From: Halorubrum salinarum
GTDB lineage: Archaea; Halobacteriota; Halobacteria; Halobacteriales; Haloferacaceae
Direction: 5' to 3'
Length of the DNA: 64,000 bases
Assembly: GCF_013267195.1 (NCBI RefSeq)
Contig: NZ_CP053941.1
Span: 2,790,001-2,854,000 of the forward strand
Part shown: one piece after another, positions 1-64,000 of the stretch
Position numbering within the stretch: the stretch's first letter is position 1
How the letters are laid out: each line of letters opens with the position of its first letter
Translations under genes and position numbers: made by a program
The notes under the pieces: model-generated
The model's database searches: none
Told to the model about the DNA's origin: nothing
What the model saw: only the letters and a program-made list of their open reading frames with translations

Positions 1-761
1 AGCGCCGCGACTCCGGCTTCGAGCTGGTCGCGCTCGCCGGGTACACCAACGCGGGCAAGTCGACGCTGATGCGCCGGCTCGCCGACGAGCTGGCGGTCGA
101 CGAGAACGACGACCGACACCGCGACCTCGACACCACCGCCGAGTCGCAGGACATGCTGTTCACGACGCTCGGCACCACGACCCGCCGGGCCGAGATGGAG
201 AAGCGCGACGTGCTCCTCACCGACACGGTCGGGTTCATCTCGGACCTCCCCCACTGGCTGGTCGAGTCGTTCGAGTCGACGCTCGACTCCGTCTACCGGG
301 CCGACCTCGTGCTGCTCGTCGTGGACGCGAGCGAGCCGGTCGCGGAGATGCGCGAGAAGCTCGTCACGAGCCACGACACCCTCTACGAGCGCAACGAGGC
401 GCCGGTCGTCACCGTGTTCAACAAGGTCGACCGGCTGGCGCCCGGCGAGCTGGCGGAGAAGCGCGCCGCGCTCTCGGGCGTGGCGCCGGACCCGATCGCC
501 GTCTCGGCGAAGACGGGCGCCGGCGTCGCCGAGCTGCGGGACCGCGTCGAGGACGAACTGCCGGACTGGGAGCGCGAGCGGCTCGTGCTCCCCGTCTCCG
601 ACGACGCGATGAGCCTCGTCTCGTGGGTCCACGACCACGGGTACGTCGCCGAGGAGACGTACGCGGGCGACCAGGTGACGGTCGAATTCGAGGCGAAGCC
701 GTCGATCGTCGCCCGCGCCCGGGCGAAGGCGGCCGAGCTCGCGCCCGCCGAATCGGCGTAA
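1..761 (+). CDS. hflX: HflX-type GTPase, C-terminal part (5' end outside window)
   Basis: The gene enters from the left edge, so only the GTPase domain and C-terminal tail (about 250 residues) are visible; the N-terminal HflX domain is not. The P-loop GYTNAGKST is encoded just inside the edge, followed by switch I (TTLGTTTRR), the G3 motif DTVGF and the G4 motif NKVD, all in canonical order for HflX. Family members bind ribosomes (50S) and split stalled or stressed ribosomes in a GTP-dependent way; that role is inferred from bacterial HflX. A second HflX paralogue lies at 43586-45067. The stop is TAA at 759-761. Confidence 0.93.
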   Translation, partial: RRDSGFELVALAGYTNAGKSTLMRRLADELAVDENDDRHRDLDTTAESQDMLFTTLGTTTRRAEMEKRDVLLTDTVGFISDLPHWLVESFESTLDSVYRADLVLLVVDASEPVAEMREKLVTSHDTLYERNEAPVVTVFNKVDRLAPGELAEKRAALSGVAPDPIAVSAKTGAGVAELRDRVEDELPDWERERLVLPVSDDAMSLVSWVHDHGYVAEETYAGDQVTVEFEAKPSIVARARAKAAELAPAESA

Positions 762-822
762 GGGGTCGCCTCGGAGACGCGACCGGGGGCGGTTCGCGGC
801 GAGGCGGTGCGACGGCTCCGGC

Positions 823-1422
823 TCAGAACTGCGGGCCGAGCGACCCGAGCGCGTCGCTCTCAGTTATCGCCCGCGTGAGGTCGACGGTCGCGGCCCCGAG
901 GGTCTCCAGCCGCGCGCGGACGGCCTCGTCCGTCACCTCGCGGGACTCGAAGTCGTCGTCGCTCGCGTACGCACCGCCGACGACGTGCGCGCCGAAGAAG
1001 GCGAAGACGGGTCGGAGCTCCTGATCGACCGCGAGGTAGTGGTGATCCGTCGCGCCGGTGGCGACGAGCCCGACCGCGGCGTCTTCGAACGGCGCGACAT
1101 CGGCCTGCCACATGCCGCGCGGGACCATGTCGAGCAGGTTCTTCAGCGCTCCGGAGTAGGAACCGCGGTAGACCGGCGTGCCGACGACGTACGCGTCGGC
1201 CGCGACGATCCGTTCGAGCGCGGCCGCGGTGTCCCCTCCGTACTCGTCGAGCCCGCGTCCGTCCGCGGTGACGAGGTCGTACTCCGCGAGGTGGAGCACC
1301 TCGGTCTCGACCGCGTCGCCCGCCGCTTCGGCCGCTTCGAGCGCGGTCTCCACCGCGCTGCGGGTCTTCGACTCGGACGAGACGCTGCCCGCGATCCCGA
1401 GGACGGTGGTCGCGTCGGTCAC
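823..1422 (-). CDS. NADPH-dependent FMN reductase (SsuE-like)
   Basis: A 199-residue flavodoxin-fold protein. It begins with a GIAGS loop near residue 9, has a YVVGTPVYRGSYSGALKN segment typical of the FMN-binding loop of NAD(P)H:FMN reductases, and a central WQAD...VGLVATG stretch. The GTG start overlaps the stop of the upstream monooxygenase gene by 4 bases, so the two are almost certainly co-translated. In the known two-component sulfone/sulfonate systems the reductase supplies FMNH2 to the monooxygenase; that partnership is inferred here from gene order and family. Cytosolic. No ATG start fits as well as this coupled GTG. Confidence 0.88.
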   Translation of the reverse strand: MTDATTVLGIAGSVSSESKTRSAVETALEAAEAAGDAVETEVLHLAEYDLVTADGRGLDEYGGDTAAALERIVAADAYVVGTPVYRGSYSGALKNLLDMVPRGMWQADVAPFEDAAVGLVATGATDHHYLAVDQELRPVFAFFGAHVVGGAYASDDDFESREVTDEAVRARLETLGAATVDLTRAITESDALGSLGPQF

Positions 1423-2567
1423 CGCGCCACCTGCGCCCCGGCGATCTCTTCGACCTCGTCGCCCCCGTCGATATCGTCGACGTCGAGCGGCTCGGCCTCC
1501 TCGACCCGCGGGATGATCGTCTCGCCGAACCGCTCCAGTTCCTCGTCGTAGTGGAGGAACCCGGCGAGCACGATGTCGATCCCGATCGCGTCGAGCTTCC
1601 GGATCCGCTCGACGATCTGGTCGTCGGTCCCGATGAGCCCGGTCTTGAATCCGTCGTTGTACTGGACCAGGTCCTCCACGTCGGAGTCGGCCCACATCCC
1701 CTCGCCCTCGGCGGACGACTGCCCGGCCTGTTTCACCTGTTCTTTGAACGCCTCGACCGCCTCGTCGGTCGCGTTCTCGATGATCCCCTCCAGCGTCTCC
1801 TTCGCCGCGGCCTCGGTGTCGCGCTGGATGACGAAGGCGTTCGCCGCGAACCGCGGCGGCTCCGTGCCGAACTCCGCGGCGTACTCCTCGACGTCCTCGA
1901 TCACGGCGCGGATCTCCTGAAGGCTCCCGCCGTTGATGAACAGCACGTCGGCGTTGCGCGCGGCCATCTTCCGGGCCGCCTGCGAGTTGCCGCCCTGGAA
2001 CACCTGCGGGTAGGGCTCCTGGACCGGCTTCGGCTCGAGCGGCGCCCCCTCGAAGCCGTCGATGTCGCGGCCGATCGTGTAGAACCGACCGTCGTACGTG
2101 GCACGCTCCTCCGTCCACAGCGCCTTCATCGCCTCGATGAACTCCTCGGAGCGGGCGTACCGCTCGTCGTGAGCGAGCCACGACTGGCCGAACCCGGTGA
2201 ACTCGCCTTTGAACCAGCCGGACACGACGTTGATCGAGAAGCGGCCGTCGCTGATGCGGTCGGCGGTCGCGATGAAGTTCGCCAGCGGGCCGGGCTCCCA
2301 GAGGCCGGGGTGGACGGCGCCGATGACGTGGAGGGTTTCGGTCTGGGCCGCCAGCGCGTTCGCGGTCGACAGCGCCTCCAACTGACGGTCGGCCCCGTAG
2401 CTCCCGAAGAAACGGGCCTGCGCGAGCGCGTACTCGAAGCCGACGTCCTCCGCCGTCCGCGCCAGGTCGAGGTTGTACTCGTACGTCCAGTCGGTGTCCA
2501 TCTCCCAGTCGGAGACGACCAGTCCGCCGCTGACGTTCGGTACCCAGTAGGCAAACTCGGTGTCCAT
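1419..2567 (-). CDS. sfnG: Dimethylsulfone monooxygenase (SfnG-like), flavin-dependent luciferase-fold
   Basis: A 382-residue bacterial-luciferase-fold protein. Features diagnostic of the SfnG branch of the SsuD/SfnG family are FAYWVPNVSGGLVVS at the N-terminus, FEYALAQARFFGSYGAD near residue 45, VIGAVHPGLWEPG, the INVVSGWFKGEFTGFG block and FQGGNSQAARK. SfnG oxidises dimethylsulfone with FMNH2 and O2 to methanesulfinate and formaldehyde; the exact substrate here is inferred. The start at 2567 is preferred over an upstream ATG at 2642 because family homology begins here and a TATA-like element sits 28 bases upstream, as in leaderless haloarchaeal genes. It is the first gene of a two-gene operon with the FMN reductase and is divergent from acs1. 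Confidence 0.85.
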   Translation of the reverse strand: MDTEFAYWVPNVSGGLVVSDWEMDTDWTYEYNLDLARTAEDVGFEYALAQARFFGSYGADRQLEALSTANALAAQTETLHVIGAVHPGLWEPGPLANFIATADRISDGRFSINVVSGWFKGEFTGFGQSWLAHDERYARSEEFIEAMKALWTEERATYDGRFYTIGRDIDGFEGAPLEPKPVQEPYPQVFQGGNSQAARKMAARNADVLFINGGSLQEIRAVIEDVEEYAAEFGTEPPRFAANAFVIQRDTEAAAKETLEGIIENATDEAVEAFKEQVKQAGQSSAEGEGMWADSDVEDLVQYNDGFKTGLIGTDDQIVERIRKLDAIGIDIVLAGFLHYDEELERFGETIIPRVEEAEPLDVDDIDGGDEVEEIAGAQVAR

Positions 2568-2590
2568 ACGCCCCAAATGACCGGTCCACA

Positions 2591-2598
2591 GGTAAGCG
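2591..2598 (-). promoter_or_regulatory. TATA-like element of sfnG
   Basis: On the minus strand this reads CGCTTACC, centred about 28 bases before the sfnG ATG at 2567. That is the spacing of a leaderless archaeal promoter. Inferred from position only. Confidence 0.45.
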
Positions 2599-2728
2599 AC
2601 CGCGTAGTGGCGAGTCATGGCGTTGCTCCACGGAGACGGCAATCGTTGACGATCTCTCGGAGCCGCGGGCCGAACGAGACCCCGCCGCCCACCGATCCGT
2701 CTCGGTGCCCCACCGTTCCACCCGGCGG

Positions 2729-2813
2729 GGGTCCGGTCGCCCCCATCCGAGAAGGGTCCGATACCCCTCGCCCGACAGGGGTTCGGTCCCCCTCAGCCTG
2801 CGGGGATTCGGAC
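2729..2813 (+). repeat. Four-unit 25-bp degenerate tandem repeat upstream of acs1
   Basis: Units begin at 2729, 2754, 2779 and 2804 with exact 25-base spacing. Each starts GGGT(C/T)CGG-T or a close variant, and the first three continue into a C-run, giving a small inverted repeat of the form GGGG-N-TCGGT-CCCC. Units 1-2 and 2-3 each match at 17 of 25 positions by eye. The fourth unit is truncated and runs into the TATA-like element of acs1. Position and periodicity suggest an operator array, but the binding protein is unknown. Confidence 0.7.
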
Positions 2814-2815
2814 AA

Positions 2816-2824
2816 AGTATACAT
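2816..2824 (+). promoter_or_regulatory. TATA-like element of acs1
   Basis: The sequence AGTATACAT is centred about 28 bases before the ATG at 2848, fitting a leaderless transcript. It directly follows the 25-bp repeat array. Confidence 0.55.
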
Positions 2825-2847
2825 TCCTTGGATTGCGAAATACTGGC

Positions 2848-4809
2848 ATGGACGACGTCGGAGTCGACGGGTGGCGGGCGTTCGGGGGTGCTGACGACGA
2901 CGCCGTCGAGCCGCCGGCGGAATTTCGCGATCGGGCCGCGGCGAGCGACCCCTCGGTGTACGAGCGGTTCGAGCGAGAGGGCCCCGAGGCGTGGCGCGAG
3001 GCGGCCGACCTCCTGACGTGGGACCGGGAGTACGACGCCGTCCTCGACGACTCCGAGCCGCCCTTCTACGAGTGGTTCACCGGCGGGAAGCTGAACGCGT
3101 CGGCGAACTGCGTCGACCGCCACCTCGACGACCGCCGGAACCAGCTCGCGATCCGCTGGTTCGGGAAGCGGGGCGAGCGGCGGTCGTACACCTACCTCGA
3201 CCTCCACCGCGAGGTGAACGCGCTCGCGGCCGGCCTCCGCGACCTCGGCGTCGAGGAGGACGACGTGGTCACGCTGTACCTGCCGATGATCCCGGAGCTC
3301 CCGATCGCGATGCTGGCGTGCGCGCGCATCGGCGCGCCGCACAACGTCGTCTTCGCGGGGCTGTCCGCGGAGGCGCTCGGGACGCGGATCGACGCCGCCG
3401 ACTCCGAGTACCTGATCACCTGCGACGGCTACTACCGCCGCGAGGACGCCTTCAACCAGAAGTCGAAGGCGGACAACGCCCGGATCCGCGCCGAGAGCGA
3501 GCTGTCGGCCGCGGTCGTGGTCGACCGCCTCGGCGACGAACTCGCCGTCTCGCTGGGCGACGACGAGCACGAGTACGACGCGCTGGTGGCGGCTCACGAC
3601 GGCGAGACGGTCGAGCCCGTCGCCCGCGACGCGACCGACCTGCTGTTCGTGATGTACACCTCGGGCACGACCGGGCGGCCGAAGGGGGTCGAGCACGCGA
3701 CGGGCGGGTACCTCGCGCACGTCGCGTGGACGACGCGGACGGTCCTGGACGTGCGGCCCGACGACACCTACTGGTGCGCGGCCGACATCGGCTGGATCAC
3801 GGGCCACTCCTACGGGGTGTACGGCCCCCTCGCGACCGGGACGACCACCGTGCTGTACGAGGGGTCGCCCGACTACCCGGACCGGGACCGCGTCTGGGAC
3901 CTGATCGAGCGCAACGCGGTGAGCGTCTTCTACACCTCGCCGACCGCGATCCGGTCGTTCATGAAGTGGGGCGCGGAGTACCCCGAGTCCCACGACCTCT
4001 CGTCGATCCGCCTGCTCGGCACGGTCGGCGAGTCGATCACGCCGAAGGCGTGGCGCTGGTACCGCGAGCACGTCGGCGGCGGGGACGCGCCGGTCGTCGA
4101 CACGTGGTGGCAGACCGAGACCGGCGCCATCGCGCTCGCCACGCTGCCCGGGGTCACGCCCATGAAGCCGGGGAAGGTCGGGCCGCCGCTGCCCGGGATC
4201 GACGCCCGCGTCGTCGACGAGGACGGCGACCCGGTCGACCCCGGCGAGTCGGGCTACCTCACCATCGCCTCGCCGTGGCCCGGCATGCTGCGCGGGCTCC
4301 GCGAGGGCGACGAGCGCTACCTGCGCGAGTACTGGCTGAACGGCGAGGACGGCTGGCGCTACCGCACCGGCGACGGCGCGACCGTCGACGAGGACGGCTA
4401 CGTCACGATCCTCGGGCGCGTCGACGACGTGATCAACGTCCGGGCGCAGCGGTTCAACACGGGCGAGCTCGAGGCCGCCATCGTCGACGCCGAGGGCGTG
4501 ACCGAGGCGGCGGTCGTCGGCGACGACGACGGCCGGATCGTCGCGTACGTGACGACGAAGAGCGGCGTCGAGCCCGGCGAGCGCCTGCGCGACGCCATCG
4601 CGGACCGGCTGGCGAGCGCCGTCGGCGACGTGGCCCGCCCCGACCGGATCGTGTTCACCCCGGAGCTTCCCAAGACGCGCTCCGGGAAGATCATGCGGCG
4701 GCTGCTGGAGGACATCGCCCGCGGCGAGGAGTTCGGCGACGTGAGCGCGCTCCGCAATCCCGAGGTCGTCGGCGAGATCGAGTCGACCGTCCGAGAAACG
4801 AGAAACTGA
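2848..4809 (+). CDS. acs: Acetyl-CoA synthetase, AMP-forming (paralogue 1)
   Basis: A 653-residue acyl-adenylate-forming enzyme that activates a short carboxylate with ATP and CoA. Visible motifs are the phosphate loop YTSGTTGRPKG near residue 270, DIGWITGHSYGVYGPL, the acetate-pocket DTWWQTETG motif, the hinge GRVDDVIN near 523, and the C-terminal PKTRSGKIMRR with the catalytic, acetylatable lysine at about K614. The ATG at 2848 is chosen over an in-frame TTG at 2833 because of the TATA spacing. Oddity: the highly conserved SGHR of the A8 region is RAQR (residues 532-535), followed by FNT in place of LGT, unlike paralogue 2. The pocket residues still predict a small acyl substrate, but CoA handling or regulation may differ. 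Confidence 0.93.
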   Translation: MDDVGVDGWRAFGGADDDAVEPPAEFRDRAAASDPSVYERFEREGPEAWREAADLLTWDREYDAVLDDSEPPFYEWFTGGKLNASANCVDRHLDDRRNQLAIRWFGKRGERRSYTYLDLHREVNALAAGLRDLGVEEDDVVTLYLPMIPELPIAMLACARIGAPHNVVFAGLSAEALGTRIDAADSEYLITCDGYYRREDAFNQKSKADNARIRAESELSAAVVVDRLGDELAVSLGDDEHEYDALVAAHDGETVEPVARDATDLLFVMYTSGTTGRPKGVEHATGGYLAHVAWTTRTVLDVRPDDTYWCAADIGWITGHSYGVYGPLATGTTTVLYEGSPDYPDRDRVWDLIERNAVSVFYTSPTAIRSFMKWGAEYPESHDLSSIRLLGTVGESITPKAWRWYREHVGGGDAPVVDTWWQTETGAIALATLPGVTPMKPGKVGPPLPGIDARVVDEDGDPVDPGESGYLTIASPWPGMLRGLREGDERYLREYWLNGEDGWRYRTGDGATVDEDGYVTILGRVDDVINVRAQRFNTGELEAAIVDAEGVTEAAVVGDDDGRIVAYVTTKSGVEPGERLRDAIADRLASAVGDVARPDRIVFTPELPKTRSGKIMRRLLEDIARGEEFGDVSALRNPEVVGEIESTVRETRN

Positions 4810-4814
4810 TATCA

Positions 4815-4829
4815 ATTTCTCTTTTCTCG
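4815..4829 (+). terminator. T-rich terminator after acs1
   Basis: A pyrimidine run containing TTTCTCTTTTCTC begins about 6 bases after the acs1 stop. Archaeal termination is driven by such T-rich stretches. There is no clear hairpin. Confidence 0.4.
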
Positions 4830-4877
4830 CTGTGAAGCGTGTCATGGTTACTTGGCGGTGGGTCCCGTATCGAGGGT

Positions 4878-5117
4878 ATGGGAACGAACGTCTTCGCGGC
4901 GGACGCGATCCACGCCCGTCGCCGCGCGGTGGTCAAGACGCTGTGCTACCGGGCGCTGATGGTGACGATCACCGTCGCGGTCGCGTGGCTCGTCGTCGGC
5001 GACGTCGGTCAGGCGGCGAGCATCGGCTTCGTGACGAACGCGGTGAAGACGCTCACGTACTACGGCTACGAGCGCCTGTGGGACCACATCGCGTGGGGCG
5101 TGGGTCCGTCGGGCTGA
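4878..5117 (+). CDS. DUF2061 small membrane protein
   Basis: A 79-residue protein with the DUF2061 pattern: a basic N-terminal KTLCYRALMVTITVAVAWLV helix, then IGFVTNAVKTLTYYGYERLWDHI. Two hydrophobic segments (about residues 24-40 and 45-62) suggest a small inner-membrane protein. In several bacteria DUF2061 occurs in or near sulfate/cysteine genes, but no function is established. The ATG at 4878 is preferred to the GTG at 4839, which would add a segment unlike the family. It lies 68 bases after acs1 on the same strand and could be read through from it. Confidence 0.8.
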   Translation: MGTNVFAADAIHARRRAVVKTLCYRALMVTITVAVAWLVVGDVGQAASIGFVTNAVKTLTYYGYERLWDHIAWGVGPSG

Positions 5118-5276
5118 CCGGCGAGCGGCGTTTCGGTCATCGAGCGCGAGCCGAAACGGTCGGTCGGGTTCCCGACGCGACTAGAGCGGATCTCGCGACT
5201 GAGTGGACCGAACGACCTTCTGGAGCTCGGTATCCGGAACAGTTTTGTTTCGGCTGCTTGTTGAGTTCCGAAACGA

Positions 5277-7064
5277 ATGGTCGACGGTCTCGACGCGGAC
5301 GCCTACGACGCGCTCGTCACCGCCGCGGAGACGTATCGCGCGGCGCTCGTCGTCAGGCTGGCGGGCGAGGCCGGCCTCCGGACCGAAGAGATCACCCGCG
5401 TCGCCCCGCGACACCTGCGCGAGCCGGACTCGGTCGCCGGCGCGCGCCTCCTCGCGGTGCCCGCGGCCGACGGCGACGAGGGCGCGAGCGGGGGGTCGAC
5501 CGCGTCCGACGGCGAACCGATCGACCGCGAGACCGTGGTCCCGGCCTCGCTGGCCGCCGACCTCGACCGCTACGCGACGAGCGAGGGGCTCGCCGACGAC
5601 GAGCCGTACGTCGACGTCTCGCCGCGGCGCGTCCAGATGATCGTGAGCGAGACAGCGGCGCGGGCGGCCGGCCTAACCGACGGCGCGGTCGACGAGCGGG
5701 TCACCCCGAGCGCCCTCCGGAAGACGTTCGCCCGGCGCCAGCTCGTCGACCGCGGCGTCGACCCGCGGGCCGTCCGCGACGCCGGCGGCTGGGAGTCGCT
5801 CGGCACCCTCGACCCGTACCTCGACCCGCTCGACGGGGAGGCGCTCGCGGCCGCCATGGCCGGCGAGGGGGGTTCCGACGACGCGGCCGCGGAGCGGGGC
5901 GGAACGACCGCGCTCCCGGGGTTCGAGGCGCTCGCAGATCCGGGGTCGGCAGCCCCCGCCGCGGCCGTCGTCGAGGGGCTGGCCGACGCCGACCGCTGGG
6001 CCGAGGCGTGGGTCGTCCGCCGCGCGGTCGGCGGCGGGCGGGCGGACGTGACCGACGCGGCCGGCGTCGACCGCGAGGCGCTCGCGGACCGCGGCGTCGC
6101 GGCCGCCGGCCCGTGGCTGGATGCCGTCACAGATGGGGCGCCGGCGACGACCGACGGCCGCCAGGAGACCGACGGGCGGCCCGCGGTCGCGGTGCCGGCG
6201 GCCTTCGAGGGCGCGGTTCACGGCGCGCTCTGCGCCGTCGCGGCCGACGGCGACGCGGTCGACGAGTCGGAGCGCCGCGCGCTCGCCGCCCTCGGCGGCT
6301 GCCTCGGCCGCGCCATCACCGCGGAGCGGTGGCGGGAGCTGCTCCACTCCGACGCGGTCACCGAGGTCGAGTTCCACACCGGCGACGACGGGGCGTTCCT
6401 CGCCCGGGCGAGCGACCGCCTCGGCTGCCGGATCGAGCTGGCCTCGACGGTCGACGTCGACGAGGACGTGTCCCGCGCGTACCTCTCCGTCGAGGGGGCC
6501 CGCCCGCAGGACGTCGCGACGGTGGTCGAGGCGTCGCCGGGCGTCTCCGACTTCCGGGTGATCGAGACCCGAGAGGACGGCTGTTCGGCGTCGCTCCGGC
6601 TCGCGGACGGGTCGCTGGTCAGGGCGCTCGTCGACCACGGCGCGACCGTGCGCGACGCGTCCGCCGCCGAGGGGCGGGTCCGTGTCGTCGCGGACTTCCC
6701 AGAGGGGACGAACGTCCGCCCGGTCGCGGACGGGCTCCGCGACCGGTTCGCGGACGTCAGGCTCGCGAGCAAGGAGTCGGTCGCGCGCTCGCCGCGCACG
6801 GAGTCGGCGCTGCGGGACGGGGTCGCCGACCGCTTCACCGACCGCCAGTGGGCGGCGCTGTCGGCGGCGTACCACGGCGGCTACTTCGACTGGCCGCGCG
6901 GGAGCACGGCCGAGGAGGTGGCTGACGCGATGGGCGTCTCGTCGCCGACGTTCCACAACCACCTCCGGAAGGCCCAGCGGGCGCTCCTCGACGGCGTCTT
7001 CGAGGACGAGGCCGACCGGCCGACCCGGAGGGACGACGGGCGGGCGACCCCGTCCGGCGAGTGA
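5277..7064 (+). CDS. Bat-type HTH_10 transcriptional regulator with N-terminal tyrosine-recombinase-like domain
   Basis: A 595-residue protein in three parts. Residues 1-185 resemble the catalytic domain of tyrosine recombinases: GLRTEE with R35, SALRKTF with R148, GGWES with W172 and DPYL with Y181. The spacing R148-W172 (24) and W172-Y181 (9) matches the family, while the usual His of HxxR is Ser145. A middle region (about 250-350) looks like the GAF-type sensor of Bat proteins, followed by a Bat-specific alpha/beta region with VDVDEDVSRAYLSVEG. The C-terminal helix-turn-helix (about 519-575) has DRQWAALSAAYHGGYFDWPRG and VADAMGVSSPTFHNHLRKAQ, the HTH_10 signature. Its location between two acs genes suggests it controls acetate genes; this is inference. 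Confidence 0.85.
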   Translation: MVDGLDADAYDALVTAAETYRAALVVRLAGEAGLRTEEITRVAPRHLREPDSVAGARLLAVPAADGDEGASGGSTASDGEPIDRETVVPASLAADLDRYATSEGLADDEPYVDVSPRRVQMIVSETAARAAGLTDGAVDERVTPSALRKTFARRQLVDRGVDPRAVRDAGGWESLGTLDPYLDPLDGEALAAAMAGEGGSDDAAAERGGTTALPGFEALADPGSAAPAAAVVEGLADADRWAEAWVVRRAVGGGRADVTDAAGVDREALADRGVAAAGPWLDAVTDGAPATTDGRQETDGRPAVAVPAAFEGAVHGALCAVAADGDAVDESERRALAALGGCLGRAITAERWRELLHSDAVTEVEFHTGDDGAFLARASDRLGCRIELASTVDVDEDVSRAYLSVEGARPQDVATVVEASPGVSDFRVIETREDGCSASLRLADGSLVRALVDHGATVRDASAAEGRVRVVADFPEGTNVRPVADGLRDRFADVRLASKESVARSPRTESALRDGVADRFTDRQWAALSAAYHGGYFDWPRGSTAEEVADAMGVSSPTFHNHLRKAQRALLDGVFEDEADRPTRRDDGRATPSGE

Positions 7065-7136
7065 GCGGTCGGCGACCGGGTCGCGAGCGGGTTCGACGGT
7101 GCGAGCCCCGCGCTTCCGGGGCGGAATCCCTCACGA

Positions 7137-7141
7137 TTTTT
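7137..7141 (+). terminator. T-run terminator after the Bat-type regulator
   Basis: A TTTTT run with flanking AT bases lies about 75 bases after the regulator stop and just before the acs2 promoter. Confidence 0.35.
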
Positions 7142-7158
7142 CGTATTTAGCGTCAGCG

Positions 7159-7165
7159 TTTATAT
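7159..7165 (+). promoter_or_regulatory. TATA box of acs2
   Basis: TTTATAT is centred 32 bases before the acs2 ATG (7194), a strong haloarchaeal TATA match that predicts a very short or absent leader. Confidence 0.65.
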
Positions 7166-7193
7166 GCCGATATTGGTTGGATACGACCGTACC

Positions 7194-9188
7194 ATGACAG
7201 AGGGAGACGGCCAACTGGAAGCGAGATTAGCGGAGCAAGAGGTGTTCGAGCCGTCGGAGTCGTTCGTCGAGCAGGCGAACGTGTCCGACCCGGAGATATA
7301 CGAGGAGTTCGAGGAGAACTGGCCCGAGTGCTGGGAGACGGCCGCCGACCTGCTGGAATGGGAAACCGACTACGACCAGGTGCTCGACGACAGCAACCCG
7401 CCCTTCTACGAGTGGTTCACGGGCGGCGAGCTGAACGCGTCGGCGAACTGCCTCGACCGACACCTCGACGAGCGCGGCGACGAGGCCGCCATCGAGTGGG
7501 TCGGCGAGCCCGTCGACGAGGACGACCGCACGTACACGTACGAGGAACTCCACCGCGAGGTCAACGAGTTCGCGGCCGCCCTTCGGGAGCAGGGCGTCGA
7601 GGAGGACGACGTGGTCACGATGTACATGCCGATGATCCCGGAGCTGCCGATCGCGATGCTGGCGTGCGCGCGCATCGGCGCGCCCCACAGCGTCGTGTTC
7701 GCCGGGTTCTCGGCCGACGCGCTCGCGACGCGGATGAACGCCGCCGACTCGGAGTACCTCGTCACCTGCGACGGCTACTACCGCCGCGGCGACCCGCTCG
7801 ACCACCTCGACAAGGCGAACGAGGGGCTCGCGGCCGTCGAGCACGACACGACCACGGTCGTCGTCGACCGACTGGGGCCGAACGGCGACGGCTTCGGCCA
7901 CGACCTCGGCGACGACCAGGTCGACTACGACGACCTCGTGGCCGACCACGAGGGCGCCGAGGTCGAGCCGGTCACCCGCGACGCCGAGGACATGCTGTTC
8001 CTGATGTACACCTCGGGCACGACGGGGAAGCCGAAGGGCGTGAAACACACGACCGGCGGCTACCTCTCGTGGGTGTCGTGGACCTCGCAGTCCGTCCTCG
8101 ACATCAAGCCGGATGACACGTACTTCTGTTCGGCCGACATCGGCTGGATCACCGGCCACTCGTACATCGTCTACGGACCGTTAGCGCTCGGGACGACGAC
8201 GATGATGTACGAGGGCACGCCCGACCATCCGGAGCGCGACCGGCTCTGGGAGATCGTCGAAGAGTACGAGGCGACCCAGCTGTACACCGCGCCCACCGCG
8301 ATCCGCGCGTTCATGAAGTGGGGCGCTGAGTACCCGGACCGCCACGACCTCTCCTCGCTGCGCCTGCTCGGCACGGTCGGCGAGCCGATTAACCCGCGCG
8401 CGTGGAAGTGGTACTACCAGCACATCGGCGACGAGGAGTGCCCCGTCGTCGACACGTGGTGGCAGACCGAGACCGGCGGGATGATGGTGACGACGCTGCC
8501 CGGCGTCAAGGACATGAAGCCCGGCGCCGCGGGGCCGCCGCTGCCGGGGCTCGACGTCCAGATCCTCGACACGCTCGGCGACGAGGTAGAGCCCGGGAAG
8601 GCCGGCTACCTCACGGTACAGAAGCCGTGGCCCGGTATGCTCCGGACGCTGTACAACAACGACGAGCGCTACATCGAGGAGTACTGGGCGGAGTACTCCG
8701 ACACCGACAGCGACGACCCCGACGACTGGGTGTACTTCCCGGAGGACGGGGCGAAGATCGACGACGACGGCTACATCACCGTCCTCGGCCGCGTCGACGA
8801 CGTGCTCAACGTCTCCGGCCACCGGCTGGGGACGATGGAGATCGAGTCGGCGATCGTCGGCGTCGAGGGGGTCGCCGAGGCCGCGGTGGTCGGCGGCGAC
8901 CACGACATCAAAGGCGAGGCGGTGTACGCCTACGTGACCACGGAGGACGGGTACGAGGGCACCGACGAGCTCCGCGAGGCGATCGTCGCCGGCGTGGAGG
9001 ACGCCATCGGGCCGATCGCCCGCCCCGAGCAGGTCGTGTTCACGCCGGACCTGCCGAAGACCCGGTCCGGCAAGATCATGCGGCGCCTGCTGGAGAACAT
9101 CGCCGACGGCGAGGAGCTCGGCAACACCAGCACGCTTCGGAACCCCGAGATCGTCGAGGAGATCCAGAAGAAGGCCGACGCCGAGTAG
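7194..9188 (+). CDS. acs: Acetyl-CoA synthetase, AMP-forming (paralogue 2)
   Basis: A 664-residue canonical Acs. Motifs: phosphate loop YTSGTTGKPKG, DIGWITGHSYIVYGPL, DTWWQTETGGM, hinge GRVDDVLN, intact NVSGHRLGT at about 540-547, and PKTRSGKIMRR with the catalytic lysine at about K627. It converts acetate, ATP and CoA to acetyl-CoA, AMP and PPi in the cytosol. The ATG at 7194 is chosen over an upstream ATG at 7164 because it is the one fitting the TATA box. It is followed by the symporter genes, so this paralogue is probably the main acetate-growth enzyme. Confidence 0.95.
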   Translation: MTEGDGQLEARLAEQEVFEPSESFVEQANVSDPEIYEEFEENWPECWETAADLLEWETDYDQVLDDSNPPFYEWFTGGELNASANCLDRHLDERGDEAAIEWVGEPVDEDDRTYTYEELHREVNEFAAALREQGVEEDDVVTMYMPMIPELPIAMLACARIGAPHSVVFAGFSADALATRMNAADSEYLVTCDGYYRRGDPLDHLDKANEGLAAVEHDTTTVVVDRLGPNGDGFGHDLGDDQVDYDDLVADHEGAEVEPVTRDAEDMLFLMYTSGTTGKPKGVKHTTGGYLSWVSWTSQSVLDIKPDDTYFCSADIGWITGHSYIVYGPLALGTTTMMYEGTPDHPERDRLWEIVEEYEATQLYTAPTAIRAFMKWGAEYPDRHDLSSLRLLGTVGEPINPRAWKWYYQHIGDEECPVVDTWWQTETGGMMVTTLPGVKDMKPGAAGPPLPGLDVQILDTLGDEVEPGKAGYLTVQKPWPGMLRTLYNNDERYIEEYWAEYSDTDSDDPDDWVYFPEDGAKIDDDGYITVLGRVDDVLNVSGHRLGTMEIESAIVGVEGVAEAAVVGGDHDIKGEAVYAYVTTEDGYEGTDELREAIVAGVEDAIGPIARPEQVVFTPDLPKTRSGKIMRRLLENIADGEELGNTSTLRNPEIVEEIQKKADAE

Positions 9189-9201
9189 CGCTCGGCGAAC
9201 C

Positions 9202-9250
9202 GTTTTCCGTTCGGTCCGTCCGCGACCACGGCGGACCGCACGACGGAAAC
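9202..9250 (+). promoter_or_regulatory. Intergenic hairpin between acs2 and the symporter genes
   Basis: An outer arm GTTTTCCGT (9202-9210) can pair with ACGGAAAC (9243-9250), with one bulge. An inner arm CGGTCCG (9212-9218) pairs exactly with CGGACCG (9232-9238). It is followed by a 44-base, A-rich, almost T-free leader before the next ATG. It could be an attenuator, an mRNA-processing site or a partial terminator. Confidence 0.45.
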
Positions 9251-9294
9251 CATCACGAAAAAACCACACAGACAAGCTCACAACGGACCAAAAC

Positions 9295-9741
9295 ATGACA
9301 GATAATACCTCACGCGACGGAGACGACGCGGCCATCGACGGCGGCGGCGCGACCGGCGACGCCGCCACCGACGGCGGCGTCGCGACGTCGGGTGCCGCAC
9401 AGGCGCACAGCAACACCGACTACCTCGGGGCGGAAGTGAACATCCTGAACCCGAGCACGCCGTACATGCGAGACCACCTCCGCATCGTCTGGACGGGGTT
9501 CGCGATCTGGGTCCTCGCGGTGTGGGGGCCGGTGACCCTGACGAACCTCGCGCCCGGCGTGATGACGCAGACGATGCCGATCTTGCAGTTCCCGCTCCAC
9601 TACTTCCTCGTCGCGTTCGGCGCGCCGACCAGCGCCCTCGTCCTGGCGTTCTGGTACTCGCGAAAGCGGGACGCGCTCGACGAGAAGTACGGCATCGAGC
9701 ACGATGACGTCGCGGCGACCGACGGAGGGATCGACGAATGA
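9295..9741 (+). CDS. Sodium/solute symporter small subunit (DUF4212)
   Basis: A 148-residue protein. The first 50 residues are low-complexity Asp/Gly/Ala. Then comes the DUF4212 core with RIVWTGFAIWVLAVWGPVTL and FPLHYFLVAFGAPTSALVLAFWYSRK, giving two transmembrane helices, and an acidic tail. DUF4212 proteins are the small partner of SSS-family transporters encoded next door. The stop overlaps the ATG of the large subunit by 4 bases, so translation is coupled. Co-location with acs2 and uspA supports acetate or another short carboxylate as cargo. Confidence 0.9.
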   Translation: MTDNTSRDGDDAAIDGGGATGDAATDGGVATSGAAQAHSNTDYLGAEVNILNPSTPYMRDHLRIVWTGFAIWVLAVWGPVTLTNLAPGVMTQTMPILQFPLHYFLVAFGAPTSALVLAFWYSRKRDALDEKYGIEHDDVAATDGGIDE

Positions 9742-11549
9742 CGGCGGGCTCGCTGCTCCTTCAGAGCGAACTACTCCCCGAGGCGCTCGACATCTCGTTC
9801 AAGATCGGGCCGGCGCTGCTCGTGATCGGGATGCTGGGGCTGTTCCTCACCATCGGGTTCGTCTTCCGCGTGGCCGACACCGACGACATGTGGGTCGCCG
9901 GCCGGTCCATCGGGAACGTCGAGAACGGGATGGCGATCGGCGCGAACTGGATGTCCGCGGCGTCGTACCTCGGGATGGCGGCGTCGATCGCGCTGGCCGG
10001 CTTCTACGGGCTGGTGTTCGTCGTCGGCTGGACGACGGGCTACTTCATCCTCCTCATCTTCCTCGCGGCGCAGCTGCGCCGGTTCGGGAAGTACACGGCG
10101 CCGGACTTCGTCGGCGATCGGTTCAACTCCGACACCGCGCGCGCCATCGCGGCGGTGACGACGTTCCTCATCGGCTTCGTCTACGCCATCGGGCAGGCGA
10201 AGGGGATGGCGCTGGTCGGCCTGTACATCTTCGGTAACTACGGCGGGCTCATCCCGGGCCTCGACGGGTACCAGGTGATGGTCGTCGCGATGATGGTCGT
10301 CACCGTCGGCTACCTGACGCTGTCCGGCATGCTGGGCGCCACGAAGAACCAGGCGGTCCAGTACGTCATCCTCATCCTCGCGTTCGTGGTCGGGCTGTTC
10401 GTCGTCGGCTACACGAACGGCTACTCCACGGTGCTGCCGCAGCTTGAGTACGGCGCGCTGATCAGCCAGCTCGGCAGCGAGTTCTCAGAGCCGTTCGCCG
10501 GGTCGAGCTACTACCTCTGGGTCGCGACGACGTTCTCTCTCATCGTCGGCACGTGCGGGCTCCCGCACGTGCTCGTCCGGTTCTACACGGTCGAGAGCGA
10601 GCGGACGGCCCGCTGGTCGACGGTCTGGGGGCTGTTCTTCATCTGTATCCTCTACTGGAGCGCGCCCGCGTTCGCGGCGTTCGGCACCGACCTCTACTCG
10701 CAGAACGTCGGCGCCACGTACGGCGACCCCGGCATGACGAGCGCGGCCAGCGAGGTCATCGTCGTGCTGGCGGCGCAGCTGTCCGGGCTGCCGGAGTGGT
10801 TCGTCGGCATCGTCGCGGCGGGCGGTATCGCCGCGGCCATCGCGACGGTCGCGGGGCTGTTCATCGCCGGCTCGTCGGCGATCAGCCACGATATCTACAC
10901 GAACATCATCAACGAGGACGCGACGCAGCGCCAGCAGATCCTCGTCGGCCGCCTCTCGATCGTCGCCCTAGGCGCGCTGACGACGCTGGCGGCGCTCAAC
11001 CCCGCCTCGTCGATCGCGGCGCTCGTGGGCTACGCGTTCTCGCTCGCCGGCTCCGTGCTGTTCCCGATGTTCTTCCTCGGCATGTGGTGGGAGAACGCCA
11101 ACCGGCAGGGCGCGCTCGCCGGGATGACGACCGGGCTGACGCTATGGGCGATCCCGATGATCAACCAGATCGTGCCGACGTACATCGGCTCGCTGGAGGC
11201 GCCGCTGTCGGCCGGGCTCGCGACGTGGATGCCCGCCATCGGCTCGGCGCTCATCACGCTCCCGGTCGTGTTCGTCGTCACCATCGTCGTCTCGATGGCC
11301 ACCGACGAGCCGTCGCTCGAGACGAAGCGGATCGTCCGGCAGTGTCACAGCCCCGAGCCGATGGGGCAACAGGAGACCGCGGAGGACGTCGTCGCCGCGG
11401 ACGGCGGCGAGGACGTGGCGACCGATGGCGGCCGCGCAGTGGACGACGCGGCCGCCGACGGTGGTCGCGCAGTGGACGACGCGGCCGCCGAGGGTGACCG
11501 CGCAGTGGACGACGCTGACCCTGACGACACCACGGAGGGGGAGCGGTGA
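9738..11549 (+). CDS. Sodium:solute symporter large subunit (SSS family, probable acetate permease)
   Basis: A 603-residue integral membrane protein with about 13 helices. Typical SSS features are NWMSAASYLGMAASIALAGFYG near residue 75, APDFVGDRFNSDTARAIAA and GTCGLPHVLVRFYTV, and an inner block IAAGGIAAAIATVAGLFIAGSSAISHD (shown split: IAAAIATVAGLF and GSSAISHD). It belongs with the DUF4212-coupled branch (VC_2705-like) close to ActP acetate permeases. The C-terminal 60 residues are a hydrophilic Asp/Gly tail that contains three copies of an 11-residue repeat. Coupled to the DUF4212 gene upstream and overlapping uspA by one base downstream. Confidence 0.9.
   Translation: MTAGSLLLQSELLPEALDISFKIGPALLVIGMLGLFLTIGFVFRVADTDDMWVAGRSIGNVENGMAIGANWMSAASYLGMAASIALAGFYGLVFVVGWTTGYFILLIFLAAQLRRFGKYTAPDFVGDRFNSDTARAIAAVTTFLIGFVYAIGQAKGMALVGLYIFGNYGGLIPGLDGYQVMVVAMMVVTVGYLTLSGMLGATKNQAVQYVILILAFVVGLFVVGYTNGYSTVLPQLEYGALISQLGSEFSEPFAGSSYYLWVATTFSLIVGTCGLPHVLVRFYTVESERTARWSTVWGLFFICILYWSAPAFAAFGTDLYSQNVGATYGDPGMTSAASEVIVVLAAQLSGLPEWFVGIVAAGGIAAAIATVAGLFIAGSSAISHDIYTNIINEDATQRQQILVGRLSIVALGALTTLAALNPASSIAALVGYAFSLAGSVLFPMFFLGMWWENANRQGALAGMTTGLTLWAIPMINQIVPTYIGSLEAPLSAGLATWMPAIGSALITLPVVFVVTIVVSMATDEPSLETKRIVRQCHSPEPMGQQETAEDVVAADGGEDVATDGGRAVDDAAADGGRAVDDAAAEGDRAVDDADPDDTTEGER
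11424..11522 (+). repeat. Three tandem 33-bp units inside the symporter C-terminus
   Basis: Units start at 11424, 11457 and 11490. Each encodes a variant of DGGRAVDDAAA, and the core CGCGCAGTGGACGACGC is identical in all three. The repeats are in frame and encode a disordered acidic tail; copy number could vary by slippage. Confidence 0.85.
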
Positions 11550-12010
11550 TGTACGAACGCATCCTCGTGCCCACGGACGGCAGCGACGTCGCGGAGGCCG
11601 CGGTCGACCACGCGCTCGACCTGGCGGAGAAGTACGACGCGGAGGTCCACGCGCTGTACGTGGTCGACATCGACTCCGTCAACTTCAGCCTCGGCACCGA
11701 GCAGGTCGACCGGCTCAAGCAGGGGCGGTTCGACGAGATGGGCGAACTGAAGGAACGGGCCGACGAGGCGACCGGCGCAGTCGCCGACCGCGCCGACGAG
11801 CGCGGCGTCGACGTCGTCGAGCACGTCTCCGGCGGCCGCCCGCACAAGGTGATCGGCGACTACGCCGAGGACCACGGGATCGACCTCATCGTGATGGGGA
11901 GTCACGGCCGGGCCGGCGTGCGCCGCGCGCTGCTCGGCAGCGTCACCGAGCGCACCCTACGCTCGACGCACGTCCCCGTCCTCGTCGTCGACTACCTCGA
12001 AGAGGACTGA
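11549..12010 (+). CDS. UspA-family universal stress protein
   Basis: A 153-residue single Usp domain. It begins MYERILVPTDGS and ends with the ATP-binding signature GSHGRAGVRRALLGSVTE (G-x2-G-x9-G-S) followed by VPVLVVDY. The ATG overlaps the symporter stop (TGATG), so it is the last gene of the transporter operon. Usp proteins next to SSS or APC transporters are common in haloarchaea and probably tune transport under stress; here that is inferred. Confidence 0.93.
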   Translation: MYERILVPTDGSDVAEAAVDHALDLAEKYDAEVHALYVVDIDSVNFSLGTEQVDRLKQGRFDEMGELKERADEATGAVADRADERGVDVVEHVSGGRPHKVIGDYAEDHGIDLIVMGSHGRAGVRRALLGSVTERTLRSTHVPVLVVDYLEED

Positions 12011-12118
12011 GGTCGCCGCGCCGGGACCGCCTCTCCCGGACCGGGAACCGCTTCGTCGCGCGGACGACGCCGCGCGATTCCGCAACATCGACGTACCCCC
12101 TTCACCCACACTCTATCC

Positions 12119-12391
12119 ATGCCCGACTCGGACGCCGCGGAGACGCCGGACGACGAGACAGACCCGAGCGTCGCCGACCGCGCCCGGACGGTGCTCAGCG
12201 AGAAGGGCACCGGCATGGCGCAGGACCTGCTGTTCGCGCTCGCGTGGGTGGGACTCGCGTCGCTGCTGTACGACTTCGCCTTCCCGACGGCCCCGCGGTG
12301 GGTGCTGTACATGTTCATGCTCGCGGGGATCCCGGCGTACTTCGGCTTCTTCATCTCGCTGGAGGTAGCCAAGGAGCGCAGCGCCCGGTAG
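12119..12391 (+). CDS. Small hypothetical membrane protein
   Basis: A 90-residue protein that I do not recognise. The N-terminal 30 residues are acidic and hydrophilic. Two hydrophobic segments follow (about 36-52, LLFALAWVGLASLLYDF; and about 60-82, containing YMFMLAGIPAYFGFF), then a short basic end. It lies 108 bases after uspA on the same strand. Codon use is that of a real haloarchaeal gene with GC-rich third positions. Confidence 0.7.
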   Translation: MPDSDAAETPDDETDPSVADRARTVLSEKGTGMAQDLLFALAWVGLASLLYDFAFPTAPRWVLYMFMLAGIPAYFGFFISLEVAKERSAR

Positions 12392-12420
12392 CGGGGGTGC
12401 TCGGCGACGCTCGGGTCGCG

Positions 12421-13077
12421 TCACCCGGCGAGTTCGCGGATATCCGACACGTCGAGCAGCCGCTCGCCCGGGTCGAGCGCGGCGCGGTACGACGCCCGGG
12501 CGACCGTGCCGACGGCCAGCGGCCGCGCCTCGCCCAGCCGCGAGGCGATCGGTCGCGCGCTCGCGAGGAACCGGAGGACGCGGTCGGCGACGCCCGGGAG
12601 GTGCGGCTGTCCCTCGCCGTACACCGGGCCCGGGCGGAGCGTCACCACGTCCAGGTCGAGGTCCGCGATGGACGACTCGGCGCGGCGCTTGGCCGTCAGG
12701 TAGGCGTTCCGCACGCCGGGGGGCTTCGCCGCCGCGGAGAGGAAGACGAAGGCGTCGACGCCGGCGCGTTCCGCCTCCAGCGCCGTCAGGACGGCCGCGT
12801 CGCCGTTGACCCGTTCGAAGGTGACCCCGTCGCTCGGCGACTCCGTGAGCGCGCCGACCGAGTGGACCACGGCGTCGACGCCGTCGAGGCGGTCGCGCCA
12901 GGCGTTCGGGCGGAACAGGTCGGCGCTCGTCCACGAGACGGCGTCCGCCCACTCGGCGTCGACGTCGGGACGGCCGCTCCGCGAGACGCTGCGGACCTCG
13001 TGGCCGTCGCGGACCGCGAACCGGCAGACGTCGCGCCCGATGAAGCCGCTGCCGCCGACGACGAGGAGGGTGGCCAT
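12421..13077 (-). CDS. NAD(P)-binding epimerase/NDUFA9-like protein
   Basis: A 218-residue atypical extended SDR. It has the glycine motif GGSGFIG at residues 8-14, a nucleotide-binding acidic residue after strand 2, the VVHSVGAL and FVFLSAAA strands, and a YLTAKRRAE segment where the active-site YxxxK pattern lies. Such proteins in haloarchaea resemble NDUFA9/complex I assembly-type reductases, without known substrate. The gene is convergent with the preceding membrane protein (29-base gap) and lies downstream of the copper ATPase on the same strand. Confidence 0.85.
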   Translation of the reverse strand: MATLLVVGGSGFIGRDVCRFAVRDGHEVRSVSRSGRPDVDAEWADAVSWTSADLFRPNAWRDRLDGVDAVVHSVGALTESPSDGVTFERVNGDAAVLTALEAERAGVDAFVFLSAAAKPPGVRNAYLTAKRRAESSIADLDLDVVTLRPGPVYGEGQPHLPGVADRVLRFLASARPIASRLGEARPLAVGTVARASYRAALDPGERLLDVSDIRELAG

Positions 13078-13152
13078 GTCGCGGCGTACGCGCCGCCCCG
13101 CCTTGGGGCTTCGGGACGCCGCGCGGGGGAGGAAAACGCGGTTCGGCGCCGG

Positions 13153-15813
13153 TCAGCGCCGGAGGAATCCGAGGAGCCGGTAGTCGCCCTCGGGGTCGTA
13201 CCGGCGGAACAGGAGGCTGTTCGTGAGGACGGACACCGACGAGACCGCCATCGCCCCGGCCGCGAGGACCGGCTGGAGCAGCCCGAGCGACGCGAGCGGG
13301 ATCATCGCGGTGTTGTAGCCGAGCGCCCACACGAGGTTCTGTTTGATCTTCTGGAGCGTCGCGTCCGAGACGCGGATCGCCTTCACCACGTCGAGCGGGT
13401 CGTCGCGCATCAGCGTCACGTCCGCGGCCTCGATGGCCACGTCGGTCCCGGAGCCGATGGCGGTGCCGACGTACGCGACCGCCAGCGCGGGCGCGTCGTT
13501 GACGCCGTCGCCGACCATCATCGCCCGGCGGCCGTCCGCCTGGATCGCCTCGACGGCGTCGGACTTGTCCTCGGGGAGGACGCCGGCGCGGACGTTGTCG
13601 GGGTCGATCCCGACCTGCTCCGCGACCGCCCGAGCCGTCCGCTCGTTGTCACCGGTGATCATCATCACGTCGACGCCGCGCTCGCGGAGCTGGCCGACCG
13701 CGCGCTCCGCGCTCGGCTTCACCGTGTCCGCGTCGGCGACGACGCCGAGGAGCTCCCCCTCGTCGGCGCCGGCGGGCACGCGGGCGACGAGCATCGCCGT
13801 CTTGCCCTCGCGTTCGAGCCGCTCCATCGTCTCCGCGGCGGCCGCGGCGTCGACGCCGGCGTCGCGCAGCAGCTTCCGGTTGCCGACGAGGACCTCGTCC
13901 CCGTCCACGGTCGCTCGCACGCCGTGTCCGGGCACGTTCTCGAACTCCTCGGGGTCGGAGAGGTCGAGACCGCGCGACTCGGCGCCCTCGACGATGGCGC
14001 GGGCGAGCGGGTGTTCGCTGCCGCGCTCCGCGCTCGCGGCGAGCCGGAGGACCTCGTCCCCGCGGGCCTCGGCGCCGTCGCCGACCGCCGAGCCCTCGTC
14101 CGCCGCCGAGTCGCCGCGCTCGGCGACCGTCCCGCCGTCGGGGAGCGTCCCGCCGTCGTCACCGAAGGCGACCACGTCGGTGAGCTCCATCTCGCCTTCC
14201 GTGAGCGTCCCCGTCTTGTCGAACACGACGGTGTCGACGTCCTTCGCGCGTTCGAGCACGTCGCCGCCCTTGAACAGGACGCCGTGTTGCGCGCCGATGG
14301 TGGTCCCGACCATCGTCGCGGCCGGCGTCGCGAGTCCCAGGGCGCACGGGCACGCGATCAGCACCGACGAGGCGAAGACGACGATAGCGAACTCGAACAC
14401 CGAGACGGTCCCGCCGGCCGGTGCGGGCCCGCCCGCGACCTGACCCCACAGCGGGAGCCGGTCGACGAAGCCGGCGAGCGCCTCGGGGAAGAGGAACCAG
14501 ACGACGCCCCAGAACAGTGCGTTCGCGATCACCGCGGGCACGAAGTACGCGGAGATGCGGTCCGCGAGGTTCTGGATGTCGGGCTGGCGGGACTGCGCCT
14601 CCTTGACGGTCTGGACGATCTGCTGGAGGGCGGTGTCCGCGCCGACCTTCGTCGCCTCGACGACGAGGAGCCCGTTCTCGTTGATGGTGGAGCCGACGAC
14701 CTCGTCGCCCTCCGACTTCTCGACGGGGACGGACTCTCCGGTCACCATCGACTCGTCGACCGCGGACTGCCCCTCGACCACGACGCCGTCGGTCGGGATC
14801 TGCTCGCCGGGGCGGACCTTCATCCGGTCGCCGACTTCGACCTCCTCGATCGGCACCTCGCGTTCGGTCCCGTCCTCGTCGACGAGGGTGGCGGTGTCGG
14901 CCTCCATCTCCAGCAGCTTCCGGAGCGCCTCGCCGGCCTGTCCCTTCGAGCGGGCTTCGAGGTAGTTGCCGAGGGTGATGAAGACGAGGATGAGCGCCGC
15001 CGTGTCGAAGTAGACGCCCCCGGCGACCAGGTCGAGGAGGACGGCGACGGAGTAGACGTACGCCGTCGTCGACCCGAGGGCGATCAGCACGTCCATGTTG
15101 GCGCGGCCGTTCGTGACGAGCGCCTTGTAGGAGTTCACGTAGAAGGGCCGGCCGAGCACGACCTGGACCGGCGTCGCGAGCGCGAACGCGACCCAGTGGA
15201 TCCCGACGCCGAAGAGCCGGTCCGGCACGATCGCGCCCCCGAGCAGCAGGTTGTCGACGAGGAAGAACAGCAGCGGCGCCGACAGCGCGGCGCCGAACAG
15301 CGTCAGCCGGAGCTGTTTGCGGATCTCGGCGTTCCGCGCGGCGTCCCGCGCGCTCTCGCCGGATCCCTCGCCCTCGCCGTCGGCCCCCTCGCCCTCTCGG
15401 ACCGGTGAGTAGCCGGCATCCTCGACGGCGTCGTACAGCGCCGACAGCGAGGTCTCGGCGGGGTTGTACCACACCTGCGCCTCGTCGGTCGCGTAGTTCA
15501 CGTCGGCCTCGACGACGCCGGGCACGGACTCCAAGGCGTCGCGGTTGGCGTCCGCGCAGTTCGCGCACGTCATGTCGGTGATCGCCACGGTCGCCGTCTC
15601 GGCGACCGCGCCGTACCCCGCCGACTCGATCGCGTCGTAGATCGCTCCGAGCGAGGTCGCCTCGGGGTCGTACTCGACGGTTGCCTCGTCGGTGGCGTAG
15701 TTCGCGTCCGCCCGCGAGACGCCGTCGAGCGACTCCACGGCGTCGGACACGCTCGCCGAGCAGTTGGCGCAGCTCATCCCCGTGATGTCGAGGTGGGTGG
15801 TCCTGGTGCTCAT
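13153..15813 (-). CDS. copA: Copper-translocating P-type ATPase with two HMA domains
   Basis: An 886-residue P1B-ATPase. Two N-terminal heavy-metal domains carry GMSCANC (C15, C18) and DMTCANC (C83, C86). After an acidic linker come the transmembrane helices, the TGES actuator motif, the copper-transport signature [11 protein letters not shown], the phosphorylation motif DKTGT, and [13 protein letters not shown] together with the HMA pair points to Cu(I) export across the cytoplasmic membrane. A segment of about 30 residues rich in Asp/Gly/Ala interrupts the nucleotide-binding domain after the DKTGT region. No chaperone gene is adjacent; possible regulator sites lie upstream at 15854 and 15981. 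Confidence 0.95.
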
Positions 15814-15853
15814 CTTGGGTAATACTACGGGCTACACCCTTAGTGCGTTTTCC

Positions 15854-15991
15854 ACTTCGAAACCAAAGGTTCGAGAGGCCGATTTCTTCGAATCGAAAGC
15901 GAGACCAGTCCGGGAGGCCCGACCGGAATCTACTGACCCCGAAAGAGGGCGGGACGGCTCTGCCTCCGCGGGAGAGCGAGACTTCGAAACC
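15854..15991. promoter_or_regulatory. Paired 11-bp direct repeats between copA and the MOSC gene
   Basis: ACTTCGAAACC occurs exactly at 15854-15864 and 15981-15991 in the 223-base divergent region. The first copy continues into an inverted partner GGTTCGA (15868-15874), and the second is followed by GGTCGACC. These are candidate sites for a metal- or redox-responsive regulator. Confidence 0.35.
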
Positions 15992-16036
15992 GCGGTCGAC
16001 CGAAGGCTATTGGACGCGGCGCCCCCTCCCCGAGGT

Positions 16037-16807
16037 ATGGCTCGCGTGGAGCGACTCACGGTGTTTCCGGTGAAGGGGTTAGACGGGGTCGACGTCGAGG
16101 CGGCACGGGTCCTCGACGGCGGGACGCTGGAACGCGACCGCGAGTTCGCGCTGTTCGACGCCGACGGCGACGTCGTCAACGGGAAGCGGACCGACCGCGT
16201 CCACGACCTCGCGACCGACTTCGACCCCGAGTTGGGCGCGCTGCGGGTCGAAACGCCCGACGGGACCGTTCGGCGGTTCGACCTGGAGGCAGAGCCGGCC
16301 CGCGCGGCTGCGTGGTTCGGCGACTTCTTCGACGCGGACCTCCGACTCCGGCGGGACGAGTCGCTCGGGTACGTCGATCGACGGGACATGGGCCCGTCGG
16401 TCGTCAGCACCGCGACGCTGGAGGCGGTCGCGTCGTGGTTCGACGGGATGACCGTCGAGAGCGCGCGGCGCCGGCTCCGGGCGAACGTGGAGGTCTCGGG
16501 CGTCCCGGCGTTCTGGGAAGACCGATTTGTCGGCGAGGACGCCCCGGCGTTCGAGGTAGCCGGCGTCCGCGTCGAGGGCGTGACGCCGTGCGGGCGGTGC
16601 GTCGTCCCCGAACGCGACCCCGACACCGGCGAGCCGACCCCCGAGTTCCGCGAGCGGTTCGTGCGGCGCCGCGAGGCGACGTTCCCCGAGTGGGCCGACG
16701 CGGACGCGTTCGACCACTACTACTCGCTGATGACCATCGCGCGGATCCCGGAACGCGACCGGGGAGAGACGATCGGCGTCGGCGACGAGGTCGCGGTCCG
16801 CGAGTGA
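16037..16807 (+). CDS. MOSC-domain protein, mARC/YcbX-like
   Basis: A 256-residue protein with the MOSC N-terminal beta-barrel (VERLTVFPVKGL, RDREFALFD, NGKRTDRVHDL) followed by the MOSC domain. In the latter, PCGRCVVPERDPDTG contains C185 and C188; the Cys of the GRC motif is the molybdenum ligand in mARC proteins. Such enzymes reduce N-hydroxylated compounds using molybdenum cofactor. The ATG at 16037 is chosen because homology begins at MARVERLTV; the upstream in-frame region does not resemble a halophilic protein. Divergent from copA. Confidence 0.9.
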   Translation: MARVERLTVFPVKGLDGVDVEAARVLDGGTLERDREFALFDADGDVVNGKRTDRVHDLATDFDPELGALRVETPDGTVRRFDLEAEPARAAAWFGDFFDADLRLRRDESLGYVDRRDMGPSVVSTATLEAVASWFDGMTVESARRRLRANVEVSGVPAFWEDRFVGEDAPAFEVAGVRVEGVTPCGRCVVPERDPDTGEPTPEFRERFVRRREATFPEWADADAFDHYYSLMTIARIPERDRGETIGVGDEVAVRE

Positions 16808-16916
16808 GAGCGCGGGGGCCTCGCCGCTCGAACGCCGCCGATCGAGCGGCGGAGACTTTCGTATGGGCCGAATACGCCTGACACAGCGCGTGTGGCGCCG
16901 ATCCGGCGGGGCACAC

Positions 16917-16926
16917 AACACTTATC
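16917..16926 (+). promoter_or_regulatory. TATA-like element of cspA
   Basis: ACACTTATCA is centred about 31 bases before the cspA ATG. Confidence 0.4.
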
Positions 16927-16953
16927 ACCACGTCGGGAGACAGTTAGGACGCG

Positions 16954-17148
16954 ATGGCGACAGGCAAGGTCGACTTCTTCAACGACACCGGCGGCTACGG
17001 ATTCATCGAGACTGACGACGCTGACGAGGACGTGTTCTTCCACATGGAAGACGTCGGCGGCCCGGACCTCGAGGAGGGACAGGAGGTAGAGTTCGAGATC
17101 GAGGAGGCGGACAAGGGTCCGCGCGCGACGAACCTCACTCGGCTGTAG
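16954..17148 (+). CDS. cspA: Cold shock protein (CspA family)
   Basis: A 64-residue single cold-shock domain. It has the RNP1-like segment GGYGFIE and the RNP2-like segment DVFFHM, and ends KGPRATNL. Acidic overall, as expected for a haloarchaeal Csp. It binds single-stranded nucleic acid, probably as an RNA chaperone. It has its own promoter-like element and a possible short leader. Confidence 0.95.
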   Translation: MATGKVDFFNDTGGYGFIETDDADEDVFFHMEDVGGPDLEEGQEVEFEIEEADKGPRATNLTRL

Positions 17149-17265
17149 CTCGGTCGCGGCATCCGCTACCGACGAACTCGGACAGCTCTCGAAACGCGTT
17201 CTCCGTATATTACCACCGCGAGCCGTGCCGCCGCCGTTTTGGTCGCCGGGCCTGAACCCCCGGCC

Positions 17266-17805
17266 ATGGAGCCCGCCGAGCTCGACGCGTTCGTCGCCGA
17301 GAACCTCGACCGCTACGCCGAGACGCAGGGCGTCCTCCCGGAACGCTTAGCGGAGTTCGGGAAGGCGTACCGGTCGCAGGGACACCTCACGCGCGAGCAG
17401 CTGTACGAGATCGCCTACGAGTCGTCGACCCGGAGCGCCTATCACGTCGAGAAGAACCCCGAGTCCCGGTGCCGCGAGGTGACGCGGAACGCCCGCGCCG
17501 CGGACGGGGACTTCTCGACGATCCACCTGATCACCGGCCTCGCCGGGTTCAAGGCGCCGACCGCCTCGTACGTGCTGGCCGCGCTCGACGGCGACCGGCA
17601 CGCCGTCGTGGACACGCGCGTCTGGGCGTCCTTGGAGCGGCTCGGCTACCTCGACGGGCGGAAGGAGTCGTTTGACGCCGCCGATTACGTGACGATGATC
17701 GAGCCCATCCGCGACATCGCCGCCGAGACCGGGCACCGCGCGGTCGACGTGGGGTACGCGCTGTTCGCGCACGACGCGCACGTCCGGGAGGGGACGCTCC
17801 ACTGA
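17266..17805 (+). CDS. Uncharacterised protein with HhH-GPD (DNA glycosylase) -like core
   Basis: A 179-residue protein with no obvious named family. Residues 92-102 (GFKAPTASYVL) align without gaps to the helix-hairpin-helix GVGRKTANVVL of endonuclease III. VVDTRVWASLERLG then aligns to the AVDTHIFRV strand-helix, so that D116 sits at the catalytic aspartate position. The distance from the position of the EndoIII lysine (here P98) to D116 is 18, exactly as in EndoIII. Pro in place of Lys would fit a monofunctional glycosylase-like fold or a non-enzymatic relative. It lacks a 4Fe-4S cluster loop. No operon partners. Family assignment is inference from motif spacing. Confidence 0.6.
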   Translation: MEPAELDAFVAENLDRYAETQGVLPERLAEFGKAYRSQGHLTREQLYEIAYESSTRSAYHVEKNPESRCREVTRNARAADGDFSTIHLITGLAGFKAPTASYVLAALDGDRHAVVDTRVWASLERLGYLDGRKESFDAADYVTMIEPIRDIAAETGHRAVDVGYALFAHDAHVREGTLH

Positions 17806-17851
17806 GCGGCGCGCGGGGACGGCCGCCGGCGACACGAGGCGCGGCGACTGC

Positions 17852-18811
17852 CTACACCGGGTACTCGACGCCGGTCGCCTCGGTCGAGTACGCCCAGAGC
17901 TCCCGGGCGTCGTCGCGGTCGTAAGAGGCGTCGTTCGAGCGCCCCACGGTCGGGTGCCCGCGCATGTTCATCAGCCCGCCGGGCTCGACGTAGGCGCCGC
18001 CGTCGACGTCGGTCGTCGCCGCGTACAGCATCGGCTCGACGCCGATATCGGCGTCCTGGCCCAGCACCGCGTTCGCGGCCTTCATCCCGACCTTCATCAG
18101 GGGGTTCCCGCTCTCCTCGGCGGTGCGCATCTGGAGGTTCGTGTCCGTGTAACCCGGGTGGCAGGCGACGCTGCGGATCCCCGGACCGTCCCCCTCGCCG
18201 TCCGCCGCGTCGAGGCGGCGCTGGAGCTCGTAGGCGAACAGCAGGTTCGCGAGCTTGCTGCGCCCATATGCCTGCCACTTCCCGTAGGAGCGCTCCCAGT
18301 TGAGGTCGGAGAAGTCCATCTCTCCCTGCTCGTGGGCGCCGGACGACTGGGTGACGACGCGCGCGTCGCCGCCGATCCCCTCGGCGGCGGCGAGGAGGTC
18401 GAACAGCCGCCCCGTGAGCGCGAAGTGGCCGAGGTGGTTGACGCCGAACTGCGTCTCGAACCCGTCCTCGGTCTCGCTCCGCGGGATGGCCATCACGCCC
18501 GCGTTGTTACAGAGGACGTCGACGGCGTCGTAGTCGTCCGCCAGCCCCTCGGCGAACGCCTTCACCGAGTCGAGCGAGGCGAGGTCGCACTCCCGGACGT
18601 CGAGGTCGCCGTCGAGGCTTCCCCGGACCTCGGACCGGATCTCGTCGGCGGCGTCCTCGGCGCGCTCGACGCTCCGACACGCCATCACGACGGTCGCGCC
18701 CTTCGCGGCGAACTCCCGGGTGCCCGCGTAGCCGAGCCCGCTGTTCGCGCCGGTGACGACCACCGTCTTCCCGTCCAGTCGCGGCATCTCGTCGGCCGTC
18801 CAGTCCGTCAT
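17852..18811 (-). CDS. Short-chain dehydrogenase/reductase (retinol dehydrogenase/WWOX-like)
   Basis: A 319-residue classical-type SDR. It has the cofactor motif TGANSGLG near residue 18, CNNAGVMA near residue 95, the catalytic Ser in VVTQSSGAH and YGRSKLAN as the YxxxK motif, followed by CHPGYTDTNLQ. The R of MACRS after strand 2 suggests NADP(H). The ATG at 18811 is preferred because upstream in-frame sequence is arginine-rich and unlike a halophilic protein. Substrate unknown. Divergent from top6B. Confidence 0.9.
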   Translation of the reverse strand: MTDWTADEMPRLDGKTVVVTGANSGLGYAGTREFAAKGATVVMACRSVERAEDAADEIRSEVRGSLDGDLDVRECDLASLDSVKAFAEGLADDYDAVDVLCNNAGVMAIPRSETEDGFETQFGVNHLGHFALTGRLFDLLAAAEGIGGDARVVTQSSGAHEQGEMDFSDLNWERSYGKWQAYGRSKLANLLFAYELQRRLDAADGEGDGPGIRSVACHPGYTDTNLQMRTAEESGNPLMKVGMKAANAVLGQDADIGVEPMLYAATTDVDGGAYVEPGGLMNMRGHPTVGRSNDASYDRDDARELWAYSTEATGVEYPV

Positions 18812-18970
18812 GGATCGGAAATGGGGCGTCGCAGTGAGAAACCTGTCGGCGGGCGAACCGGCTCCACGAAGCCGTCCCGTAGCGCGGTGAGACGCCCTGA
18901 TAGAGCGACCCACACGCCGGACGAGACGGCGTCTGACGCCGGACTCCACTTTCACTGCGCCGCCGGTGCG

Positions 18971-18978
18971 TTTTTAGG
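18971..18978 (+). promoter_or_regulatory. TATA-like element of the top6B-top6A operon
   Basis: TTTTTAGG is centred about 32 bases before the top6B ATG. A purine-rich GGGAGGGAT lies 5-13 bases before the ATG and may act as a ribosome-binding site. Confidence 0.4.
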
Positions 18979-19005
18979 TGCCTCGGGGGAAGGGAGGGAT
19001 ACCGA

Positions 19006-21456
19006 ATGACGTCCTTCCAGTCGACGATCGGCGACGAGGAGGGGATCGCGGAGGAGCTGGCCGAGGGCCAGCGCGAGATCTCCATCGCCGAGTTCTTCGA
19101 GAAGAACAAACACATGCTCGGGTTCGACTCGGGCGCCCGCGGGCTCGTCACCGCCGTCAAGGAGGCGGTCGACAACGCCCTCGACGCGACCGAGGAGGCC
19201 GGCGTCCTCCCCGACATCTACATCGAGATAGAGGAGGTGGGCGACTACTACCGGCTCGTCATAGAGGACAACGGGCCGGGGATCACGAAGGAACAGCTCC
19301 CGAAGGTGTTCGGGAAGCTCCTGTACGGCAGCCGGTTCCACGCGCGCGAGCAGTCCCGCGGGCAGCAGGGGATCGGCATCTCGGCGGCCGTGCTCTATTC
19401 GCAGCTCACCTCCGGCCAGCCGGCGAAGATCACTTCGCGCCCGAAGGGGCAGTCGCGGGCGCAGTACTTCGAGCTCATCATCGACACCGACACGAACGAG
19501 CCGGAGATCCAGGCCGACGAGGAGACGACGTGGGACCGCCCGCACGGCACCCGGATCGAGCTGGAGATGGAGGCGAACATGCGCGCCCGCCAGCAGCTCC
19601 ACGACTACGTGAAACACACCGCGGTCGTCAACCCGCACGCGCGGCTCGAACTCCGCGAGCCGGGGCTCGACGAGCCGATGAAGTTCGAGCGCGCGACCGA
19701 CGAGCTGCCGGCGGAGACGAACGAGATCCGTCCCCATCCGCACGGCGTCGAGCTCGGGACGCTGATCAAGATGCTGGAGGCGACCGAGTCGTACTCCGTC
19801 TCCGGGTTCCTCCAGGAGGAGTTCACGCGCGTCGGCAAGAAGACCGCCGACAGCGTGATCGGCAACTTCCGCGACGTGTACTACGGCCGCGAGCTCGCCT
19901 GGTCACCGCCGCGCGCCCACGACGACCGGGACGTGGCGGCCGCGGTCTCGGAGGCCGTCGCGAACAAGGGCGAGGCGGCGACGACCGCCTTCGCCGAGGG
20001 CGTCGCCGAGACGGTGGGGAACAAAGACCGGATCGCCCGGTCCGAGGTCGCCGAGATCGTCGACAACACCGCCGAGACAGTCGCCGACGACACGGGCAAG
20101 ACGTTCGGCGGAACCGTCCGCGAGAACGCGGTCGACGCCGCGTGGCGAGCGGTCACCGGACTCGGCGGCGACGCGGACGAGGGCGGGTCGGACGGCGACG
20201 ACGGCGACGCTGAGTCGCCGCTCGTCCCCGACGTGTACGCGCTCGTCGACGAGGCGACGTCGACGCGGAAGGACGACGCGGCGGTCCAGGCGATGGCGGA
20301 GGCGCTCGCGCGCCGGTTCGAGAACGTCGACGGCGACGCGTTCCGGATCACCCGCGACGACCTCGAACGGCTCGTCGCGGACGCGGCGTCGTTCGTCGCC
20401 GAGCAGCGCGACGCGACGTTCGGCGAGACCGCGCGCGAGAACGTCGTCGAGGCGTTCTGGTCGCGGGCGCGGACGGTGCCGGACGACCCGCCGAAGGTGA
20501 AGGCGATCGCGGGCGACCGCGACGCCGCCGCCGACCTGCTCGAAGCGATGCGGACCACGGACATCCTCGCGCCCCCGACCGACTGCCTCGCGCCGATCAC
20601 GGCGGAGCTGGTCGAGGCCGGGCTCCGCAAGGAGTACGACGCCGACTTCTACGCGGCCGCGACCCGCGACGCCGACGTCCACGGCGGCGACCCGTTCATC
20701 GTCGAGGCCGGCATCGCCTACGGCGGGTCGATCCCGTCCGAGGGGTCGGTCGACCTGCTCCGGTTCGCGAACCGCGTCCCGCTCGTCTACCAGCGCGGCG
20801 CCTGCGCGACGACGGACGTGATAAAGGGGATCGGGTGGCGGAACTACGGGCTCGACCAGCCCGGCGGCTCCGGGATGCCGAACGGGCCGGCCGTCATCAG
20901 CATTCACGTCGCCTCCACCAACGTCCCGTTCACGAGCGAGTCGAAGGACGCGCTCGCGAACGTTCCGGAGATCGAAGACGAGATAGAGCTCGCGGTGCGG
21001 GAGGCCGCCCGCGAGCTGAAGTCGTACCTCAGCAAGCGGCGCTCGATGCAACAGCGCCGGGAGAAGCAGGACGTGCTGGGTCGGATCCTCCCCGAGATGG
21101 CCGACAAGGTCTCGGAGGTCACGGGCCGACCGCGCCCCGACATCGACGGGGCCCTGGCGCGGATCATGAACAACGTGAGCGTCGAGCGCGAGGTGAACGG
21201 CGAGACGGTGACGCTCGTCGTCGAGAACCACTCCGACGTGAACGAGCAGCTGGAGATCACGGACATCGTCTCGACCGAGCCGACCGACCTCTCGGACGGG
21301 ACGGTGGTGGATATGGACGGCGAGTGGTTCGTCCAGTGGAAGCCCGAGGTGCCCTCGGGCGACGAGCGGGAACTGACGTACGCGGTCGACGGCGACGCGG
21401 AGTTCGAGGTCAGCGTCGGCGGCGTGGAGACGGAGAAACTGACGGTGAACGCCTAA
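19006..21456 (+). CDS. top6B: DNA topoisomerase VI subunit B
   Basis: An 816-residue ATPase subunit. The GHKL domain has [17 protein letters not shown] and [17 protein letters not shown]. The H2TH segment ends near residue 300 ([21 protein letters not shown] region). The transducer resumes near residue 500 ([12 protein letters not shown], then [15 protein letters not shown]). The last 90 residues form an Ig-like C-terminal domain. Between H2TH and transducer lies an insertion of about 190 residues with a 39-residue motif present twice (342-380 and 447-485). With Top6A it makes the A2B2 type IIB topoisomerase that relaxes and decatenates DNA. It is directly abutted by top6A. Confidence 0.97.
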
Positions 21457-22542
21457 ATGACGACAGAAAGCGACGCACGAGACGAGCTGATCGACCTGGC
21501 GGCGGACTTCTACGACCAGTTCGCGTCGGGGTCGATCCCGGAGATGACGCTCCCCACGCGGACGAAGAGCAACATCGAGTACGACGAGGAGAGCGGCGTC
21601 TGGACCTACGGCGACCGCACCTCGACGCGCAGCGCCAACTCGGTGCGGGGGGCGCGCAAGCTGTTGAAGGCCGCCTACACCATCGAGTTCCTCGCGAACC
21701 AGCTCGACGACGACCGCTCGTCGACGCTGCGTGAGCTGTACTACCTCTCCGAGTCATGGGACAACGACGAGGCGCAGTTCTCCTCGCAGGACGAGTCGAA
21801 CGACCTCGTGGAGGACTTAGAGATTGTCACGGGCGTCACCCGCGAGGACTTCCACATGCGCCCGGAGGAGTCGGGCGCGAAGGTGATGGGGCCGCTGGAG
21901 ATCCGCGAACAGACCAACCGCGGCGACCGCGAGATCCACTGCCAGCTCGACGTGGGCCAGGGCGGCTACCAGATCCCCAACAACCCGGACACCATCGAGT
22001 TCCTTGACAACGACGCCGAGTTCGTCCTCTGCGTGGAGACCGGCGGCATGCGCGACCGGCTCGTCGAGAACGGGTTCGACGAGGAACACGACGCCCTCGT
22101 CGTCCACCTCGGCGGGCAGCCGGCGCGCGCGACCCGGCGGCTGACGAAGCGCTTCCACGACGAGCTCGACCTCCCTGTGGTGGTGTTCACCGACGGCGAC
22201 CCGTGGTCGTACCGGATCTACGGCTCCGTCGCGTACGGCTCGATCAAGTCCGCGCACCTCTCGAAGTACCTCGCGACGCCGGAGGCGCGGTTCATCGGGA
22301 TCCAGCCCGAGGACATCGTCGAGTACGACCTCCCCTCGGACCCGCTCTCGGACTCGGACGTTAACGCCCTCGAATCGGAGCTGGAGGACCCGCGCTTCCA
22401 GACGGACTACTGGGAGGAGCAGATCGAGCTCCAGCTCGACATCGGCAAGAAGTCCGAACAGCAGTCGCTCGCGAGCCGCGGGCTCGACTTCGTCACGGAC
22501 ACCTACCTCCCCGAGCGGCTCGGCGAGATGGGCGTGCTGTAG
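21457..22542 (+). CDS. top6A: DNA topoisomerase VI subunit A (Spo11-like)
   Basis: A 361-residue cleavage subunit. It contains the CAP/winged-helix region with the catalytic tyrosine in [11 protein letters not shown] and a Toprim domain with [11 protein letters not shown] and [20 protein letters not shown] carrying the Mg-binding acidic residues. The start codon directly follows the top6B stop, so the subunits are co-expressed. Length is normal for the archaeal family. Confidence 0.97.
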
Positions 22543-22579
22543 GCGCGACCGCCGGCCCGACCGCGGACGGCGACTCCCG

Positions 22580-22816
22580 CTACTCGTCCTCGTACCCGAT
22601 CTCGTCGATCGCGCGCCGCTCGCCGTCCGAATCGTCGTTCGCGTACTTGTAGACGACCCCGTCTTCCTCGTCCGCCGTCGCCATGTGGGACCCGTCACAG
22701 AGCGACTTCGAGTCCGACAGGCCGCACCGACAGACGTAGATGAGGCCGTCGTCGCCCTTGTCGTCGTCGTCGAGAATCTCCGGACCCCGCTCCTCGTGCG
22801 TGACTTCGCGCGCCAT
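22580..22816 (-). CDS. CDGSH iron-sulfur domain protein
   Basis: A 78-residue protein with one CDGSH motif: C-R-C-GLSDSKSL-CDGSH. The three Cys and one His are the expected 2Fe-2S ligands. The proline that usually lies two residues before the third Cys is Ser here. The rest is acidic. Probably a cytosolic redox or electron-transfer protein; partner unknown. It is divergent from msrB, which also handles redox stress. Confidence 0.9.
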   Translation of the reverse strand: MAREVTHEERGPEILDDDDKGDDGLIYVCRCGLSDSKSLCDGSHMATADEEDGVVYKYANDDSDGERRAIDEIGYEDE

Positions 22817-22893
22817 GGTCGCGATTCGGCTCCCACTCGAATACGGCTTGTGACCGCCGCAACCCCCTTGCCCGTGGGGTCCGTATCGGTGGT

Positions 22894-23304
22894 ATGAGCG
22901 AGACCGACGAGCGGGATCCGAGCGATCTGACGGACGAGGAGTGGCGCGAGCGGCTCTCCGACGAGGAGTACCGCGTGCTCCGCGAGAGCGGCACGGAGGC
23001 GAAGTTCTCCGGCGAGTACGTCGACCACCACCCCGACGACGGGGAGTACCGCTGTCGCGCCTGCGGCACCGTCCTCTTCGACGCCGAGACGAAGTACGAG
23101 TCCGGCTGCGGGTGGCCGGCCTTCTACGCCGCCGAGGAGGACTCAGTGACGACGACGATAGACACGAGCCACGGGATGCGCCGCACCGAAGTCCGGTGCG
23201 CGAACTGCGACTCCCACCTCGGGCACGTGTTCGACGACGGCCCGGAGCCGACCGGGAAGCGCTTCTGTATCAACTCGGTCGCGATGGAGTACGACGAGGA
23301 GTAG
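22894..23304 (+). CDS. msrB: Peptide-methionine (R)-S-oxide reductase MsrB
   Basis: A 136-residue MsrB. Two CxxC pairs (CRAC, CANC) bind structural zinc, with GCGWPAFYA, the SHLGHVFDDGP motif, and the catalytic cysteine in KRFCINSVAM. It reduces methionine-R-sulfoxide in oxidised proteins. The N-terminal 30 residues carry the usual DEEWRERLSDEEYRVLRE segment. No resolving Cys fused; no MsrA nearby. Confidence 0.97.
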   Translation: MSETDERDPSDLTDEEWRERLSDEEYRVLRESGTEAKFSGEYVDHHPDDGEYRCRACGTVLFDAETKYESGCGWPAFYAAEEDSVTTTIDTSHGMRRTEVRCANCDSHLGHVFDDGPEPTGKRFCINSVAMEYDEE

Positions 23305-23349
23305 CCGGGGCGGGAGGAGGCGAGACCGGCGCGGCCGTCAGCGTCGCCG

Positions 23350-24102
23350 TCAGGACTCACACAGCGGGAGCCTGACGACGAAGACGGCGCCTTCCGGGTC
23401 GTTGTCCTCGACCCACACGTCGCCGTCGTAGATCTCGACGAGCGAGCGCACGAGGTACAGCCCGATCCCCGCGCCCGGGCTGTCGAGCCCCTTCTCCCCC
23501 TTGCCGAATATCTCGTCGCGCTGGTCCTCGGGGACGCCCGGCCCGTTGTCGGCGACTCGGACCTCGGCGACGCCCGCGGCCTCATCGACGGACGCGGACA
23601 CCGTCACCTTCGGCGGCGTCTTGTCGTTGTGTTGGACCGCGTTCCGCAGGAGGTTGCGGAACACGGAGCTCAGCATCTCGTCGCCGACGACCGCGACCTC
23701 GGGGAACGACCCCTCGACGGTGAAGACGGCCTCCGAGTACCCCGAGCGGACCTCCTCGACCTGCTGTGAGAGGACGCGGTCGAGGGCGATGCGACTCGGC
23801 TCGACGTCCTCGCGGAGCATCACCTCCGCGAGGTCCCGGACCGTCGTCGTGAGCGAGACGGCGCTCTGGGTGTTCCGCTTGATCACGTCCAGGTACTTCT
23901 CGCCCTCCTCGTCGACGTGGTCGTCGAGCAGTTCGGCGTAGGCCCCGACGAGCTGGAGGTCGTTGCGGATGTCGTGGCGCATCACCTGGTTCAGCAGCTG
24001 TAAGTCGTCGCGCTGGCGCTTGAGCCGCTCTTCCGGGTCCTGATCGCGGGGGGCCTCGACCGCCCCGTCGCCGTCCACGTCGGCGTTCGCCTCCTCGCTC
24101 AT
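23350..24102 (-). CDS. Histidine kinase lacking a recognisable sensor domain
   Basis: A 250-residue protein. After an acidic N-terminus and a short coiled coil (about 28-36) comes the H-box VMRHDIRNDLQL, then the ATPase domain with N-box FRNLLRNAVQHND, G1 VADNGPGVPE and G2 GAGIGLYLVRSL. No PAS, GAF or transmembrane segment precedes the H-box, so the input is probably a partner protein. No response regulator is adjacent. Convergent with msrB. Confidence 0.92.
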   Translation of the reverse strand: MSEEANADVDGDGAVEAPRDQDPEERLKRQRDDLQLLNQVMRHDIRNDLQLVGAYAELLDDHVDEEGEKYLDVIKRNTQSAVSLTTTVRDLAEVMLREDVEPSRIALDRVLSQQVEEVRSGYSEAVFTVEGSFPEVAVVGDEMLSSVFRNLLRNAVQHNDKTPPKVTVSASVDEAAGVAEVRVADNGPGVPEDQRDEIFGKGEKGLDSPGAGIGLYLVRSLVEIYDGDVWVEDNDPEGAVFVVRLPLCES

Positions 24103-24167
24103 ACCGGACGCTACGGACCCTCGTCGCTTTTACATACCGATCCGGAGGGGTACGCTCCGACGATGGG

Positions 24168-25322
24168 TTACATCCCCTCGTCGAGTAGCTCGCGGGCGAC
24201 GATGTTCTTCTGGATCTCCGTGGTGCCCTCGTAGATCTGGGTGATCTTCGCGTCGCGGTAGAGCCGCTCGACGTCGTGGTCGTTGACGAAGCCGGCGCCG
24301 CCGTGGACCTGGACCGCCTCGTCGGCGACCTCGACCGCGGTCCGCGAGGCGAACTCCTTGGCCATCGACGCGAGCGCGGTGAGGTCGCCGGCCTCGTTGT
24401 CGACCGCCCACGCCGAGCGGTAGGTGAGCCAGCGCGCGGCCTCGGTGTTGGTGTGCATCTCCGCGAGCTTGTGTTTGATCGCCTGGAAGTCGGAGATGGA
24501 GCGCCCGAACTGCTCGCGCTCCTCGGCGTACTCCAGCGCCCGCTCGGCGGCGCCGCGGGCGATGCCGACGCCCTGCGCGGCGACCGCGGTGCGGGTCTCG
24601 TCGAAGAACTGCATGAGCTGTAAAAAGCCCATCCCGCGCTGGCCGATGAGGTTCTCCTCGGGGACGCGCACGTCGTCGAAGCGCAGCTCGGCGGTGTCGC
24701 TCGCGCGGATCCCGAGCTTGCCGGTGATCTTGTCGCGGGTGAGCCCGTCGCGGTCGCCCTCGACGAGGATCTGCGAGTAGCCCGAGTAGCGGTCGTCGAT
24801 GTCCGGGTCCGTCTCGCAGACGACGACGAAGTAGTCCGCGACGGTGCCGTTCGTGATCCACATCTTCGAGCCGTTGATCACCCACTCGTCGCCGTCCTTC
24901 TCCGCACGGGTGGCGACGCTGGTCACGTCCGAGCCCGCCTGCGGCTCCGAGATGGCCGAGCCCATCACCGCGTCGCCCGCGGTCACCTCGGGGAGGACAC
25001 GTTCCTTCTGTTCCTCCGTGCCGAACTCCATGAGCGCCTCCGCCCCGAAGCCGGCGCTGGAGATACAGAGCCCGATGCCGGGGTCGGCCGCGAACAGCTC
25101 CTCGGTGAGGATGGCGTTCTCCAGCGACGAGTAGCCGATCCCGCCGTACTCGACCGGGACGTGCGGCGCGAGCAGCCCCATGTCGGCCGCCTTGTCCATG
25201 ATCTCGTGCGGGTACGACTCCTCGACGTCGTACTCGGTCGCGACCGGTCGGATCTCCTCGTCGGCGAACTTCCGGACCTCCTCGCGCAGCTGCTTCTGCT
25301 CGTCGGTTAGCTGGAACTCCAT
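24168..25322 (-). CDS. Acyl-CoA dehydrogenase
   Basis: A 384-residue FAD enzyme of beta-oxidation or branched-acyl degradation. It has the N-terminal helical domain (ELTDEQKQLREEVRKF begins at residue 4), the middle beta domain with SAISEPQAGSD and WITNGTVADYFVV, and the C-terminal domain with REQFGRSISDFQAIKHKLAEM and the YEGTTEIQKNIVAREL end. The Glu of YEGTTE aligns with the catalytic base of short/medium-chain enzymes. Substrate length cannot be read from the sequence. Monocistronic by spacing. Confidence 0.95.
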   Translation of the reverse strand: MEFQLTDEQKQLREEVRKFADEEIRPVATEYDVEESYPHEIMDKAADMGLLAPHVPVEYGGIGYSSLENAILTEELFAADPGIGLCISSAGFGAEALMEFGTEEQKERVLPEVTAGDAVMGSAISEPQAGSDVTSVATRAEKDGDEWVINGSKMWITNGTVADYFVVVCETDPDIDDRYSGYSQILVEGDRDGLTRDKITGKLGIRASDTAELRFDDVRVPEENLIGQRGMGFLQLMQFFDETRTAVAAQGVGIARGAAERALEYAEEREQFGRSISDFQAIKHKLAEMHTNTEAARWLTYRSAWAVDNEAGDLTALASMAKEFASRTAVEVADEAVQVHGGAGFVNDHDVERLYRDAKITQIYEGTTEIQKNIVARELLDEGM

Positions 25323-25425
25323 ACGCGGTCCATCAGGATCGAGCGTGATAATCGTTGGCGAACGTGGAACAATCCGCGAGGAGTTGTTCGTTTACGCGGC
25401 TCGCGGTGCGGCGGCGGGGGACGGC

Positions 25426-25761
25426 TCAGTACTCGCGCTCCTCGCGCACCTCGTAGTGGCGCGCGCGGTCGTCCCAGCGCGCGAGGACCTCGCGGGCCGC
25501 CGGCGGGACGTGCGCCTCCCGGAACTCCTCGCCGGCGAACCGCTTCACCGACTCGATCGAGTCGAATCGGAGAACCGTGACGAACTCGACCTCGTCGCCG
25601 TCGACCTCGTCGCCGTCGCCCTCGCGGCGGAGCACGCGCGCGCCGCGGTAGCCGTCGTTGTCCGCGTCGGCGAAGCCGGGTAGGATCTCCTCGCGGAGCA
25701 GCCGCTCGTACTCGTCCGCGTCCGCCCGCGCCGTCCAGCCGTGCCAGATCCGGTCGATCAT
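25426..25761 (-). CDS. Antibiotic biosynthesis monooxygenase-like (ABM) ferredoxin-fold protein
   Basis: A 111-residue protein. It begins MIDRIWHGWTA, has the pattern ADEYERLLREEILPGF and EFVTVLRFDSIESVKRFAG, and ends with RHYEVREE, all typical of dimeric alpha/beta ABM or stress-response A/B barrel proteins. Catalytic function is uncertain. It lies 19 bases after the aminotransferase and is the third gene of the Lrp/aminotransferase operon. A small GACGAGGTCGACGGC-type duplication encodes GDEVDGDEV in a loop. Confidence 0.75.
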   Translation of the reverse strand: MIDRIWHGWTARADADEYERLLREEILPGFADADNDGYRGARVLRREGDGDEVDGDEVEFVTVLRFDSIESVKRFAGEEFREAHVPPAAREVLARWDDRARHYEVREEREY

Positions 25762-25780
25762 CGCCCTCGGAGGAGCCCCG

Positions 25781-26920
25781 TCATCGACTCTCGACGAACG
25801 CGGCGATCCGGTCCGTCGCCTCCTTCAGCTCGCGCATCGAGGTCGCGTACGAGACGCGCAGGTGCCCCTCTCCGCCCTCGCCGAAGACGGACCCCGGGAC
25901 GACGGCGACGCCCTGGGCGTCGAGCAGCTCCTCGGCGAAGGCCTCGTCGTCGCCGCCGCACTCGGGGAACGCGTAGAAGGCGCCGCCCGGTTCGAACGTG
26001 TCCAGGCCCATCTCGTTGAACCGCGAGACGACCAGCCGCCGCCGGCGGTTGTACTCCTCGACCATCTCCGTCACCTCGTCGTCGCAGCGGTCCAAGGCCT
26101 CGATCGCGGCGTACTGCGGCGTCGTCGGCGCCGAGAGCATCGTGTACTGGTGGATCCGGTTCATCGCGTCGATCGCCTCCGCGGGACCGAGCGCGTACCC
26201 GAGACGGAGCCCCGTCATCGCGTACGCCTTCGAGAAGCCGTTGACGACGACGGTGCGCTCGCGCATCCCCGGCTGGGTGGCGATCGAGGCGTGGTCGGTC
26301 CCGTAGGTGAGCGCGGCGTATATCTCGTCGGCGACGACGCGGAGGTCGTTGTCCCGACAGAACGCCGCCACCTCGGCGAGCTGTTCGTCGGTCATCGTCG
26401 CGCCGGTCGGGTTGTTCGGGTAACAGAGCACGAGCAGGTCGGCGTCGGCGGCGCCCGCCGCCTCTAGCGACTCCCGGGTGAGCGCGAAGTCGTCCGCGGC
26501 GCGCGTCGGGACCGTCAGCTGCTCGCCGCCCGCCAGCTCGATCCCCGGGCCGTAGGAGATGTACGTCGGCTCGTGGACCGCGACGGTGTCGCCGGGGTCG
26601 ACCAGCGCCCGGAAGGCGAGGTCGACCGCCTCGCTCGCGCCGGTCGTGACGAGCACCTCCGACTCGGGCTCGTACGACTGGTCGTAGCGCTCGTGGTGCG
26701 CGGCGATCCGCTCGCGGAGCGCGGCCATCCCGCGGTTCGCGGTGTAGGAGGTCTTCCCCCGCTCCAGCGAGTCGATCGCGGCGGTGCGGGCGGCCCACGG
26801 CGCCGAGAAGTCGGGCTCGCCGACCCCCAGCGAGATGACGTCGTCGCGCGCCTCCGCGAGCTCGAAGAACTTCCGGATCCCCGACTCCGGGAGGGTGCGC
26901 GCGCGGTCCGACAGCCTCAT
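25781..26920 (-). CDS. PLP-dependent aminotransferase, class I/II
   Basis: A 379-residue fold type I aminotransferase. Features: LGVGEPDFSAP near residue 30, YTANRGMAALRERIA, CYPNNPTGATM, VADEIYAALTYG, and the PLP lysine in NGFSKAYAMTGLRLGY, followed by the C-terminal Arg in HLRVSYATS. It resembles archaeal aspartate/aromatic aminotransferases; the exact substrate is not deducible. The start overlaps the stop of the upstream Lrp-type regulator by 4 bases, so the regulator probably controls this gene. Confidence 0.92.
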   Translation of the reverse strand: MRLSDRARTLPESGIRKFFELAEARDDVISLGVGEPDFSAPWAARTAAIDSLERGKTSYTANRGMAALRERIAAHHERYDQSYEPESEVLVTTGASEAVDLAFRALVDPGDTVAVHEPTYISYGPGIELAGGEQLTVPTRAADDFALTRESLEAAGAADADLLVLCYPNNPTGATMTDEQLAEVAAFCRDNDLRVVADEIYAALTYGTDHASIATQPGMRERTVVVNGFSKAYAMTGLRLGYALGPAEAIDAMNRIHQYTMLSAPTTPQYAAIEALDRCDDEVTEMVEEYNRRRRLVVSRFNEMGLDTFEPGGAFYAFPECGGDDEAFAEELLDAQGVAVVPGSVFGEGGEGHLRVSYATSMRELKEATDRIAAFVESR

Positions 26921-27405
26921 GGCGACACGGAGAGGCGGTCGTCGTCGTCGCCGTCCTCGAACCGGATCCCGCCGTCCTTGTACGTCTCCATGATGTAGTG
27001 GGTCACCGTCTGGGTGACCTCCGGCATCGGCGCGACCTGCTCGGAGATGAACTCGGAGACGTCTTGCATCGTCTCGCCGAGCACCTCGACGGCGAAGTCG
27101 TAGTCGCCGGAGACGAGGTGTAAGGCGTCGACCGCGGGGAACTTCGCGATCCGGTCGGCCACCTGCTCGTACCCCGTCTCGCGGTCGAGCTCGACGTTGA
27201 TCTCGACGACGGCGCGGATCTTCCCCTCCTCGACGCGGTCCCAGTCGACCACGGCCTGATAGCCGTGGACGACGTTGTCCGCCTCCAGCGCGTCGATCGC
27301 GTCCGCTACCGCCGCCGCGTCGAGGCCCGTCTGGGCCGCGATGTCGTCGATGTCCTCGCGGGCGTTCCGCGCCAACACGTCGAGTACCTCGCGCTCGGCG
27401 TCCAT
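26917..27405 (-). CDS. Lrp/AsnC-family transcriptional regulator
   Basis: A 162-residue protein with an N-terminal winged HTH (VLDVLARNAREDIDDIAAQTGL, given as VLDVLARNARED then IDDIAAQTGL; then DALEADNVVHGY). It is followed by a RAM ligand-binding domain with the SGDYDFAVEVLG loop. The last 20 residues are acidic. First gene of an operon with an aminotransferase and an ABM protein, so an amino acid or its keto acid is the likely effector. Divergent from the aldo-keto reductase. Confidence 0.93.
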   Translation of the reverse strand: MDAEREVLDVLARNAREDIDDIAAQTGLDAAAVADAIDALEADNVVHGYQAVVDWDRVEEGKIRAVVEINVELDRETGYEQVADRIAKFPAVDALHLVSGDYDFAVEVLGETMQDVSEFISEQVAPMPEVTQTVTHYIMETYKDGGIRFEDGDDDDRLSVSP

Positions 27406-27546
27406 ACCCGACGATCGCGCGGGGGCGGTTTATGAGTAGCGACGGACGCAACACGGGCGAGCCCCCGGGGCGGCTCCGGGCGCCGTCACGGCGCGTCCGC
27501 TTCCGGCACCCTCACCGATTTCCGCGTGGCACGCGAACCGCCGTCC

Positions 27547-28410
27547 ATGGCTTCAGACACCACCGGCAGGAGCGAGACGTTCGACATCGGCGGCGAGCTC
27601 ACGGTCAACCGGCTCGGCTTCGGCGCGATGCGGATCACCGGCGAGGACATCATCGGGCGCCCCGACGACGAGGAGGCGGCGAAGGACGTGCTCCGGCGGG
27701 CGGTCGACCGCGGCGTCGACTTCGTCGACACCGCCGACTCCTACGGGCCGGGCGTCTCCGAGCGGCTGATCGGCGAGGCGCTCGGCGACCCCGACGACGT
27801 GGTGGTCGCCTCGAAGGCCGGCCTGCTCCGCAACCGCGAGGGCGAGTGGCTCCCCCACGGCGACCCGGACTTCCTGAAGAACCAGGTGCTGTGTAGCCTC
27901 GACCGCCTGGGCACCGACACGATCGACCTCTACCAGTACCACCGGCCGGACCCGGACACCGACTTCGAGGAGTCGGTCCACGCGTTCGCCGAGATGAAGG
28001 ACGCGGGGCAGGTCGCGCACGTCGGCCTCTCGAACGTCACCGTCGAGCAGCTCGAGACGGCGCTGGACATCGTCGACGTCGCCACCGTCCAGAACCGCTA
28101 CAACGTCGGGCACCGCGACGACGAGGACGTGCTGGCCGCCTGCGAGGACCACGGCGTCGGGTTCATCCCGTGGGGCCCGATGTACGCGGTCGACGACGAC
28201 GAGGCCGGCGACGTGCTCGCCGAGGTCGCCGAGCGGCGGGACGCGACCCCGCAGCAGGTGTCGCTCGCGTGGCTGCTCGACCACTCCGACGTTACGCTGC
28301 CGATCCCGGGCACGTCGAGCGTCGAACACCTCGAATCGAACCTCGGAGCCGCCGACCTGTCGCTGACCGACGAGGACCGCGCGGCGCTGAACGCCGTCGA
28401 CCCGCAGTAA
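27547..28410 (+). CDS. Aldo/keto reductase
   Basis: A 287-residue TIM-barrel oxidoreductase. The catalytic tetrad is visible: Asp and Tyr in DTADSYGPG, Lys in VVASKAGL, and His in YQYHRPDPD. The C-terminal NADPH-binding LPIPGTSSVEHLESN is typical. GFGAMRITG at the N-terminus matches the AKR11/12-like bacterial branch. The ATG at 27547 is preferred to a GTG 21 bases upstream. Substrate unknown. Confidence 0.93.
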   Translation: MASDTTGRSETFDIGGELTVNRLGFGAMRITGEDIIGRPDDEEAAKDVLRRAVDRGVDFVDTADSYGPGVSERLIGEALGDPDDVVVASKAGLLRNREGEWLPHGDPDFLKNQVLCSLDRLGTDTIDLYQYHRPDPDTDFEESVHAFAEMKDAGQVAHVGLSNVTVEQLETALDIVDVATVQNRYNVGHRDDEDVLAACEDHGVGFIPWGPMYAVDDDEAGDVLAEVAERRDATPQQVSLAWLLDHSDVTLPIPGTSSVEHLESNLGAADLSLTDEDRAALNAVDPQ

Positions 28411-28433
28411 GCGCCGACCCCCCTCCCCGTCGC

Positions 28434-29243
28434 TCACTCGACCGTCTCGATCCCGGCCATTTCGGCGACCTTCAGCGCGGTCGCGACGTTGAACGCGAGC
28501 CCGAGCGGCGCGGCGACGACCGCGGCCGCGACCGCCCCGCCCGGACCGGCGTGCGCGAGGAGGCTCACGGGGACCGAACAGACGGCCGTGACGACCGCGA
28601 CGGCGAGGAAGAACCCGAGCGGTCGGTGGTCGTCGACGAGCGCCCGGGCTCGCCGCGCCGCCGATGCGATGCCTCGGTCCTCCAGCGCGAGGACGTAGAC
28701 GGTCGGGAAGTACAGGTACGAGACGACGAGCGCGGCGAGGACGGCGGCCACGAACAGCGGCGGGAAGAGGAGGAGCGGCAGGAAGAGGGCGCCGAGCGCG
28801 GCGACGACGAACGCTTCGAGGAGGACGAACCGGACGCCGAACCGGCGGACGGCCGCGGCGAAGTCGTACCGGCCGGTCGTGATCGCGGCCGCGACGCTCC
28901 CGAAGTAGCCCGCGCTGAGCGCGCCGGAGACGACGACGTACGCGCCGAGCACGGGGACGAGGAGCGGCAGCGGGTCGAGCGACCCGAACGGGAGCGACAC
29001 CGTCACCCCGCCGCCGCGGGGCGCGTCGACGAAGCTCCAGAGGTCGTACCGGTACACCGGGAACGACGCGCGCAGGGAGAATCCGGTCGACCGACCCGTC
29101 GCGACGATGTCCCAAGCGCGCAACAGCGCCGTCGCGAGCGGAACCAGCGCGAGCGGGAGCAGCCGGGGGAGCCGCGAGGCGACGCGCTCGACGAGCGTGT
29201 CCGGCGGGTCGGGGGCGGCGGGACCGCTGGAGGGCTGCGACAT
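28434..29243 (-). CDS. Haloarchaeal polytopic membrane protein, unknown function
   Basis: A 269-residue protein with about six hydrophobic segments: LPLALVPLATALL, LVPVLGAYVVVSGALSAGYF, the region around FLPLLLFPPLFVAAVLAALV, FLAVAVVTAVCSVPVSLL and AAAVVAAPLGLAFN. One conserved-looking loop is YVLALEDRGIASAARRARAL. This layout resembles glycerophosphodiester-phosphodiesterase-type membrane domains and unnamed haloarchaeal DUFs, but I cannot assign it. Convergent with the aldo-keto reductase, 23 bases apart. Confidence 0.75.
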   Translation of the reverse strand: MSQPSSGPAAPDPPDTLVERVASRLPRLLPLALVPLATALLRAWDIVATGRSTGFSLRASFPVYRYDLWSFVDAPRGGGVTVSLPFGSLDPLPLLVPVLGAYVVVSGALSAGYFGSVAAAITTGRYDFAAAVRRFGVRFVLLEAFVVAALGALFLPLLLFPPLFVAAVLAALVVSYLYFPTVYVLALEDRGIASAARRARALVDDHRPLGFFLAVAVVTAVCSVPVSLLAHAGPGGAVAAAVVAAPLGLAFNVATALKVAEMAGIETVE

Positions 29244-29309
29244 ACCGACGACTGGGCGTCGGGGAACTGAAAACGGCTTCGGCGCGGGCCGACGGAGACG
29301 GCGGCCGGG

Positions 29310-30662
29310 CTACTCGTCGAACGGGTTCGTCAGCTCGACCGTCTCCTCGCGGTCCGGCCCGACGCCGACGGCGTAGACCGGGGTGTCGATCTCGTCCGCG
29401 ACGAACTCCAGGTACTCGCGGGCGGCCTCGGGGAGGGCGTCGTAGCCCGCCTCTGCGACCGCGGCCGAGTCGAACTCCTCCCACGTGTCGAGCGTCTCGT
29501 AGATCGGCTCGCACCGCTCCCACCGGTCGGTGGTGGTCGGCACGGTGTCGGTCTCCTCGCCGTCGATCTCGTAGCCCGTACAGACCTTCAGCTCGTCGAG
29601 CCCGGCGAGCACGTCGACGTGGTTGACGGCGACGCCGGTGAACCCGGAGACGCGCGCCGAGTGGCGGAGCATCGGGAGGTCGAGCCAGCCGATCCGGCGC
29701 GGGCGCCCGGTGACGGTGCCGAACTCGCCGCCCTTCTCCCTGATCTCGTCGGCGAGGGCCTCCTCGTCGGCGTCGCCGTCGAGCTCCGTCGGCAGCGGTC
29801 CCTCGCCGACGCGCGAGAGGTACGCCTTGACGATGCCGACGACCTCGCCGTCGCCCACCGTCGTGACGCCCACGCCGGAGCCGACCGCGGCGGCGCCGGC
29901 GGTCGGGTTCGAGGAGGTGACGAAGGGGTAGTTCCCGTGGTCCACGTCGATGTGGGTCCCCTGCGCGCCCTCGAAGACGATCGCGTCACCCGCCTCGCGG
30001 CGGCGGTGGAGGTAGTCGGAGCAGTTGACGGTCATCCCCTCGTCGGCGAGGCGCTCGCCGATCGCGGCGAACTCCTCGTGGAGCGCGTCGACGTCGAAGG
30101 CCTCGGCGCGGTTGTCGTCGTCGAGGTCGAGCCCGTACACGTCCTCGACGAGCGCGCGCTTCTGCGGCACGACGTAGTCGAGCTTCTGTCGGAGCGCGTC
30201 GGGGTCGAGCAGGTCCGCGACCCGGATCCCGCGCCGGCCGGCCTTGTCCTCGTAGGTCGGGCCGATGCCGCGCCCGGTCGTGCCGACCTCGTCGCCGGCG
30301 TCGTCGTCGGCCTTCACCTCCTCCTCGATGCCGTCGAGCACGCGGTGGTACGGCATGATGACGTGCGCCCGGCGAGCCACGCGCACGTCCGGGTCGAGCC
30401 CCCGCTCGCGCAGGTCGTCGATCTCGGTGAACAGCGTGCGCGGGTTGACGACGCAGCCGTTGCCCAAGACTCCGACCGTTCCCCGGACCGCGCCGCTGGG
30501 AACCAAGGAGAGCTTGTACTCCGCGCCGCCTTCGACGACGGTGTGGCCGGCGTTGTCGCCGCCCTGATAACGGACTACGACGTCCGCGTCCCCTCCCCAC
30601 CGGTCGACGAGGGCGCCCTTGCCCTCGTCGCCGAGTTGGGAGCCGACGATGGTGAGTGTCAT
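29310..30662 (-). CDS. purA: Adenylosuccinate synthetase
   Basis: A 450-residue GTP-dependent enzyme making adenylosuccinate from IMP and aspartate in AMP synthesis. It has the N-terminal GSQLGDEGKG loop, NAGHTV, GTTGRGIGPTYEDKAGRRGIR (given here as GTTGRGIGP then TYEDKAGRRG), EGAQGTHIDVDHG, and the ITGRPRR-like TVTGRPRRIG. The ATG at 30662 aligns with the family start MTLTIVGSQ. A TATA-like element lies 29 bases upstream. Divergent from a small wHTH regulator. Confidence 0.97.
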   Translation of the reverse strand: MTLTIVGSQLGDEGKGALVDRWGGDADVVVRYQGGDNAGHTVVEGGAEYKLSLVPSGAVRGTVGVLGNGCVVNPRTLFTEIDDLRERGLDPDVRVARRAHVIMPYHRVLDGIEEEVKADDDAGDEVGTTGRGIGPTYEDKAGRRGIRVADLLDPDALRQKLDYVVPQKRALVEDVYGLDLDDDNRAEAFDVDALHEEFAAIGERLADEGMTVNCSDYLHRRREAGDAIVFEGAQGTHIDVDHGNYPFVTSSNPTAGAAAVGSGVGVTTVGDGEVVGIVKAYLSRVGEGPLPTELDGDADEEALADEIREKGGEFGTVTGRPRRIGWLDLPMLRHSARVSGFTGVAVNHVDVLAGLDELKVCTGYEIDGEETDTVPTTTDRWERCEPIYETLDTWEEFDSAAVAEAGYDALPEAAREYLEFVADEIDTPVYAVGVGPDREETVELTNPFDE

Positions 30663-30687
30663 ACGACCTGCCGATTCCCCTCGGGGG

Positions 30688-30694
30688 GTAAAAC
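30688..30694 (-). promoter_or_regulatory. TATA-like element of purA
   Basis: The minus strand reads GTTTTAC, centred 29 bases before the purA ATG, consistent with a leaderless transcript. The rest of the 295-base divergent region (30695-30922) shows no gene that I can support. Confidence 0.5.
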
Positions 30695-30923
30695 AGATTA
30701 CGGTCTGCGACCGCGAGACCACCACGGTCGTGGATCGAAAAATCCCTTCGTCAGATCGAATGCGCTCGTTCGTGTATTCACTTCTCGCTCCGTCCGCGAT
30801 CGGGGTCGCCGTTCGCGCCCGGACCGTGCGTGTCCTCCGCAGCCGCGCCGCGATCGAACACGTTAACTACTCCCACGTGAAAGCGTGCGATCTGAGCGGG
30901 CGTCCCCGGCCGCCGACAGCAAC

Positions 30924-30930
30924 TTTTAAA
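30924..30930 (+). promoter_or_regulatory. TATA box of the small wHTH regulator
   Basis: TTTTAAA is centred about 31 bases before the ATG at 30958. Confidence 0.6.
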
Positions 30931-30957
30931 CGGGGGCATGACGAGTTAACATGTGCC

Positions 30958-31251
30958 ATGATAGATCGACTAGAGAAGGAGGTAGACATGCTGGAACGTC
31001 ACCTCCAGGTCCTGCGGATGGTCATCGAGAACGAGCCGATCGGCATCGTGAAGATGTCGAACGAGACCGGCTACCCGCACCACAAGGTCCGGTACTCGCT
31101 TCGCGTCCTCGAGGAGGAGAACCTCATCGAGCCGTCCAGTCAGGGCGCCATCACCACGGAGCGCACCCACGAGTTCGTCGACGAGCTCGACGAGACGGTC
31201 GACAAGCTCGGCTCCATGCGGATCGACGACGCCGCCGAACTCGAGAACTGA
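30958..31251 (+). CDS. Small winged-helix transcriptional regulator
   Basis: A 97-residue protein. After an N-terminal helix (IDRLEKEVDMLERHLQVLRM) comes a winged helix: VIENEPIGIVKMSNETGY, PHHKVRYSLRVLEEENLIEPS, then a wing with GAITTERTHEF and a C-terminal helix that probably dimerises. This type is widespread in haloarchaea but has no named target. The ATG at 30958 fits the strong TATA box. It faces away from purA; a link to purine regulation would be speculation. Confidence 0.82.
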   Translation: MIDRLEKEVDMLERHLQVLRMVIENEPIGIVKMSNETGYPHHKVRYSLRVLEEENLIEPSSQGAITTERTHEFVDELDETVDKLGSMRIDDAAELEN

Positions 31252-31329
31252 TCGGAACTTCGATTTCGCCCGCCGACGCACCTGCCGCGTTTCCGTTCTC
31301 CGCGAACTAGCCAGACAGGGTCCCCGCGA

Positions 31330-33567
31330 CTACAGGTCGGGGACCGTCATGTGGAACCCGCCGTCGCGCGCCTCCACGAGACACAGGTGGTACCCCTGCT
31401 TGCGCGAGAGCTTCACGAAGCTCGCGCGCTTCGACCGGCTGAACAGGCCCCCGCCGACCGCGTCGCTCGCGGTCTCTAAGGCCCCCGGCTCGAAGAAGCT
31501 CTCCGTCACCGCGAACGCCCCCGCGAACGTCTCGTTCGACGCCGCGATGTCGCGCCCGTTCTCGACGAGCGACTCCAGCGTCCCCTCCGCGGTGGGGTCC
31601 CGGCTGTCGTTCAGGTCCGCGACGAACAGCGGGTGGCCCATCCGGTCGCGCAACACGAGGTCGAACGCCCGCTGCTCGCGGGTCTCCTCGCCGCCCTCCC
31701 GGATCGCGATCGACACCGTTCCGCCGATCTCGGCGCGGTCGATCTCGGGGAGCGCGTCGTAGAGGTCGCGGAGCGTCCCCTCGTTGCCGGTTCCGCGGAC
31801 CTCGAACGGGAGGTCCTCGACGAGCCAGCGGGTGAACCCGTACTCGATGGTGTCTTCGAGGAACTCCTCGAACGGTCGGCCGTCGACCGCGAGGCCGTCG
31901 GTCTCGAAGCTCGTGTGGTGTTCGACCCGGAGGTTCTCGCGGAGCGCGTCCCGGTCGGCGGCGCCCTCGTGGGCGTCGGCGAGCGTCGCGCCCTCCTTCG
32001 AGTCGTACCTGATGAACAGGTTGGTCCCGTTGCGCGCCTCGCCCGGCGTGAGCGTCCGCTCCGCGTCCGGGAGCCGCTCCCTGGCGTTCGACAGCTCGTC
32101 GCGGAGCCGGTCGCGCTCCTCCCGGAGGTCTTCGACCTCGGATTCGAGCCGGTCGACCGCCTCGGCCAACTCGTCGCGCTCCGACTGTATCTCGTCGCGC
32201 TCGGCCGCCAGCCGGTTGCGCTCGTCGGCGAGCGACTGCCGCTCCTCCTCGGTCTCTTCTAAGGCCGCCTCGAGCTTCCGCACCCGATCGGGGTCGGCGT
32301 CGGTCGCCGCCTCGCGCTTCGACACCGCCGACGGCGTCGACGACGGCGTCTCGGTGGCGCGCGGCGAGGGCGAGCCGCCGTTCGCGTCCGACCCGCTCCG
32401 CCCGGTCCGGGCGCGGTCGTCAGCAGAGCGGGAGCGCTGCGCCGACGCCCCGCGCCGCTCTCCACCCGCTCGCGGCTCGCCGCCCGCCTCGGAGGGGTCG
32501 AGCGCCGGGATCGACTTCTGTTCCCGCCACTCGGCCTCCTCCGAGAACACGTCCTCGGAGTCCGGGGCGTCGCCGTCCGCGGCGCCCGCGTCCGACGCGG
32601 CCGCGCCGTCGGAATCGGCCTGCGTCCGTCGCGTCCGGTCGGCGCCCGCCGCGCCGTCGGCGTCGCGACCGTCCGAGTCAGCGTCGCCGATCCGGACGGC
32701 GTCGGACGCCGGCCCGTCCGTCTCGTCGGTCCCGTCGCTCGGGTCCGCGTCGTCGCGGTCGCTCTCCGCGGCCCGTACGTCGACGCCGGCCGGTTCGTCC
32801 GAGCGGTCCGCCGGGGACGGCCCGTCTTCCCGCCCGGCGCCGTCGCCGGGCTCGCCCGGGGTTTCGGGCCCGTCGGCGGGCTCGTCGGTCTCGACATCGG
32901 GAGCGGCCCCGGGGGCCGCCCGCTCGTCGCTCGCTGCGTCGGCCTCGTCGCTCGCTGCGTCGCTCGCCGGGTCGGATCCGGCGGCCGCGGTCGACTCGGC
33001 GGCCGCGCCGGAATCGCCCGCGTCGTCGCCGTCCGGGAGCGGCCGGACGTCGAGGTCGACCTCGTAGACCGTGTAGATCCCGACCTCGTCGGCGGCGAGG
33101 TCGAACGCGTCGTCGCCCGTCTCCAGCCGCCGGGCGTTGCCGACGTACGCCGCCGCCATCGACTCGCCGCCGGTGTAGGCGACGTAGTAGTCGCCGGAGA
33201 GGACGTTCTCCGAGAGCTCGATGTACCCGGTGAATCCCCCCTGCGAGAGCTTGCGGTCGGCCTCGTCCAACGGCGTGTCCTTGGTGTAGTACTTCGCCCG
33301 CGGCTCGCCGCCGAGCTCCTGCATGGCGAAGAGCACGGGGAGCGCGTCGTCCGGGGCCCGGTAGACGGTCCCGGAGGCGTCGGCAAAGGCGTCGAGCGTC
33401 GCGTCGACGACGCCGACGACGCGCCCGTCGACGAGGAACAGCCACCCGACCCCGTCGGTCGCCGCCCCCGAGAACCCGTCGTCGACGATCCGCCGGAGCC
33501 CTGCGAACCCGTCGGAGAACGAGCGGTCGTCCCACTCGGCGATCGCTTCCCGTCGCTGTGCGTCCAT
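31330..33567 (-). CDS. Large haloarchaeal protein: N-terminal domain, acidic linker, coiled coil, C-terminal alpha/beta domain
   Basis: A 745-residue conserved haloarchaeal protein of unknown function. Residues 1-175 form a globular domain with GFTGYIELSENVLSGDYYVA and GGESMAAAYVGN, similar in style to effector-type beta domains. Residues about 180-420 are a disordered Asp/Ala/Ser/Gly linker. About 425-500 is a heptad-rich coiled coil (SLADERNRLAAERDEIQSER is part). The C-terminal 240 residues contain FDLVLRD then HPLFVADLND, arranged like the core strands of PD-(D/E)xK nucleases but without the catalytic lysine. No transmembrane segment. Monocistronic. Confidence 0.75.
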   Translation of the reverse strand: MDAQRREAIAEWDDRSFSDGFAGLRRIVDDGFSGAATDGVGWLFLVDGRVVGVVDATLDAFADASGTVYRAPDDALPVLFAMQELGGEPRAKYYTKDTPLDEADRKLSQGGFTGYIELSENVLSGDYYVAYTGGESMAAAYVGNARRLETGDDAFDLAADEVGIYTVYEVDLDVRPLPDGDDAGDSGAAAESTAAAGSDPASDAASDEADAASDERAAPGAAPDVETDEPADGPETPGEPGDGAGREDGPSPADRSDEPAGVDVRAAESDRDDADPSDGTDETDGPASDAVRIGDADSDGRDADGAAGADRTRRTQADSDGAAASDAGAADGDAPDSEDVFSEEAEWREQKSIPALDPSEAGGEPRAGGERRGASAQRSRSADDRARTGRSGSDANGGSPSPRATETPSSTPSAVSKREAATDADPDRVRKLEAALEETEEERQSLADERNRLAAERDEIQSERDELAEAVDRLESEVEDLREERDRLRDELSNARERLPDAERTLTPGEARNGTNLFIRYDSKEGATLADAHEGAADRDALRENLRVEHHTSFETDGLAVDGRPFEEFLEDTIEYGFTRWLVEDLPFEVRGTGNEGTLRDLYDALPEIDRAEIGGTVSIAIREGGEETREQRAFDLVLRDRMGHPLFVADLNDSRDPTAEGTLESLVENGRDIAASNETFAGAFAVTESFFEPGALETASDAVGGGLFSRSKRASFVKLSRKQGYHLCLVEARDGGFHMTVPDL
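32923..32962. repeat. Tandem 21-bp duplication in the acidic linker
   Basis: A 19-base sequence CTCGTCGCTCGCTGCGTCG is repeated exactly with 21-base spacing (32923 and 32944). It encodes consecutive SDEADAA / SDERAA-like heptads of the linker. Confidence 0.8.
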
Positions 33568-33695
33568 CCTTGCGTTTACGTCGCCAGCACCGACTCAAAT
33601 ACCTTCCGGAGCGTGAGACGGCCGTCTGACGCCGCGCGCGGCGGTCCGAACCGCTCGACGGCGGGCGAGACCACCCGGCGCGACGCCGGGCCTGA

Positions 33696-34169
33696 TCAGT
33701 CGGCGCCGACGGCGGCGATCGCCTCGCGGCCGAGGTCGACCACGTCGTCCGGGAGATCGCTCGCCGCCAGCTCCGCGGGGGTGTACCAGCGCCAGCGCGC
33801 CGGGTCGACCTCGTCGTCGCCGTCGGGGGCGATCTCCCGCGAGTCGACGCGGGCGTAGTAGAGGTGGTCGACGTGCTGGTGCCCCACGGACCCGTCCTCG
33901 TGGACGTTGATGTCGTGGAGCATGAGGTGGGCCGGCTCCGGGAGCCCCCGGGTGTTCGGGCCCGTGATCGCGGACTCCGTCGCGACCAGCTCGGGGGTCA
34001 GCCCCGTCTCCTCGCGGACCTCGCGCCGCGCGGCCTCGTGGGGCAGCTCGTCGCGGTCGACGTGCCCCCCGGGCGGCAGCGTGATCCCCAGTCGCTCGTG
34101 CTCGTGAAGGGCGGTCGCCCCGTCGTTGACGATGTAGGTCGTCGCCGTGAAGTGGCGAGTCGTCTCCAT
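33696..34169 (-). CDS. NUDIX hydrolase
   Basis: A 157-residue NUDIX domain. The Nudix box is visible as GGHVDRDELPHEAARREVREE followed by TGL, with all the conserved Gly/Glu/Arg positions. Members hydrolyse nucleoside diphosphates linked to another group. The HHVDHLYYAR-type strand (HVDHLYYARVDS) and the WRWYTPAEL end are typical of bacterial MutT/AP4A-like proteins. The ATG at 34169 aligns with METTRHFTATTYIV, the family start. Confidence 0.93.
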   Translation of the reverse strand: METTRHFTATTYIVNDGATALHEHERLGITLPPGGHVDRDELPHEAARREVREETGLTPELVATESAITGPNTRGLPEPAHLMLHDINVHEDGSVGHQHVDHLYYARVDSREIAPDGDDEVDPARWRWYTPAELAASDLPDDVVDLGREAIAAVGAD

Positions 34170-34275
34170 GGTCCCGGGTGACGGCGCGTCGCCTTCGCGG
34201 TTTCGGCTCCCGGCGGGGACCGACGCCCGTTCCGGCGACGCGAACGCCTTTGGGAGTCCGGCGTGACCGCGAGGT

Positions 34276-34764
34276 ATGCCACCGATCAACGCGGACGAGC
34301 TGTCGTGGACGACGCCCGACGCGGACGACGCCGCGTGGCGACGGAAGCAACTGGGCGCGGCCGCGGGCGGCGCGGACCTCGGCTGTAGCCTCTACGAGCT
34401 GCCGCCCGGGGAGCGCTCGTGGCCGTATCACTACCACGCGGCCAACGAGGAGGCGCTGTACGTCCTCGGGGGCGAGGGGACGCTGCGGCTCGACGGCGAG
34501 TCGTACCCGCTCCGCCCGGGCGAGTACGCCGCGTTCCCCGCCGACGAGCCGGGCGCGCACCGGGTCGTCAACGACGGGGACGAGGTCCTCCGCTACCTCG
34601 TCGTCTCGACGATGCGCGAGCCCGACGTGACCGTGTACCCGGACTCGGAGAAGTTCGGCGTGTACGTCGGCGCGCCGCCCGGCTGCGACGCCGAGCGGTC
34701 GCTGTCGGGGTACTACCGGATCGCCGACGACGTGGAGTACTGGGACGGCGAAGAAAGCGGTTGA
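34276..34764 (+). CDS. Cupin-domain protein
   Basis: A 162-residue small cupin. Motif 1 is PYHYHAANEEALYVLGGEG, giving two His and a Glu; motif 2 is PGEYAAFPADEPGAHRVVN, with the third His. These residues usually bind Fe, Mn or Zn. The C-terminal part, with MREPDVTVYPDSEKFGVYVG, is characteristic of a cupin group often described as sugar or transcription-associated, of unknown reaction. Divergent from the NUDIX gene. Confidence 0.9.
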   Translation: MPPINADELSWTTPDADDAAWRRKQLGAAAGGADLGCSLYELPPGERSWPYHYHAANEEALYVLGGEGTLRLDGESYPLRPGEYAAFPADEPGAHRVVNDGDEVLRYLVVSTMREPDVTVYPDSEKFGVYVGAPPGCDAERSLSGYYRIADDVEYWDGEESG

Positions 34765-34809
34765 CCCCGCGAGCGACCTTCGAACGCGGCGGCGACCGGC
34801 CGCGGCGCG

Positions 34810-35787
34810 TCAGTTCAGCGCGACGGAGTCCTCGGCTTCGAGGAGCTCGTGGTAGCGGTTCCGGATGGTGACCTCGCTGATGTTCGCGACCTCGCTGACC
34901 TCGCTCTGGGTCACCTTCTCGTTGACGAGCAGCGAGGCGGCGTAGACGGCGGCCGCGGCGAGCCCGACCGGCGACTTCCCGGAGTGGATCCCCTGTTCCT
35001 TCGCCGTGTCGAGCAGGCTGCGGGCCCGGCGCTCGGCCTCGTCGGAGAGGCCGAGGTCCGAGGCGAACCGCGGGACGTAGCTCTCGGGGTCGGCCGGCTG
35101 GATCTCCAGCTTCAGCTCGCGGACGACGTAGCGGTACGTCCGGGCGATCTCGTCCTTCTCGACCCGGGAGACGCCCGCGATCTCGTCGAGGCTGCGCGGC
35201 GTCCCCGCCTGCCGGGCGGCGGCGTACAGCGAGGCGGTGGAGACGCCCTCGATGGAGCGGCCGGGCAGCAGGTCCTCGTCGAGCGCGCGGCGGTAGATGA
35301 CCGACGCGGTCTCGCGGACGTTGTCCGGGAGCCCGAGCGCGCTCGCCATCCGGTCGATCTCGCCGAGCGCCTGCTTGAGGTTGCGCTCCTTGGAGTCGCG
35401 GGTGCGGAAGCGCTCGTTCCACGTCCGCAGCCGCTGCATCTTCTCGCGCTGGCGGCTGGACAGCGACTTGCCGTAGGCGTCTTTGTCCTGCCAGCCGATG
35501 TTCGTCGAGAGCCCCTTGTCGTGCATCATGTTCGTCGTCGGGGCGCCGACGCGCGACTTGTTGTCCTTCTCTTTGGAGTCGAACGCGCGCCACTCCGGCC
35601 CGCGGTCGATCTCGTCCTCCTCGACGACGAGCCCGCAGTCGACGCAGACGGTCTCGCCGTGTTCCGTGTCGGTCGCTAACTGCCCGCCGCACTCGGGGCA
35701 CCGCAGCTCCTCGTCCTCGGTTGCCGACTCGGTCTGGCTCTCGTCGTCGACGGTCTCGGTCGTGTACGTTCGAAGGTTCTCGCTCAT
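34810..35787 (-). CDS. tfb: Transcription initiation factor TFB (TFIIB)
   Basis: A 325-residue TFB. The N-terminal zinc ribbon has CPEC and CVDC, followed by the B-finger/linker region GPEWRAFDS and RVGAPTTNMMHDKGLST. Two cyclin folds follow: the first about 120-215 with TASVIYRRALDEDLLPGRSIEG, the second about 216-310 ending VTQSEVSEVANISEVTIRNRY, the DNA/BRE-reading HTH. It recruits RNA polymerase with TBP. Haloarchaea have several TFBs; which one this is cannot be told here. It has an unusual leader of about 60 bases. Confidence 0.97.
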   Translation of the reverse strand: MSENLRTYTTETVDDESQTESATEDEELRCPECGGQLATDTEHGETVCVDCGLVVEEDEIDRGPEWRAFDSKEKDNKSRVGAPTTNMMHDKGLSTNIGWQDKDAYGKSLSSRQREKMQRLRTWNERFRTRDSKERNLKQALGEIDRMASALGLPDNVRETASVIYRRALDEDLLPGRSIEGVSTASLYAAARQAGTPRSLDEIAGVSRVEKDEIARTYRYVVRELKLEIQPADPESYVPRFASDLGLSDEAERRARSLLDTAKEQGIHSGKSPVGLAAAAVYAASLLVNEKVTQSEVSEVANISEVTIRNRYHELLEAEDSVALN

Positions 35788-35815
35788 TGGTTTGGTGCGT
35801 GGAGGGAACAACGAA

Positions 35816-35835
35816 ACCGAGAGACGGGTCTCGGT
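35816..35835 (-). promoter_or_regulatory. Hairpin in the tfb leader
   Basis: A perfect 7-bp stem (35816-35822 with 35829-35835, ACCGAGA/TCTCGGT) and a 6-base loop lie about 30-50 bases before the tfb ATG, between it and its TATA element. Possible translational or autoregulatory element. Confidence 0.4.
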
Positions 35836-35867
35836 GTTTTCCTCACCTTCGGGTAAGTGACCGACGC

Positions 35868-35876
35868 ACTTAAATG
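35868..35876 (-). promoter_or_regulatory. TATA box of tfb
   Basis: The minus strand reads CATTTAAGT, centred 85 bases before the tfb ATG, predicting a leader of about 60 bases. A second TATA-like TAGTATATAG lies at 36002-36011, with no gene directly placed to use it; the rest of the 270-base gap shows no gene. Confidence 0.5.
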
Positions 35877-36057
35877 TTCGCGTGTCTGGCGTCGCGGAGA
35901 CACGGCCGAAAACAGCGTGTAGAACCCTGTACAATTCGGAATTCTCGACGGAGGAGACCGACCCACGCAGAGAGGGATCTCGACGGCGCGAGAACGGAAG
36001 TTAGTATATAGGCGTTTCGCGAGCCGAGGGCGCTCATCGAGGCGGCCGGCCCGCCGG

Positions 36058-36714
36058 TCACTCCCCGGTCGCGACTGTCGCGGCCGCGCCGGCGAGGTAG
36101 CCGAGGGTCACGCCCAGTCCGGTCACCAGCGCGAGGGTCAGAGCGAGGTCGGGGCCCGCGGTGACGCCGGCCGCCTCCGACACCGGTACGCCGTCGCCGT
36201 CGGAGATCGGTGCCGTCCCGTCGGTCGCGTGCCGAGTGAGCGGCACGCGAGAGACCCACCACAGCGCGAGCATCGCCGGGAGGTACCCCAGCGTCGCGCT
36301 CACGCCGGTCACGGCGCCGGCGAGCGGATCGTCGATACCGAGGTACCGGACGGCGGTCGCGGCGCCGAGACCGAAGCAGAGGGGGACGAAACGGAGCGGC
36401 CACAGCGCCGCGTCCGACTGTATCAGCGGGTGCCCGAAGACGACGAGGTTCGACAGCCCCGGTCCCGTTCGCATCCGGATCCAATGGGCGTCGAAGAGGA
36501 ACCAGATCGACCCCTCGACCGCCGAGATCGGTCCGCCGACCATCCACCGAGCGACTGCCGAGTCCCCCGGAGGCACGCCGGCGAGCGCGAGTCCGACCCG
36601 CGTGAGCCCCAGTCCGAGCAGCGCCGCGCCGGCCCCGGAGGCGACGGCGACGCGGAGCCACCCCGGCGGGAGCGAGGCCAGCGATCCGACCGTCGTTCGG
36701 CCGTCGGTCGCCAT
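36058..36714 (-). CDS. Haloarchaeal membrane protein, unknown function
   Basis: A 218-residue protein with about four hydrophobic segments: VAVASGAGAALLGLGLTRVG near residue 20, FVPLCFGLGAATAVRYLG, AVTGVSATLGYLPAMLALWW, and ALTLALVTGLGVTLGYLAGA at the end. A loop of about 45 residues carries VEGSIWFLFDAHWIRMRTG. I recognise no family. The ATG at 36714 is chosen because the upstream in-frame sequence is arginine/serine-rich and unlike a halophilic protein. Confidence 0.65.
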   Translation of the reverse strand: MATDGRTTVGSLASLPPGWLRVAVASGAGAALLGLGLTRVGLALAGVPPGDSAVARWMVGGPISAVEGSIWFLFDAHWIRMRTGPGLSNLVVFGHPLIQSDAALWPLRFVPLCFGLGAATAVRYLGIDDPLAGAVTGVSATLGYLPAMLALWWVSRVPLTRHATDGTAPISDGDGVPVSEAAGVTAGPDLALTLALVTGLGVTLGYLAGAAATVATGE

Positions 36715-36826
36715 CTCGCCCCGGCCTTCCCGAGCGAGCGGGATATGCTTTCTCACGGGCCGCGTGCGGGACGGCGATCGGTTCCGCGAGGACAACCGCT
36801 TTGGGCGTCGCGCGAGCAGCACGCGT

Positions 36827-38002
36827 ATGAACCGAACGCGGCTCGACGACCGCCTCGCGGACCTCGACACCGACGGCTACCTCCTCGACGCCTCGCAGGA
36901 GGACGCCAACCAGCTGTACCTCTCCGGGTTCACCGGCCCCGACCCGTTCCTCACCCTGTACGCCGACGGCGAGGTCCACGTCCTCGTCAGCGGGCTGGAG
37001 TACGGCCGCGCGACGACGGAGGCGGCGGCCGACACCGTCGAACGCCACGCGGACTACGACTACGAGTACGGCGGCCGCGAGGAGCGCAACGACATGTACG
37101 CGGAGTTCGTCCGCGACAAGGGCGTCGAGTCCGTCTCGATGCCGCCGCGCGGCCCGGTCGGCACCGCGGACGCCCTCCGCGAGCGCGGGATCGAGGTCGC
37201 GGTCGACGCGGACGACCGGCTCCAGGCGGTCCGCGCGGTGAAGACCGACGAGGAGATAGACGCGATCCGCGACGCGCAGGAGGCGAACGAGGCCGCGATG
37301 CGGGCCGCCGAGGAGCTGATCGCCGGCGCCGACGTGGCGGGCGAGGACGACGACGCGGAGGCGGGCGTCCTGCTCCGCGACGGCGAGCCGCTCACCAGCG
37401 AGCGCGTGACCGAGGAGATAGAGGTGACGCTGCTGCGCCACGGCTGCGCGCTCGACGAGACGATCGTGGCCGGGGGCGCGCAGGCCGCCGACCCCCACGA
37501 CCGCGGCTCCGGGCCCCTCCGCGCGAATGAGGCGATCATCGTCGACATCTTCCCGCGCTCGAAGGCGACGAAGTACAACGCCGACATGACGCGGACGTTC
37601 TGCGTCGGCGAGCCGAGCGACGCGCTCCGCGAGTGGTACGACCTCACCGAGCGCGCGCTGGAGGCCGCGCTGGACGCGGTCGAGCCGGGCGCCACGGGCG
37701 AGGAGGTCCATGCCGCCGCCTGCGAGGTGTACGAAGAGGCGGGCGAGCCGACGTTCCGCACGGACCCCGAGACGGAGACCGGATTCATCCACTCGACCGG
37801 GCACGGGATCGGCCTCGACGTCCACGAGTCGCCGCGGCTCGCGAGCGGCGGCGAGGAGCTGGAGCCGGGCCACGTGATCACCGTCGAGCCCGGGCTCTAC
37901 GACCCCGCGGTCGGCGGCGTCCGGATCGAGGACCTCGTCGTCGTCACCGAGGACGGGTACGAGAACCTCACCGACTACCCGATCGAGTTCGTCGCCGAGT
38001 GA
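36827..38002 (+). CDS. pepQ: Xaa-Pro aminopeptidase-like M24 peptidase
   Basis: A 391-residue creatinase-fold metallopeptidase. The N-terminal domain (about 1-150) contains YLSGFTGPDPFLTLY. The catalytic M24 domain shows the five metal ligands: Asp in VDIFPRSKATKYNADMTRTF (two Asp), His in STGHGIGLDVHE, and Glu in ITVEPGLYDP and VRIEDLVVV. It removes N-terminal residues before proline or cleaves X-Pro dipeptides; which of the two is uncertain. The start at 36827 fits a weak CTTTGG promoter-like element about 30 bases upstream. Confidence 0.93.
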   Translation: MNRTRLDDRLADLDTDGYLLDASQEDANQLYLSGFTGPDPFLTLYADGEVHVLVSGLEYGRATTEAAADTVERHADYDYEYGGREERNDMYAEFVRDKGVESVSMPPRGPVGTADALRERGIEVAVDADDRLQAVRAVKTDEEIDAIRDAQEANEAAMRAAEELIAGADVAGEDDDAEAGVLLRDGEPLTSERVTEEIEVTLLRHGCALDETIVAGGAQAADPHDRGSGPLRANEAIIVDIFPRSKATKYNADMTRTFCVGEPSDALREWYDLTERALEAALDAVEPGATGEEVHAAACEVYEEAGEPTFRTDPETETGFIHSTGHGIGLDVHESPRLASGGEELEPGHVITVEPGLYDPAVGGVRIEDLVVVTEDGYENLTDYPIEFVAE

Positions 38003-38120
38003 ACCGCTGCGGGGCGCCGGGGGGCGCCCGGGACCGCCGTCGGCGGCGCGGTGCCGCGCGACACCCGGCCCGTCTGACCGCGATCGGAAGCCGCTTTGAC
38101 CCGTACCCGGTACGGCGACC

Positions 38121-39305
38121 GTGAACTGGCGGTACGAACACACGGCGCTCGCGCTCTGTACGCTCGCGTTCACCGGGACGATGGTGGCGCGGCTGGTCGT
38201 CAGCCCGCTCGTCCCGGAGATCACGGCCCGGTTCGGCGTGACGAACGGCACCGTCGGGCTCGCCTTGAGCGGGATGTGGCTCACCTACGCGCTGGCGCAG
38301 TTCCCCTCCGGCGTCCTCGGCGACCGCTACGGCGAGCGCCGCGTCATCCTCGCCGCGGTCGGCGCCACCGCGGTCGCCTCCGTCCTCCTCGCCGCGTCGC
38401 CCTCGATGCTCGCCTTCGGCCTGTTCGCGGCCGCGCTCGGCGTCGGCGCGGGGCTCCACTACTCGGTCGCGACGACGTTCCTCACGCGGCAGTTCGACGA
38501 CACCGGCCGCGCCATCGGCGTCCACGTCGCCGGCGGCCCGCTCGCGGGGCTCGCCGCGCCGCCCGCCGCCGCGCTCGTCGGCTCGCGGTACGGCTGGCGC
38601 GCCGGCGTGCTCCTCGGCGCCGCGGTCGCGGTGCCCGTCTTCGTCCTGTTCGCGTGGCGGGTCCGGCCGACCGAACCCCTGCGGCCGGACCAGCCGATGG
38701 GTGAGCGGTTCGCCGTCGGCCCGCTCGCCGAACTGCTCTCGCGGCCGCGAATCCTCTACACGACCGCGCTCGCGACGATGGGGGCGTTCACGTGGCAGGC
38801 GACCGCTTCCTTCCTCCCGACGTTCCTCGAAGTGGGGACCGGCCTGTCGAGCGCGCTGTCGGCGCTTCTGTTCTCCGTGTACTTCCTCGTCCACGGCGGC
38901 ACCCAGCCGGTGACCGGCTCGGTGTCCGACCGGATCGGACGCGACGCCACGGCGATGGTGACGATGGGCGCGGGCGTCGTCGGCTACGGGACGCTCGTCG
39001 CGGCCGCGACGCTCGACTTGGGCCTCCTCGTGTCGGTCCCGGCCGTGGGCCTCGTCGGCCTCGCGATGTCGTGGGGCGCGCCGATCCAGTCGCGGTTCAT
39101 GGACCTGCTGTCCGACGCCGAGCGGGGCGCCGGCTTCGGACTCGTCCGGACCGCCTACATGGTGACGGGCGCCTCCGGCAGCGTCGTCGTCGGCGCCGTC
39201 TCGGACGCCGCGGGGTGGCCCGTCGCGTTCGGACTGCTCGCCGGCGTGATGGCGCTGGGGCTGGCGACGCTGTCGGCGAACCGGCTGCTGGGGCTGGGGT
39301 ACTGA
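38121..39305 (+). CDS. MFS transporter
   Basis: A 394-residue major facilitator with about 12 helices. The signature loop 2-3 is GVLGDRYGERRVIL, and the second half has the related GSVSDRIGRDATAMV. LHYSVATTFLTRQF lies near helix 4. The GTG start follows a weak CTTTGACC promoter-like element. No substrate can be inferred; it sits in the broad group of sugar, nitrate/drug-like MFS proteins. Convergent with the GrpB-like gene. Confidence 0.92.
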   Translation: MNWRYEHTALALCTLAFTGTMVARLVVSPLVPEITARFGVTNGTVGLALSGMWLTYALAQFPSGVLGDRYGERRVILAAVGATAVASVLLAASPSMLAFGLFAAALGVGAGLHYSVATTFLTRQFDDTGRAIGVHVAGGPLAGLAAPPAAALVGSRYGWRAGVLLGAAVAVPVFVLFAWRVRPTEPLRPDQPMGERFAVGPLAELLSRPRILYTTALATMGAFTWQATASFLPTFLEVGTGLSSALSALLFSVYFLVHGGTQPVTGSVSDRIGRDATAMVTMGAGVVGYGTLVAAATLDLGLLVSVPAVGLVGLAMSWGAPIQSRFMDLLSDAERGAGFGLVRTAYMVTGASGSVVVGAVSDAAGWPVAFGLLAGVMALGLATLSANRLLGLGY

Positions 39306-39328
39306 ACGGTCCGGAGTCGCGCCGTGAG

Positions 39329-39865
39329 TCACTCGAACGTCGGGAGTCGCTCCACGTAGCCCTCGTCGCGGGCCGCTTGCGTCAGGGAGCGGACGACCTC
39401 GAACTTCGCCTCGGTGTACGCCGCCATGTCGCCGCCGTGCTCCGCCGCGGCGTCGCGTTTGACCCGAGCGTACTCCGCGCGCGCCCTCGGATGGTCGGTC
39501 AGGTACTCACGGAACAGCAGCATCGGTCGCCACTGGTCCGCCTCGACGGTGTGCATTCGCACGGCGACGACGGCGTTCGACTCCCGCCTGACGGCGACGA
39601 CCGTGTCCTCTGCGTCGTGCTCGCGCTCGAACCCCGCCGCGGCGAGCCCCTCAGCGGCGGCGCGCATCCCGTCGCCGTCTGCGTATATCGGCATGACATC
39701 CAGCACTGGCTTGCCCGGGACGCCGGGGATGGCGGTGCTCCCGACGTGGAACACGTCGAGCAGTCGGTCGTCCGAGGCGGCCTCGACGCGGTCCCGTGCC
39801 GACTCGTAGCGGTCGTCCCACTGCGGGTCTTGGAGGAGGGAGACTCCGTCCTCTTTCGGATCCAT
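39329..39865 (-). CDS. GrpB/UPF0157 family protein (nucleotidyltransferase-like)
   Basis: A 178-residue protein with the family signature FHVGSTAIPGVPGKPVLDVM, where GSTAIPG plus a downstream Asp resemble the NTP-transferase GS-DxD motif. Further family blocks are RMHTVEADQWR and LFREYLTDHPRARAEYARVK. The family is related to polymerase-beta-type nucleotidyltransferases and is found fused to CoaE in some bacteria; its reaction is not settled. Convergent with MFS. Confidence 0.92.
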   Translation of the reverse strand: MDPKEDGVSLLQDPQWDDRYESARDRVEAASDDRLLDVFHVGSTAIPGVPGKPVLDVMPIYADGDGMRAAAEGLAAAGFEREHDAEDTVVAVRRESNAVVAVRMHTVEADQWRPMLLFREYLTDHPRARAEYARVKRDAAAEHGGDMAAYTEAKFEVVRSLTQAARDEGYVERLPTFE

Positions 39866-39887
39866 CGCTCGCGGCTATCCGCTCCGT

Positions 39888-39958
39888 CCGGAAAATAATG
39901 TCGGAATATTTGAAATTACTCTTTTCTTACTATTTCTCACGGCGGTCTCTTAATCGTT
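39888..39958. other. AT-rich patch in an otherwise GC-rich gap
   Basis: The 221-base gap 39866-40086 holds an AT-rich segment with GGAATATTTGAAATTACTC and repeated T-runs (TCTTTTCTTACTATTTCTC). The GrpB promoter probably lies at its left edge: the minus strand reads ATTATTTTCC about 28 bases before the start. The remainder, 39960-40086, is GC-rich with no gene that I can support. Confidence 0.5.
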
Positions 39959-40086
39959 CTGGCGGAGTCGTCGGTGCGGTAGGCGGGCCGGCCGTTGAGC
40001 GCGCTCGCGGAGCCGGGGCTGGGCGGCGCGAGCGACGCTGCGGAGAAAGCGCGGCGGGTCCCAGGGCGGCGGGGAGAGCGCGCCCG

Positions 40087-40323
40087 TTACAGCCGATCGT
40101 CCTCGATGCTGCCCGGGTCCTCCGCGGTGTCGAACATGTTGTTCTCGGCGCCGTCGAGCATCTCGTCGCGGGGCTCCTCGTCGACCACGCTCACGTTGTA
40201 CGCCTCGATACCGGACGCGATGAGGTCCTCCGCGGCCTGCTCCTCGGAGACGAACTCCTCGTCCGCCAGCTGCTGAAACTCCGCGTACACGTCGTCCGAG
40301 AGGTTCAGCTCGAAAGTGGGCAT
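40087..40323 (-). CDS. Small acidic haloarchaeal protein with ribbon-helix-helix-like N-terminus
   Basis: A 78-residue protein. The N-terminal PTFELNLSDDVYAEFQQLAD and SEEQAAEDLIASGIEAY look like the strand-helix-helix of CopG/RHH-type proteins. The C-terminus is acidic (EDDRL). No function known. A strong TATA-like TTTTAAATT is centred 25 bases before its ATG, predicting a leaderless transcript. Confidence 0.75.
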   Translation of the reverse strand: MPTFELNLSDDVYAEFQQLADEEFVSEEQAAEDLIASGIEAYNVSVVDEEPRDEMLDGAENNMFDTAEDPGSIEDDRL

Positions 40324-40343
40324 ACCCCTCGTTCCGACCGGAC

Positions 40344-40353
40344 ACTTTTAAAT
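40344..40353. promoter_or_regulatory. Near-palindromic TATA element between two divergent small genes
   Basis: CTTTTAAATT is centred 25 bases from the ATG of the minus-strand gene at 40323. Being near-symmetric, it could also serve the plus strand. Confidence 0.5.
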
Positions 40354-40367
40354 TGTTCCCTCGTTGC

Positions 40368-40520
40368 GTGACGTGTCCGCGGAGGGGGATCACAGTTACC
40401 GACGCCGGCGAAACGGTGATCGAGGCGTCCGACGGCGGCCGTCGGATCCGCCGCGATGCCGTCGACGCCGTCCGCGCCCGGGCGCAGGACCTGCGCTCGG
40501 AGGCGGCCGAGAGCGGCTGA
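40368..40520 (+). CDS. Candidate 50-residue small protein
   Basis: A GTG-started frame of 51 codons ending TGA. From codon 8 it encodes ITVTDAGETVIEASDGG and then RRDAVDAVRARAQDLRSEAA, a plausible beta-strand pair followed by a helix, with strong GC at third positions. No ATG is available, and the spacing to the TATA element (about 20 bases) is short. It may be a real small gene or chance; I do not recognise it. Confidence 0.3.
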   Translation: MTCPRRGITVTDAGETVIEASDGGRRIRRDAVDAVRARAQDLRSEAAESG

Positions 40521-40592
40521 GGGCCGACCGGCCGCGGCGGCCCGAACATCTGCGGGGTCAAGGGTACCCCGACGGAGTGACAGGCTGCGAGT

Positions 40593-41213
40593 ATGCCCGG
40601 CTTCCCGTCGCCCTTCGGCTCCGACGACGAGGACCTGTTCGACGGCTACGACGAGTTCGAGCCGGACCACCTCCCGCGACCGGGGGCGTTCCTCGACGGC
40701 CACGACGTGCTCGCGGGGGCGGACCACCTCGCGTTCCACCGGCTCACCCGCGAGTGCTTCGAGGAGCGGAAAGTGTACGACATGACGTTCGACTACAACC
40801 TCGCCCGGCTGAACCTCGACACGCGCCACGGGGACGCCGGGTTCCGCTACGCCGTCGAGCGCGGCGACGCACCGGACGCGGTCGACGGGAGCGAGGTCGA
40901 CCGGGTCCTCCGCGCGGAGTTCACGCCGACGACCGCGTTCTGCCCGCAGACGCACACGCTGACCGTCGGGGCCTTCCGGGCGTGGAACGGGCTCGCCGAC
41001 CGGCACGAGTACGACCTCGTCCGGGTCCGCGCCGCCGCATCGCATAACCAGAGCGAGGCGGTGAACAACCGGCTCGCGGCGCTGGAGGAGGCGTACCTGG
41101 AGACGGGCGACGTGGAGGTCGATCCGGAGGATGGCGTCGGGGTCGAGTCGACACCGATGGGCGGGACGGGTGGCGCTGGCGCCGGGGGACGCTCGACCGA
41201 CGCACCGTTCTGA
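40593..41213 (+). CDS. Conserved hypothetical haloarchaeal protein
   Basis: A 206-residue soluble protein that I do not recognise. It starts with an acidic segment (GSDDEDLFDGYDEFEPDHLP), then has a block FEERKVYDMTFDYNLARLNL, and FCPQTHTLTVGAFRAWNGL, which contains Cys and His that could bind a metal. A helical region SHNQSEAVNNRLAALEEAYL follows, then a Gly-rich disordered tail. The TFCPQTHTL-type block suggests an enzyme or metal site. Convergent with the phosphatidyltransferase gene. Confidence 0.7.
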   Translation: MPGFPSPFGSDDEDLFDGYDEFEPDHLPRPGAFLDGHDVLAGADHLAFHRLTRECFEERKVYDMTFDYNLARLNLDTRHGDAGFRYAVERGDAPDAVDGSEVDRVLRAEFTPTTAFCPQTHTLTVGAFRAWNGLADRHEYDLVRVRAAASHNQSEAVNNRLAALEEAYLETGDVEVDPEDGVGVESTPMGGTGGAGAGGRSTDAPF

Positions 41214-41232
41214 GCGCCCGTCGCGGGGCCGG

Positions 41233-41835
41233 TTACAGGTCCCGCCAGGCGCCGAGGAACCGCTGGACCGCGGTGAGGTGTCCGACCGCGGCGAACAGCG
41301 CGAGCAGCAGGCCGACGACGTTCAGTCCGGCGACGATCGGCGCCGAGTAGACCGCGGCGACGACGCCGACGATCCCGGCGAGAGCGAGGCGGTCGGCCCG
41401 GCCGAGGAGCCCGCCGTACTCGCGGCCGATGCCGACCGCCTGGATCTGCGTGCCGAGGTAGGAGGTGAGGAGGACGCCGGTGACGGCGGCGAAGCCGAGC
41501 GCGTACGCCTCGACGCCCGCCGTGAGTCCGGCGATGATCGCCACGTCGGCGTAGCGGTCGAGGACGTGGTCGAGGAAGTCGCCGCCGTCGGAGGCGACCC
41601 CCTGGTGGCGCGCGAGCGCGCCGTCGACGACGTCGAGCCAGCCGTTGAGGAGGACGAGCAGCGCGCCGGCCGCGTACAGGGGCGCCGACCCGACGGCGAA
41701 GGCGGCGGCGGCCCCCACCGCGACGAGGAAGGCGATCACGCTCACCTGGTCTGGCGAGAGGCCGAGCCTGTCGGCCGCCGACACCCACGGGCCGAGCAGG
41801 CGGTCCGCCACGGAGCGGTACTGGTCGAGGGTCAT
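41233..41835 (-). CDS. CDP-alcohol phosphatidyltransferase (archaeal lipid headgroup synthase)
   Basis: A 200-residue membrane enzyme with about six helices. It carries the family signature D-G-x2-A-R-x8-G-x3-D-x3-D, seen as VDGALARH, GGDFLDH and LDRYADV. It transfers a CDP-archaeol-type lipid to an alcohol such as inositol phosphate or glycerol phosphate; archaetidylinositol-phosphate synthase is the most likely role, by family. It lies 26 bases after the AK6-type kinase gene, third in the operon with hisC. Confidence 0.9.
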   Translation of the reverse strand: MTLDQYRSVADRLLGPWVSAADRLGLSPDQVSVIAFLVAVGAAAAFAVGSAPLYAAGALLVLLNGWLDVVDGALARHQGVASDGGDFLDHVLDRYADVAIIAGLTAGVEAYALGFAAVTGVLLTSYLGTQIQAVGIGREYGGLLGRADRLALAGIVGVVAAVYSAPIVAGLNVVGLLLALFAAVGHLTAVQRFLGAWRDL

Positions 41836-41861
41836 CTACCGTCTCGACGCTCGCGGCCGGC

Positions 41862-42419
41862 TCATATATAATCGATGAAGTCCACGGTGCCGGCGCTCGG
41901 CTCGCGCTCGCCCTCGACCGCCGCGCGGATCGCGTCGGCGACCGCCTCGGGGTCGCGGTCGGTGGCGTCGACCTCGTAGACGTTCTCCGCGCCGTGTTCC
42001 GCCACGGCCTCCGAGAGGATCACGTCGAGCGCCTCGCTCTCGGCGTTCTCCGCGGCGGTCTCGGGGGACTCGCCGCGCTCGACGAGGCGGGACTCGACCG
42101 CCTCCGGGTGACAGCGCAACACGACGACGCGGTCGGCGTCGAACCGGTGCGCGAGGTGGGAGTCGAGGACACCGCTCCAGTCGCCGAGGTGCTCGCGGAC
42201 CGCGTCGAGGTCGGCGACGAGGGTGTCGCGGTCGGCGTCGCGCTCGGTCCAGAGGTCGTCGTCCGACTTGATCCGCTCGTTGAGGTGTATCACGTCGTAC
42301 TCGTCCGCCAGCAGCGCCGTCGCGGTCGACTTGCCGGTCCCCGGGGTTCCAGTGACGGCGACGCGGTCTGCGCGGCCGCGGCCCGCGGTCGCCTCTTCAG
42401 ATTCGGACGCCTCAGTCAC
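41862..42419 (-). CDS. AK6/Fap7-type adenylate kinase
   Basis: A 185-residue P-loop NMP kinase. GTPGTGKST lies near residue 24, the NMP-binding Asp/Arg region follows, and SHLAHRFDADRVVVLRCHP shows the Walker B and lid-proximal strand typical of the AK6 (Fap7/hCINAP) family. In archaea this family also assists 30S maturation near Rps14. The GTG start overlaps the hisC stop by 4 bases, so it is translationally coupled. Confidence 0.9.
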   Translation of the reverse strand: MTEASESEEATAGRGRADRVAVTGTPGTGKSTATALLADEYDVIHLNERIKSDDDLWTERDADRDTLVADLDAVREHLGDWSGVLDSHLAHRFDADRVVVLRCHPEAVESRLVERGESPETAAENAESEALDVILSEAVAEHGAENVYEVDATDRDPEAVADAIRAAVEGEREPSAGTVDFIDYI

Positions 42420-43510
42420 GCGCGGACACCGAGTTCGAGGTCGGCCAGCACGTCGTTGAGCAGGGCGACCGCCTCGCGGGTCTCCTCGCGCGTCCCCGTG
42501 GAGACGCGGACGTGTTCCGGGAGCCCGAACGAGGTACAGTCGCGGATGATGACGCCGCGCTCCTGGGCCGCCTCGGCGACGCGCTCGCCGTCGCCGACCG
42601 CGGCGAGGACGAAGTTGCCGGCGGAGTCGACGGTGGGGGCGTCCAGCTCGTCGGCGATGTACTTGCGGGCCCAGCGCGCGGACTCGACCGACCGTTCGAC
42701 GTGCTCCTCGTCGTCGAGCGCGGCGAGCGCGGCGCGGCAGGCCAGCTCGTTGGCCGCGAACGGGGTGTTGACCCGGGCGTACGCCTCGCCCCACGCCTCG
42801 GGGACGACGCTGTAGCCGATCCGGAGCCCGGCGAGGCCGTACGCCTTCGAGAAGGTGCGGAGGACCGCCACGTCGTCGCGCTCGTCGGCGAGCGGGATCG
42901 CGCTGTCCACGTCGGCGAACTCCCCGTACGCCTCGTCGACGACGACGAGCGTCTCCTCGGCGGTCGCGTCGGCGATCGCCTCGGCCTCGTCGAGCGCGAT
43001 CGTCGACCCGGAGGGGTTGTGCGGGGAGGTGAGGTAGACGATCCGCTCGCCGCCGTAGGCGGACAGCACCGTCTCGGCGTCCTGCGCGAAGCCGTCGGCC
43101 GGGGAGAGCTCGTACTCCGTCACCTCGCCGTGGTGGTACCGCGACGACATCGCGTAGTAGGCGAAGCCGGGGCTCGGGACCAGCACCTCGTCGCCGGGCT
43201 CTAAGGCGGCCCGCGAGAGGTAGTCGATCGAGCCGTCGGCGCCGGGCGAGACCCACACCTGCTCGTCGTCGACGCCCCACTTCTCGGCGATCTTCGCGGT
43301 GAGGTCGGTGTGCGAGGACTTCGGGTACTGGTTCACCCGGTCGGCGTGCTCGCGGATCGCCTCGACGGCCGCCGGGCTCGGCCCGTGCGGGTTCTCGTTC
43401 GAGGAGAGCTTGATGAGGTCGTCGGGGTCGAGCCCGCGCTCGCGGGCGACCTCCTCGACGCCCCGCCCGGGCACGTACGGCGAGTGATCGGAGAGATCCC
43501 GTGGTTCCAT
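42416..43510 (-). CDS. hisC: Histidinol-phosphate aminotransferase
   Basis: A 364-residue PLP enzyme that converts imidazole-acetol phosphate and glutamate to histidinol phosphate. It has LSSNENPHGPSPAAVEA near residue 35, YPKSSHTDL, SPHNPSGSTI, VVDEAYGEF and the PLP lysine in RTFSKAYGLAGLRIGY. The C-terminal VRVSTGTREE carries the substrate-binding Arg. First gene of a three-gene operon with an AK6 kinase and a lipid transferase; no other his genes are in the window. Confidence 0.95.
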   Translation of the reverse strand: MEPRDLSDHSPYVPGRGVEEVARERGLDPDDLIKLSSNENPHGPSPAAVEAIREHADRVNQYPKSSHTDLTAKIAEKWGVDDEQVWVSPGADGSIDYLSRAALEPGDEVLVPSPGFAYYAMSSRYHHGEVTEYELSPADGFAQDAETVLSAYGGERIVYLTSPHNPSGSTIALDEAEAIADATAEETLVVVDEAYGEFADVDSAIPLADERDDVAVLRTFSKAYGLAGLRIGYSVVPEAWGEAYARVNTPFAANELACRAALAALDDEEHVERSVESARWARKYIADELDAPTVDSAGNFVLAAVGDGERVAEAAQERGVIIRDCTSFGLPEHVRVSTGTREETREAVALLNDVLADLELGVRA

Positions 43511-43585
43511 GTCACCGATTCGGGGACCGGCGGGCTTAAGCGTGGTCTTGGCGGTCGAGGGCTCGCGACGGGGCCGCCCCGCCGT

Positions 43586-45067
43586 TCACGACGAGTGGCC
43601 GTCGGCGAACCGCCGCTCGGCCTCGGCGACCACGTCGGGTCGCCCCGCGAACTCGACGACGACGGTCTCGCTCCCGTAGTCGACGCCCGCGACCACGCCG
43701 CGGTCGTACGCCCACGAGAGCGCGGCTTGCGCGGCGCCGCCGTTGGGCGCCTCGACCGTCGCGGTCGCCGTCGGCAGCGCGTCGGCCACCGCGTCGGCGA
43801 GGTCGGCGAGCCCCGTCTCGTCGCGGACGCTGACCGGAATCGGTGACCGGAGCGCGTCGACGACGGGGGCGTCCCGGGGGTCCAGGTCGGCGACCGCGCC
43901 CTCGTAGGCCGCGACCGCGGCCGCGAGCCCGTCCGCCCCGACCTCATCCGCCTTCGACAGCACGGGGATCACGGGGCCGTCGGTCGCCTCGATCGCCGAC
44001 AGCGACGCCGTGAGCTTCCGGCGGAGGTCGGCCGGGTCGTCGCTCGCGTCGACGACGAGCAGCGCGCAGTCGGCCCCCCGGATCGCGTCGATCGTCGTCC
44101 GGAACGAGCGCACCGCCTCGTGGGGGAGCCCGTCGAGGAAGCCGACGGTGTCGGTGACGAGGACCCGCCGCCCGCCGACCGTCGCGCGGCGCGTCGTCGT
44201 CGAGAGCGTCTCGAACGGCCGGTCCGCGACCGCGAGCAGGCCGTCGCCCTCGGCCGGGTCGCCCTCGGCGTCGGTGCGGTCGGCGTCAAGAGTCCCCGGC
44301 TCGTCCCCGAATTCGGGGTCGTCGACCTCGTCCGCGAGCCGGCGGGCCAGCGTCGACTTCCCGGCGTTGGTGTACCCCGCGAGCGCGACGAGGTCGAACC
44401 CGGCGTCGCGGCGCTCCGCCCGTCTGGCCGCCCGGTCGTCGGCGATCTCGTCGAGCGCGCGCTCGGCCGACTCGATCCGCTTCTCGACGTCGAGCACGCG
44501 GCTGTCGCCCTCCGGCTGGAGGCACACGTCCTCGCTCGCGTCGCGGGCGACCGCCTCGCGGAGCCGGGGCAGCTCGTAGCGCAGGCGCGCCAGCTCCAGC
44601 TGGCGGTCGGCCGCGCGCGAGTCGGCGGCGTCGGCGAACAGCTCCAACACGAGGCGCGGGCGGTCGATCACCGCGGTCCCGGGCGGCAACAGGTCGCCGA
44701 GAGAGAACGTCTGTCCCGGCGACAGGCCCCCGTCGTAGATCACCGCCTCGGCGTCGGTCTCGGCGGCGAGCCGCATCAGCGCCTCGGCCTTCCCGCGGCC
44801 GAGGTCGTAGGTCGGGTCCTCGCGGCGCCGCTGGGTGACCTCGCCGACGACCGCGTAGCCGGCCGCGGCGGCGAGGTCCCGGATCTCAGCCGTGTCAGGC
44901 GGCTCGCCCTCGGAGCGGGCAGCGACGACGGCGGGGGTCGCGCCCGGGTCTGCGGGGTCGAGGGGAGAGAGGTCGGTGTCGCCGGGGCGAGCGTCGGAGG
45001 TATCGGCGGCGGCGTCGGTTTCGATCGATTCGGCTGTCTCGTTCGTCGTGGCGTCGTCTCGTGACAT
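43586..45067 (-). CDS. HflX-family GTPase (second paralogue)
   Basis: A 493-residue protein. The N-terminal HflX domain (about 50-230) has PTYDLGRGKAEAL and VIYDGGLSPGQTFSLGD. A helical linker precedes the G domain with GYTNAGKST, TLSTTTRRATV and DTVGFLDGLP. The G4 motif is SKAD instead of NKxD, and an acidic insertion of about 30 residues (DEPGTLDADRTDAEGDPAEG) lies in the switch I region. The start at 45067 (MSRDDATT) is preferred over 45193, because the extra 42 residues are Arg/Pro-rich and unlike the proteome. The predicted TATA CGCTTATG near 45245 would suit the longer form, so the start is uncertain. Confidence 0.88.
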   Translation of the reverse strand: MSRDDATTNETAESIETDAAADTSDARPGDTDLSPLDPADPGATPAVVAARSEGEPPDTAEIRDLAAAAGYAVVGEVTQRRREDPTYDLGRGKAEALMRLAAETDAEAVIYDGGLSPGQTFSLGDLLPPGTAVIDRPRLVLELFADAADSRAADRQLELARLRYELPRLREAVARDASEDVCLQPEGDSRVLDVEKRIESAERALDEIADDRAARRAERRDAGFDLVALAGYTNAGKSTLARRLADEVDDPEFGDEPGTLDADRTDAEGDPAEGDGLLAVADRPFETLSTTTRRATVGGRRVLVTDTVGFLDGLPHEAVRSFRTTIDAIRGADCALLVVDASDDPADLRRKLTASLSAIEATDGPVIPVLSKADEVGADGLAAAVAAYEGAVADLDPRDAPVVDALRSPIPVSVRDETGLADLADAVADALPTATATVEAPNGGAAQAALSWAYDRGVVAGVDYGSETVVVEFAGRPDVVAEAERRFADGHSS

Positions 45068-45285
45068 TCGGTCGGGCGCTCGCGTCGACCCGGAGAGGGG
45101 AGCGTCTCGCGCTCCGGTCGCGGTGCTGCGGCGCGGGCGACCGACCCCGATTCGCGGACGGGGCGGTCGATCGCGCCGCGGCGGTACCGTCATGAACCGG
45201 CGACGAACGAACTGGTCTCCATACCTCCGACTCCGGGGCCTCGCACATAAGCGTTCACCGGAAACGAGGTGTGGTACCGAGACGC

Positions 45286-45317
45286 AAAAACGAGGGAGTC
45301 CGAGCGGCGCGCCGCTC
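45286..45317 (-). terminator. Hairpin plus T-run terminator of the FAH gene
   Basis: A perfect 16-base palindrome GAGCGGCGCGCCGCTC (45302-45317) overlaps the stop codon. On the minus strand it is followed by TTTTT at 45290-45286. Confidence 0.55.
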
Positions 45318-46059
45318 AGGGGACGCGAACGTCGTGTTCCAGCGTGCCGACGCCCTCGACCTCGACCTCGACGGTGTCGCCGTCCGAGAGCGCGCCGACG
45401 CCCTCGGGGGTGCCCGTCGCGATCACGTCGCCGGGTTCGAGCGTGAGGTACGTCGTGATCTCCTCGATCAGCGTCGGCACGTCGAAGATCATGTGCTCGC
45501 GGTCGCTCGACTGCTTCGTTTCGCCGTTGACGCGGAGCTCGACGCTCGCGTCGGCGGGCACCTCGTCGGGCGTCGCGAGGACCGGGCCCAGCGGCGCGGC
45601 GCCGTCGAACGCCTTCCCGCGCACCCAGTTCTGCTCGCGGTTCTGGTCGTCGCGGTTCGACACGTCGTTCATACAGGTGAACCCGGCGACCACGTCCATC
45701 GCGTCGGCGGCGTCGACCGCCTTACACTGCTCGCCGATCACGACCGCGAACTCCGCCTCCCAGTCGATCCGATCCTTGCCGGCGGGGACGGTCACGGTGT
45801 CGCCGTGGCTCGCCACCGCGTTCGGCGGCTTGAGGAAGAGCAGCGGGCGGTCCGGCACGTCGTTGCCGAGCTCCTCGGCGTGGTCGGCGTAGTTGCGGCC
45901 GATACAGACGATCTTCGACGGGTCGGTCGGCGCGAGCACGTCGATATCGGGGTCGGAGAGCGCGTACTCCTCGCCGCCGAAGGCGACCGTGTCGGTCGCC
46001 GGGTCGTACTCGCCCTCGCGGATCGATCCGGCCGGGTCGCGGAACCGTGCGCGGTACAT
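45316..46059 (-). CDS. Fumarylacetoacetate hydrolase (FAH) family protein
   Basis: A 247-residue FAH-fold protein. It has the signature KIVCIGRNYADHAEELG, the metal-binding WEAEFAVVIGE, FTCMNDVSNRDDQ, and the C-terminal DVIATGTPEGVGAL. Members act as acylpyruvases, 2-hydroxyhepta-diene-dioate isomerases or oxaloacetate decarboxylases. The metal ligands Glu, Glu and Asp are present, but substrate is not deducible. A lone gene with a strong terminator. Confidence 0.93.
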   Translation of the reverse strand: MYRARFRDPAGSIREGEYDPATDTVAFGGEEYALSDPDIDVLAPTDPSKIVCIGRNYADHAEELGNDVPDRPLLFLKPPNAVASHGDTVTVPAGKDRIDWEAEFAVVIGEQCKAVDAADAMDVVAGFTCMNDVSNRDDQNREQNWVRGKAFDGAAPLGPVLATPDEVPADASVELRVNGETKQSSDREHMIFDVPTLIEEITTYLTLEPGDVIATGTPEGVGALSDGDTVEVEVEGVGTLEHDVRVP

Positions 46060-46139
46060 ACGCGGCCGAACGGGCGGCCCCCCGAAAAGCGTTCCCGGAG
46101 AGGCAAGCGACGACCGCGACCGGGCGCGGGTCCGCGGAC

Positions 46140-47228
46140 TCAGTCGGTCCGATCGGCGGACTCACGGACCGAGTCCGTCGTCGTCGAATCCGCTTTTGTC
46201 GCGTCCGCCGTCTCGTTCGCGGCGTCGGCGGCGGGCTCCTCGTCGCCGAGTTCGTCGAGCGACAGCGACTCGACGTCGTCCGCGAACAGCTCCGACCGCG
46301 CGCAGTCGGCGCAGTAGTGGTTGTACCGGACCGAGTGGGTCCGGACCGGCACGCCGGCGACCACCGTCTCGTCGCGGCGCCGCCTGACGAGGCCGCGGTC
46401 GAACGGCTCGTCGCAGACGACGCAGGGCTCCTCGACGGACTCGGGCGGGCGGACGACCCGGTGATCGACCGTCTTCTGCCGGCCGAACTCGGTGACCCCG
46501 TGGCGGCGGTCGAGTCGCCGGCGGACGGGCGGGGACACGCCGAGCCCGAGCCCGACAAACGCGAGGCCGATCAGCGCGGCGGGCACGGAGCCGCTCGTCC
46601 CCCCGAGGAAGGCGATCCACCCGCCGATCACGAAGAGCAGCGCGATGAGGAGGTACCCGGCGACGGTCTCCGTTCGGCTCTCTCCGGGGGCGCTCGACGG
46701 GGCGCGCGTCGGCGTCGAGTCGCCGCGGACGAGGCGCCGCCGCTCGGCCAGCTTCGAGTAGTGCCACCAGCCGTACAGCAGGTTCCCGATGCCGCTGGTG
46801 AAGAAGAACAGGAGGACGTGGACGCCGACGGAGCCGATCCCCCTATCGACGAGGACCACGCGGTCGCCGGCGTCCTGTTCGATCTCCCATCCGGCGTCGA
46901 GATGGTCCTGGACGCGGCGGCGGAACGCGCGCTCGCTCTCGTCCGGCGACGCGGCCGAGGGCGACGGGGGCCGGTCCGCCCCGCCCGACCGGCCGCTCGA
47001 CCGCTCGGACGCGGCGGACTCACCGCCCGCCCGCGACGCGCCGCAGTTCGAACAGAACCGGTCGTCGTCGTCGAAGGCCGCGCCGCACTCGGCACAGTAG
47101 GCGGGGTCGGAGGGGTCGCCGAGGTCGGCGCCGCAGTCGGGGCAGAAGCTCGCCCCGTCCGGCACCGCCTCGCCGCAGGCGGGGCAGGCGGCCGGCGGGC
47201 CGCCGGGCTCGCTGGTCTGGGAGGGCAT
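46140..47228 (-). CDS. Zinc-ribbon membrane protein
   Basis: A 362-residue protein. The first 65 residues hold four CxxC pairs forming two zinc ribbons (CPAC/CPDC, CAEC/CSNC), then an acidic disordered linker. HVLLFFFTSGIGNLLYGWWHY near 145 and VAGYLLIALLFVIGGWIAFLGG with LIGLAFVGLGLGVS are transmembrane segments. The C-terminal part has a further CVVCDEPFDRG and HYCADC pair. This layout suggests a membrane-anchored zinc protein, perhaps a regulator or chaperone. Function unknown. Confidence 0.8.
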   Translation of the reverse strand: MPSQTSEPGGPPAACPACGEAVPDGASFCPDCGADLGDPSDPAYCAECGAAFDDDDRFCSNCGASRAGGESAASERSSGRSGGADRPPSPSAASPDESERAFRRRVQDHLDAGWEIEQDAGDRVVLVDRGIGSVGVHVLLFFFTSGIGNLLYGWWHYSKLAERRRLVRGDSTPTRAPSSAPGESRTETVAGYLLIALLFVIGGWIAFLGGTSGSVPAALIGLAFVGLGLGVSPPVRRRLDRRHGVTEFGRQKTVDHRVVRPPESVEEPCVVCDEPFDRGLVRRRRDETVVAGVPVRTHSVRYNHYCADCARSELFADDVESLSLDELGDEEPAADAANETADATKADSTTTDSVRESADRTD

Positions 47229-47296
47229 CTACCGGTCGTTCGCGCCCGTTCCGGTTAATTGCTTTCGCCGACGGGCGACGGCTTCCGCGGCGTCGA

Positions 47297-47305
47297 GTTT
47301 TATTA
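47297..47305 (+). promoter_or_regulatory. TATA element of the metallo-hydrolase gene
   Basis: GTTTTATTA is centred 33 bases before the ATG at 47334. Confidence 0.5.
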
Positions 47306-47333
47306 CGACGCGCCGAGACGTACGGAACGGACC

Positions 47334-48056
47334 ATGGAACTCACCTGGCACGGCCACTCCACGTGGCACGTCGTCGTCGAGGACACGGAGCTGCTCATCG
47401 ACCCGTTCTTCGACAACCCGAAGACCGACGTCGACCCCGCGGACCTCGACCCCGACTACCTCCTGTTGACCCACGGACACGCGGACCACATCGGCGACGC
47501 CGCCGAGTTCCCGGACGCGACGGTGGTCGCCACCCCGGAGCTGACCGGCTACGTCCAGGAGAACTTCGGCCACGAGCACACGCTCCCGGCCGGCGGCATG
47601 AACATCGGCGGCACCGCCGAGTGCGGCGACGCGTGGGTGACGATGGTCCGCGCGGACCACTCGAACGGCATCGAGAACGACCCCGACTACTCCGCCGGCA
47701 TGCCGACCGGGTTCGTCATCGGCGACAAGAAGCCGACCCAGGAGTCCGACCCCGACTGCACCACGTTCTACCACGCCGGCGACACGGGCCTGATGTCCGA
47801 GATGGTCGACGTGATCGCCCCGTACCTCGAACCGGACGCCGCGGCCCTGCCCGCCGGCGACCACTTCACCATGGGGCCCGCGGGCGCCGGCATCGCCGCC
47901 GACTGGGTGGGCGCCGACGTGGTCTTCCCGATGCACTACGACTCGTTCGGCCCGATCGAGATCGAGACCCGCGAGTTCGTCAACGAGGTGAAGGCCGCGG
48001 GCGCCGCCGCCGAACCCGTCGTCCTCGAGGGCGACGAGACGTACACGCTCGACTGA
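47334..48056 (+). CDS. Metal-dependent hydrolase, metallo-beta-lactamase fold (UPF0173/UlaG-like)
   Basis: A 240-residue protein. It starts [20 protein letters not shown], carries the metal motif [10 protein letters not shown] (HxHxDH), then a His in VRADHSNG, an Asp in YHAGDTGLM, and a His in MHYDSFGP. This is the UPF0173/L-ascorbate-6-phosphate-lactonase-like group. Reaction unknown. The ATG at 47334 fits the TATA element and the family start. Confidence 0.92.
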
Positions 48057-48092
48057 GGGAACAGGTCGACGGCCTCTCCGGTGATTCCGCCA

Positions 48093-48097
48093 TTTTT
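48093..48097 (+). terminator. T-run terminator after the metallo-hydrolase
   Basis: TTTTT lies 37 bases after the stop, with no obvious hairpin. Confidence 0.35.
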
Positions 48098-48215
48098 CGC
48101 GGCGCTCGCGCGCGGAGCGACCGCGACCGAAGCTGCGTCGACCCCGCCCGTCCCCCGGCACTCACGTCCCGTGTCGGCAGCCTTTAGCGGCGGGAGGACG
48201 AACGGACGGTCGACT

Positions 48216-48614
48216 ATGGCAGACATCGAGACGTCCACGGTTTCCGAGGAAGGGTACGCCAGCACCAGCCAGGTCGGCGAGTTCGACCTCCAGATCGACG
48301 CGACCGACGAGACGGGCCCGAACCCGAACGCGACGCTCGTCGCGACGTACGCCTCCTGTTACCTCCCGGCGCTCCGCGTCGGCGGGAGCCAGCGCGGCGA
48401 GGAGGACCTCGGCAAGATCCAGATCGACGCGAGCGCCGACCTCGACGACGACGACGACCTCGAATCGATCGCCTTCGACGTCCACGTCGAGGCCGACCTC
48501 GACGACGAGACCGCCGCCGACATCGCCGAGCGCGCCGAGGGCATCTGCCACGTCCACAGCGCGCTCCGCGAGGGGCTCCACGCCGACGTCAGCGTCTACC
48601 CCGGCGCGTTCTGA
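48216..48614 (+). CDS. OsmC family protein
   Basis: A 132-residue OsmC/Ohr-fold protein. It has the first active-site-like Cys in VATYASCYLPALRVG and the second in ICHVHSALREGL, with IAFDVHVEADLDDETAADIA between them. Such proteins reduce organic or fatty-acid hydroperoxides with thiols. Both cysteines are present, so it is probably active. Short promoter region; T6 terminator at 48641-48646. Confidence 0.92.
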   Translation: MADIETSTVSEEGYASTSQVGEFDLQIDATDETGPNPNATLVATYASCYLPALRVGGSQRGEEDLGKIQIDASADLDDDDDLESIAFDVHVEADLDDETAADIAERAEGICHVHSALREGLHADVSVYPGAF

Positions 48615-48640
48615 GGCCGGACCCCCGCGTCGAAACTCGA

Positions 48641-48646
48641 TTTTTT
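48641..48646 (+). terminator. T6 terminator after osmC
   Basis: TTTTTT follows 27 bases after the osmC stop, in the short gap to the convergent kinase gene. Confidence 0.45.
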
Positions 48647-48665
48647 CCCGACCGTACCCGCCCGC

Positions 48666-51305
48666 TCAGTCCCGCGACTCCGCCTCTTCCGCGGCCGGCC
48701 CCGAGGGATCGCCGGGCGCCGCGGACCCGTCCGCGTCCGATCCCGGGCGGTCGAGCCCGGTGAACTCGAACCGGGCCCCCCCGCGTTCCCCCTCCGTGAC
48801 CGCGACCTCCCAGCCGTGCGCCTCGGCGATGCGCTGGACGATGGAGAGCCCGAAGCCGGTGCCCGTCTCGGAGGTGGTGTAGCCGCTCTCGAACACCCGG
48901 TCCCGCTCGTCGGCGTCGATCCCGGGGCCGTCGTCCTCGACGTAGAACCCGTCCGGGAGGTCGCCGACGACGACGCGTTGCCCCCCGTGTTCGGCCGCGT
49001 TCCGGTACAGGTTCCCGAGGAGCTGCCGGACCCGCCCGGGGTCGGCGTAGATCTCGCCGTCGGCCTCCACCACGACCTCGACAGGCGCGTCCGGCTCGTC
49101 CCCGCCGGCCGCGTCCTCGCCGAACGGGTCCTCCCCGTCCGCCGATCCGAACGCGTCGTCGCTGTACCCGGCTGCCAGGTCGCCGAGGTTGACGGGGTCG
49201 AACGACCCGACCGCCTCCCCCTGCTTGGCGAGCGCGAGCACGTCCTCGATCAGCCGCTCCATCTCGTCGAGCGCGCGCTCGCAGCGGTCGAAGTAGGAGT
49301 CGGTCCCCGTCTCGCGCGCGAGCCGGAGGTACCCAGAGAGGACGTTGAGGGGGTTCCGGAGGTCGTGCGAGACGATGCTCGCGAACTCGTCGAGCCGCTC
49401 GTTCTCCCGCTCGATGCGGCGCTCGTACGCCTTCCGCTCGGAGATGTCGCGGCTGCTCGCGAGGAACCGGTCCTCGCCCTGAACGTCGATGCGCCGCACG
49501 TGGACCTCCGCCGGGAACGTCGACCCGTCGGCGCGGGCGAACGTCGTCTCCAGCCGGACCGTCTCGTCCATCTCTAGGCCCTCCCAGAGCCGCCGCCCCT
49601 CCTCGGGGTCGAGCTCGGCGTCGACTTCCCACACGTCCATCCCGACTATCTCCTCGCGGTCGTACCCGAGCGCGTCGGTCATCGCGCGGTTGGCGTCGAC
49701 GATCGACCCCGCCTCGTCGTGGATGTCGATCATGTCCGGCGAGCGCTCGAAGAGGGCCTCCAGCCGCGCGGTGGTACGTTCGAGCCGGCGCTGTCGGCGC
49801 CGCTCGGTGGTCACGTTCCGGGAGATGCCGAGCACCCCGTCGAACTCCCCGTCGATGACGAGTCGGGTCAGTCCGTAGTCGACGATCGCCCCGGGCTCTC
49901 CCGGGAGGTCGACCTCGACCGTCCCGGTCAGGGAGTCGCGCTCGCCGTCGACGAGTTCGCGGTACTCGTCGCCGTCGGTCGCCCGGATGCGCTCGACGAG
50001 GCGGCTCTCGCGGCCGACGAGCGACTCGCGGTCGGTCCCGAGCACGTCGGCGATGTAGTCGTTCGCGAGCGCGATGCGGCCGTCGGCGTCGTAGATACAT
50101 ACCGACTCCGGCAGCTCGTCGACGATGCGGCGGTAGCGTTCGAGCTCGCGCTCGCGCTCCTTCTCCTCGGTGACGTCGATGTGGATCCCGACGGCCCGGA
50201 GGGGCTCGCCGTCCTCGGTCCGCTCGACGACCCGGCCCCGGTCGCGGATCCACTTCCAGTCGCCCGACTTCGTCCGCATGCGGTAGTCGCTCTGGTAAGG
50301 GTCGGTCTCGCCGTTGAAGTGCGCCTCGATGGCGTCCCAGGCGTCGTCGATGTCGTCGGGGTGGACGCGGTCCTCCCACGTCGACAGGTCGAAGTCGATC
50401 TCGTCGGTGTCGTGGCCGAGCATCCCGGCCCACCGGTCGTCGAACCGGACCTCGTCCGTCCGGACGTTCCAGTCCCAGACGCCGACGTCGGCCCCCTCGA
50501 CGGCCAGCTGGAGCCGCTCCGAGACCTCCCGGAGCTCCCGCTCGCGTTCCCGGCGCTCCGTCACGTCGCGGAAGTACAGCGCCAGCCCGTCGGCGGTCGG
50601 GTAGGCGTTCACCACGAGCACCGCGTCGAGGCGGTCGACGTGGTGTTCGAACTCGGTCGCCTCGCCGGTCGCGGCGACCTCGCGCAGCGCCGCCTCCGCC
50701 TCGGTGCCGGCGACCTCCGGGAACAGCTCCCAGATCCGCTCGCCGAGCAGCGCGTCCGCGTCGCGCTCGACGAAGCCCGCCGCCCGCTCGTTGAGGTAGG
50801 TCAGCCGCCACTCCGAGTCGACCTGACAGAAGGCGTCGCTGGTGCGCTCCAGGTGCGCGGCCAGGCGGCGACCGCCGCGAGCCTCAGACACCGCGTCCGC
50901 GACCGCGTTCGCGAGCCGCGCGAACTCGTCCGCCGGCTCGTCCCGTCGGATGTACTCGTCGACGCCGGCCGAGACGGCGTCGCTGGCGACCGCCTCCGAC
51001 CCCGACCCGGTGAAGAGCACGAACGGCACGTCCCCGTGGCGGTCGCGGACCGTCTCTAACAGTCCGACCCCGTCGATCTCTGACAGTTCGTACCCGGAGA
51101 CCACGCAGTGGAACGACGCCGACGACAGCGCGTCGAGCGCCGCCTCGGCGTCCTCGACCGTGACCACCTCGAACCGGTCGTCGCGCGCTTCGAGCCGCGA
51201 GGCCGCCGTCTCGGCGAACGCCGGTTCGCCGTCGACCACGAGGACCCGCACGAGCGACGCCGCTCGCGGTCCCCCGTCGCCGTCGGCTCCGTCCGCTTGA
51301 CTCAT
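48666..51305 (-). CDS. Multi-PAS histidine kinase with degenerate N-terminal receiver
   Basis: An 879-residue cytosolic sensor kinase. Residues 18-140 form a receiver fold, but the phosphoacceptor Asp is Gly71 (VVSGYEL) and the conserved Lys is Arg (YIRRDE), so it cannot be phosphorylated normally. Four PAS/PAC units follow (about 150-255, 262-385, 388-505, 512-635), including GVWDWNVRTDEVRF and NDYIADVLGTDRESL. The HisKA motif is ASIVSHDLRNPLNVL near 655. The ATPase has LLGNLYRNAAEH, VEDDGPGIDADE and GTGFGLSIVQRIAE, with an acidic insertion between. No response regulator is adjacent. Confidence 0.93.
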   Translation of the reverse strand: MSQADGADGDGGPRAASLVRVLVVDGEPAFAETAASRLEARDDRFEVVTVEDAEAALDALSSASFHCVVSGYELSEIDGVGLLETVRDRHGDVPFVLFTGSGSEAVASDAVSAGVDEYIRRDEPADEFARLANAVADAVSEARGGRRLAAHLERTSDAFCQVDSEWRLTYLNERAAGFVERDADALLGERIWELFPEVAGTEAEAALREVAATGEATEFEHHVDRLDAVLVVNAYPTADGLALYFRDVTERRERERELREVSERLQLAVEGADVGVWDWNVRTDEVRFDDRWAGMLGHDTDEIDFDLSTWEDRVHPDDIDDAWDAIEAHFNGETDPYQSDYRMRTKSGDWKWIRDRGRVVERTEDGEPLRAVGIHIDVTEEKERERELERYRRIVDELPESVCIYDADGRIALANDYIADVLGTDRESLVGRESRLVERIRATDGDEYRELVDGERDSLTGTVEVDLPGEPGAIVDYGLTRLVIDGEFDGVLGISRNVTTERRRQRRLERTTARLEALFERSPDMIDIHDEAGSIVDANRAMTDALGYDREEIVGMDVWEVDAELDPEEGRRLWEGLEMDETVRLETTFARADGSTFPAEVHVRRIDVQGEDRFLASSRDISERKAYERRIERENERLDEFASIVSHDLRNPLNVLSGYLRLARETGTDSYFDRCERALDEMERLIEDVLALAKQGEAVGSFDPVNLGDLAAGYSDDAFGSADGEDPFGEDAAGGDEPDAPVEVVVEADGEIYADPGRVRQLLGNLYRNAAEHGGQRVVVGDLPDGFYVEDDGPGIDADERDRVFESGYTTSETGTGFGLSIVQRIAEAHGWEVAVTEGERGGARFEFTGLDRPGSDADGSAAPGDPSGPAAEEAESRD

Positions 51306-51351
51306 CTGCGTAGGTGTTTTCTACTCGACATTATAACCGTTTCGCTCGGTT

Positions 51352-52017
51352 TCATCGGACGACCGTCGAAACGGAAATGCCGGACCCGACGGGGAGGACC
51401 GCCGTCTCCACGGCGTCGTCCGAGCGGACGGTCCCCACGTACGCGCCGATGCCGCGCGTCTGGGCGTCCACGGCGGCGTCCGGGAGCGGTTCGCCGGCCT
51501 CGAAGTGCGCGACGAGGTCGCCGAAGTCGATCGGGCCGCGGGCGATGTTGTCGGCGACGATCACGCCGCCGGACCGGACCTTCGGGAGGACGGTCCGGTA
51601 GGCGTCCGCGTACCGCTCCTTCTGGTGATCGATCAGCACCACGTCGAACGGGCCGTCGTAGCGGTCGACGGTCTCCATCGCGTCGCCGACCTCGAAGGTG
51701 ACGCGGTCGGCGTACCCGCCCTCGACGGCGAACGAGACGCCGCGTTCGGCCTCGTCGGCGTCGAACTCGGTACACACCACGTGCCCGGCGCCGCCCCGGA
51801 GGAACCAGGTGGCGGAGTAGCCGAACCCCGAGCCGAACTCGAAGACGCGGTCGGCGTCCGTCAGTCGCGCGAGCAGGCGGAGGACCGCCCCCGCCTCCGG
51901 CCCGATGATGGGGAAGCCCCAGTCGTCGGCGAGGTCGGCCATCTCCGCCTGCGTCTCGGTGTGTTCCGGCGCCGTCGCGGCCAGGAACCGACGCGCAGGG
52001 TCCGTAAGCACGTCCAT
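51352..52017 (-). CDS. SAM-dependent O-methyltransferase-like protein
   Basis: A 221-residue class I methyltransferase of the catechol/caffeoyl-CoA O-methyltransferase type. SAM-binding motif I is FEFGSGFGYSATWFL near residue 60; motif II CTEFDADEAE holds the acidic ribose-binding residue; DVVLIDHQKERYADA is the metal/active-site region with the typical LIDxxK pattern. Substrate unknown. Confidence 0.88.
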   Translation of the reverse strand: MDVLTDPARRFLAATAPEHTETQAEMADLADDWGFPIIGPEAGAVLRLLARLTDADRVFEFGSGFGYSATWFLRGGAGHVVCTEFDADEAERGVSFAVEGGYADRVTFEVGDAMETVDRYDGPFDVVLIDHQKERYADAYRTVLPKVRSGGVIVADNIARGPIDFGDLVAHFEAGEPLPDAAVDAQTRGIGAYVGTVRSDDAVETAVLPVGSGISVSTVVR

Positions 52018-52104
52018 ACCGCCGCCTCGGACGCGTGATACTTAAATCAGACCGACGGGCCGACCGACCCGATCCGGGCCCGGTCGCTCGGCGACCCTGA
52101 AAAC

Positions 52105-52112
52105 TGTTAAGT
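52105..52112 (+). promoter_or_regulatory. TATA-like element of the mutase gene
   Basis: TGTTAAGT is centred 28 bases before the ATG at 52137, fitting a leaderless transcript. Confidence 0.5.
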
Positions 52113-52136
52113 CCCGCTCGGTCGACCGATTAGATA

Positions 52137-53810
52137 ATGTACGACCCTGAGGAACTCGCCGCGATCCGGGAGGCCAAGGAGTCGTGGGAGGACGGGACCT
52201 ACGGCGACACGGTCGACCGGTTCGGCGAGCGGGAGGAGACGTTCACCACCGACACCGGGGGCCAGGAGGTCGACCCGCTGTACACGCCCGCCGACGTGGA
52301 CGTGGACTACCGGGAGGACCTCGGTTACCCCGGCGAGGAGCCGTACACGCGGGGCGTCTACTCGACGATGCACCGGGGGCGGCTGTGGACGATGCGGCAG
52401 TACGCGGGGATGGGCACCGCCGCGGAGACGAACGAGCGCTTCCGCTACCTCATCGACGAGGGCTCGTCGGGCCTGTCGATGGCGTTCGACCTCCCGACCC
52501 AGATGGGCTACGACTCCGACGCCGCGATGGCCGAGGGGGAGGTCGGCCGCTCGGGCGTCGCCATCGACACGCTCGACGACTTCGAGACCGTCTTCGACTC
52601 CATCCCGCTCGACGAGGTCTCCACGTCGATGACGATCAACGCCCCGGCCGCCGTCCTCCTCGCGATGTACGTCGCGATGGGCGACAAGCAGGGCGTCCCG
52701 CGCGACCAGCTCCGGGGGACCATCCAGAACGACATCATGAAGGAGTACATCGCCCGGAACCTCTACATCTACCCGCCGAAGCAGTCGATGCGGCTGATCA
52801 CCGACATCTTCGAGTTCTGCGCTGCCGAGACGCCGAAGTTCAACACCATCTCCATCTCCGGCTACCACATCCGCGAGGCCGGCTCGACCGCGGCCCAGGA
52901 GATCGCCTTCACGCTCGGCGACGGCATCGAGTACGTCGAGGCCGCCCTCGACGCGGGCCTCGACGTCGACGAGTTCGCCCCGCAGCTCTCCTTCTTCTTC
53001 AACGCCCACAACAACATCTTCGAGGAGGCCGCGAAGTTCCGCGCCGCCCGCCGGATGTGGGCGCAGATCATGGACGAGCGGTTCGGCGCGGAGAACCCCA
53101 AGTCGAAGCAGCTGAAGTTCCACACCCAGACCGGCGGCTCGACGCTCACCGCCCAACAGATCGAGAACAACGTCGTCCGCGTCTCGTATCAGGCGCTCGC
53201 CGCGGTCCTCGGCGGGACGCAGAGCCTCCACACGAACGGGAAAGACGAGGCGCTCGCGCTCCCGACCGAGAAGTCCGTGCGCACCGCGCTCCGCACCCAG
53301 CAGATCCTCGCCCACGAGTCGGGCGCGGCCGACACGATCGACCCGCTCGCGGGCTCGTACTACGTCGAGGACCTCACCGACGGGATCGAGGAGGAGGCGT
53401 TCGAGATCCTCGAAGAGGTCGACCGCCGCGGCGGGATGTTGGAGGCCGTCGAGAGCGGCTGGGTCCAGCGCCAGATCCAGGACGTGGCCTTCGAGCGCCA
53501 GCGGGAGATCGAGGAGGGCAAGCGGATCATCGTCGGCGTCAACGAGTTCGAGGTCGACGAGGAGCCGGAGATGGACTTAGAGGAGGTCGACCCCGAGCAG
53601 GAGCAGAACCAGCGCGACCGGCTGAACGAGGTGAAGGCCGAGCGCGACGACGACGCGGTCGACGAGGCGCTCGCGGGGCTCCGCGAGGCCGCGCAGGGGT
53701 CGGAGAACGTGATGCCCCACGTCGTCGACGCGGTGAAGGCGTACGCGACGGTCCAGGAGATATCCGACGTGCTCCGCGACGAGTTCGGGGAGTACAAGCC
53801 CGGGCGGTGA
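52137..53810 (+). CDS. mcmA1: Methylmalonyl-CoA mutase, catalytic (alpha) domain subunit
   Basis: A 557-residue catalytic TIM-barrel subunit without the C-terminal cobalamin-binding domain, which is encoded separately in haloarchaea. TMRQYAGMG and [11 protein letters not shown] carry Tyr and Arg at the positions that distinguish methylmalonyl-CoA mutase from isobutyryl-CoA mutase (Phe, Gln). YHIREAG carries the active-site His. Also present are [30 protein letters not shown] (given as [10 protein letters not shown] and ENNVVR) and [11 protein letters not shown]. It interconverts methylmalonyl-CoA and succinyl-CoA in propionate-type metabolism. The epimerase gene lies 1 kb downstream. Confidence 0.96.
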
Positions 53811-53856
53811 GCGGGAAGGCGGCGGCGACGGTTCCGAGCCGCCCCCGGCGGCGCGC

Positions 53857-54660
53857 TCAGTCCGCGCCCCTGACGACGTGGCCGTACTTCAGCGCCGCGA
53901 CGAAGACCCCGCCGCCGACCGCGTTGCCGACGGTCGCGAGCGCGAGGAACGAGAGGTAGTCGGCGATCGATATCGCGGGCGAGGAGAACAGCCCGAACAG
54001 CACCTCGACGTTGCCCGCGATCGAGTGCGGCAGGTGGAGCATCCCGATGGTGCCGGTGACGATGAAGACGAGCAGCAGGCGGCCGGTCGTCTCTTGGGCG
54101 GCCGTGATCAGCCACGCCAGCAGCCCCATCAGCCACCCGGCGAACACGCCGCCGACGAACAGCCACGTGAGGTCGTGGGAGACGAGCTTGAGCGCGATCT
54201 CCTCGAACGCAGCGGCCTCGACGACGCCGAGCCCGGGCGTCAACAGCGTCGCGAGCAGGGCGAACGACAGGCCCCCGATCAGGTTCCCGACGTACACCAG
54301 CCCCCAGAGGCGACCGAGCTGGCCGAGCGACGCCTGCCCGTCCATCACGGGGATCACGGCGAGCATCGTGTGTTCCGTGAACAGCTCCGACCGGCCGAGG
54401 ATGACGAAGACGAACCCGACGGAGTAGACGGTCGCGAGCAGCAGCTCGGTCCCGAGGTCGCCGTACCCGCCCGGCGAGAGCGTCAACACGACGGCCATCA
54501 GGAGGGGGCCGAACCCGATGTCGAGCCCGGCGGACAGCCCGGAGAGCAGCAGCCCGGACCGTTCGCGGTTCATCTCGTGGACGGCGCTGTCGAGGATCGA
54601 GTCGAGGATCGTCCGCGACGTCTTCTGCTCTAAGGCCGTGTCGGGGTTCTGGTCGCTCAC
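53857..54660 (-). CDS. Formate/nitrite transporter (FNT) family channel
   Basis: A 267-residue membrane protein with six hydrophobic segments. Family marks are FVILGRSELFTEHTMLAVIP, GRLWGLVYVGNLIGG and the central-histidine segment PHSIAGNVEV. FNT channels pass formate, nitrite, hydrosulfide or small carboxylates with protons. The GTG at 54660 gives the normal family length; an ATG at 54789 would add 43 basic residues unlike the family. It lies between mcmA1 and mce on the opposite strand. Confidence 0.9.
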   Translation of the reverse strand: MSDQNPDTALEQKTSRTILDSILDSAVHEMNRERSGLLLSGLSAGLDIGFGPLLMAVVLTLSPGGYGDLGTELLLATVYSVGFVFVILGRSELFTEHTMLAVIPVMDGQASLGQLGRLWGLVYVGNLIGGLSFALLATLLTPGLGVVEAAAFEEIALKLVSHDLTWLFVGGVFAGWLMGLLAWLITAAQETTGRLLLVFIVTGTIGMLHLPHSIAGNVEVLFGLFSSPAISIADYLSFLALATVGNAVGGGVFVAALKYGHVVRGAD

Positions 54661-54786
54661 TGGGTGTCCCTGCGTCGAGTTGTCACTCCAGACACCCAAC
54701 GCTTTCCATCGGCGAACCCCGCTTCCGGGACCGACAGTCGCCCGCGTCCCCCGACCGCGTTCCCGCTCGGTCGCGTCGCCCGGAGC

Positions 54787-54794
54787 CATTTATG
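54787..54794 (+). promoter_or_regulatory. TATA-like element of mce
   Basis: CATTTATG is centred 27 bases before the ATG at 54818, fitting a leaderless transcript. Confidence 0.5.
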
Positions 54795-54817
54795 TCCCCG
54801 CGCCGCGACGGTCGCGT

Positions 54818-55204
54818 ATGCGCTTCGATCACGTCGGCGTCGCGACGCGGGACGCCACGGCGCTCGCGGACCTGTTCGGCGGCCTGGTCGACGCCCCGGT
54901 CGCCCACGAGGAAACGTTCGACGGGATGCGCGTCGTCTTCCTCGAACTCGACGGCGGCGGCTACTTCGAGCTGCTCGAACCGGACGCCGGCGGGACCATC
55001 GCGGACTACCTCGACCGCGAGGGGCCGGGCGTTCACCACGTCGCGCTCGCGGTCGACGACCTCCCGGCCGCGCTCGACGACGCCCGCGACCTCGGCATCG
55101 ACCTCGTCGACGAGGAGCCGCGCCCCGGCGCGTGGGGCCACGAGGTCGCCTTCTGTCACCCGCGCTCGACGGGCGGCGTGCTGGTCGAGTTCGTCGAGCA
55201 CTGA
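54818..55204 (+). CDS. mce: Methylmalonyl-CoA epimerase
   Basis: A 128-residue vicinal-oxygen-chelate protein of two beta-alpha-beta-beta-beta units. Metal ligands are His in RFDHVGVA, His in GVHHVALAVDD and Glu in VLVEFVEH. A further Glu in FLELDGGGYFELLEP fits the family's base region. It epimerises (S)- and (R)-methylmalonyl-CoA, the step before the mutase encoded upstream. Confidence 0.94.
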   Translation: MRFDHVGVATRDATALADLFGGLVDAPVAHEETFDGMRVVFLELDGGGYFELLEPDAGGTIADYLDREGPGVHHVALAVDDLPAALDDARDLGIDLVDEEPRPGAWGHEVAFCHPRSTGGVLVEFVEH

Positions 55205-55243
55205 GGCGGCCCACGGTCGCCCCCGAGAAGCCGACCGCGCGGC

Positions 55244-57391
55244 TCAGTCCCCGGACTCGGCCTCGACCGCCGGGTCGTGGGTCTCGTACCAGTCGAGGAT
55301 CTTCTCCAGCCGGTGGATCGCGCGGTCGGGGTCGCCGATGTTGTGGTGTTCGTCCGGGTAGACGACCAGTTCGGCGTCGACCCCCTGCTTACGGGCGGCG
55401 ACGTACAGCTGCTCCGACTGCGACGGGGGACAGCGCCAGTCCTCGCCGCCCGCCATGACGAGCAGCGGCGTCTCGATGTTCCCGGCGTCGAGGATCGCCG
55501 TGGACGCGTCGAACGCCTCCGGGTTCTCCCACGGGAGCCCGAACTCCGCCTCCATCCAGATGTGCGTGTCGTCCGTCCCGAACGCCGACCGGATGTCGTA
55601 GATCCCGTGTTCCGGCGCCGCGGCGGTGAAGAGGTCCGGCTCCTGCGTGACCAGGAACCCCTGCGCGATGCCGCCGTACGAGAAGCCGTGGCCGAACACG
55701 CGGTCGGGGTCGACCCAGCCGCGGTCCGCGAGCGACTCGACGCCCGCGGCGATGTCGTCCACCTCCGCGGTGCCCCACTTGCCGGTCAGCTCGGCGGTGA
55801 ACTCGCGGCCGCGCGAGGTGCCGCCGCGGTAGTTCGGGCGGAAGACGAGGTAGCCCCGGCTCGTCAGGGCGGCGTGACCGAAGCTGAAGACGGGTTCGTC
55901 GTACGACATGGGCCCGCCGTGGATCGCCACCACCAGCGGGTGGTCGCCCGACTCGGGGTCGACCTCGGGGTCGTGGTAGAGCACGCCGTCGAGCGTCCAG
56001 CCGTCGGACTCCCACTCGACGCGCCGCGCCTCCGGTATCGCGAACTCGTCGACGATCGACTCGTTGACGCGGGTGAGCCGCCGGAAGGAGTCGGGCTCCG
56101 TGGCCGCGTCGAGGTCGTCGACGTCGACCGCGTACAGGTCGGTGCCCTCGGTCGGGTCGGAGAGGACGACGACCGCCGTCGAGCCGTCGTCGGCCACGTC
56201 GATGCCGGCCATCGCGCGGTCGCGGCCCTGCGCCTCGAAGACGCGCTCGACGGAGCCGTCCGTCTCGACGCGGACCAGCCGCGTCTGACTCTCGTCGGCG
56301 ATCCGGACGTATATCTCGCCGTCGACCCACGACGGCTCGCCGCCGCGGGCGACCGTCCGGTCGAGCGCGGCGGTGAGGGAGGCCGGGTCGTCACGGGCGT
56401 CCGCGTCGTCCGCTGCGTCGACCAGATACACCTCGGCCGGCGCGGGCGGGTCGTCGGGATCGCTGGCGACCGTCGCGATCCCGTCGCCGTCGGGACGCCA
56501 CGCCGGCGCGCCGTGGGTCAGGTCGCCGCCCGTGAGCCGCTCGGCGTCGCCGCCGTCGACTGGGACCGCGTAGAGGTCGCGGACGGAGGTGTCGTCCGGG
56601 CGGTCGAGCCGACACGAGGTGAACGCGATCCGCCCGTCCGGCCCCCACGTCGGACTCATGCCGGCGATGTCCTCGAAGGCGCCGCCGCCGTACGCGTCGT
56701 CGAGCCGGCGAGGGTCGCTCTCGGGGTCGTCGAGGTCGACAACGAACAGGTACCGCGTCACCTCGTCGGTCCAGCCGGCGCCGTTGACCTTGTGCTGGAG
56801 CCGCGTCGTCTCGATGGGGCCGCCTTCCTCGCGCACCTGGTCGAGGTACTCGGACTCCTCGTCGGTCGGGTCGCGCGACTCGATCACCAGGCGGTCGCCC
56901 TCGGGCGACCAGTCGAAGTCCGCGACGCCCTCGTCGCGCTCGGTGACCTGCCGCGCGTCGCCGCCGAGCGCGAGGTCGAAGATCCACACCTGCGGCTTGG
57001 GCCCGTCGTCGCCGTTTCCGAGGGGCTCCTCGCCGTCGCCCTCGCTCTCGGCGTCCGCGTCCTCGTCCCCGCTTTCGCCGTCCTCCTCACCGTCCTCGTC
57101 GTCGCGGTCGCGCCAGCCGACCCGCTCCTCGGCGTCGCGGTCGCGGGCGGCCACGAACGCGAGGCGGTCGCCGTCTGGTCCCCACGACGGCGCGGAGGCC
57201 CCGGAGGCGCTCGTCAGGCGATGCGGCTCGCGGGAGCCGTCGGTCGGGGCTACGAAGAGGGAGGAGACCGCCTCGTCGGCGGCCTGGTCGTACTCGGTCG
57301 CGGCGAAGGCGACGCGGTCGCCGGTCGGGGAGACGGCGACCTCGCCGATCTGGGTCAGGTCGTAGTACGCGTCCAGCGGCAGTTCCGACAT
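55244..57391 (-). CDS. S9 family peptidase (acylaminoacyl-peptidase/prolyl oligopeptidase type)
   Basis: A 715-residue serine peptidase. The N-terminal beta-propeller (about 1-430) contains TolB/WD40-like strands such as VAVSPTGDRVAF, GPDGDRLAFV and a disordered acidic loop around residues 95-130. The C-terminal alpha/beta-hydrolase domain has HGFSYGGIAQG with the nucleophilic Ser near residue 570, Asp in MAGGEDWRCPP and His in YPDEHHNIG. It cleaves small peptides, probably in the cytosol (no signal peptide seen). Convergent with mce. Confidence 0.93.
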   Translation of the reverse strand: MSELPLDAYYDLTQIGEVAVSPTGDRVAFAATEYDQAADEAVSSLFVAPTDGSREPHRLTSASGASAPSWGPDGDRLAFVAARDRDAEERVGWRDRDDEDGEEDGESGDEDADAESEGDGEEPLGNGDDGPKPQVWIFDLALGGDARQVTERDEGVADFDWSPEGDRLVIESRDPTDEESEYLDQVREEGGPIETTRLQHKVNGAGWTDEVTRYLFVVDLDDPESDPRRLDDAYGGGAFEDIAGMSPTWGPDGRIAFTSCRLDRPDDTSVRDLYAVPVDGGDAERLTGGDLTHGAPAWRPDGDGIATVASDPDDPPAPAEVYLVDAADDADARDDPASLTAALDRTVARGGEPSWVDGEIYVRIADESQTRLVRVETDGSVERVFEAQGRDRAMAGIDVADDGSTAVVVLSDPTEGTDLYAVDVDDLDAATEPDSFRRLTRVNESIVDEFAIPEARRVEWESDGWTLDGVLYHDPEVDPESGDHPLVVAIHGGPMSYDEPVFSFGHAALTSRGYLVFRPNYRGGTSRGREFTAELTGKWGTAEVDDIAAGVESLADRGWVDPDRVFGHGFSYGGIAQGFLVTQEPDLFTAAAPEHGIYDIRSAFGTDDTHIWMEAEFGLPWENPEAFDASTAILDAGNIETPLLVMAGGEDWRCPPSQSEQLYVAARKQGVDAELVVYPDEHHNIGDPDRAIHRLEKILDWYETHDPAVEAESGD

Positions 57392-57491
57392 GAACCCACC
57401 CAGCGGCGGGCGGAGGAAATACGTTCGGGCCGCGGAACCTCGGCGACCGAGGGGGCGCGGTCGGCGGCGACGCGGGACGCGAGGGCGACCG

Positions 57492-57499
57492 ACTTAACC
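57492..57499 (+). promoter_or_regulatory. TATA-like element of the cyclase-family gene
   Basis: ACTTAACC is centred 28 bases before the GTG at 57523, fitting a leaderless GTG start. Confidence 0.5.
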
Positions 57500-57522
57500 G
57501 CGACGCGACCGCACCGCCGGAC

Positions 57523-58200
57523 GTGTTCCGCGACCTCTCGCGACCGATCGAGACGGGGATGCCGACCTACCCCGGCGACCCCGACGTGACGCTCGCACCC
57601 GACGCGACCCACGAGGCCGACGGCTACGCGACGAGCGAGCTCCGGACCGGGACGCACGCGGGAACGCACGTCGACGCGCCGCGGCACACCGTGCCCGGGG
57701 GCGAATCGATAGACGAGCGGGACGTCGGCCGGTTCGCGTTCGACGCGCGCCTCGTGGACCACCGTCCGCTCGGTGCGCGGGAGCCGATAGGGCCCGACGC
57801 GCTGCCCGACCCCGACGCCCTCGACGGCGACCTCAACCTCCTCGTCCTCCGGACCGGCTGGGCCGCGCACTGGGGGACCGACCGGTACCGCGACCACCCG
57901 TACCTGACCGCGGCGGCCGCGGAGCGGTGTCGGGAGTCGGGCGTCGGCGTCGGGCTCGACGCCTTCGGTCCGGACCCGACGCCGACGGCGGGCGGAGGGG
58001 CCGACGGAGAGGCGAGTGAGGACGGCGAGCCCGACGGGACGCCCGCCCACGACGTCCTCTTGGGCGCCTCGCTGCCGATCGTCGAGAACCTCTGCGGGCT
58101 CGACGATCTCCCCGAGCGGTTCCGGCTTTACGCCTTTCCGCTCCGGCTCCGCGGCGCCGACGGGTCGCCGGTGCGAGCGGTCGCCGAGTGGGAGGAATAG
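57523..58200 (+). CDS. Cyclase-family hydrolase (kynurenine formamidase-like)
   Basis: A 225-residue zinc hydrolase. The signature GTHAGTHVDAPRH provides the metal-binding His and Asp, preceded by MPTYPGDPDV. The rest has LVLRTGWAAHWG and DVLLGASLPIVENL. Members include arylformamidases and other amide or lactone hydrolases. An acidic loop (GGGADGEASEDGEPDG) interrupts the C-terminal third. The GTG start fits the family N-terminus and the TATA spacing. Confidence 0.9.
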   Translation: MFRDLSRPIETGMPTYPGDPDVTLAPDATHEADGYATSELRTGTHAGTHVDAPRHTVPGGESIDERDVGRFAFDARLVDHRPLGAREPIGPDALPDPDALDGDLNLLVLRTGWAAHWGTDRYRDHPYLTAAAAERCRESGVGVGLDAFGPDPTPTAGGGADGEASEDGEPDGTPAHDVLLGASLPIVENLCGLDDLPERFRLYAFPLRLRGADGSPVRAVAEWEE

Positions 58201-58253
58201 ACGGACGCGGACCGCCGCGCGGACCGCGGCGCGGGCGCCCAAGACCAAACCCG

Positions 58254-58260
58254 TTTTAAG
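58254..58260 (+). promoter_or_regulatory. TATA box of the ribosomal gene string
   Basis: TTTTAAG is centred 39 bases before the L44e ATG, predicting a leader of about 12 bases. Confidence 0.5.
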
Positions 58261-58295
58261 CGTCGGCGACGAACCGCGTCTCAAGGTCGATATCC

Positions 58296-58577
58296 ATGGA
58301 AATGCCACGCCGCTTCAACACGTACTGCCCCCACTGTGACTCCCACCAGGAGCACGAGGTGGAGAAGGTCCGATCGGGTCGCGCGACCGGAATGAAACGC
58401 GACGCGCGACAGCGACGCCGCGCGCTCGCGACCATCGGCAACGCCGGCGGGTACTCGAAGGTGCCCGGTGGCGACAAGCCGACGAAGAAGACCCACCTGA
58501 AGTACCGCTGCGGCGACTGCGGGAAGGCCCACATGCGCGAGGGATGGCGCGCCGGCCGTCTCACGTTCCAGGAGTAA
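58296..58577 (+). CDS. rpl44e: 50S ribosomal protein L44e
   Basis: A 93-residue archaeal/eukaryal ribosomal protein. It has the zinc pairs CPHC and [27 protein letters not shown] and [13 protein letters not shown]. It starts [10 protein letters not shown], matching haloarchaeal L44e. First gene of a conserved string with S27e, aIF2-alpha, Nop10 and PAC2. Confidence 0.98.
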
Positions 58578-58579
58578 GC

Positions 58580-58753
58580 ATGGCGGGAGACTTCCACCGC
58601 GTCGCCTGCGGCGACTGCGAGAACGAACAGGTCGTCTTCGGCAAGGCCTCCTCGACGGTGTCGTGCGCGGTCTGCGGCACGACCCTCGCGACCCCCACCG
58701 GCGGGGAGGCGGAGCTTCACGGCGAAATCGTCGAAACCGTTGAGGCGCGGTAA
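58580..58753 (+). CDS. rps27e: 30S ribosomal protein S27e
   Basis: A 57-residue zinc-ribbon ribosomal protein with CGDC and CAVC pairs, and PTGGEAELHGEIVE at the end. It starts 2 bases after the L44e stop and is the usual neighbour of L44e in archaea. Confidence 0.97.
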   Translation: MAGDFHRVACGDCENEQVVFGKASSTVSCAVCGTTLATPTGGEAELHGEIVETVEAR

Positions 58754-58771
58754 CCGCCTCACCGCTCCGTC

Positions 58772-59572
58772 ATGAAGTACAGCGGCTGGCCCGAACCCGG
58801 CGAGTTGGTGGTCGGCGATGTCGACGAGATCGCCGACTTCGGCGTGTTCGTCGACCTCGACGAGTACGAGGACAAGCGCGGCCTCTGCCACATCAGCGAG
58901 GTCGCGTCCGGCTGGATCAAGAACGTCCGCGACCACGTCCGCGAGGGACAGACGGTCGTGGCGAAGGTGCTGGAGGTCGACGAGTCGTCGAACCAGATCG
59001 ACCTCTCGATCAAAGACGTCAACGAACACCAGCGCAAGGAGACGATCCAAGACTGGAAGAACGCCCAGAAGGCCGACAACTGGATGCTCATCGCGCTCGG
59101 CGAGGACGTCGACGACGACCGCTACACGTCGGTCGCCAACGCGCTCCTCGCGGAGTACGAGAGCCTCTACGACGCCTTCGAGGCGGCGGCGATCCGCGGC
59201 GACGAGGCGCTCGACGACGTCGACGTCGACGCCGACACCGTCGACGCGGTCGTCACGGCCGCCCGGGACAACGTCTCCGTCCCGTACGTCGACGTGACCG
59301 GTTACGTCGACCTCGAGTCGGCGGCCCCCGACGGCGTCGACGACGTGCGCGACGCGCTCGCCGCCGCCGAGGGCAACGGCGAGGTCCCGGACGGCGTCGA
59401 CCTCGACGTGGGCTACGTCGGCTCGCCCGAGTACCGGATCAAGGTCCGCGCGCCGGACTACAAGACGGCGGAGTCGCAGCTCGAAGCCGCCGCCGAGCGC
59501 GCCCGCGAGGCGATCGAGGCCGCCGGCGGCGCCGGCGAGTTCCACCGCGAGCGGCGCGAAGACGACGAGTAA
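58772..59572 (+). CDS. eif2a: Translation initiation factor aIF2 subunit alpha
   Basis: A 266-residue factor. An N-terminal S1/OB domain (about 8-85) has [20 protein letters not shown] and the [15 protein letters not shown] segment, then a helical domain, then a C-terminal alpha/beta domain with [18 protein letters not shown] that binds the gamma subunit. It helps bring initiator Met-tRNA to the 30S subunit. No Ser51-type regulation is known in archaea. Confidence 0.96.
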
Positions 59573-59599
59573 CTCGGCTCGACCGACGCCTTTTCATCC

Positions 59600-59782
59600 G
59601 TGAAATCAGACATCCGCGTCTGCGCGAACTGGGAGGCCGCTCACGAGCGGCCGGTGTACGCGCTCGGCGACCGGTGCCCGGAGTGCGACGGCCCGACCGA
59701 GAACAGCGCGCCGGCCCCGTTCGGCCCGGAGGACCCGTACGGCGAGTACCGACGGCGGGCGCGGCGACGCGGCTCGGAGTAG
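59600..59782 (+). CDS. nop10: H/ACA RNP protein Nop10
   Basis: A 60-residue Nop10. The second zinc pair CPEC is present, but the first is CANW rather than CxxC, so zinc is probably held differently. PTENSAPAPFGPEDPYGEYRR is the conserved C-terminal helix region that contacts Cbf5. It functions in pseudouridylation of rRNA. A GTG start 27 bases after aIF2-alpha fits the family length. Confidence 0.92.
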   Translation: MKSDIRVCANWEAAHERPVYALGDRCPECDGPTENSAPAPFGPEDPYGEYRRRARRRGSE

Positions 59783-59875
59783 GCGCGGACGCCGCGGCGG
59801 CGCCCGGAGCGTCCGCTCGATCGCGAGCCACCGGAATAGCCACGCTCTTGTGACCGCCGCCCGGACGGACGGGGT

Positions 59876-60628
59876 ATGGAGGACATCGAGATCGACGAGG
59901 TCGCGACGCCGGAGCTCACGGACCCGGTGTTGATCGAGGGGCTGCCGGGCGTCGGGCACGTGGGGAAGCTGGCGGCCGAACACCTGCTGGAGGAGTTCGA
60001 CGGGGAGCTCGTCCGCCGGGTGTACGCCACGGAGTTCCCGCCGCAGGTGAACGTCGACGACGAGGGGGTCGCGGAGCTGACCTGCGCCGAGTTCCACGCC
60101 GTCGAGACCGACGGCGCCGACCTGCTCGTCCTGACCGGCGACCACCAGGCCGGGTCGAACGCGGGCCACTACAAGCTCACCTCGACGTTCCTCGACGTGG
60201 CCGAGTCGTTCGGCGCGGAGCGCGCGTTCGCGCTCGGCGGCGTCCCGACCGGCGAGCTGGTCGAGGAGTACACCGTCCTCGGCGCGGTCTCCGACGGCGC
60301 GCTCACGGGGGACTTGGAGGACGCCGGCGTCGAGTTCCGCGCCGACGAGCCGGCGGGCGGCATCGTCGGCGTCTCCGGGCTCGTGCTGGGGCTCGGCGGC
60401 CGCCGCGGGTTCGAGGCCGCCTGCCTGATGGGCGAGACGAGCGGCTACCTCGTCGACCCGAAGAGCGCCCGCGCCGTGCTGGAGACGCTGGAGGCCGTCC
60501 TCGACATGTCCGTCGACTACGAGAGCTTAGAGGACCGCGCCGAGGAGATGGAGGAGGTCGTCGGCAAGATCCGCGAGATGCAGGAGGGGCCGGCGGTGCC
60601 GGACGACGACCTCCGTTACATCGGCTGA
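59876..60628 (+). CDS. PAC2/proteasome-assembly-chaperone family protein
   Basis: A 250-residue protein of the archaeal PAC2 (PbaB-like) group. It has the family signature LIEGLPGVGHVGKLAAEHL, VLTGDHQAGSNAGHYKL, and ALGGVPTGELVEEYTVLGA. A C-terminal helical segment is rich in Glu (about 215-235). It is the usual last gene of the L44e/S27e/aIF2-alpha/Nop10 string. Family members may help assemble 20S proteasome; not proven here. Confidence 0.93.
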   Translation: MEDIEIDEVATPELTDPVLIEGLPGVGHVGKLAAEHLLEEFDGELVRRVYATEFPPQVNVDDEGVAELTCAEFHAVETDGADLLVLTGDHQAGSNAGHYKLTSTFLDVAESFGAERAFALGGVPTGELVEEYTVLGAVSDGALTGDLEDAGVEFRADEPAGGIVGVSGLVLGLGGRRGFEAACLMGETSGYLVDPKSARAVLETLEAVLDMSVDYESLEDRAEEMEEVVGKIREMQEGPAVPDDDLRYIG

Positions 60629-60717
60629 TCGGGCGCACAGCCGGGACTCGTTCGACCGTTCGTCCGCGGCGCGACTGTTCGGTCCCGCCGCCGAGCCGGA
60701 ACCCCCGGTTCCGGCAG

Positions 60718-60726
60718 AGATAAACC
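60718..60726 (+). promoter_or_regulatory. TATA-like element of the thiolase gene
   Basis: AGATAAACC is centred 28 bases before the ATG at 60750. Confidence 0.45.
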
Positions 60727-60749
60727 ACGTCCCCGATCATCGTTCGTGT

Positions 60750-61916
60750 ATGACAGAGGTACGCGTCGCCGGGGTCGGGCTCACTCCCTTCGGCAGTCAC
60801 CCGGAGCGCACCGGCCGCGACCTGTTCGGCGAGGCCGCGCTGCGGGCGTTCGAGGACGCGGCGGTCGACCGGGCCGACGTCGAGGAGCTGAACTACGGGA
60901 ACTTCATGGGGGCGCTCGCCGAGCACCAGGGCCACCAGGCGCCGCTGATGGCCGAGGCAGCCGGGGTGCGCTGCCCGGCGACGCGCTACGAGTCGGCGTG
61001 CGCGTCGGCCGGCGTCGCGGTCCGGGAGGCGGTCCGGACGGTGGCCGCGGGCGACGCGGACGTGGTCCTCGCGGGCGGGATGGAGCGCATGACCAACCTC
61101 CCGACCGCGGAGGTCACCGAGGGGCTCGCCATCGCGGCCGACGACCTCTTCGAGGTGCGGGCGGGCGTCACCTTCCCCGGCGCCTACGCGCTCATGGCGA
61201 ACGCCTACTTCGACGCCTACGGCGGGAGCCGCGAGGACCTCGCGCACGTCGCGTCGAAGAACCACGCCAACGCCGTGCCCAACGAGTACGCTCAGTACCG
61301 GAAGGAGGTCTCCGTCGCGGAGGCGATGGACGCGCCGCCGGTCGCGGAGCCGCTCCACCTGTACGACGCCTGCCCGATCACCGACGGCGCGAGCGCGCTC
61401 GTGTTGGTCTCCGCCGAGTACGCGGAGCGGAACGACCTCGACGCGTCGGTCGCGGTGACGGGCACCGGACAGGGGACCGACCGGATGGCGCTCGGCGACC
61501 GCGACCGACTCGCCCGGACGCCCGCCGCGGACGACGCGGCCGACGCGGCCTACGCCGACGCCGGCGTCGAGGCGAGCGACGTCGACGTCGCGGAGGTCCA
61601 CGACTGCTTCACCATCGCCGAGGTGCTGGCGCTGGAGTCGCTGGGACTGTTCGAGCCGGGCGAGGGGATCTCGGCCGCCCGCGAGGGGGTCACGACCGCC
61701 GACGGCGACCTCCCGGTGAACCTCTCGGGCGGGCTGAAGGCGAAGGGCCACCCGGTCGGCGCGACCGGCGGCTCGCAGATCGCCGAATTGACCCGGCTCC
61801 TCCGCGGCGACCACCCCAACAGCGAGCACGTCCCAGACGCCGAGGTCGGCGTCGCGCACAACGCGGGCGGGACCGTCGCCAGCGCGGTCGTCCACGTGCT
61901 GGAGGTGGCGGAATGA
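60750..61916 (+). CDS. Thiolase-family acetyl-CoA acetyltransferase (SCP-x type)
   Basis: A 388-residue thiolase. The acylated Cys lies in YESACASAGVAV, and the C-terminal half carries AEVHDCFTIAE, KAKGHPVGATGGSQI and GVAHNAGGT, typical of the archaeal SCP-x/non-decarboxylating branch. Such proteins act on acetoacetyl-CoA together with a DUF35 partner. Its stop overlaps the DUF35 gene by 4 bases. No HMG-CoA synthase is adjacent. Confidence 0.92.
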   Translation: MTEVRVAGVGLTPFGSHPERTGRDLFGEAALRAFEDAAVDRADVEELNYGNFMGALAEHQGHQAPLMAEAAGVRCPATRYESACASAGVAVREAVRTVAAGDADVVLAGGMERMTNLPTAEVTEGLAIAADDLFEVRAGVTFPGAYALMANAYFDAYGGSREDLAHVASKNHANAVPNEYAQYRKEVSVAEAMDAPPVAEPLHLYDACPITDGASALVLVSAEYAERNDLDASVAVTGTGQGTDRMALGDRDRLARTPAADDAADAAYADAGVEASDVDVAEVHDCFTIAEVLALESLGLFEPGEGISAAREGVTTADGDLPVNLSGGLKAKGHPVGATGGSQIAELTRLLRGDHPNSEHVPDAEVGVAHNAGGTVASAVVHVLEVAE

Positions 61917-62356
61917 GCGACGCGGACCCGAGCGGAGAGTCCCCGCCGACCGACCGCGACTACGCCGAGTGGCTCGACGCGCTCGCCGACGGCGAGGGGT
62001 TCGCGCTCGCGTGCCCGGACGGCCACGGCTCGCTCCCCCCGCGCCGCGTCTGCCCCGAGTGCGGGTCGCCGGACCTCTCGCGGGAGCCGCTCCGCGAGAC
62101 GGGGACCGTCGAGACGTACAGCGTCGTCCACGTCCCGTCGCCGCGCTTCGCCGACGACGCGCCGTACGCGACCGCCGTGGTCGACTTCGGCCCGACGCGG
62201 CTGACGGGGATCGTCCGCGGCGACGACCCGGACGGGGACGCAGCCCCGGAGGTCGCAATCGGCGACGCGGTGACGGCCGCCGTCGGCGAGCGCGCCACCG
62301 ACGGCGAGCGGCTCGTCGTCTTCCGGCCCGCGGCCGACCGGTCCCCGGACGAGTGA
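61913..62356 (+). CDS. DUF35/Zn-ribbon OB-fold protein, thiolase partner
   Basis: A 147-residue protein. The N-terminal rubredoxin-like zinc ribbon is partly degenerate: ACPDGHG stands where a CxxC pair is usual, followed by an intact CPEC. The OB-fold part has GTVETYSVVHVPSPRF and GPTRLTGIVRGD. DUF35 proteins bridge thiolase and HMG-CoA synthase in archaea. Translationally coupled to the thiolase. Confidence 0.9.
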   Translation: MSDADPSGESPPTDRDYAEWLDALADGEGFALACPDGHGSLPPRRVCPECGSPDLSREPLRETGTVETYSVVHVPSPRFADDAPYATAVVDFGPTRLTGIVRGDDPDGDAAPEVAIGDAVTAAVGERATDGERLVVFRPAADRSPDE

Positions 62357-62466
62357 GCCGAGCGCGAGCGGGCGGGTCGCTCGGTAAGTGAGAGGTCACC
62401 CCGGAACCGGCGTCGCTCGCGGTCTTTCCGTCGAATTTCGGCGTCCGACGCGCGGCGGGGCAAAAC

Positions 62467-62474
62467 CATTATAC
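62467..62474 (+). promoter_or_regulatory. TATA box of the receiver/PAS gene
   Basis: CATTATAC is centred 28 bases before the ATG at 62499. Confidence 0.55.
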
Positions 62475-62498
62475 AGGGATGGTAAGTATTCCGACCGT

Positions 62499-64000
62499 AT
62501 GTCCGACCGCATCCCGGTCCTCCTCGTCGACGACGACCCGGACCTGCGAGAGGTCACCGCCTCGTTCTTAGAGCGCGAGGCGGACCGGATCGCGGTCGAG
62601 ACGGCGCCCGACTCGGACGCCGGGCTCGACATCCTGGCGGACCATGAGGTCGAGTGCGTCGTCTCGGACTACGAGATGCCCGGGCGGGACGGGCTGGCGT
62701 TCCTCGCCGCGGTCCGCGAGCGCTACTCGGACCTCCCGTTCATCCTCTTCACCGGGCGAGGGTCCGAGGAGGTCGCGAGCGAAGCGATCTCCGCCGGCGT
62801 CACCGACTACCTCCAGAAGCGCGGCGGCACGGAGCGGTACGAGCGGCTGGCGAACAGGGTCGTCGAGGCCGTCGAGAAGCGGCGCGCCGAACTGGAGGCC
62901 GAGGAGGCGGTCGGCCAGTTCCGCGCGGTCGCGGAGGGGGCGTCGGACGCGATCCTGTCGGTCGACACCGACGGCGTGATCGAGTTCGCGAACCCGGCCG
63001 TCGAGTCGGTGTTCGGGTACGAGCCGAGCGAGCTGGAGGGCGAGCCGCTGACGACGCTGATGCCAGACCGGCACCGGAACGACCACCTCGGGGCGGTCGA
63101 GCGGTACCTCGCCACCGGAGAGCGCAGCGTCGACTGGTCGGACGTCCGGTTCGACGCGCTCCACCGCGACGGCCACGAGGTCCCGGTCTCGCTGTCGTAC
63201 GGCGAGTTCACCGCGGACGGCGAGCGACACTTCGTCGGCGTGATCCGCGACGCCACCGACCGCGACCGCCACCGGGCGTTCATCGAACACGCCAGCGACG
63301 TGGTCGCCGTGCTGTCGCGCGACTGGCGGTTCCGGTACCTGAGCCCGTCCTGCGAGCGCGTGACCGGCCACGACCCGTCGGACCTGCTCGGCGAGCGGTC
63401 GCTGGACTACGTCCATCCGGAGGACCGGGAGGCGGTCAGGGCGGCGTTCGGCGATCTCGACGCCGAGGGCGGCCCGCCGACGGCCGAGTACCGGTTCGAG
63501 ACGGCCGACGGCGAGTACCGGTGGCTCGAGTCGAACGGGAGCGAGCGGATCGAGACGGACGCCATCGAGGGGTACGTCGTCACCACGCGGGACGTCTCCG
63601 AGCGGAAGGAGCGCGAGCGGACCCTCGCCCGGCTCCGCGAGTGGACCCGGGACCTCAACTACGCCCGGACGACCGAGGAGGCGGCCGATCTGGCGGTGGA
63701 GGCGGTCGAAGACCTGATCGACGCGGGGCTGAGCGGGATCCACCTCCGCACCGAGGAGGGGGACCGCCTCGAACCGGTCGCGCTGGGCCAGTCGGTGCCC
63801 GCGCTGTTCGAGGAGCAGCCGTCCTACGACCGGGACGCGCCGCCGGGGACGCGGGCGGCGATGGCGTGGGACGCCTTCCGGAGCGACGAGTCGCTCGTCG
63901 TCGACGAGCTGTCGACGTACGAGCCGCTCGACGAGCCCTCGCCGGCGGAGAGCCTCGTGTTGCGTCCGATCGGGGACCACGGGCTGTTCGTCGTCTCCTC
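62499..64000 (+). CDS. Response-regulator/PAS/GAF sensory protein, 5' part (continues beyond window)
   Basis: At least 500 residues, open at the right edge. Residues 1-120 are an intact receiver: VLLVDDDPDL, phosphoacceptor Asp in VVSDYEMPG, and TGRGSEE then LQK. Two PAS domains follow (about 135-250 with SDAILSVDTDGVIEFANPA, and 255-375 with FRYLSPSCERVTGHD), then a GAF domain from about 390. This order fits haloarchaeal hybrid sensors, either ending in a kinase or in a Bat-type HTH; the end is not visible. Confidence 0.9.
   Translation, partial: MSDRIPVLLVDDDPDLREVTASFLEREADRIAVETAPDSDAGLDILADHEVECVVSDYEMPGRDGLAFLAAVRERYSDLPFILFTGRGSEEVASEAISAGVTDYLQKRGGTERYERLANRVVEAVEKRRAELEAEEAVGQFRAVAEGASDAILSVDTDGVIEFANPAVESVFGYEPSELEGEPLTTLMPDRHRNDHLGAVERYLATGERSVDWSDVRFDALHRDGHEVPVSLSYGEFTADGERHFVGVIRDATDRDRHRAFIEHASDVVAVLSRDWRFRYLSPSCERVTGHDPSDLLGERSLDYVHPEDREAVRAAFGDLDAEGGPPTAEYRFETADGEYRWLESNGSERIETDAIEGYVVTTRDVSERKERERTLARLREWTRDLNYARTTEEAADLAVEAVEDLIDAGLSGIHLRTEEGDRLEPVALGQSVPALFEEQPSYDRDAPPGTRAAMAWDAFRSDESLVVDELSTYEPLDEPSPAESLVLRPIGDHGLFVVS

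Follow-up and report, generated by a model that had tools for sequence, protein, structure and literature searches.

A tyrosine-recombinase-type domain in a Bat-type regulator of the haloarchaeal acs locus and its probable use as a DNA-binding module

Genes and features of the acs locus

The window, which is the whole stretch of 64,000 nucleotides of Halorubrum salinarum DNA analysed here, contains a gene for a regulator, TR-Bat, in which a tyrosine-recombinase-type domain is followed by a sensor region and a C-terminal DNA-binding domain (Table 1). The two genes enclosing it both encode AMP-forming acetyl-CoA synthetases according to Pfam, in agreement with an earlier note on this DNA that had placed the regulator between two acs genes. 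Apart from the small DUF2061 gene, the gene order is that of plasmids of Haloferax alexandrinus, Haloferax larsenii and Halocatena marina, where acs, regulator, acs, a DUF4212 gene and a sodium:solute symporter gene follow one another. The counterpart of the last gene in Halocatena bears the annotation 'cation acetate symporter'. In other genera acs1 and the regulator usually lie closer together, and the DUF2061 gene is not required.

Table 1. Genes, protein domains and candidate control elements of the locus, in window coordinates
Feature	Position	Strand	Remarks
acs1, AMP-forming acetyl-CoA synthetase	2848..4809	+	Pfam ACAS_N, AMP-binding, AMP-binding_C
DUF2061 small membrane protein gene	4878..5117	+	PF09834, 58.7 bits; between acs1 and the regulator
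IR1, GTTTCGG-N14-CCGAAAC	5130..5157		28 bp; candidate recombinase-type inverted repeat
IR2, GTTTCGG-N14-CCGAAAC	5247..5274		Ends 2-3 bp before the ATG; overlaps the core promoter region
TR-Bat regulator ORF	5277..7064	+	595 aa; tyrosine-recombinase domain, GAF, BAT, HTH_10
Tyrosine-recombinase catalytic-domain fold	5277..5876	+	Residues 1-200; R35, S145, R148, W172, Y181
Helix-J residues R117, R118, Q120, M121	in 5277..5876	+	Recombinase domain of TR-Bat
GAF sensor domain	5967..6317	+	Residues 231-347; PF13185, E 1e-4, 22.6 bits, below the curated GAF_2 cut-off of 28.6
BAT domain	6351..6815	+	Residues 359-513; PF15915, 137.6 bits
HTH_10 DNA-binding domain	6834..6989	+	Residues 520-571; PF04967, 70.4 bits
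HTH_10 recognition helix SSPTFHNHLRKAQ			Within residues 520-571 of TR-Bat
acs2 upstream activator-like box CACGATTTTTCGTATTTAGCG	7132..7152	+	Candidate site, from promoter comparison
acs2 TATA element TTTATATG	7159..7166	+	Fixed distance from the box
acs2, AMP-forming acetyl-CoA synthetase	7194..9188	+	Pfam; adjoins the regulator in 79/79 loci
DUF4212 protein, symporter partner gene	9295..9741	+	PF13937
Sodium:solute (acetate-type) symporter	9738..11549	+	PF00474

The order acs, regulator, acs on the same strand is found in all 79 loci with both flanks covered (the remaining loci end before one flank). This count and the other locus counts given below overstate independence, and the p-values exaggerate the surprise, because the genomes share ancestry and several of the loci are nearly identical; some loci from the two collections belong to the same species. 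None of the 79 is inverted or rearranged. One locus was left unresolved by the automated count, yet both of its acs genes are visible. A search with the recombinase domain gave matches in 305 of 391 Halobacteria genomes, solo proteins included, and among the best-scoring matches listed nearly all lie in open frames of about 530-900 aa from many families of Halobacteria. TR-Bat occurs class-wide in the haloarchaea. In Haloferax mediterranei the acs genes HFX_5129 and HFX_5131, which belong to a single megaplasmid cluster, are induced by acetate (PMC11784441), and the gene between them is presumably the TR-Bat regulator, judging from other Haloferax records.

Several further features of the locus were recorded. 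A GC-rich imperfect repeat array with units like GGGG-TTCGGTCCCCC lies directly 5' of acs1, at about 2719-2815. The earlier note had proposed this array as a target of the regulator; the array exists, but the other Halorubrum species compared do not show it ahead of acs1, and it was rejected as a target on this ground. The near-perfect 22-bp palindrome GAGAAACTGATATCAATTTCTC (4800-4821) overlaps the acs1 stop and is followed by TTTTCTC. It may act as a terminator or bind a protein, and was set aside as a conserved element, being only loosely kept in close relatives. In Halorubrum kocurii the TR-Bat frame is broken, by a frameshift or a sequencing error, into a frame of 403 aa with the remainder in another frame; the two acs genes are still present, as is the acs2 box. 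In one group of genomes without TR-Bat, a separate Bat-type regulator of 558-591 aa (GAF-BAT-HTH_10) lies on the strand of acs2, 2.6-4.5 kb upstream of it.

The recombinase-type domain and its catalytic residues

The following observations indicate that the N-terminal part of TR-Bat is a tyrosine-recombinase catalytic-domain fold, and that the similarity, as judged from profiles and predicted structure, is beyond chance. The window protein matches PF00589 (Phage_integrase) with 34.0 bits and E 3e-8 (cut-off 27.1). A profile made from the first 208 residues of 57 relatives finds in the PDB the XerC/A-like structure 4a8e (E 1.5e-20) and XerA 5hxy (2e-12), and then an integron integrase, XerD and Cre. 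The AlphaFold model of the N-terminal domain, computed with the family alignment as input, has a pLDDT of 92.4, and Foldseek relates it to XerA (E 3e-7), XerH, Cre and the Tn1549 integrase, so that the recombinase fold is recovered by the structure prediction which the earlier note had proposed as a check. The full-length model (pLDDT 85.9) has a flexible linker past residue 195. By both Pfam and the model the protein begins with the catalytic domain, residue 1 of the model lying at the onset of its first helix, and a core-binding domain is therefore lacking.

The earlier note had read the frame as a recombinase-type N-terminus ahead of a GAF-BAT-HTH_10 regulator, and this reading, like its remark on the missing core-binding domain, is borne out. 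Across TR-Bat homologues, Pfam finds Phage_integrase in 39, BAT and HTH_10 in all and GAF in 21 of 43 proteins. In the window protein the recombinase, BAT and HTH_10 profiles score above their cut-offs and GAF_2 is weak; BAT followed by a C-terminal HTH_10 is the make-up of a Bat-type regulator. One family has longer homologues, of 750-900 aa, that can have an extra PAS domain behind the recombinase domain and ahead of GAF; the make-up of the sensor part therefore varies. The HTH_10 recognition helix is near-invariant class-wide and differs from those of the 19 HTH_10 paralogues in the window genome.

The catalytic residues were also listed correctly beforehand: R35, R148, W172 and Y181 are present with spacings of 24 (R148-W172) and 9 (W172-Y181), and the His of the HxxR motif is replaced by Ser145. 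The loss goes beyond that list, the Lys of the catalytic β-hairpin also being missing from the window protein. Conservation of both Arg and of Tyr181 in homologues had been named as a sign of activity. Among 88 non-identical fusions the Arg residues are indeed kept (Arg-II, R148, in 88/88; Arg-I, R35, in 81/86), as is W172 (87/88). Tyr181 is retained in 70 and repeatedly lost in 18 of the 88, being replaced by F (8), H (4), L (3), S, A or D. The catalytic His is present in just three of the 88 and the hairpin Lys is essentially absent, so that the full set R-K-H-R-(H/W)-Y of active recombinases is not found in the fused family, for all that it has the catalytic fold. The combination of Arg-I, Arg-II, Trp and Tyr is retained in full in 35 of 52 distant homologues. 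A tree built solely from the BAT-HTH part requires a minimum of 10 changes of the Tyr state and five of Arg-I. In Haloferax alexandrinus Arg-I has become Thr and Tyr has become Leu; in Haloferax larsenii the replacements are Gln and Phe. The best-kept columns of the fused domain are R117, R118, R84, R148, G33, E38, W172 and M121, and Tyr ranks about 51st among 173.

The sequences thus make strand-transfer catalysis by the TR-Bat domain unlikely, because His and Lys are gone, Tyr has been lost repeatedly, and a Haloferax protein that has neither Arg-I nor Tyr keeps the gene order and the sites described below. Rare or modified chemistry is formally still conceivable, as R148 and W172 hardly vary and 80% of the fusions still have Tyr.

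The closest relatives of the TR-Bat domain (32-36% identity) are a family of solo, single-domain recombinases, mostly of 200-220 aa, which likewise have no core-binding domain and which, in contrast to TR-Bat, carry the full R, K, H, R, W, Y set. Arg-I, Lys, Trp and Tyr are kept in all 16 solo haloarchaeal relatives of 200-240 aa, and His in all 16 by reading of the alignment or in 15 by a narrower automated pattern. As these catalytically complete proteins also lack a core-binding domain, its absence does not set the fused family apart. One tree branch with a support of 99 splits fused from solo domains, and the solo proteins differ from the fusions at R118, Q120 and M121. No acs genes were seen next to the solo genes. 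Several copies occur per genome, some with in-frame stops, and within the 1.5 kb around them that was examined many have TTGTTATA/TAACAA-like sequences directly 5' of the start codon. The solo proteins are likely mobile-element enzymes.

Candidate control elements in the acs2 and regulator promoters

Two new cis elements are found at the locus: a box at the acs2 promoter, and inverted repeats in the promoter of the regulator gene itself. The box lies just 5' of the acs2 TATA box, as an upstream activator site of a Bat-type regulator would, and takes the form TTTtGTAcAnYTAGA; the consensus beyond Halorubrum is TTTtG.AcA.cTAGAt, and within Halorubrum the box reads CACGATTTTTCGTATTTAGCG. The element YTAG-N7..9-[TCA]TTA is present in 66 of 67 acs2 promoters, where shuffled sequences would give 2.0, and in three of 58 acs1 promoters. 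The remaining acs2 locus has an ATTAG variant with longer spacing. In the window genome the box is the sole perfect match, and the perfect matches in other genomes are located at acs2. Twenty genomes that have no TR-Bat, and in which acs2 stands without a neighbouring acs gene, lack the box at acs2; there are three loose pattern matches among them, of which at most one is box-like. The co-occurrence of box and regulator has a Fisher p of about 2e-14 with one loose match counted. Within one genus, the genome with the regulator has TTTTGTATAATTAGCACCCCCGTTTATTA, whereas the genome without it has TTTTATCATTAACACCCCCGTTTATTA.

The inverted repeats lie between acs1 and the regulator gene. The perfect sequence TTTCGG-N14-CCGAAA occurs only twice in the window genome, at 5131-5156 and 5248-5273, both in this promoter and with centres 117 bp apart. 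Across the loci, TTTCG/CGAAA repeats in this interval have a gap of 15 in 24 cases and of 16 in 61, with no other gap found more than six times. With one mismatch allowed, 75 of 77 loci contain at least one site and 59 contain two, where shuffles give 0.98 and 0.02. The second site ends a few bases 5' of the start codon, and its left arm takes the expected place of the TATA box. TTTCG-N15/16-CGAAA repeats are absent from the acs1 and acs2 promoters. A count over 12 further genomes gives 22 matches, of which 15 fall at the TR-Bat locus, one of them within the regulator gene; the background elsewhere is about 0.6 per genome and is equal with or without TR-Bat. Genomes without the gene have no pairs, only background matches. 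Haloferax alexandrinus retains the locus, the acs2 box and both repeats, and the Haloferax larsenii and Halocatena versions also keep the sites.

The centre distances of the pairs cluster at about 96, 107, 117 and 128 bp. A scan of periods from 6 to 16 bp gives 10.5 bp as the best, with R 0.64 and p ~5e-8 computed on partly collapsed data; on unique distances alone p is ~1e-4. Two helically phased inverted-repeat sites, as expected of a looping operator, are thus present in the 59 loci with two sites.

A relation between these repeats and the recombinase domain is suggested by a comparison with Cre. R117 and R118 are present in 88 of 88 fusions, Q120 in 84 and M121 in 87, and in an hhalign alignment R117 falls on Cre R259, with Q120 on E262. 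These two Cre residues are helix-J residues at the DNA, and R259 reads base pair 10 of the half-site (PMC6486577; PMC7438526). The TR-Bat residue at the place of this reader, R117, is thus invariant in the fusions. In repeats with the 16-bp gap, C9, G10, A11 and A12, counted from the dyad, are the bases of the P1 lox half-site. This agreement over four bases may be a coincidence. The lox register and the equivalence of R117 with Cre R259 are the grounds for supposing that the recombinase domain could bind the repeats and form a loop.

A possible mechanism and its relation to known systems

By combining these observations it is possible to outline how the regulator might work. The recombinase domain, kin of the small single-domain haloarchaeal enzymes, would have lost its strand-transfer chemistry and stayed as a DNA binder. 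The GAF (or PAS-GAF) domain would sense an acetate- or energy-state signal. Upon this signal HTH_10 would bind the acs2 box and recruit the transcription machinery like an activator of the Bat family, whose function is described in PMC1447603 and PMC3184054. The recombinase domains would bind the inverted repeats as dimers, each arm being taken by a single domain, and R117 and Q120 would act in place of Cre R259 and E262. The two occupied sites would then come together in the manner of a recombination synapse, with no DNA being cut. The loop so formed, about 95-130 bp long, would shut down or tune the regulator's own transcription, since IR2 is placed over the stretch from TATA to start. The pairing of domains with sites, the loop and the ligand are putative, as is the direction of control, which is suggested by the site positions.

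In its general form, that a retired recombinase domain has become a DNA-binding module of a dedicated acetate-locus transcription factor, with looping autoregulation and with HTH_10 acting on acs2, this account is judged probable from the sequences. The specific form, a synapse without recombination in which four domains pair the two loxP-register sites to set the level of TR-Bat while HTH_10 drives acs2, is put forward more tentatively. The earlier note had offered two readings, a DNA-binding remnant and a still active strand transferase used as a switch. The first is favoured by the predicted fold, the loss of His, Lys and often Tyr, the near-invariant helix J and the repeats in the regulator's own promoter.

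The second, in which recombination between IR1 and IR2 or topoisomerase-like nicking would switch regulator or acs expression, did not hold up and appears very improbable. It could draw on the two recombinase-type sites about 117 bp apart, on the four catalytic residues found in the window protein and in 35 of the 52 distant homologues, and on the replacement of His by Lys or Tyr in some archaeal recombinases (PMC8371274). Against this stand the near-complete absence of His and Lys, the many Tyr and Arg-I changes on the tree, and Haloferax alexandrinus with its intact locus, box and repeats. Moreover, the orientation of acs, regulator and acs never varies, and the spacers of IR1 and IR2 differ in sequence, so that strand exchange would give mismatches.

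The inverted repeats could instead be bound by HTH_10 or by an unrelated factor, and the recombinase domain would then be vestigial or purely structural, serving for dimerization, while HTH_10 reads both repeats and box or another regulator reads the repeats. HTH_10 is a known DNA-binding domain with a near-invariant recognition helix in this family, and the arm centres, 20-21 bp or about two helical turns apart, also suit an ordinary dimeric regulator, as they do many others. The solo relatives have no TTTCG-N15/16-CGAAA repeats nearby (56 kb around 16 genes), for which reason an operator common to TR-Bat and the solo recombinases was rejected, though the solo proteins differ at the helix-J positions mentioned above. 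This explanation is nevertheless rather unlikely: the box and the repeats differ in sequence and symmetry, so that a single HTH would have to recognize the two of them, the DNA-reading helix J is among the near-invariant recombinase columns, as are Arg-II and R84, and the register and helically phased pairing of the repeats match recombinase sites. Many haloarchaeal repressors have inverted operators, and the TR-Bat gene is often close behind acs1. TR-Bat might thus be an ordinary Bat-type activator of acs2, and a separate metabolic regulator encoded elsewhere would use the repeats as its operator to control an acs1-regulator operon. This is improbable, as the perfect site occurs at one promoter only in the window genome, where a global regulator would have more targets, and as pairs do not occur in genomes without TR-Bat.

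If the DNA-binding reading is correct, TR-Bat would be a clear prokaryotic case of a recombinase domain that has outlived its catalysis and been kept for DNA binding and synapsis, separating these from strand exchange by a natural experiment. The activation of acetate holds a central place in the carbon use of haloarchaea, and with a regulator that is syntenic across the class and has precise candidate sites, control of the acetate locus becomes directly testable. No account of the function of TR-Bat was found in the openly accessible literature, and no regulator of the acs locus is named there.

The architecture itself is not new. The archaeal tyrosine-recombinase family fam30-04 was described as Phage_integrase + BAT + HTH_10, in some members with GAF_2 (Badel et al. 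2021, PMC8371274), and TR-Bat, with the identical domain string, is a member of it. That account, in the part of the publication considered here, covers domain content and does not mention linkage to acs, residue loss, DNA sites or function. The Bat and DmsR-type HTH_10 regulators of Halobacterium likewise have a C-terminal BAT/HTH_10 part and GAF/PAS sensors; TR-Bat differs from them by the recombinase domain ahead of the sensors and by its apparent targets, the acs genes and its own promoter. With XerA, XerC, XerD and Cre it shares the fold, the positions of Arg-I, Arg-II, Trp and Tyr, the helix-J contacts and the loxP-like geometry of the sites. Unlike them, it has no core-binding domain, His or hairpin Lys, has lost Tyr recurrently, and is fused to a regulator that is fixed in one gene neighbourhood. 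The Crypton-derived DUF3504 and GCR1/Ndc10-type proteins of eukaryotes are transcription regulators with a domesticated tyrosine-recombinase domain whose catalytic tetrad is lost (PMC3212892). A synapse without recombination in TR-Bat would, if true, be a prokaryotic counterpart of this domestication, with both target sites known. TR-Bat represents an independent archaeal event in which the second Arg is kept, and, in contrast to the Crypton-derived proteins, its candidate target sites and regulated genes can be named.

Follow-up and report, generated by a model that had tools for sequence, protein, structure and literature searches.

A gene in the window, i.e. the whole 64,000-nucleotide stretch of Halorubrum salinarum contig NZ_CP053941.1 that was analyzed (positions 2,790,001 to 2,854,000), probably encodes a small one-piece glycosylase of the HhH-GPD superfamily, a distant relative of OGG2 that lacks the Schiff-base lysine and is predicted to be monofunctional, acting via the aspartate D116. 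An earlier note, made from the sequence alone, had pointed to the motif GFKAPTASYVL (residues 94-104) as a gapless counterpart of the EndoIII helix-hairpin-helix, and to D116 lying 18 residues after the lysine position, which is occupied by Pro98; this spacing was confirmed on the 179-residue reading frame. The features discussed below are collected in Table 1.

Table 1. Location of the gene and its inferred functional elements, numbered from the first nucleotide of the window.
Feature	Position	Strand	Remarks
Gene of the Lys-less HhH-GPD protein	17266..17805	+	ATG start, 179 aa, stop included; orthologs, AF2 model, dN/dS
Helix-hairpin-helix, residues 81-107	17506..17586	+	AF2 helices 82-90 and 97-107, hairpin around G94-F95-K96; OGG2 alignments
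P98 codon, catalytic-lysine position (Lys129 of MjaOgg)	17557..17559	+	Gapless OGG2 alignment
D116 codon, predicted catalytic aspartate (Asp147 of MjaOgg)	17611..17613	+	Aligned with the OGG2 Asp
G163-Y-A-L-F167, place of OGG2 Asp194-x3-Trp198 (base reader, base stacker)	17752..17766	+	
C-terminus R174-E-G176-T-L178-H179, stop always next	17785..17802	+	R174, G176, L178 and H179 in 87/87 rows, T177 in 86

Predicted fold and distant homology to OGG2

By employing an alignment of 32 sequences, an all-helical AlphaFold2 model was obtained (pLDDT 88.8, pTM 0.87), with pLDDT below 50 at residues 176-179. When the model was compared with the PDB using Foldseek, ranks 1-7 were all taken by OGG2 chains from M. 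jannaschii, T. maritima and S. solfataricus (E 8.4e-4 to 0.029, prob 1.00), with mouse OGG1 and MutY appearing after rank 7. The best match was 3knt (E 8.4e-4, prob 1.00), although the rmsd values were large, e.g. 9.4 A for 3knt_A. Four OGG2 entries also headed the VIA-align results, over 159-166 residues and with Z values of 10.9, 10.7, 10.3 and 10.2, which are middling, the program itself cautioning that values under ~13 may commonly arise with helical bundles; the next entry was Deinococcus EndoIII (Z 8.9). Every one of the best 50 Foldseek and best 50 VIA-align rows was a DNA glycosylase or a homolog of the HhH-GPD superfamily, and it is thus the uniformity of these lists, rather than the Z value, that carries the weight. 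No AGOG chain was found among the best 50 VIA-align rows, which excludes nothing. HhH-GPD, which the earlier note had proposed to check by structure prediction, is well supported as the predicted fold, since the model matches glycosylases of this type. The choice of EndoIII as reference stood only as regards the superfamily, as the nearest known enzymes are OGG2 by both Foldseek and VIA-align.

Single-sequence comparisons gave a fainter signal. PF00730, the HhH-GPD family against which a profile search had been suggested, did not match the window protein at E up to 10. The only Pfam family touched by all 32 aligned orthologs (E down to 5.9e-6) was PF21790, which the window protein reached with 23.7 bits against a gathering score of 27 (E 4.6e-5), over the last 61 of the 201 model positions. 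NF002305 (OGG2) was reached with 13.2 bits against a cut-off of 183 (E 0.042). A single-sequence search of the PDB returned abscisic-acid receptors at E ~1, which were set aside as chance matches. The 32-sequence profile met MjaOgg at E 0.84-0.93, which is not significant alone, in a gapless alignment in which the catalytic Lys and Asp fell opposite P98 and D116, respectively.

Pooling relatives made the homology to OGG2 considerably clearer. A profile of the family together with the related groups SIS and G3-G6 (described below; G7 was omitted here and from the site comparison, and the G6 rows were cut from longer frames) was aligned by hhalign with 25 canonical OGG2 sequences, selected from 30 loci by a pattern filter, with a probability of 93.6 and a score of 51.5. 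None of 100 column shuffles exceeded 19.2, and the reversed alignment scored 9.9. With the family alone, the score was 31.5 and that of 100 shuffles at most 23.8. Furthermore, a 15-sequence profile of the related groups found canonical OGG2 genes elsewhere in the phylum, e.g. in genomes G466 (E 1.5e-8) and G412 (E 3.5e-7), at the same places as the search for OGG2 itself. An unrooted tree built from 44 rows separated OGG2 from the Lys-less groups by a single, very long branch (3.15) with a support of 100/100. On these profile comparisons, we take the match to HhH-GPD to be more than chance. A non-repair helical protein that happens to match the HhH-GPD motif would account for the weak single-sequence matches, but is hardly credible when independent fold, profile and conservation evidence converge on one residue alignment.

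Active site and C-terminus

Out of 115 ortholog loci examined, 110 held full-length frames representing 86 distinct sequences, while four were fragmentary or interrupted and one had an in-frame insertion. These five were dropped, and the resulting conservation table has 87 rows, as the window protein is included twice (P0001 and L057). D116, whose conservation the earlier note had regarded as decisive, was invariant in all 86 distinct intact orthologs (87/87 rows), and so were its neighbors T117, R118, V119 and W120. The absence of the lysine, noted before for the single protein, holds family-wide: its position is occupied by Pro in 79 rows, Ala in 8 and Lys in none of the 87. No other column holds an invariant Lys, the best being K133 (83/87) and K96 (82/87), which argues against a Schiff-base lysine anywhere in the protein. 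K96 was considered as a substitute and ruled out (Lys 82, Gln 4, Arg 1). The likeness to EndoIII in spacing held for one of two EndoIII-like proteins compared from the own genome; read by eye, the distance from Lys to Asp is 18 in L108, 19 in L106 and 19 also in the OGG1-like L111. As it is 18 in MjaOgg as well (Lys129 to Asp147, PMC5069365), a spacing of 18 is usual rather than peculiar. The window protein has one Cys only and consequently no [4Fe-4S] loop, as previously noted, so that both EndoIII hallmarks looked for, i.e. the four-Cys loop and the catalytic Lys (here P98), are absent.

The surroundings of the base in OGG2 are described as Lys129, Asp147, His133 and Trp198, with Asp194 as the counterpart of the N1-bonding residue of hOGG1, and 8-oxoG is read by the carboxyl group of the C-terminal lysine (PMC3397491, PMC5069365). 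When 32 family sequences were set against the 25 OGG2 rows, the catalytic Asp was the only one of these sites that was shared (D in all 57). The Lys column held K in 25/25 OGG2 rows, whereas the 32 family sequences had P (27) or A (5) there, and the C-terminal Lys was likewise found in 25/25 OGG2 rows against His179 in 87/87 family rows. These two OGG2 counts are partly built in, as the rows had been picked by the motif G-x-G-[YF]-K and by [LF]-K at the end of the protein. The His133 column was H in 25/25 OGG2 rows and C, Y and A in 30, 1 and 1 of the family, respectively, the Trp198 column was W in 25/25 against F in 32/32, and the Asp194 column was D in 25/25 OGG2 and 18/18 G3-G5 members against G in 32/32 of the family. 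In the full table, G163 and F167 occur in 87/87 rows, while residue 102 is Cys in 70 and Ala in 15, and the Tyr of the window protein is found in no other distinct sequence. As Lys, His133, Asp194, Trp198 and the C-terminal Lys are all replaced and the Pfam and NCBIfam cut-offs are missed, the window family is not a member of OGG2 by either the residue or the cut-off tests.

All 87 rows, i.e. every intact ortholog, end in G-x-L-H followed by the stop. Since this tail looks disordered and is nevertheless conserved through the final residue, the simplest reading is that it has a function. A precedent is found in OGG2, where an enzyme truncated at the C-terminus failed to cleave 8-oxoG while lyase activity was kept (PMC3397491). 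The G-x-L-H end is absent from the sister groups, and since the intermediate groups lack it, the tail may be an independent invention. A sister branch (L063/L064), which the tree places within the family as a long branch, lacks the G-x-L-H end, with K96 replaced by Glu and the Lys site taken by Leu or Thr.

From the computed fold, the conserved D116, the missing lysine and the fixed C-terminus, we infer catalysis, monofunctionality, a role for the tail and a substrate as follows. As the catalytic Asp is kept and the Lys and base readers are gone, base removal would probably occur by a simpler one-step reaction, and monofunctional glycosylases with the conserved Asp and no lysine at this site are known. 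With the helix-hairpin-helix gripping the DNA backbone, the target base, either damaged or modified, would be flipped into the cleft, and D116 would promote cleavage of the N-glycosylic bond. The abasic site would then be left to a separate AP endonuclease; genes of an AP-endonuclease family are present in the own genome (PF01261, three places above the cut-off). The tail probably folds onto the active site, where the terminal carboxylate or the side chain of His179 may contact the base, cf. the C-terminal lysine of OGG2.

The loss of every OGG2 base reader would also fit lost catalysis, and a relative that only binds DNA, recognizing abasic or distorted sites and shielding them or recruiting repair factors, with D116 in a structural role (helix capping), would suit a gene that is missing from many genomes. 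The earlier note had named such a binding-only relative as the alternative to a new monofunctional base-excision glycosylase. Mag2, by title a glycosylase homolog sculpting abasic DNA, is moreover among the structural matches (4b21, VIA-align Z 7.4). We nevertheless hold this binding-only reading to be the less likely one, as the fixation of D116 to W120 and of the tail in 87/87 rows goes beyond the usual structural need.

Distribution, gene neighborhood and related groups

Orthologs with 70-91% identity were found at 31 loci in named genomes, the best being Halorubrum proteins at 84-91%. Among 391 genomes sampled from the class, 78 carried a match (79 places in total, E <=1.4e-86), and the family is thus widespread among these genomes yet patchy. 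In 7/7 pairs compared, dN (0.045-0.165) was well below dS (0.25-0.70), which indicates a real gene under purifying selection. The patchy distribution, together with the four broken copies and the one insertion among the 115 loci, argues against an essential role. One of these four, on a Halomicrobium urmianum plasmid (NZ_CP084092.1; 3237-5354 of locus L148), is split by an IS200/IS605 element (tnpA and TnpB) and amounts to a natural knock-out. Another ortholog, with 74% identity, lies on a contig labelled Nanohaloarchaeota (L028, 4986-5510), through either transfer or mis-binning.

The window protein is encoded at one place in its own 3.34 Mb genome. According to Pfam annotation of the neighbors, its gene follows a cold-shock domain gene (16954-17148) after a gap of 117 bases, and downstream of it are an oppositely oriented short-chain dehydrogenase (SDR) gene and top6B and top6A, which encode topoisomerase VI. 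This gene order is mostly kept within Halorubrum. Outside that genus, no conserved partner gene was found in the 18 loci compared; with genes called by an acidity heuristic, no cluster of neighbors, the gene itself aside, occurred in more than 3/18 loci, and no partner is therefore claimed. None of the eight proteins submitted matched a defense-system model.

The own genome also encodes the OGG1-like protein L111, which by eye has the expected residues (Lys, Cys, Asp, Gln, Phe), while no canonical OGG2 was found in it over the cut-off. The latter would suit a replacement of OGG2 in haloarchaea by a Lys-less version that still removes 8-oxoguanine, as would the closeness of OGG2 in fold and profile and the 64 OGG2-matching genomes, which come no nearer than the same phylum. 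Residue 102 when Cys (70/87 rows), together with Phe167, also recalls Cys253 and Phe319 of hOGG1 (PMC3397491). Set against this, L111 already provides a complete set of such residues, the Asp194 equivalent that would bond N1 is Gly in every row, and a genome of the same phylum (G410) carries OGG2 plus a Lys-less relative, making this kind of replacement decidedly improbable in our view. With an OGG1-like protein at hand and the N1-side Asp gone, the substrate of the predicted monofunctional glycosylase is perhaps not 8-oxoG.

The earlier note had described a divergent small protein, but it does not stand alone. Starting from weak matches in the class search, six related haloarchaeal groups, named SIS and G3-G7 here, were traced, and the window family is one branch of a widespread and mostly Lys-less group with members in haloarchaea and further archaea of the same phylum, on a Deinococcus plasmid and in two pleolipoviruses. 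The lysine site of groups G3-G6 is most often occupied by Pro, and the Asp is kept, with the exception of 1 out of 12 G6 members, which has Gly for the Asp. The eight relatives outside the class that were compared in this region have, as judged by eye, Pro (4), Ser (3) or an unclear residue (1) at the Lys site, and Asp (5) or Asn (3) at the Asp site. The Deinococcus plasmid protein combines Pro and Asp, and so do the G3-type relatives in the pleolipoviruses HHPV3 and HHPV4. A search of viral contigs gave eight stretches that matched a pattern, none of which was confirmed.

Some members of the group deviate in architecture or annotation. In HHPV3 (L147, 96-713), the gene is annotated from 384 with a product of ~109 aa, but the homologous frame starts upstream and spans ~205 residues. 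In L204, L205 and L208 (genomes G525, G624 and G573), a related HhH-GPD-like module is joined to a region that by eye resembles the RadC/JAB type, within one frame in L204 and L205, with Asn (FNTH) in place of the catalytic Asp. A second, more distant Lys-less relative is found outside the window in the own genome (G000:C1:2186540-2187151), belonging to G6, with Ala at the site and an acidic insertion ahead of the hairpin.

Haloarchaea are exposed to intense light, oxidation and desiccation. A possible, though tentative, extension is that the group forms a separate class of glycosylases, in which the Lys is typically replaced by Pro and the window branch would sense the base by the carboxylate of its terminal His, with a substrate other than 8-oxoG that may be peculiar to haloarchaea or their viruses. 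The family might lead to a base-removal activity, in repair or against viruses, that has so far gone unassigned. Being widespread, with the Asp and without the Lys, it would also allow a clean test of the view, put forward for hOGG1 (PMC3397491, section 2.6), that the catalytic Lys plays an incidental part. A review of repair in Haloferax volcanii names OGG, AlkA, MutY, Nth and Udg among the base-excision enzymes, and a Lys-less OGG2 relative was not noticed in the part of it consulted (PMC7776575). At the level of listings and abstracts, no literature on the Lys-less group was found, including under PF21790, 'OGG fold protein' and HhH-GPD in haloarchaea.

Comparison with known systems

Two family models overlap with the protein in part. 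PF21790, described as a putative 8-oxoguanine DNA glycosylase OGG-like protein, differs in that the window protein stays below its gathering score. PHROG 24538, a viral protein family of unknown function, is matched with E 2.8e-31 over residues 81-176, i.e. only the C-terminal part, and is matched by the sister groups as well.

The EndoIII/MutY/MIG branch shares the superfamily fold (1orp, Z 8.7; 1kea, Z 6.8), and the EndoIII-like proteins of the own genome share VDT after the GPD loop, but the window protein lacks the Fe-S cluster and scores less well with this branch than with OGG2. Absence of the Lys is in itself a likeness to MutY and MIG, which have Ser and Tyr at the site, respectively, as AlkA has Trp; Pro is not among the residues given in the part of that source consulted (PMC11754123).

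Closest of all is OGG2 (MjaOgg 3fhf/3knt, TmaOgg 3n0u, SsoOgg 3fhg; NF002305), which gives the best fold match and aligns without gaps over the helix-hairpin-helix and the Asp. Both lack the A-domain and the Fe-S loop, and both have a C-terminus that is fixed to the last residue. They differ in length (179 vs ~207 residues), in overall sequence (12-18% identity in structural alignments) and at the sites surrounding the base, where the family replaces Lys129 by Pro or Ala, His133 by Cys, Ala or Tyr, Asp194 by Gly, Trp198 by Phe and the C-terminal Lys207 by His.
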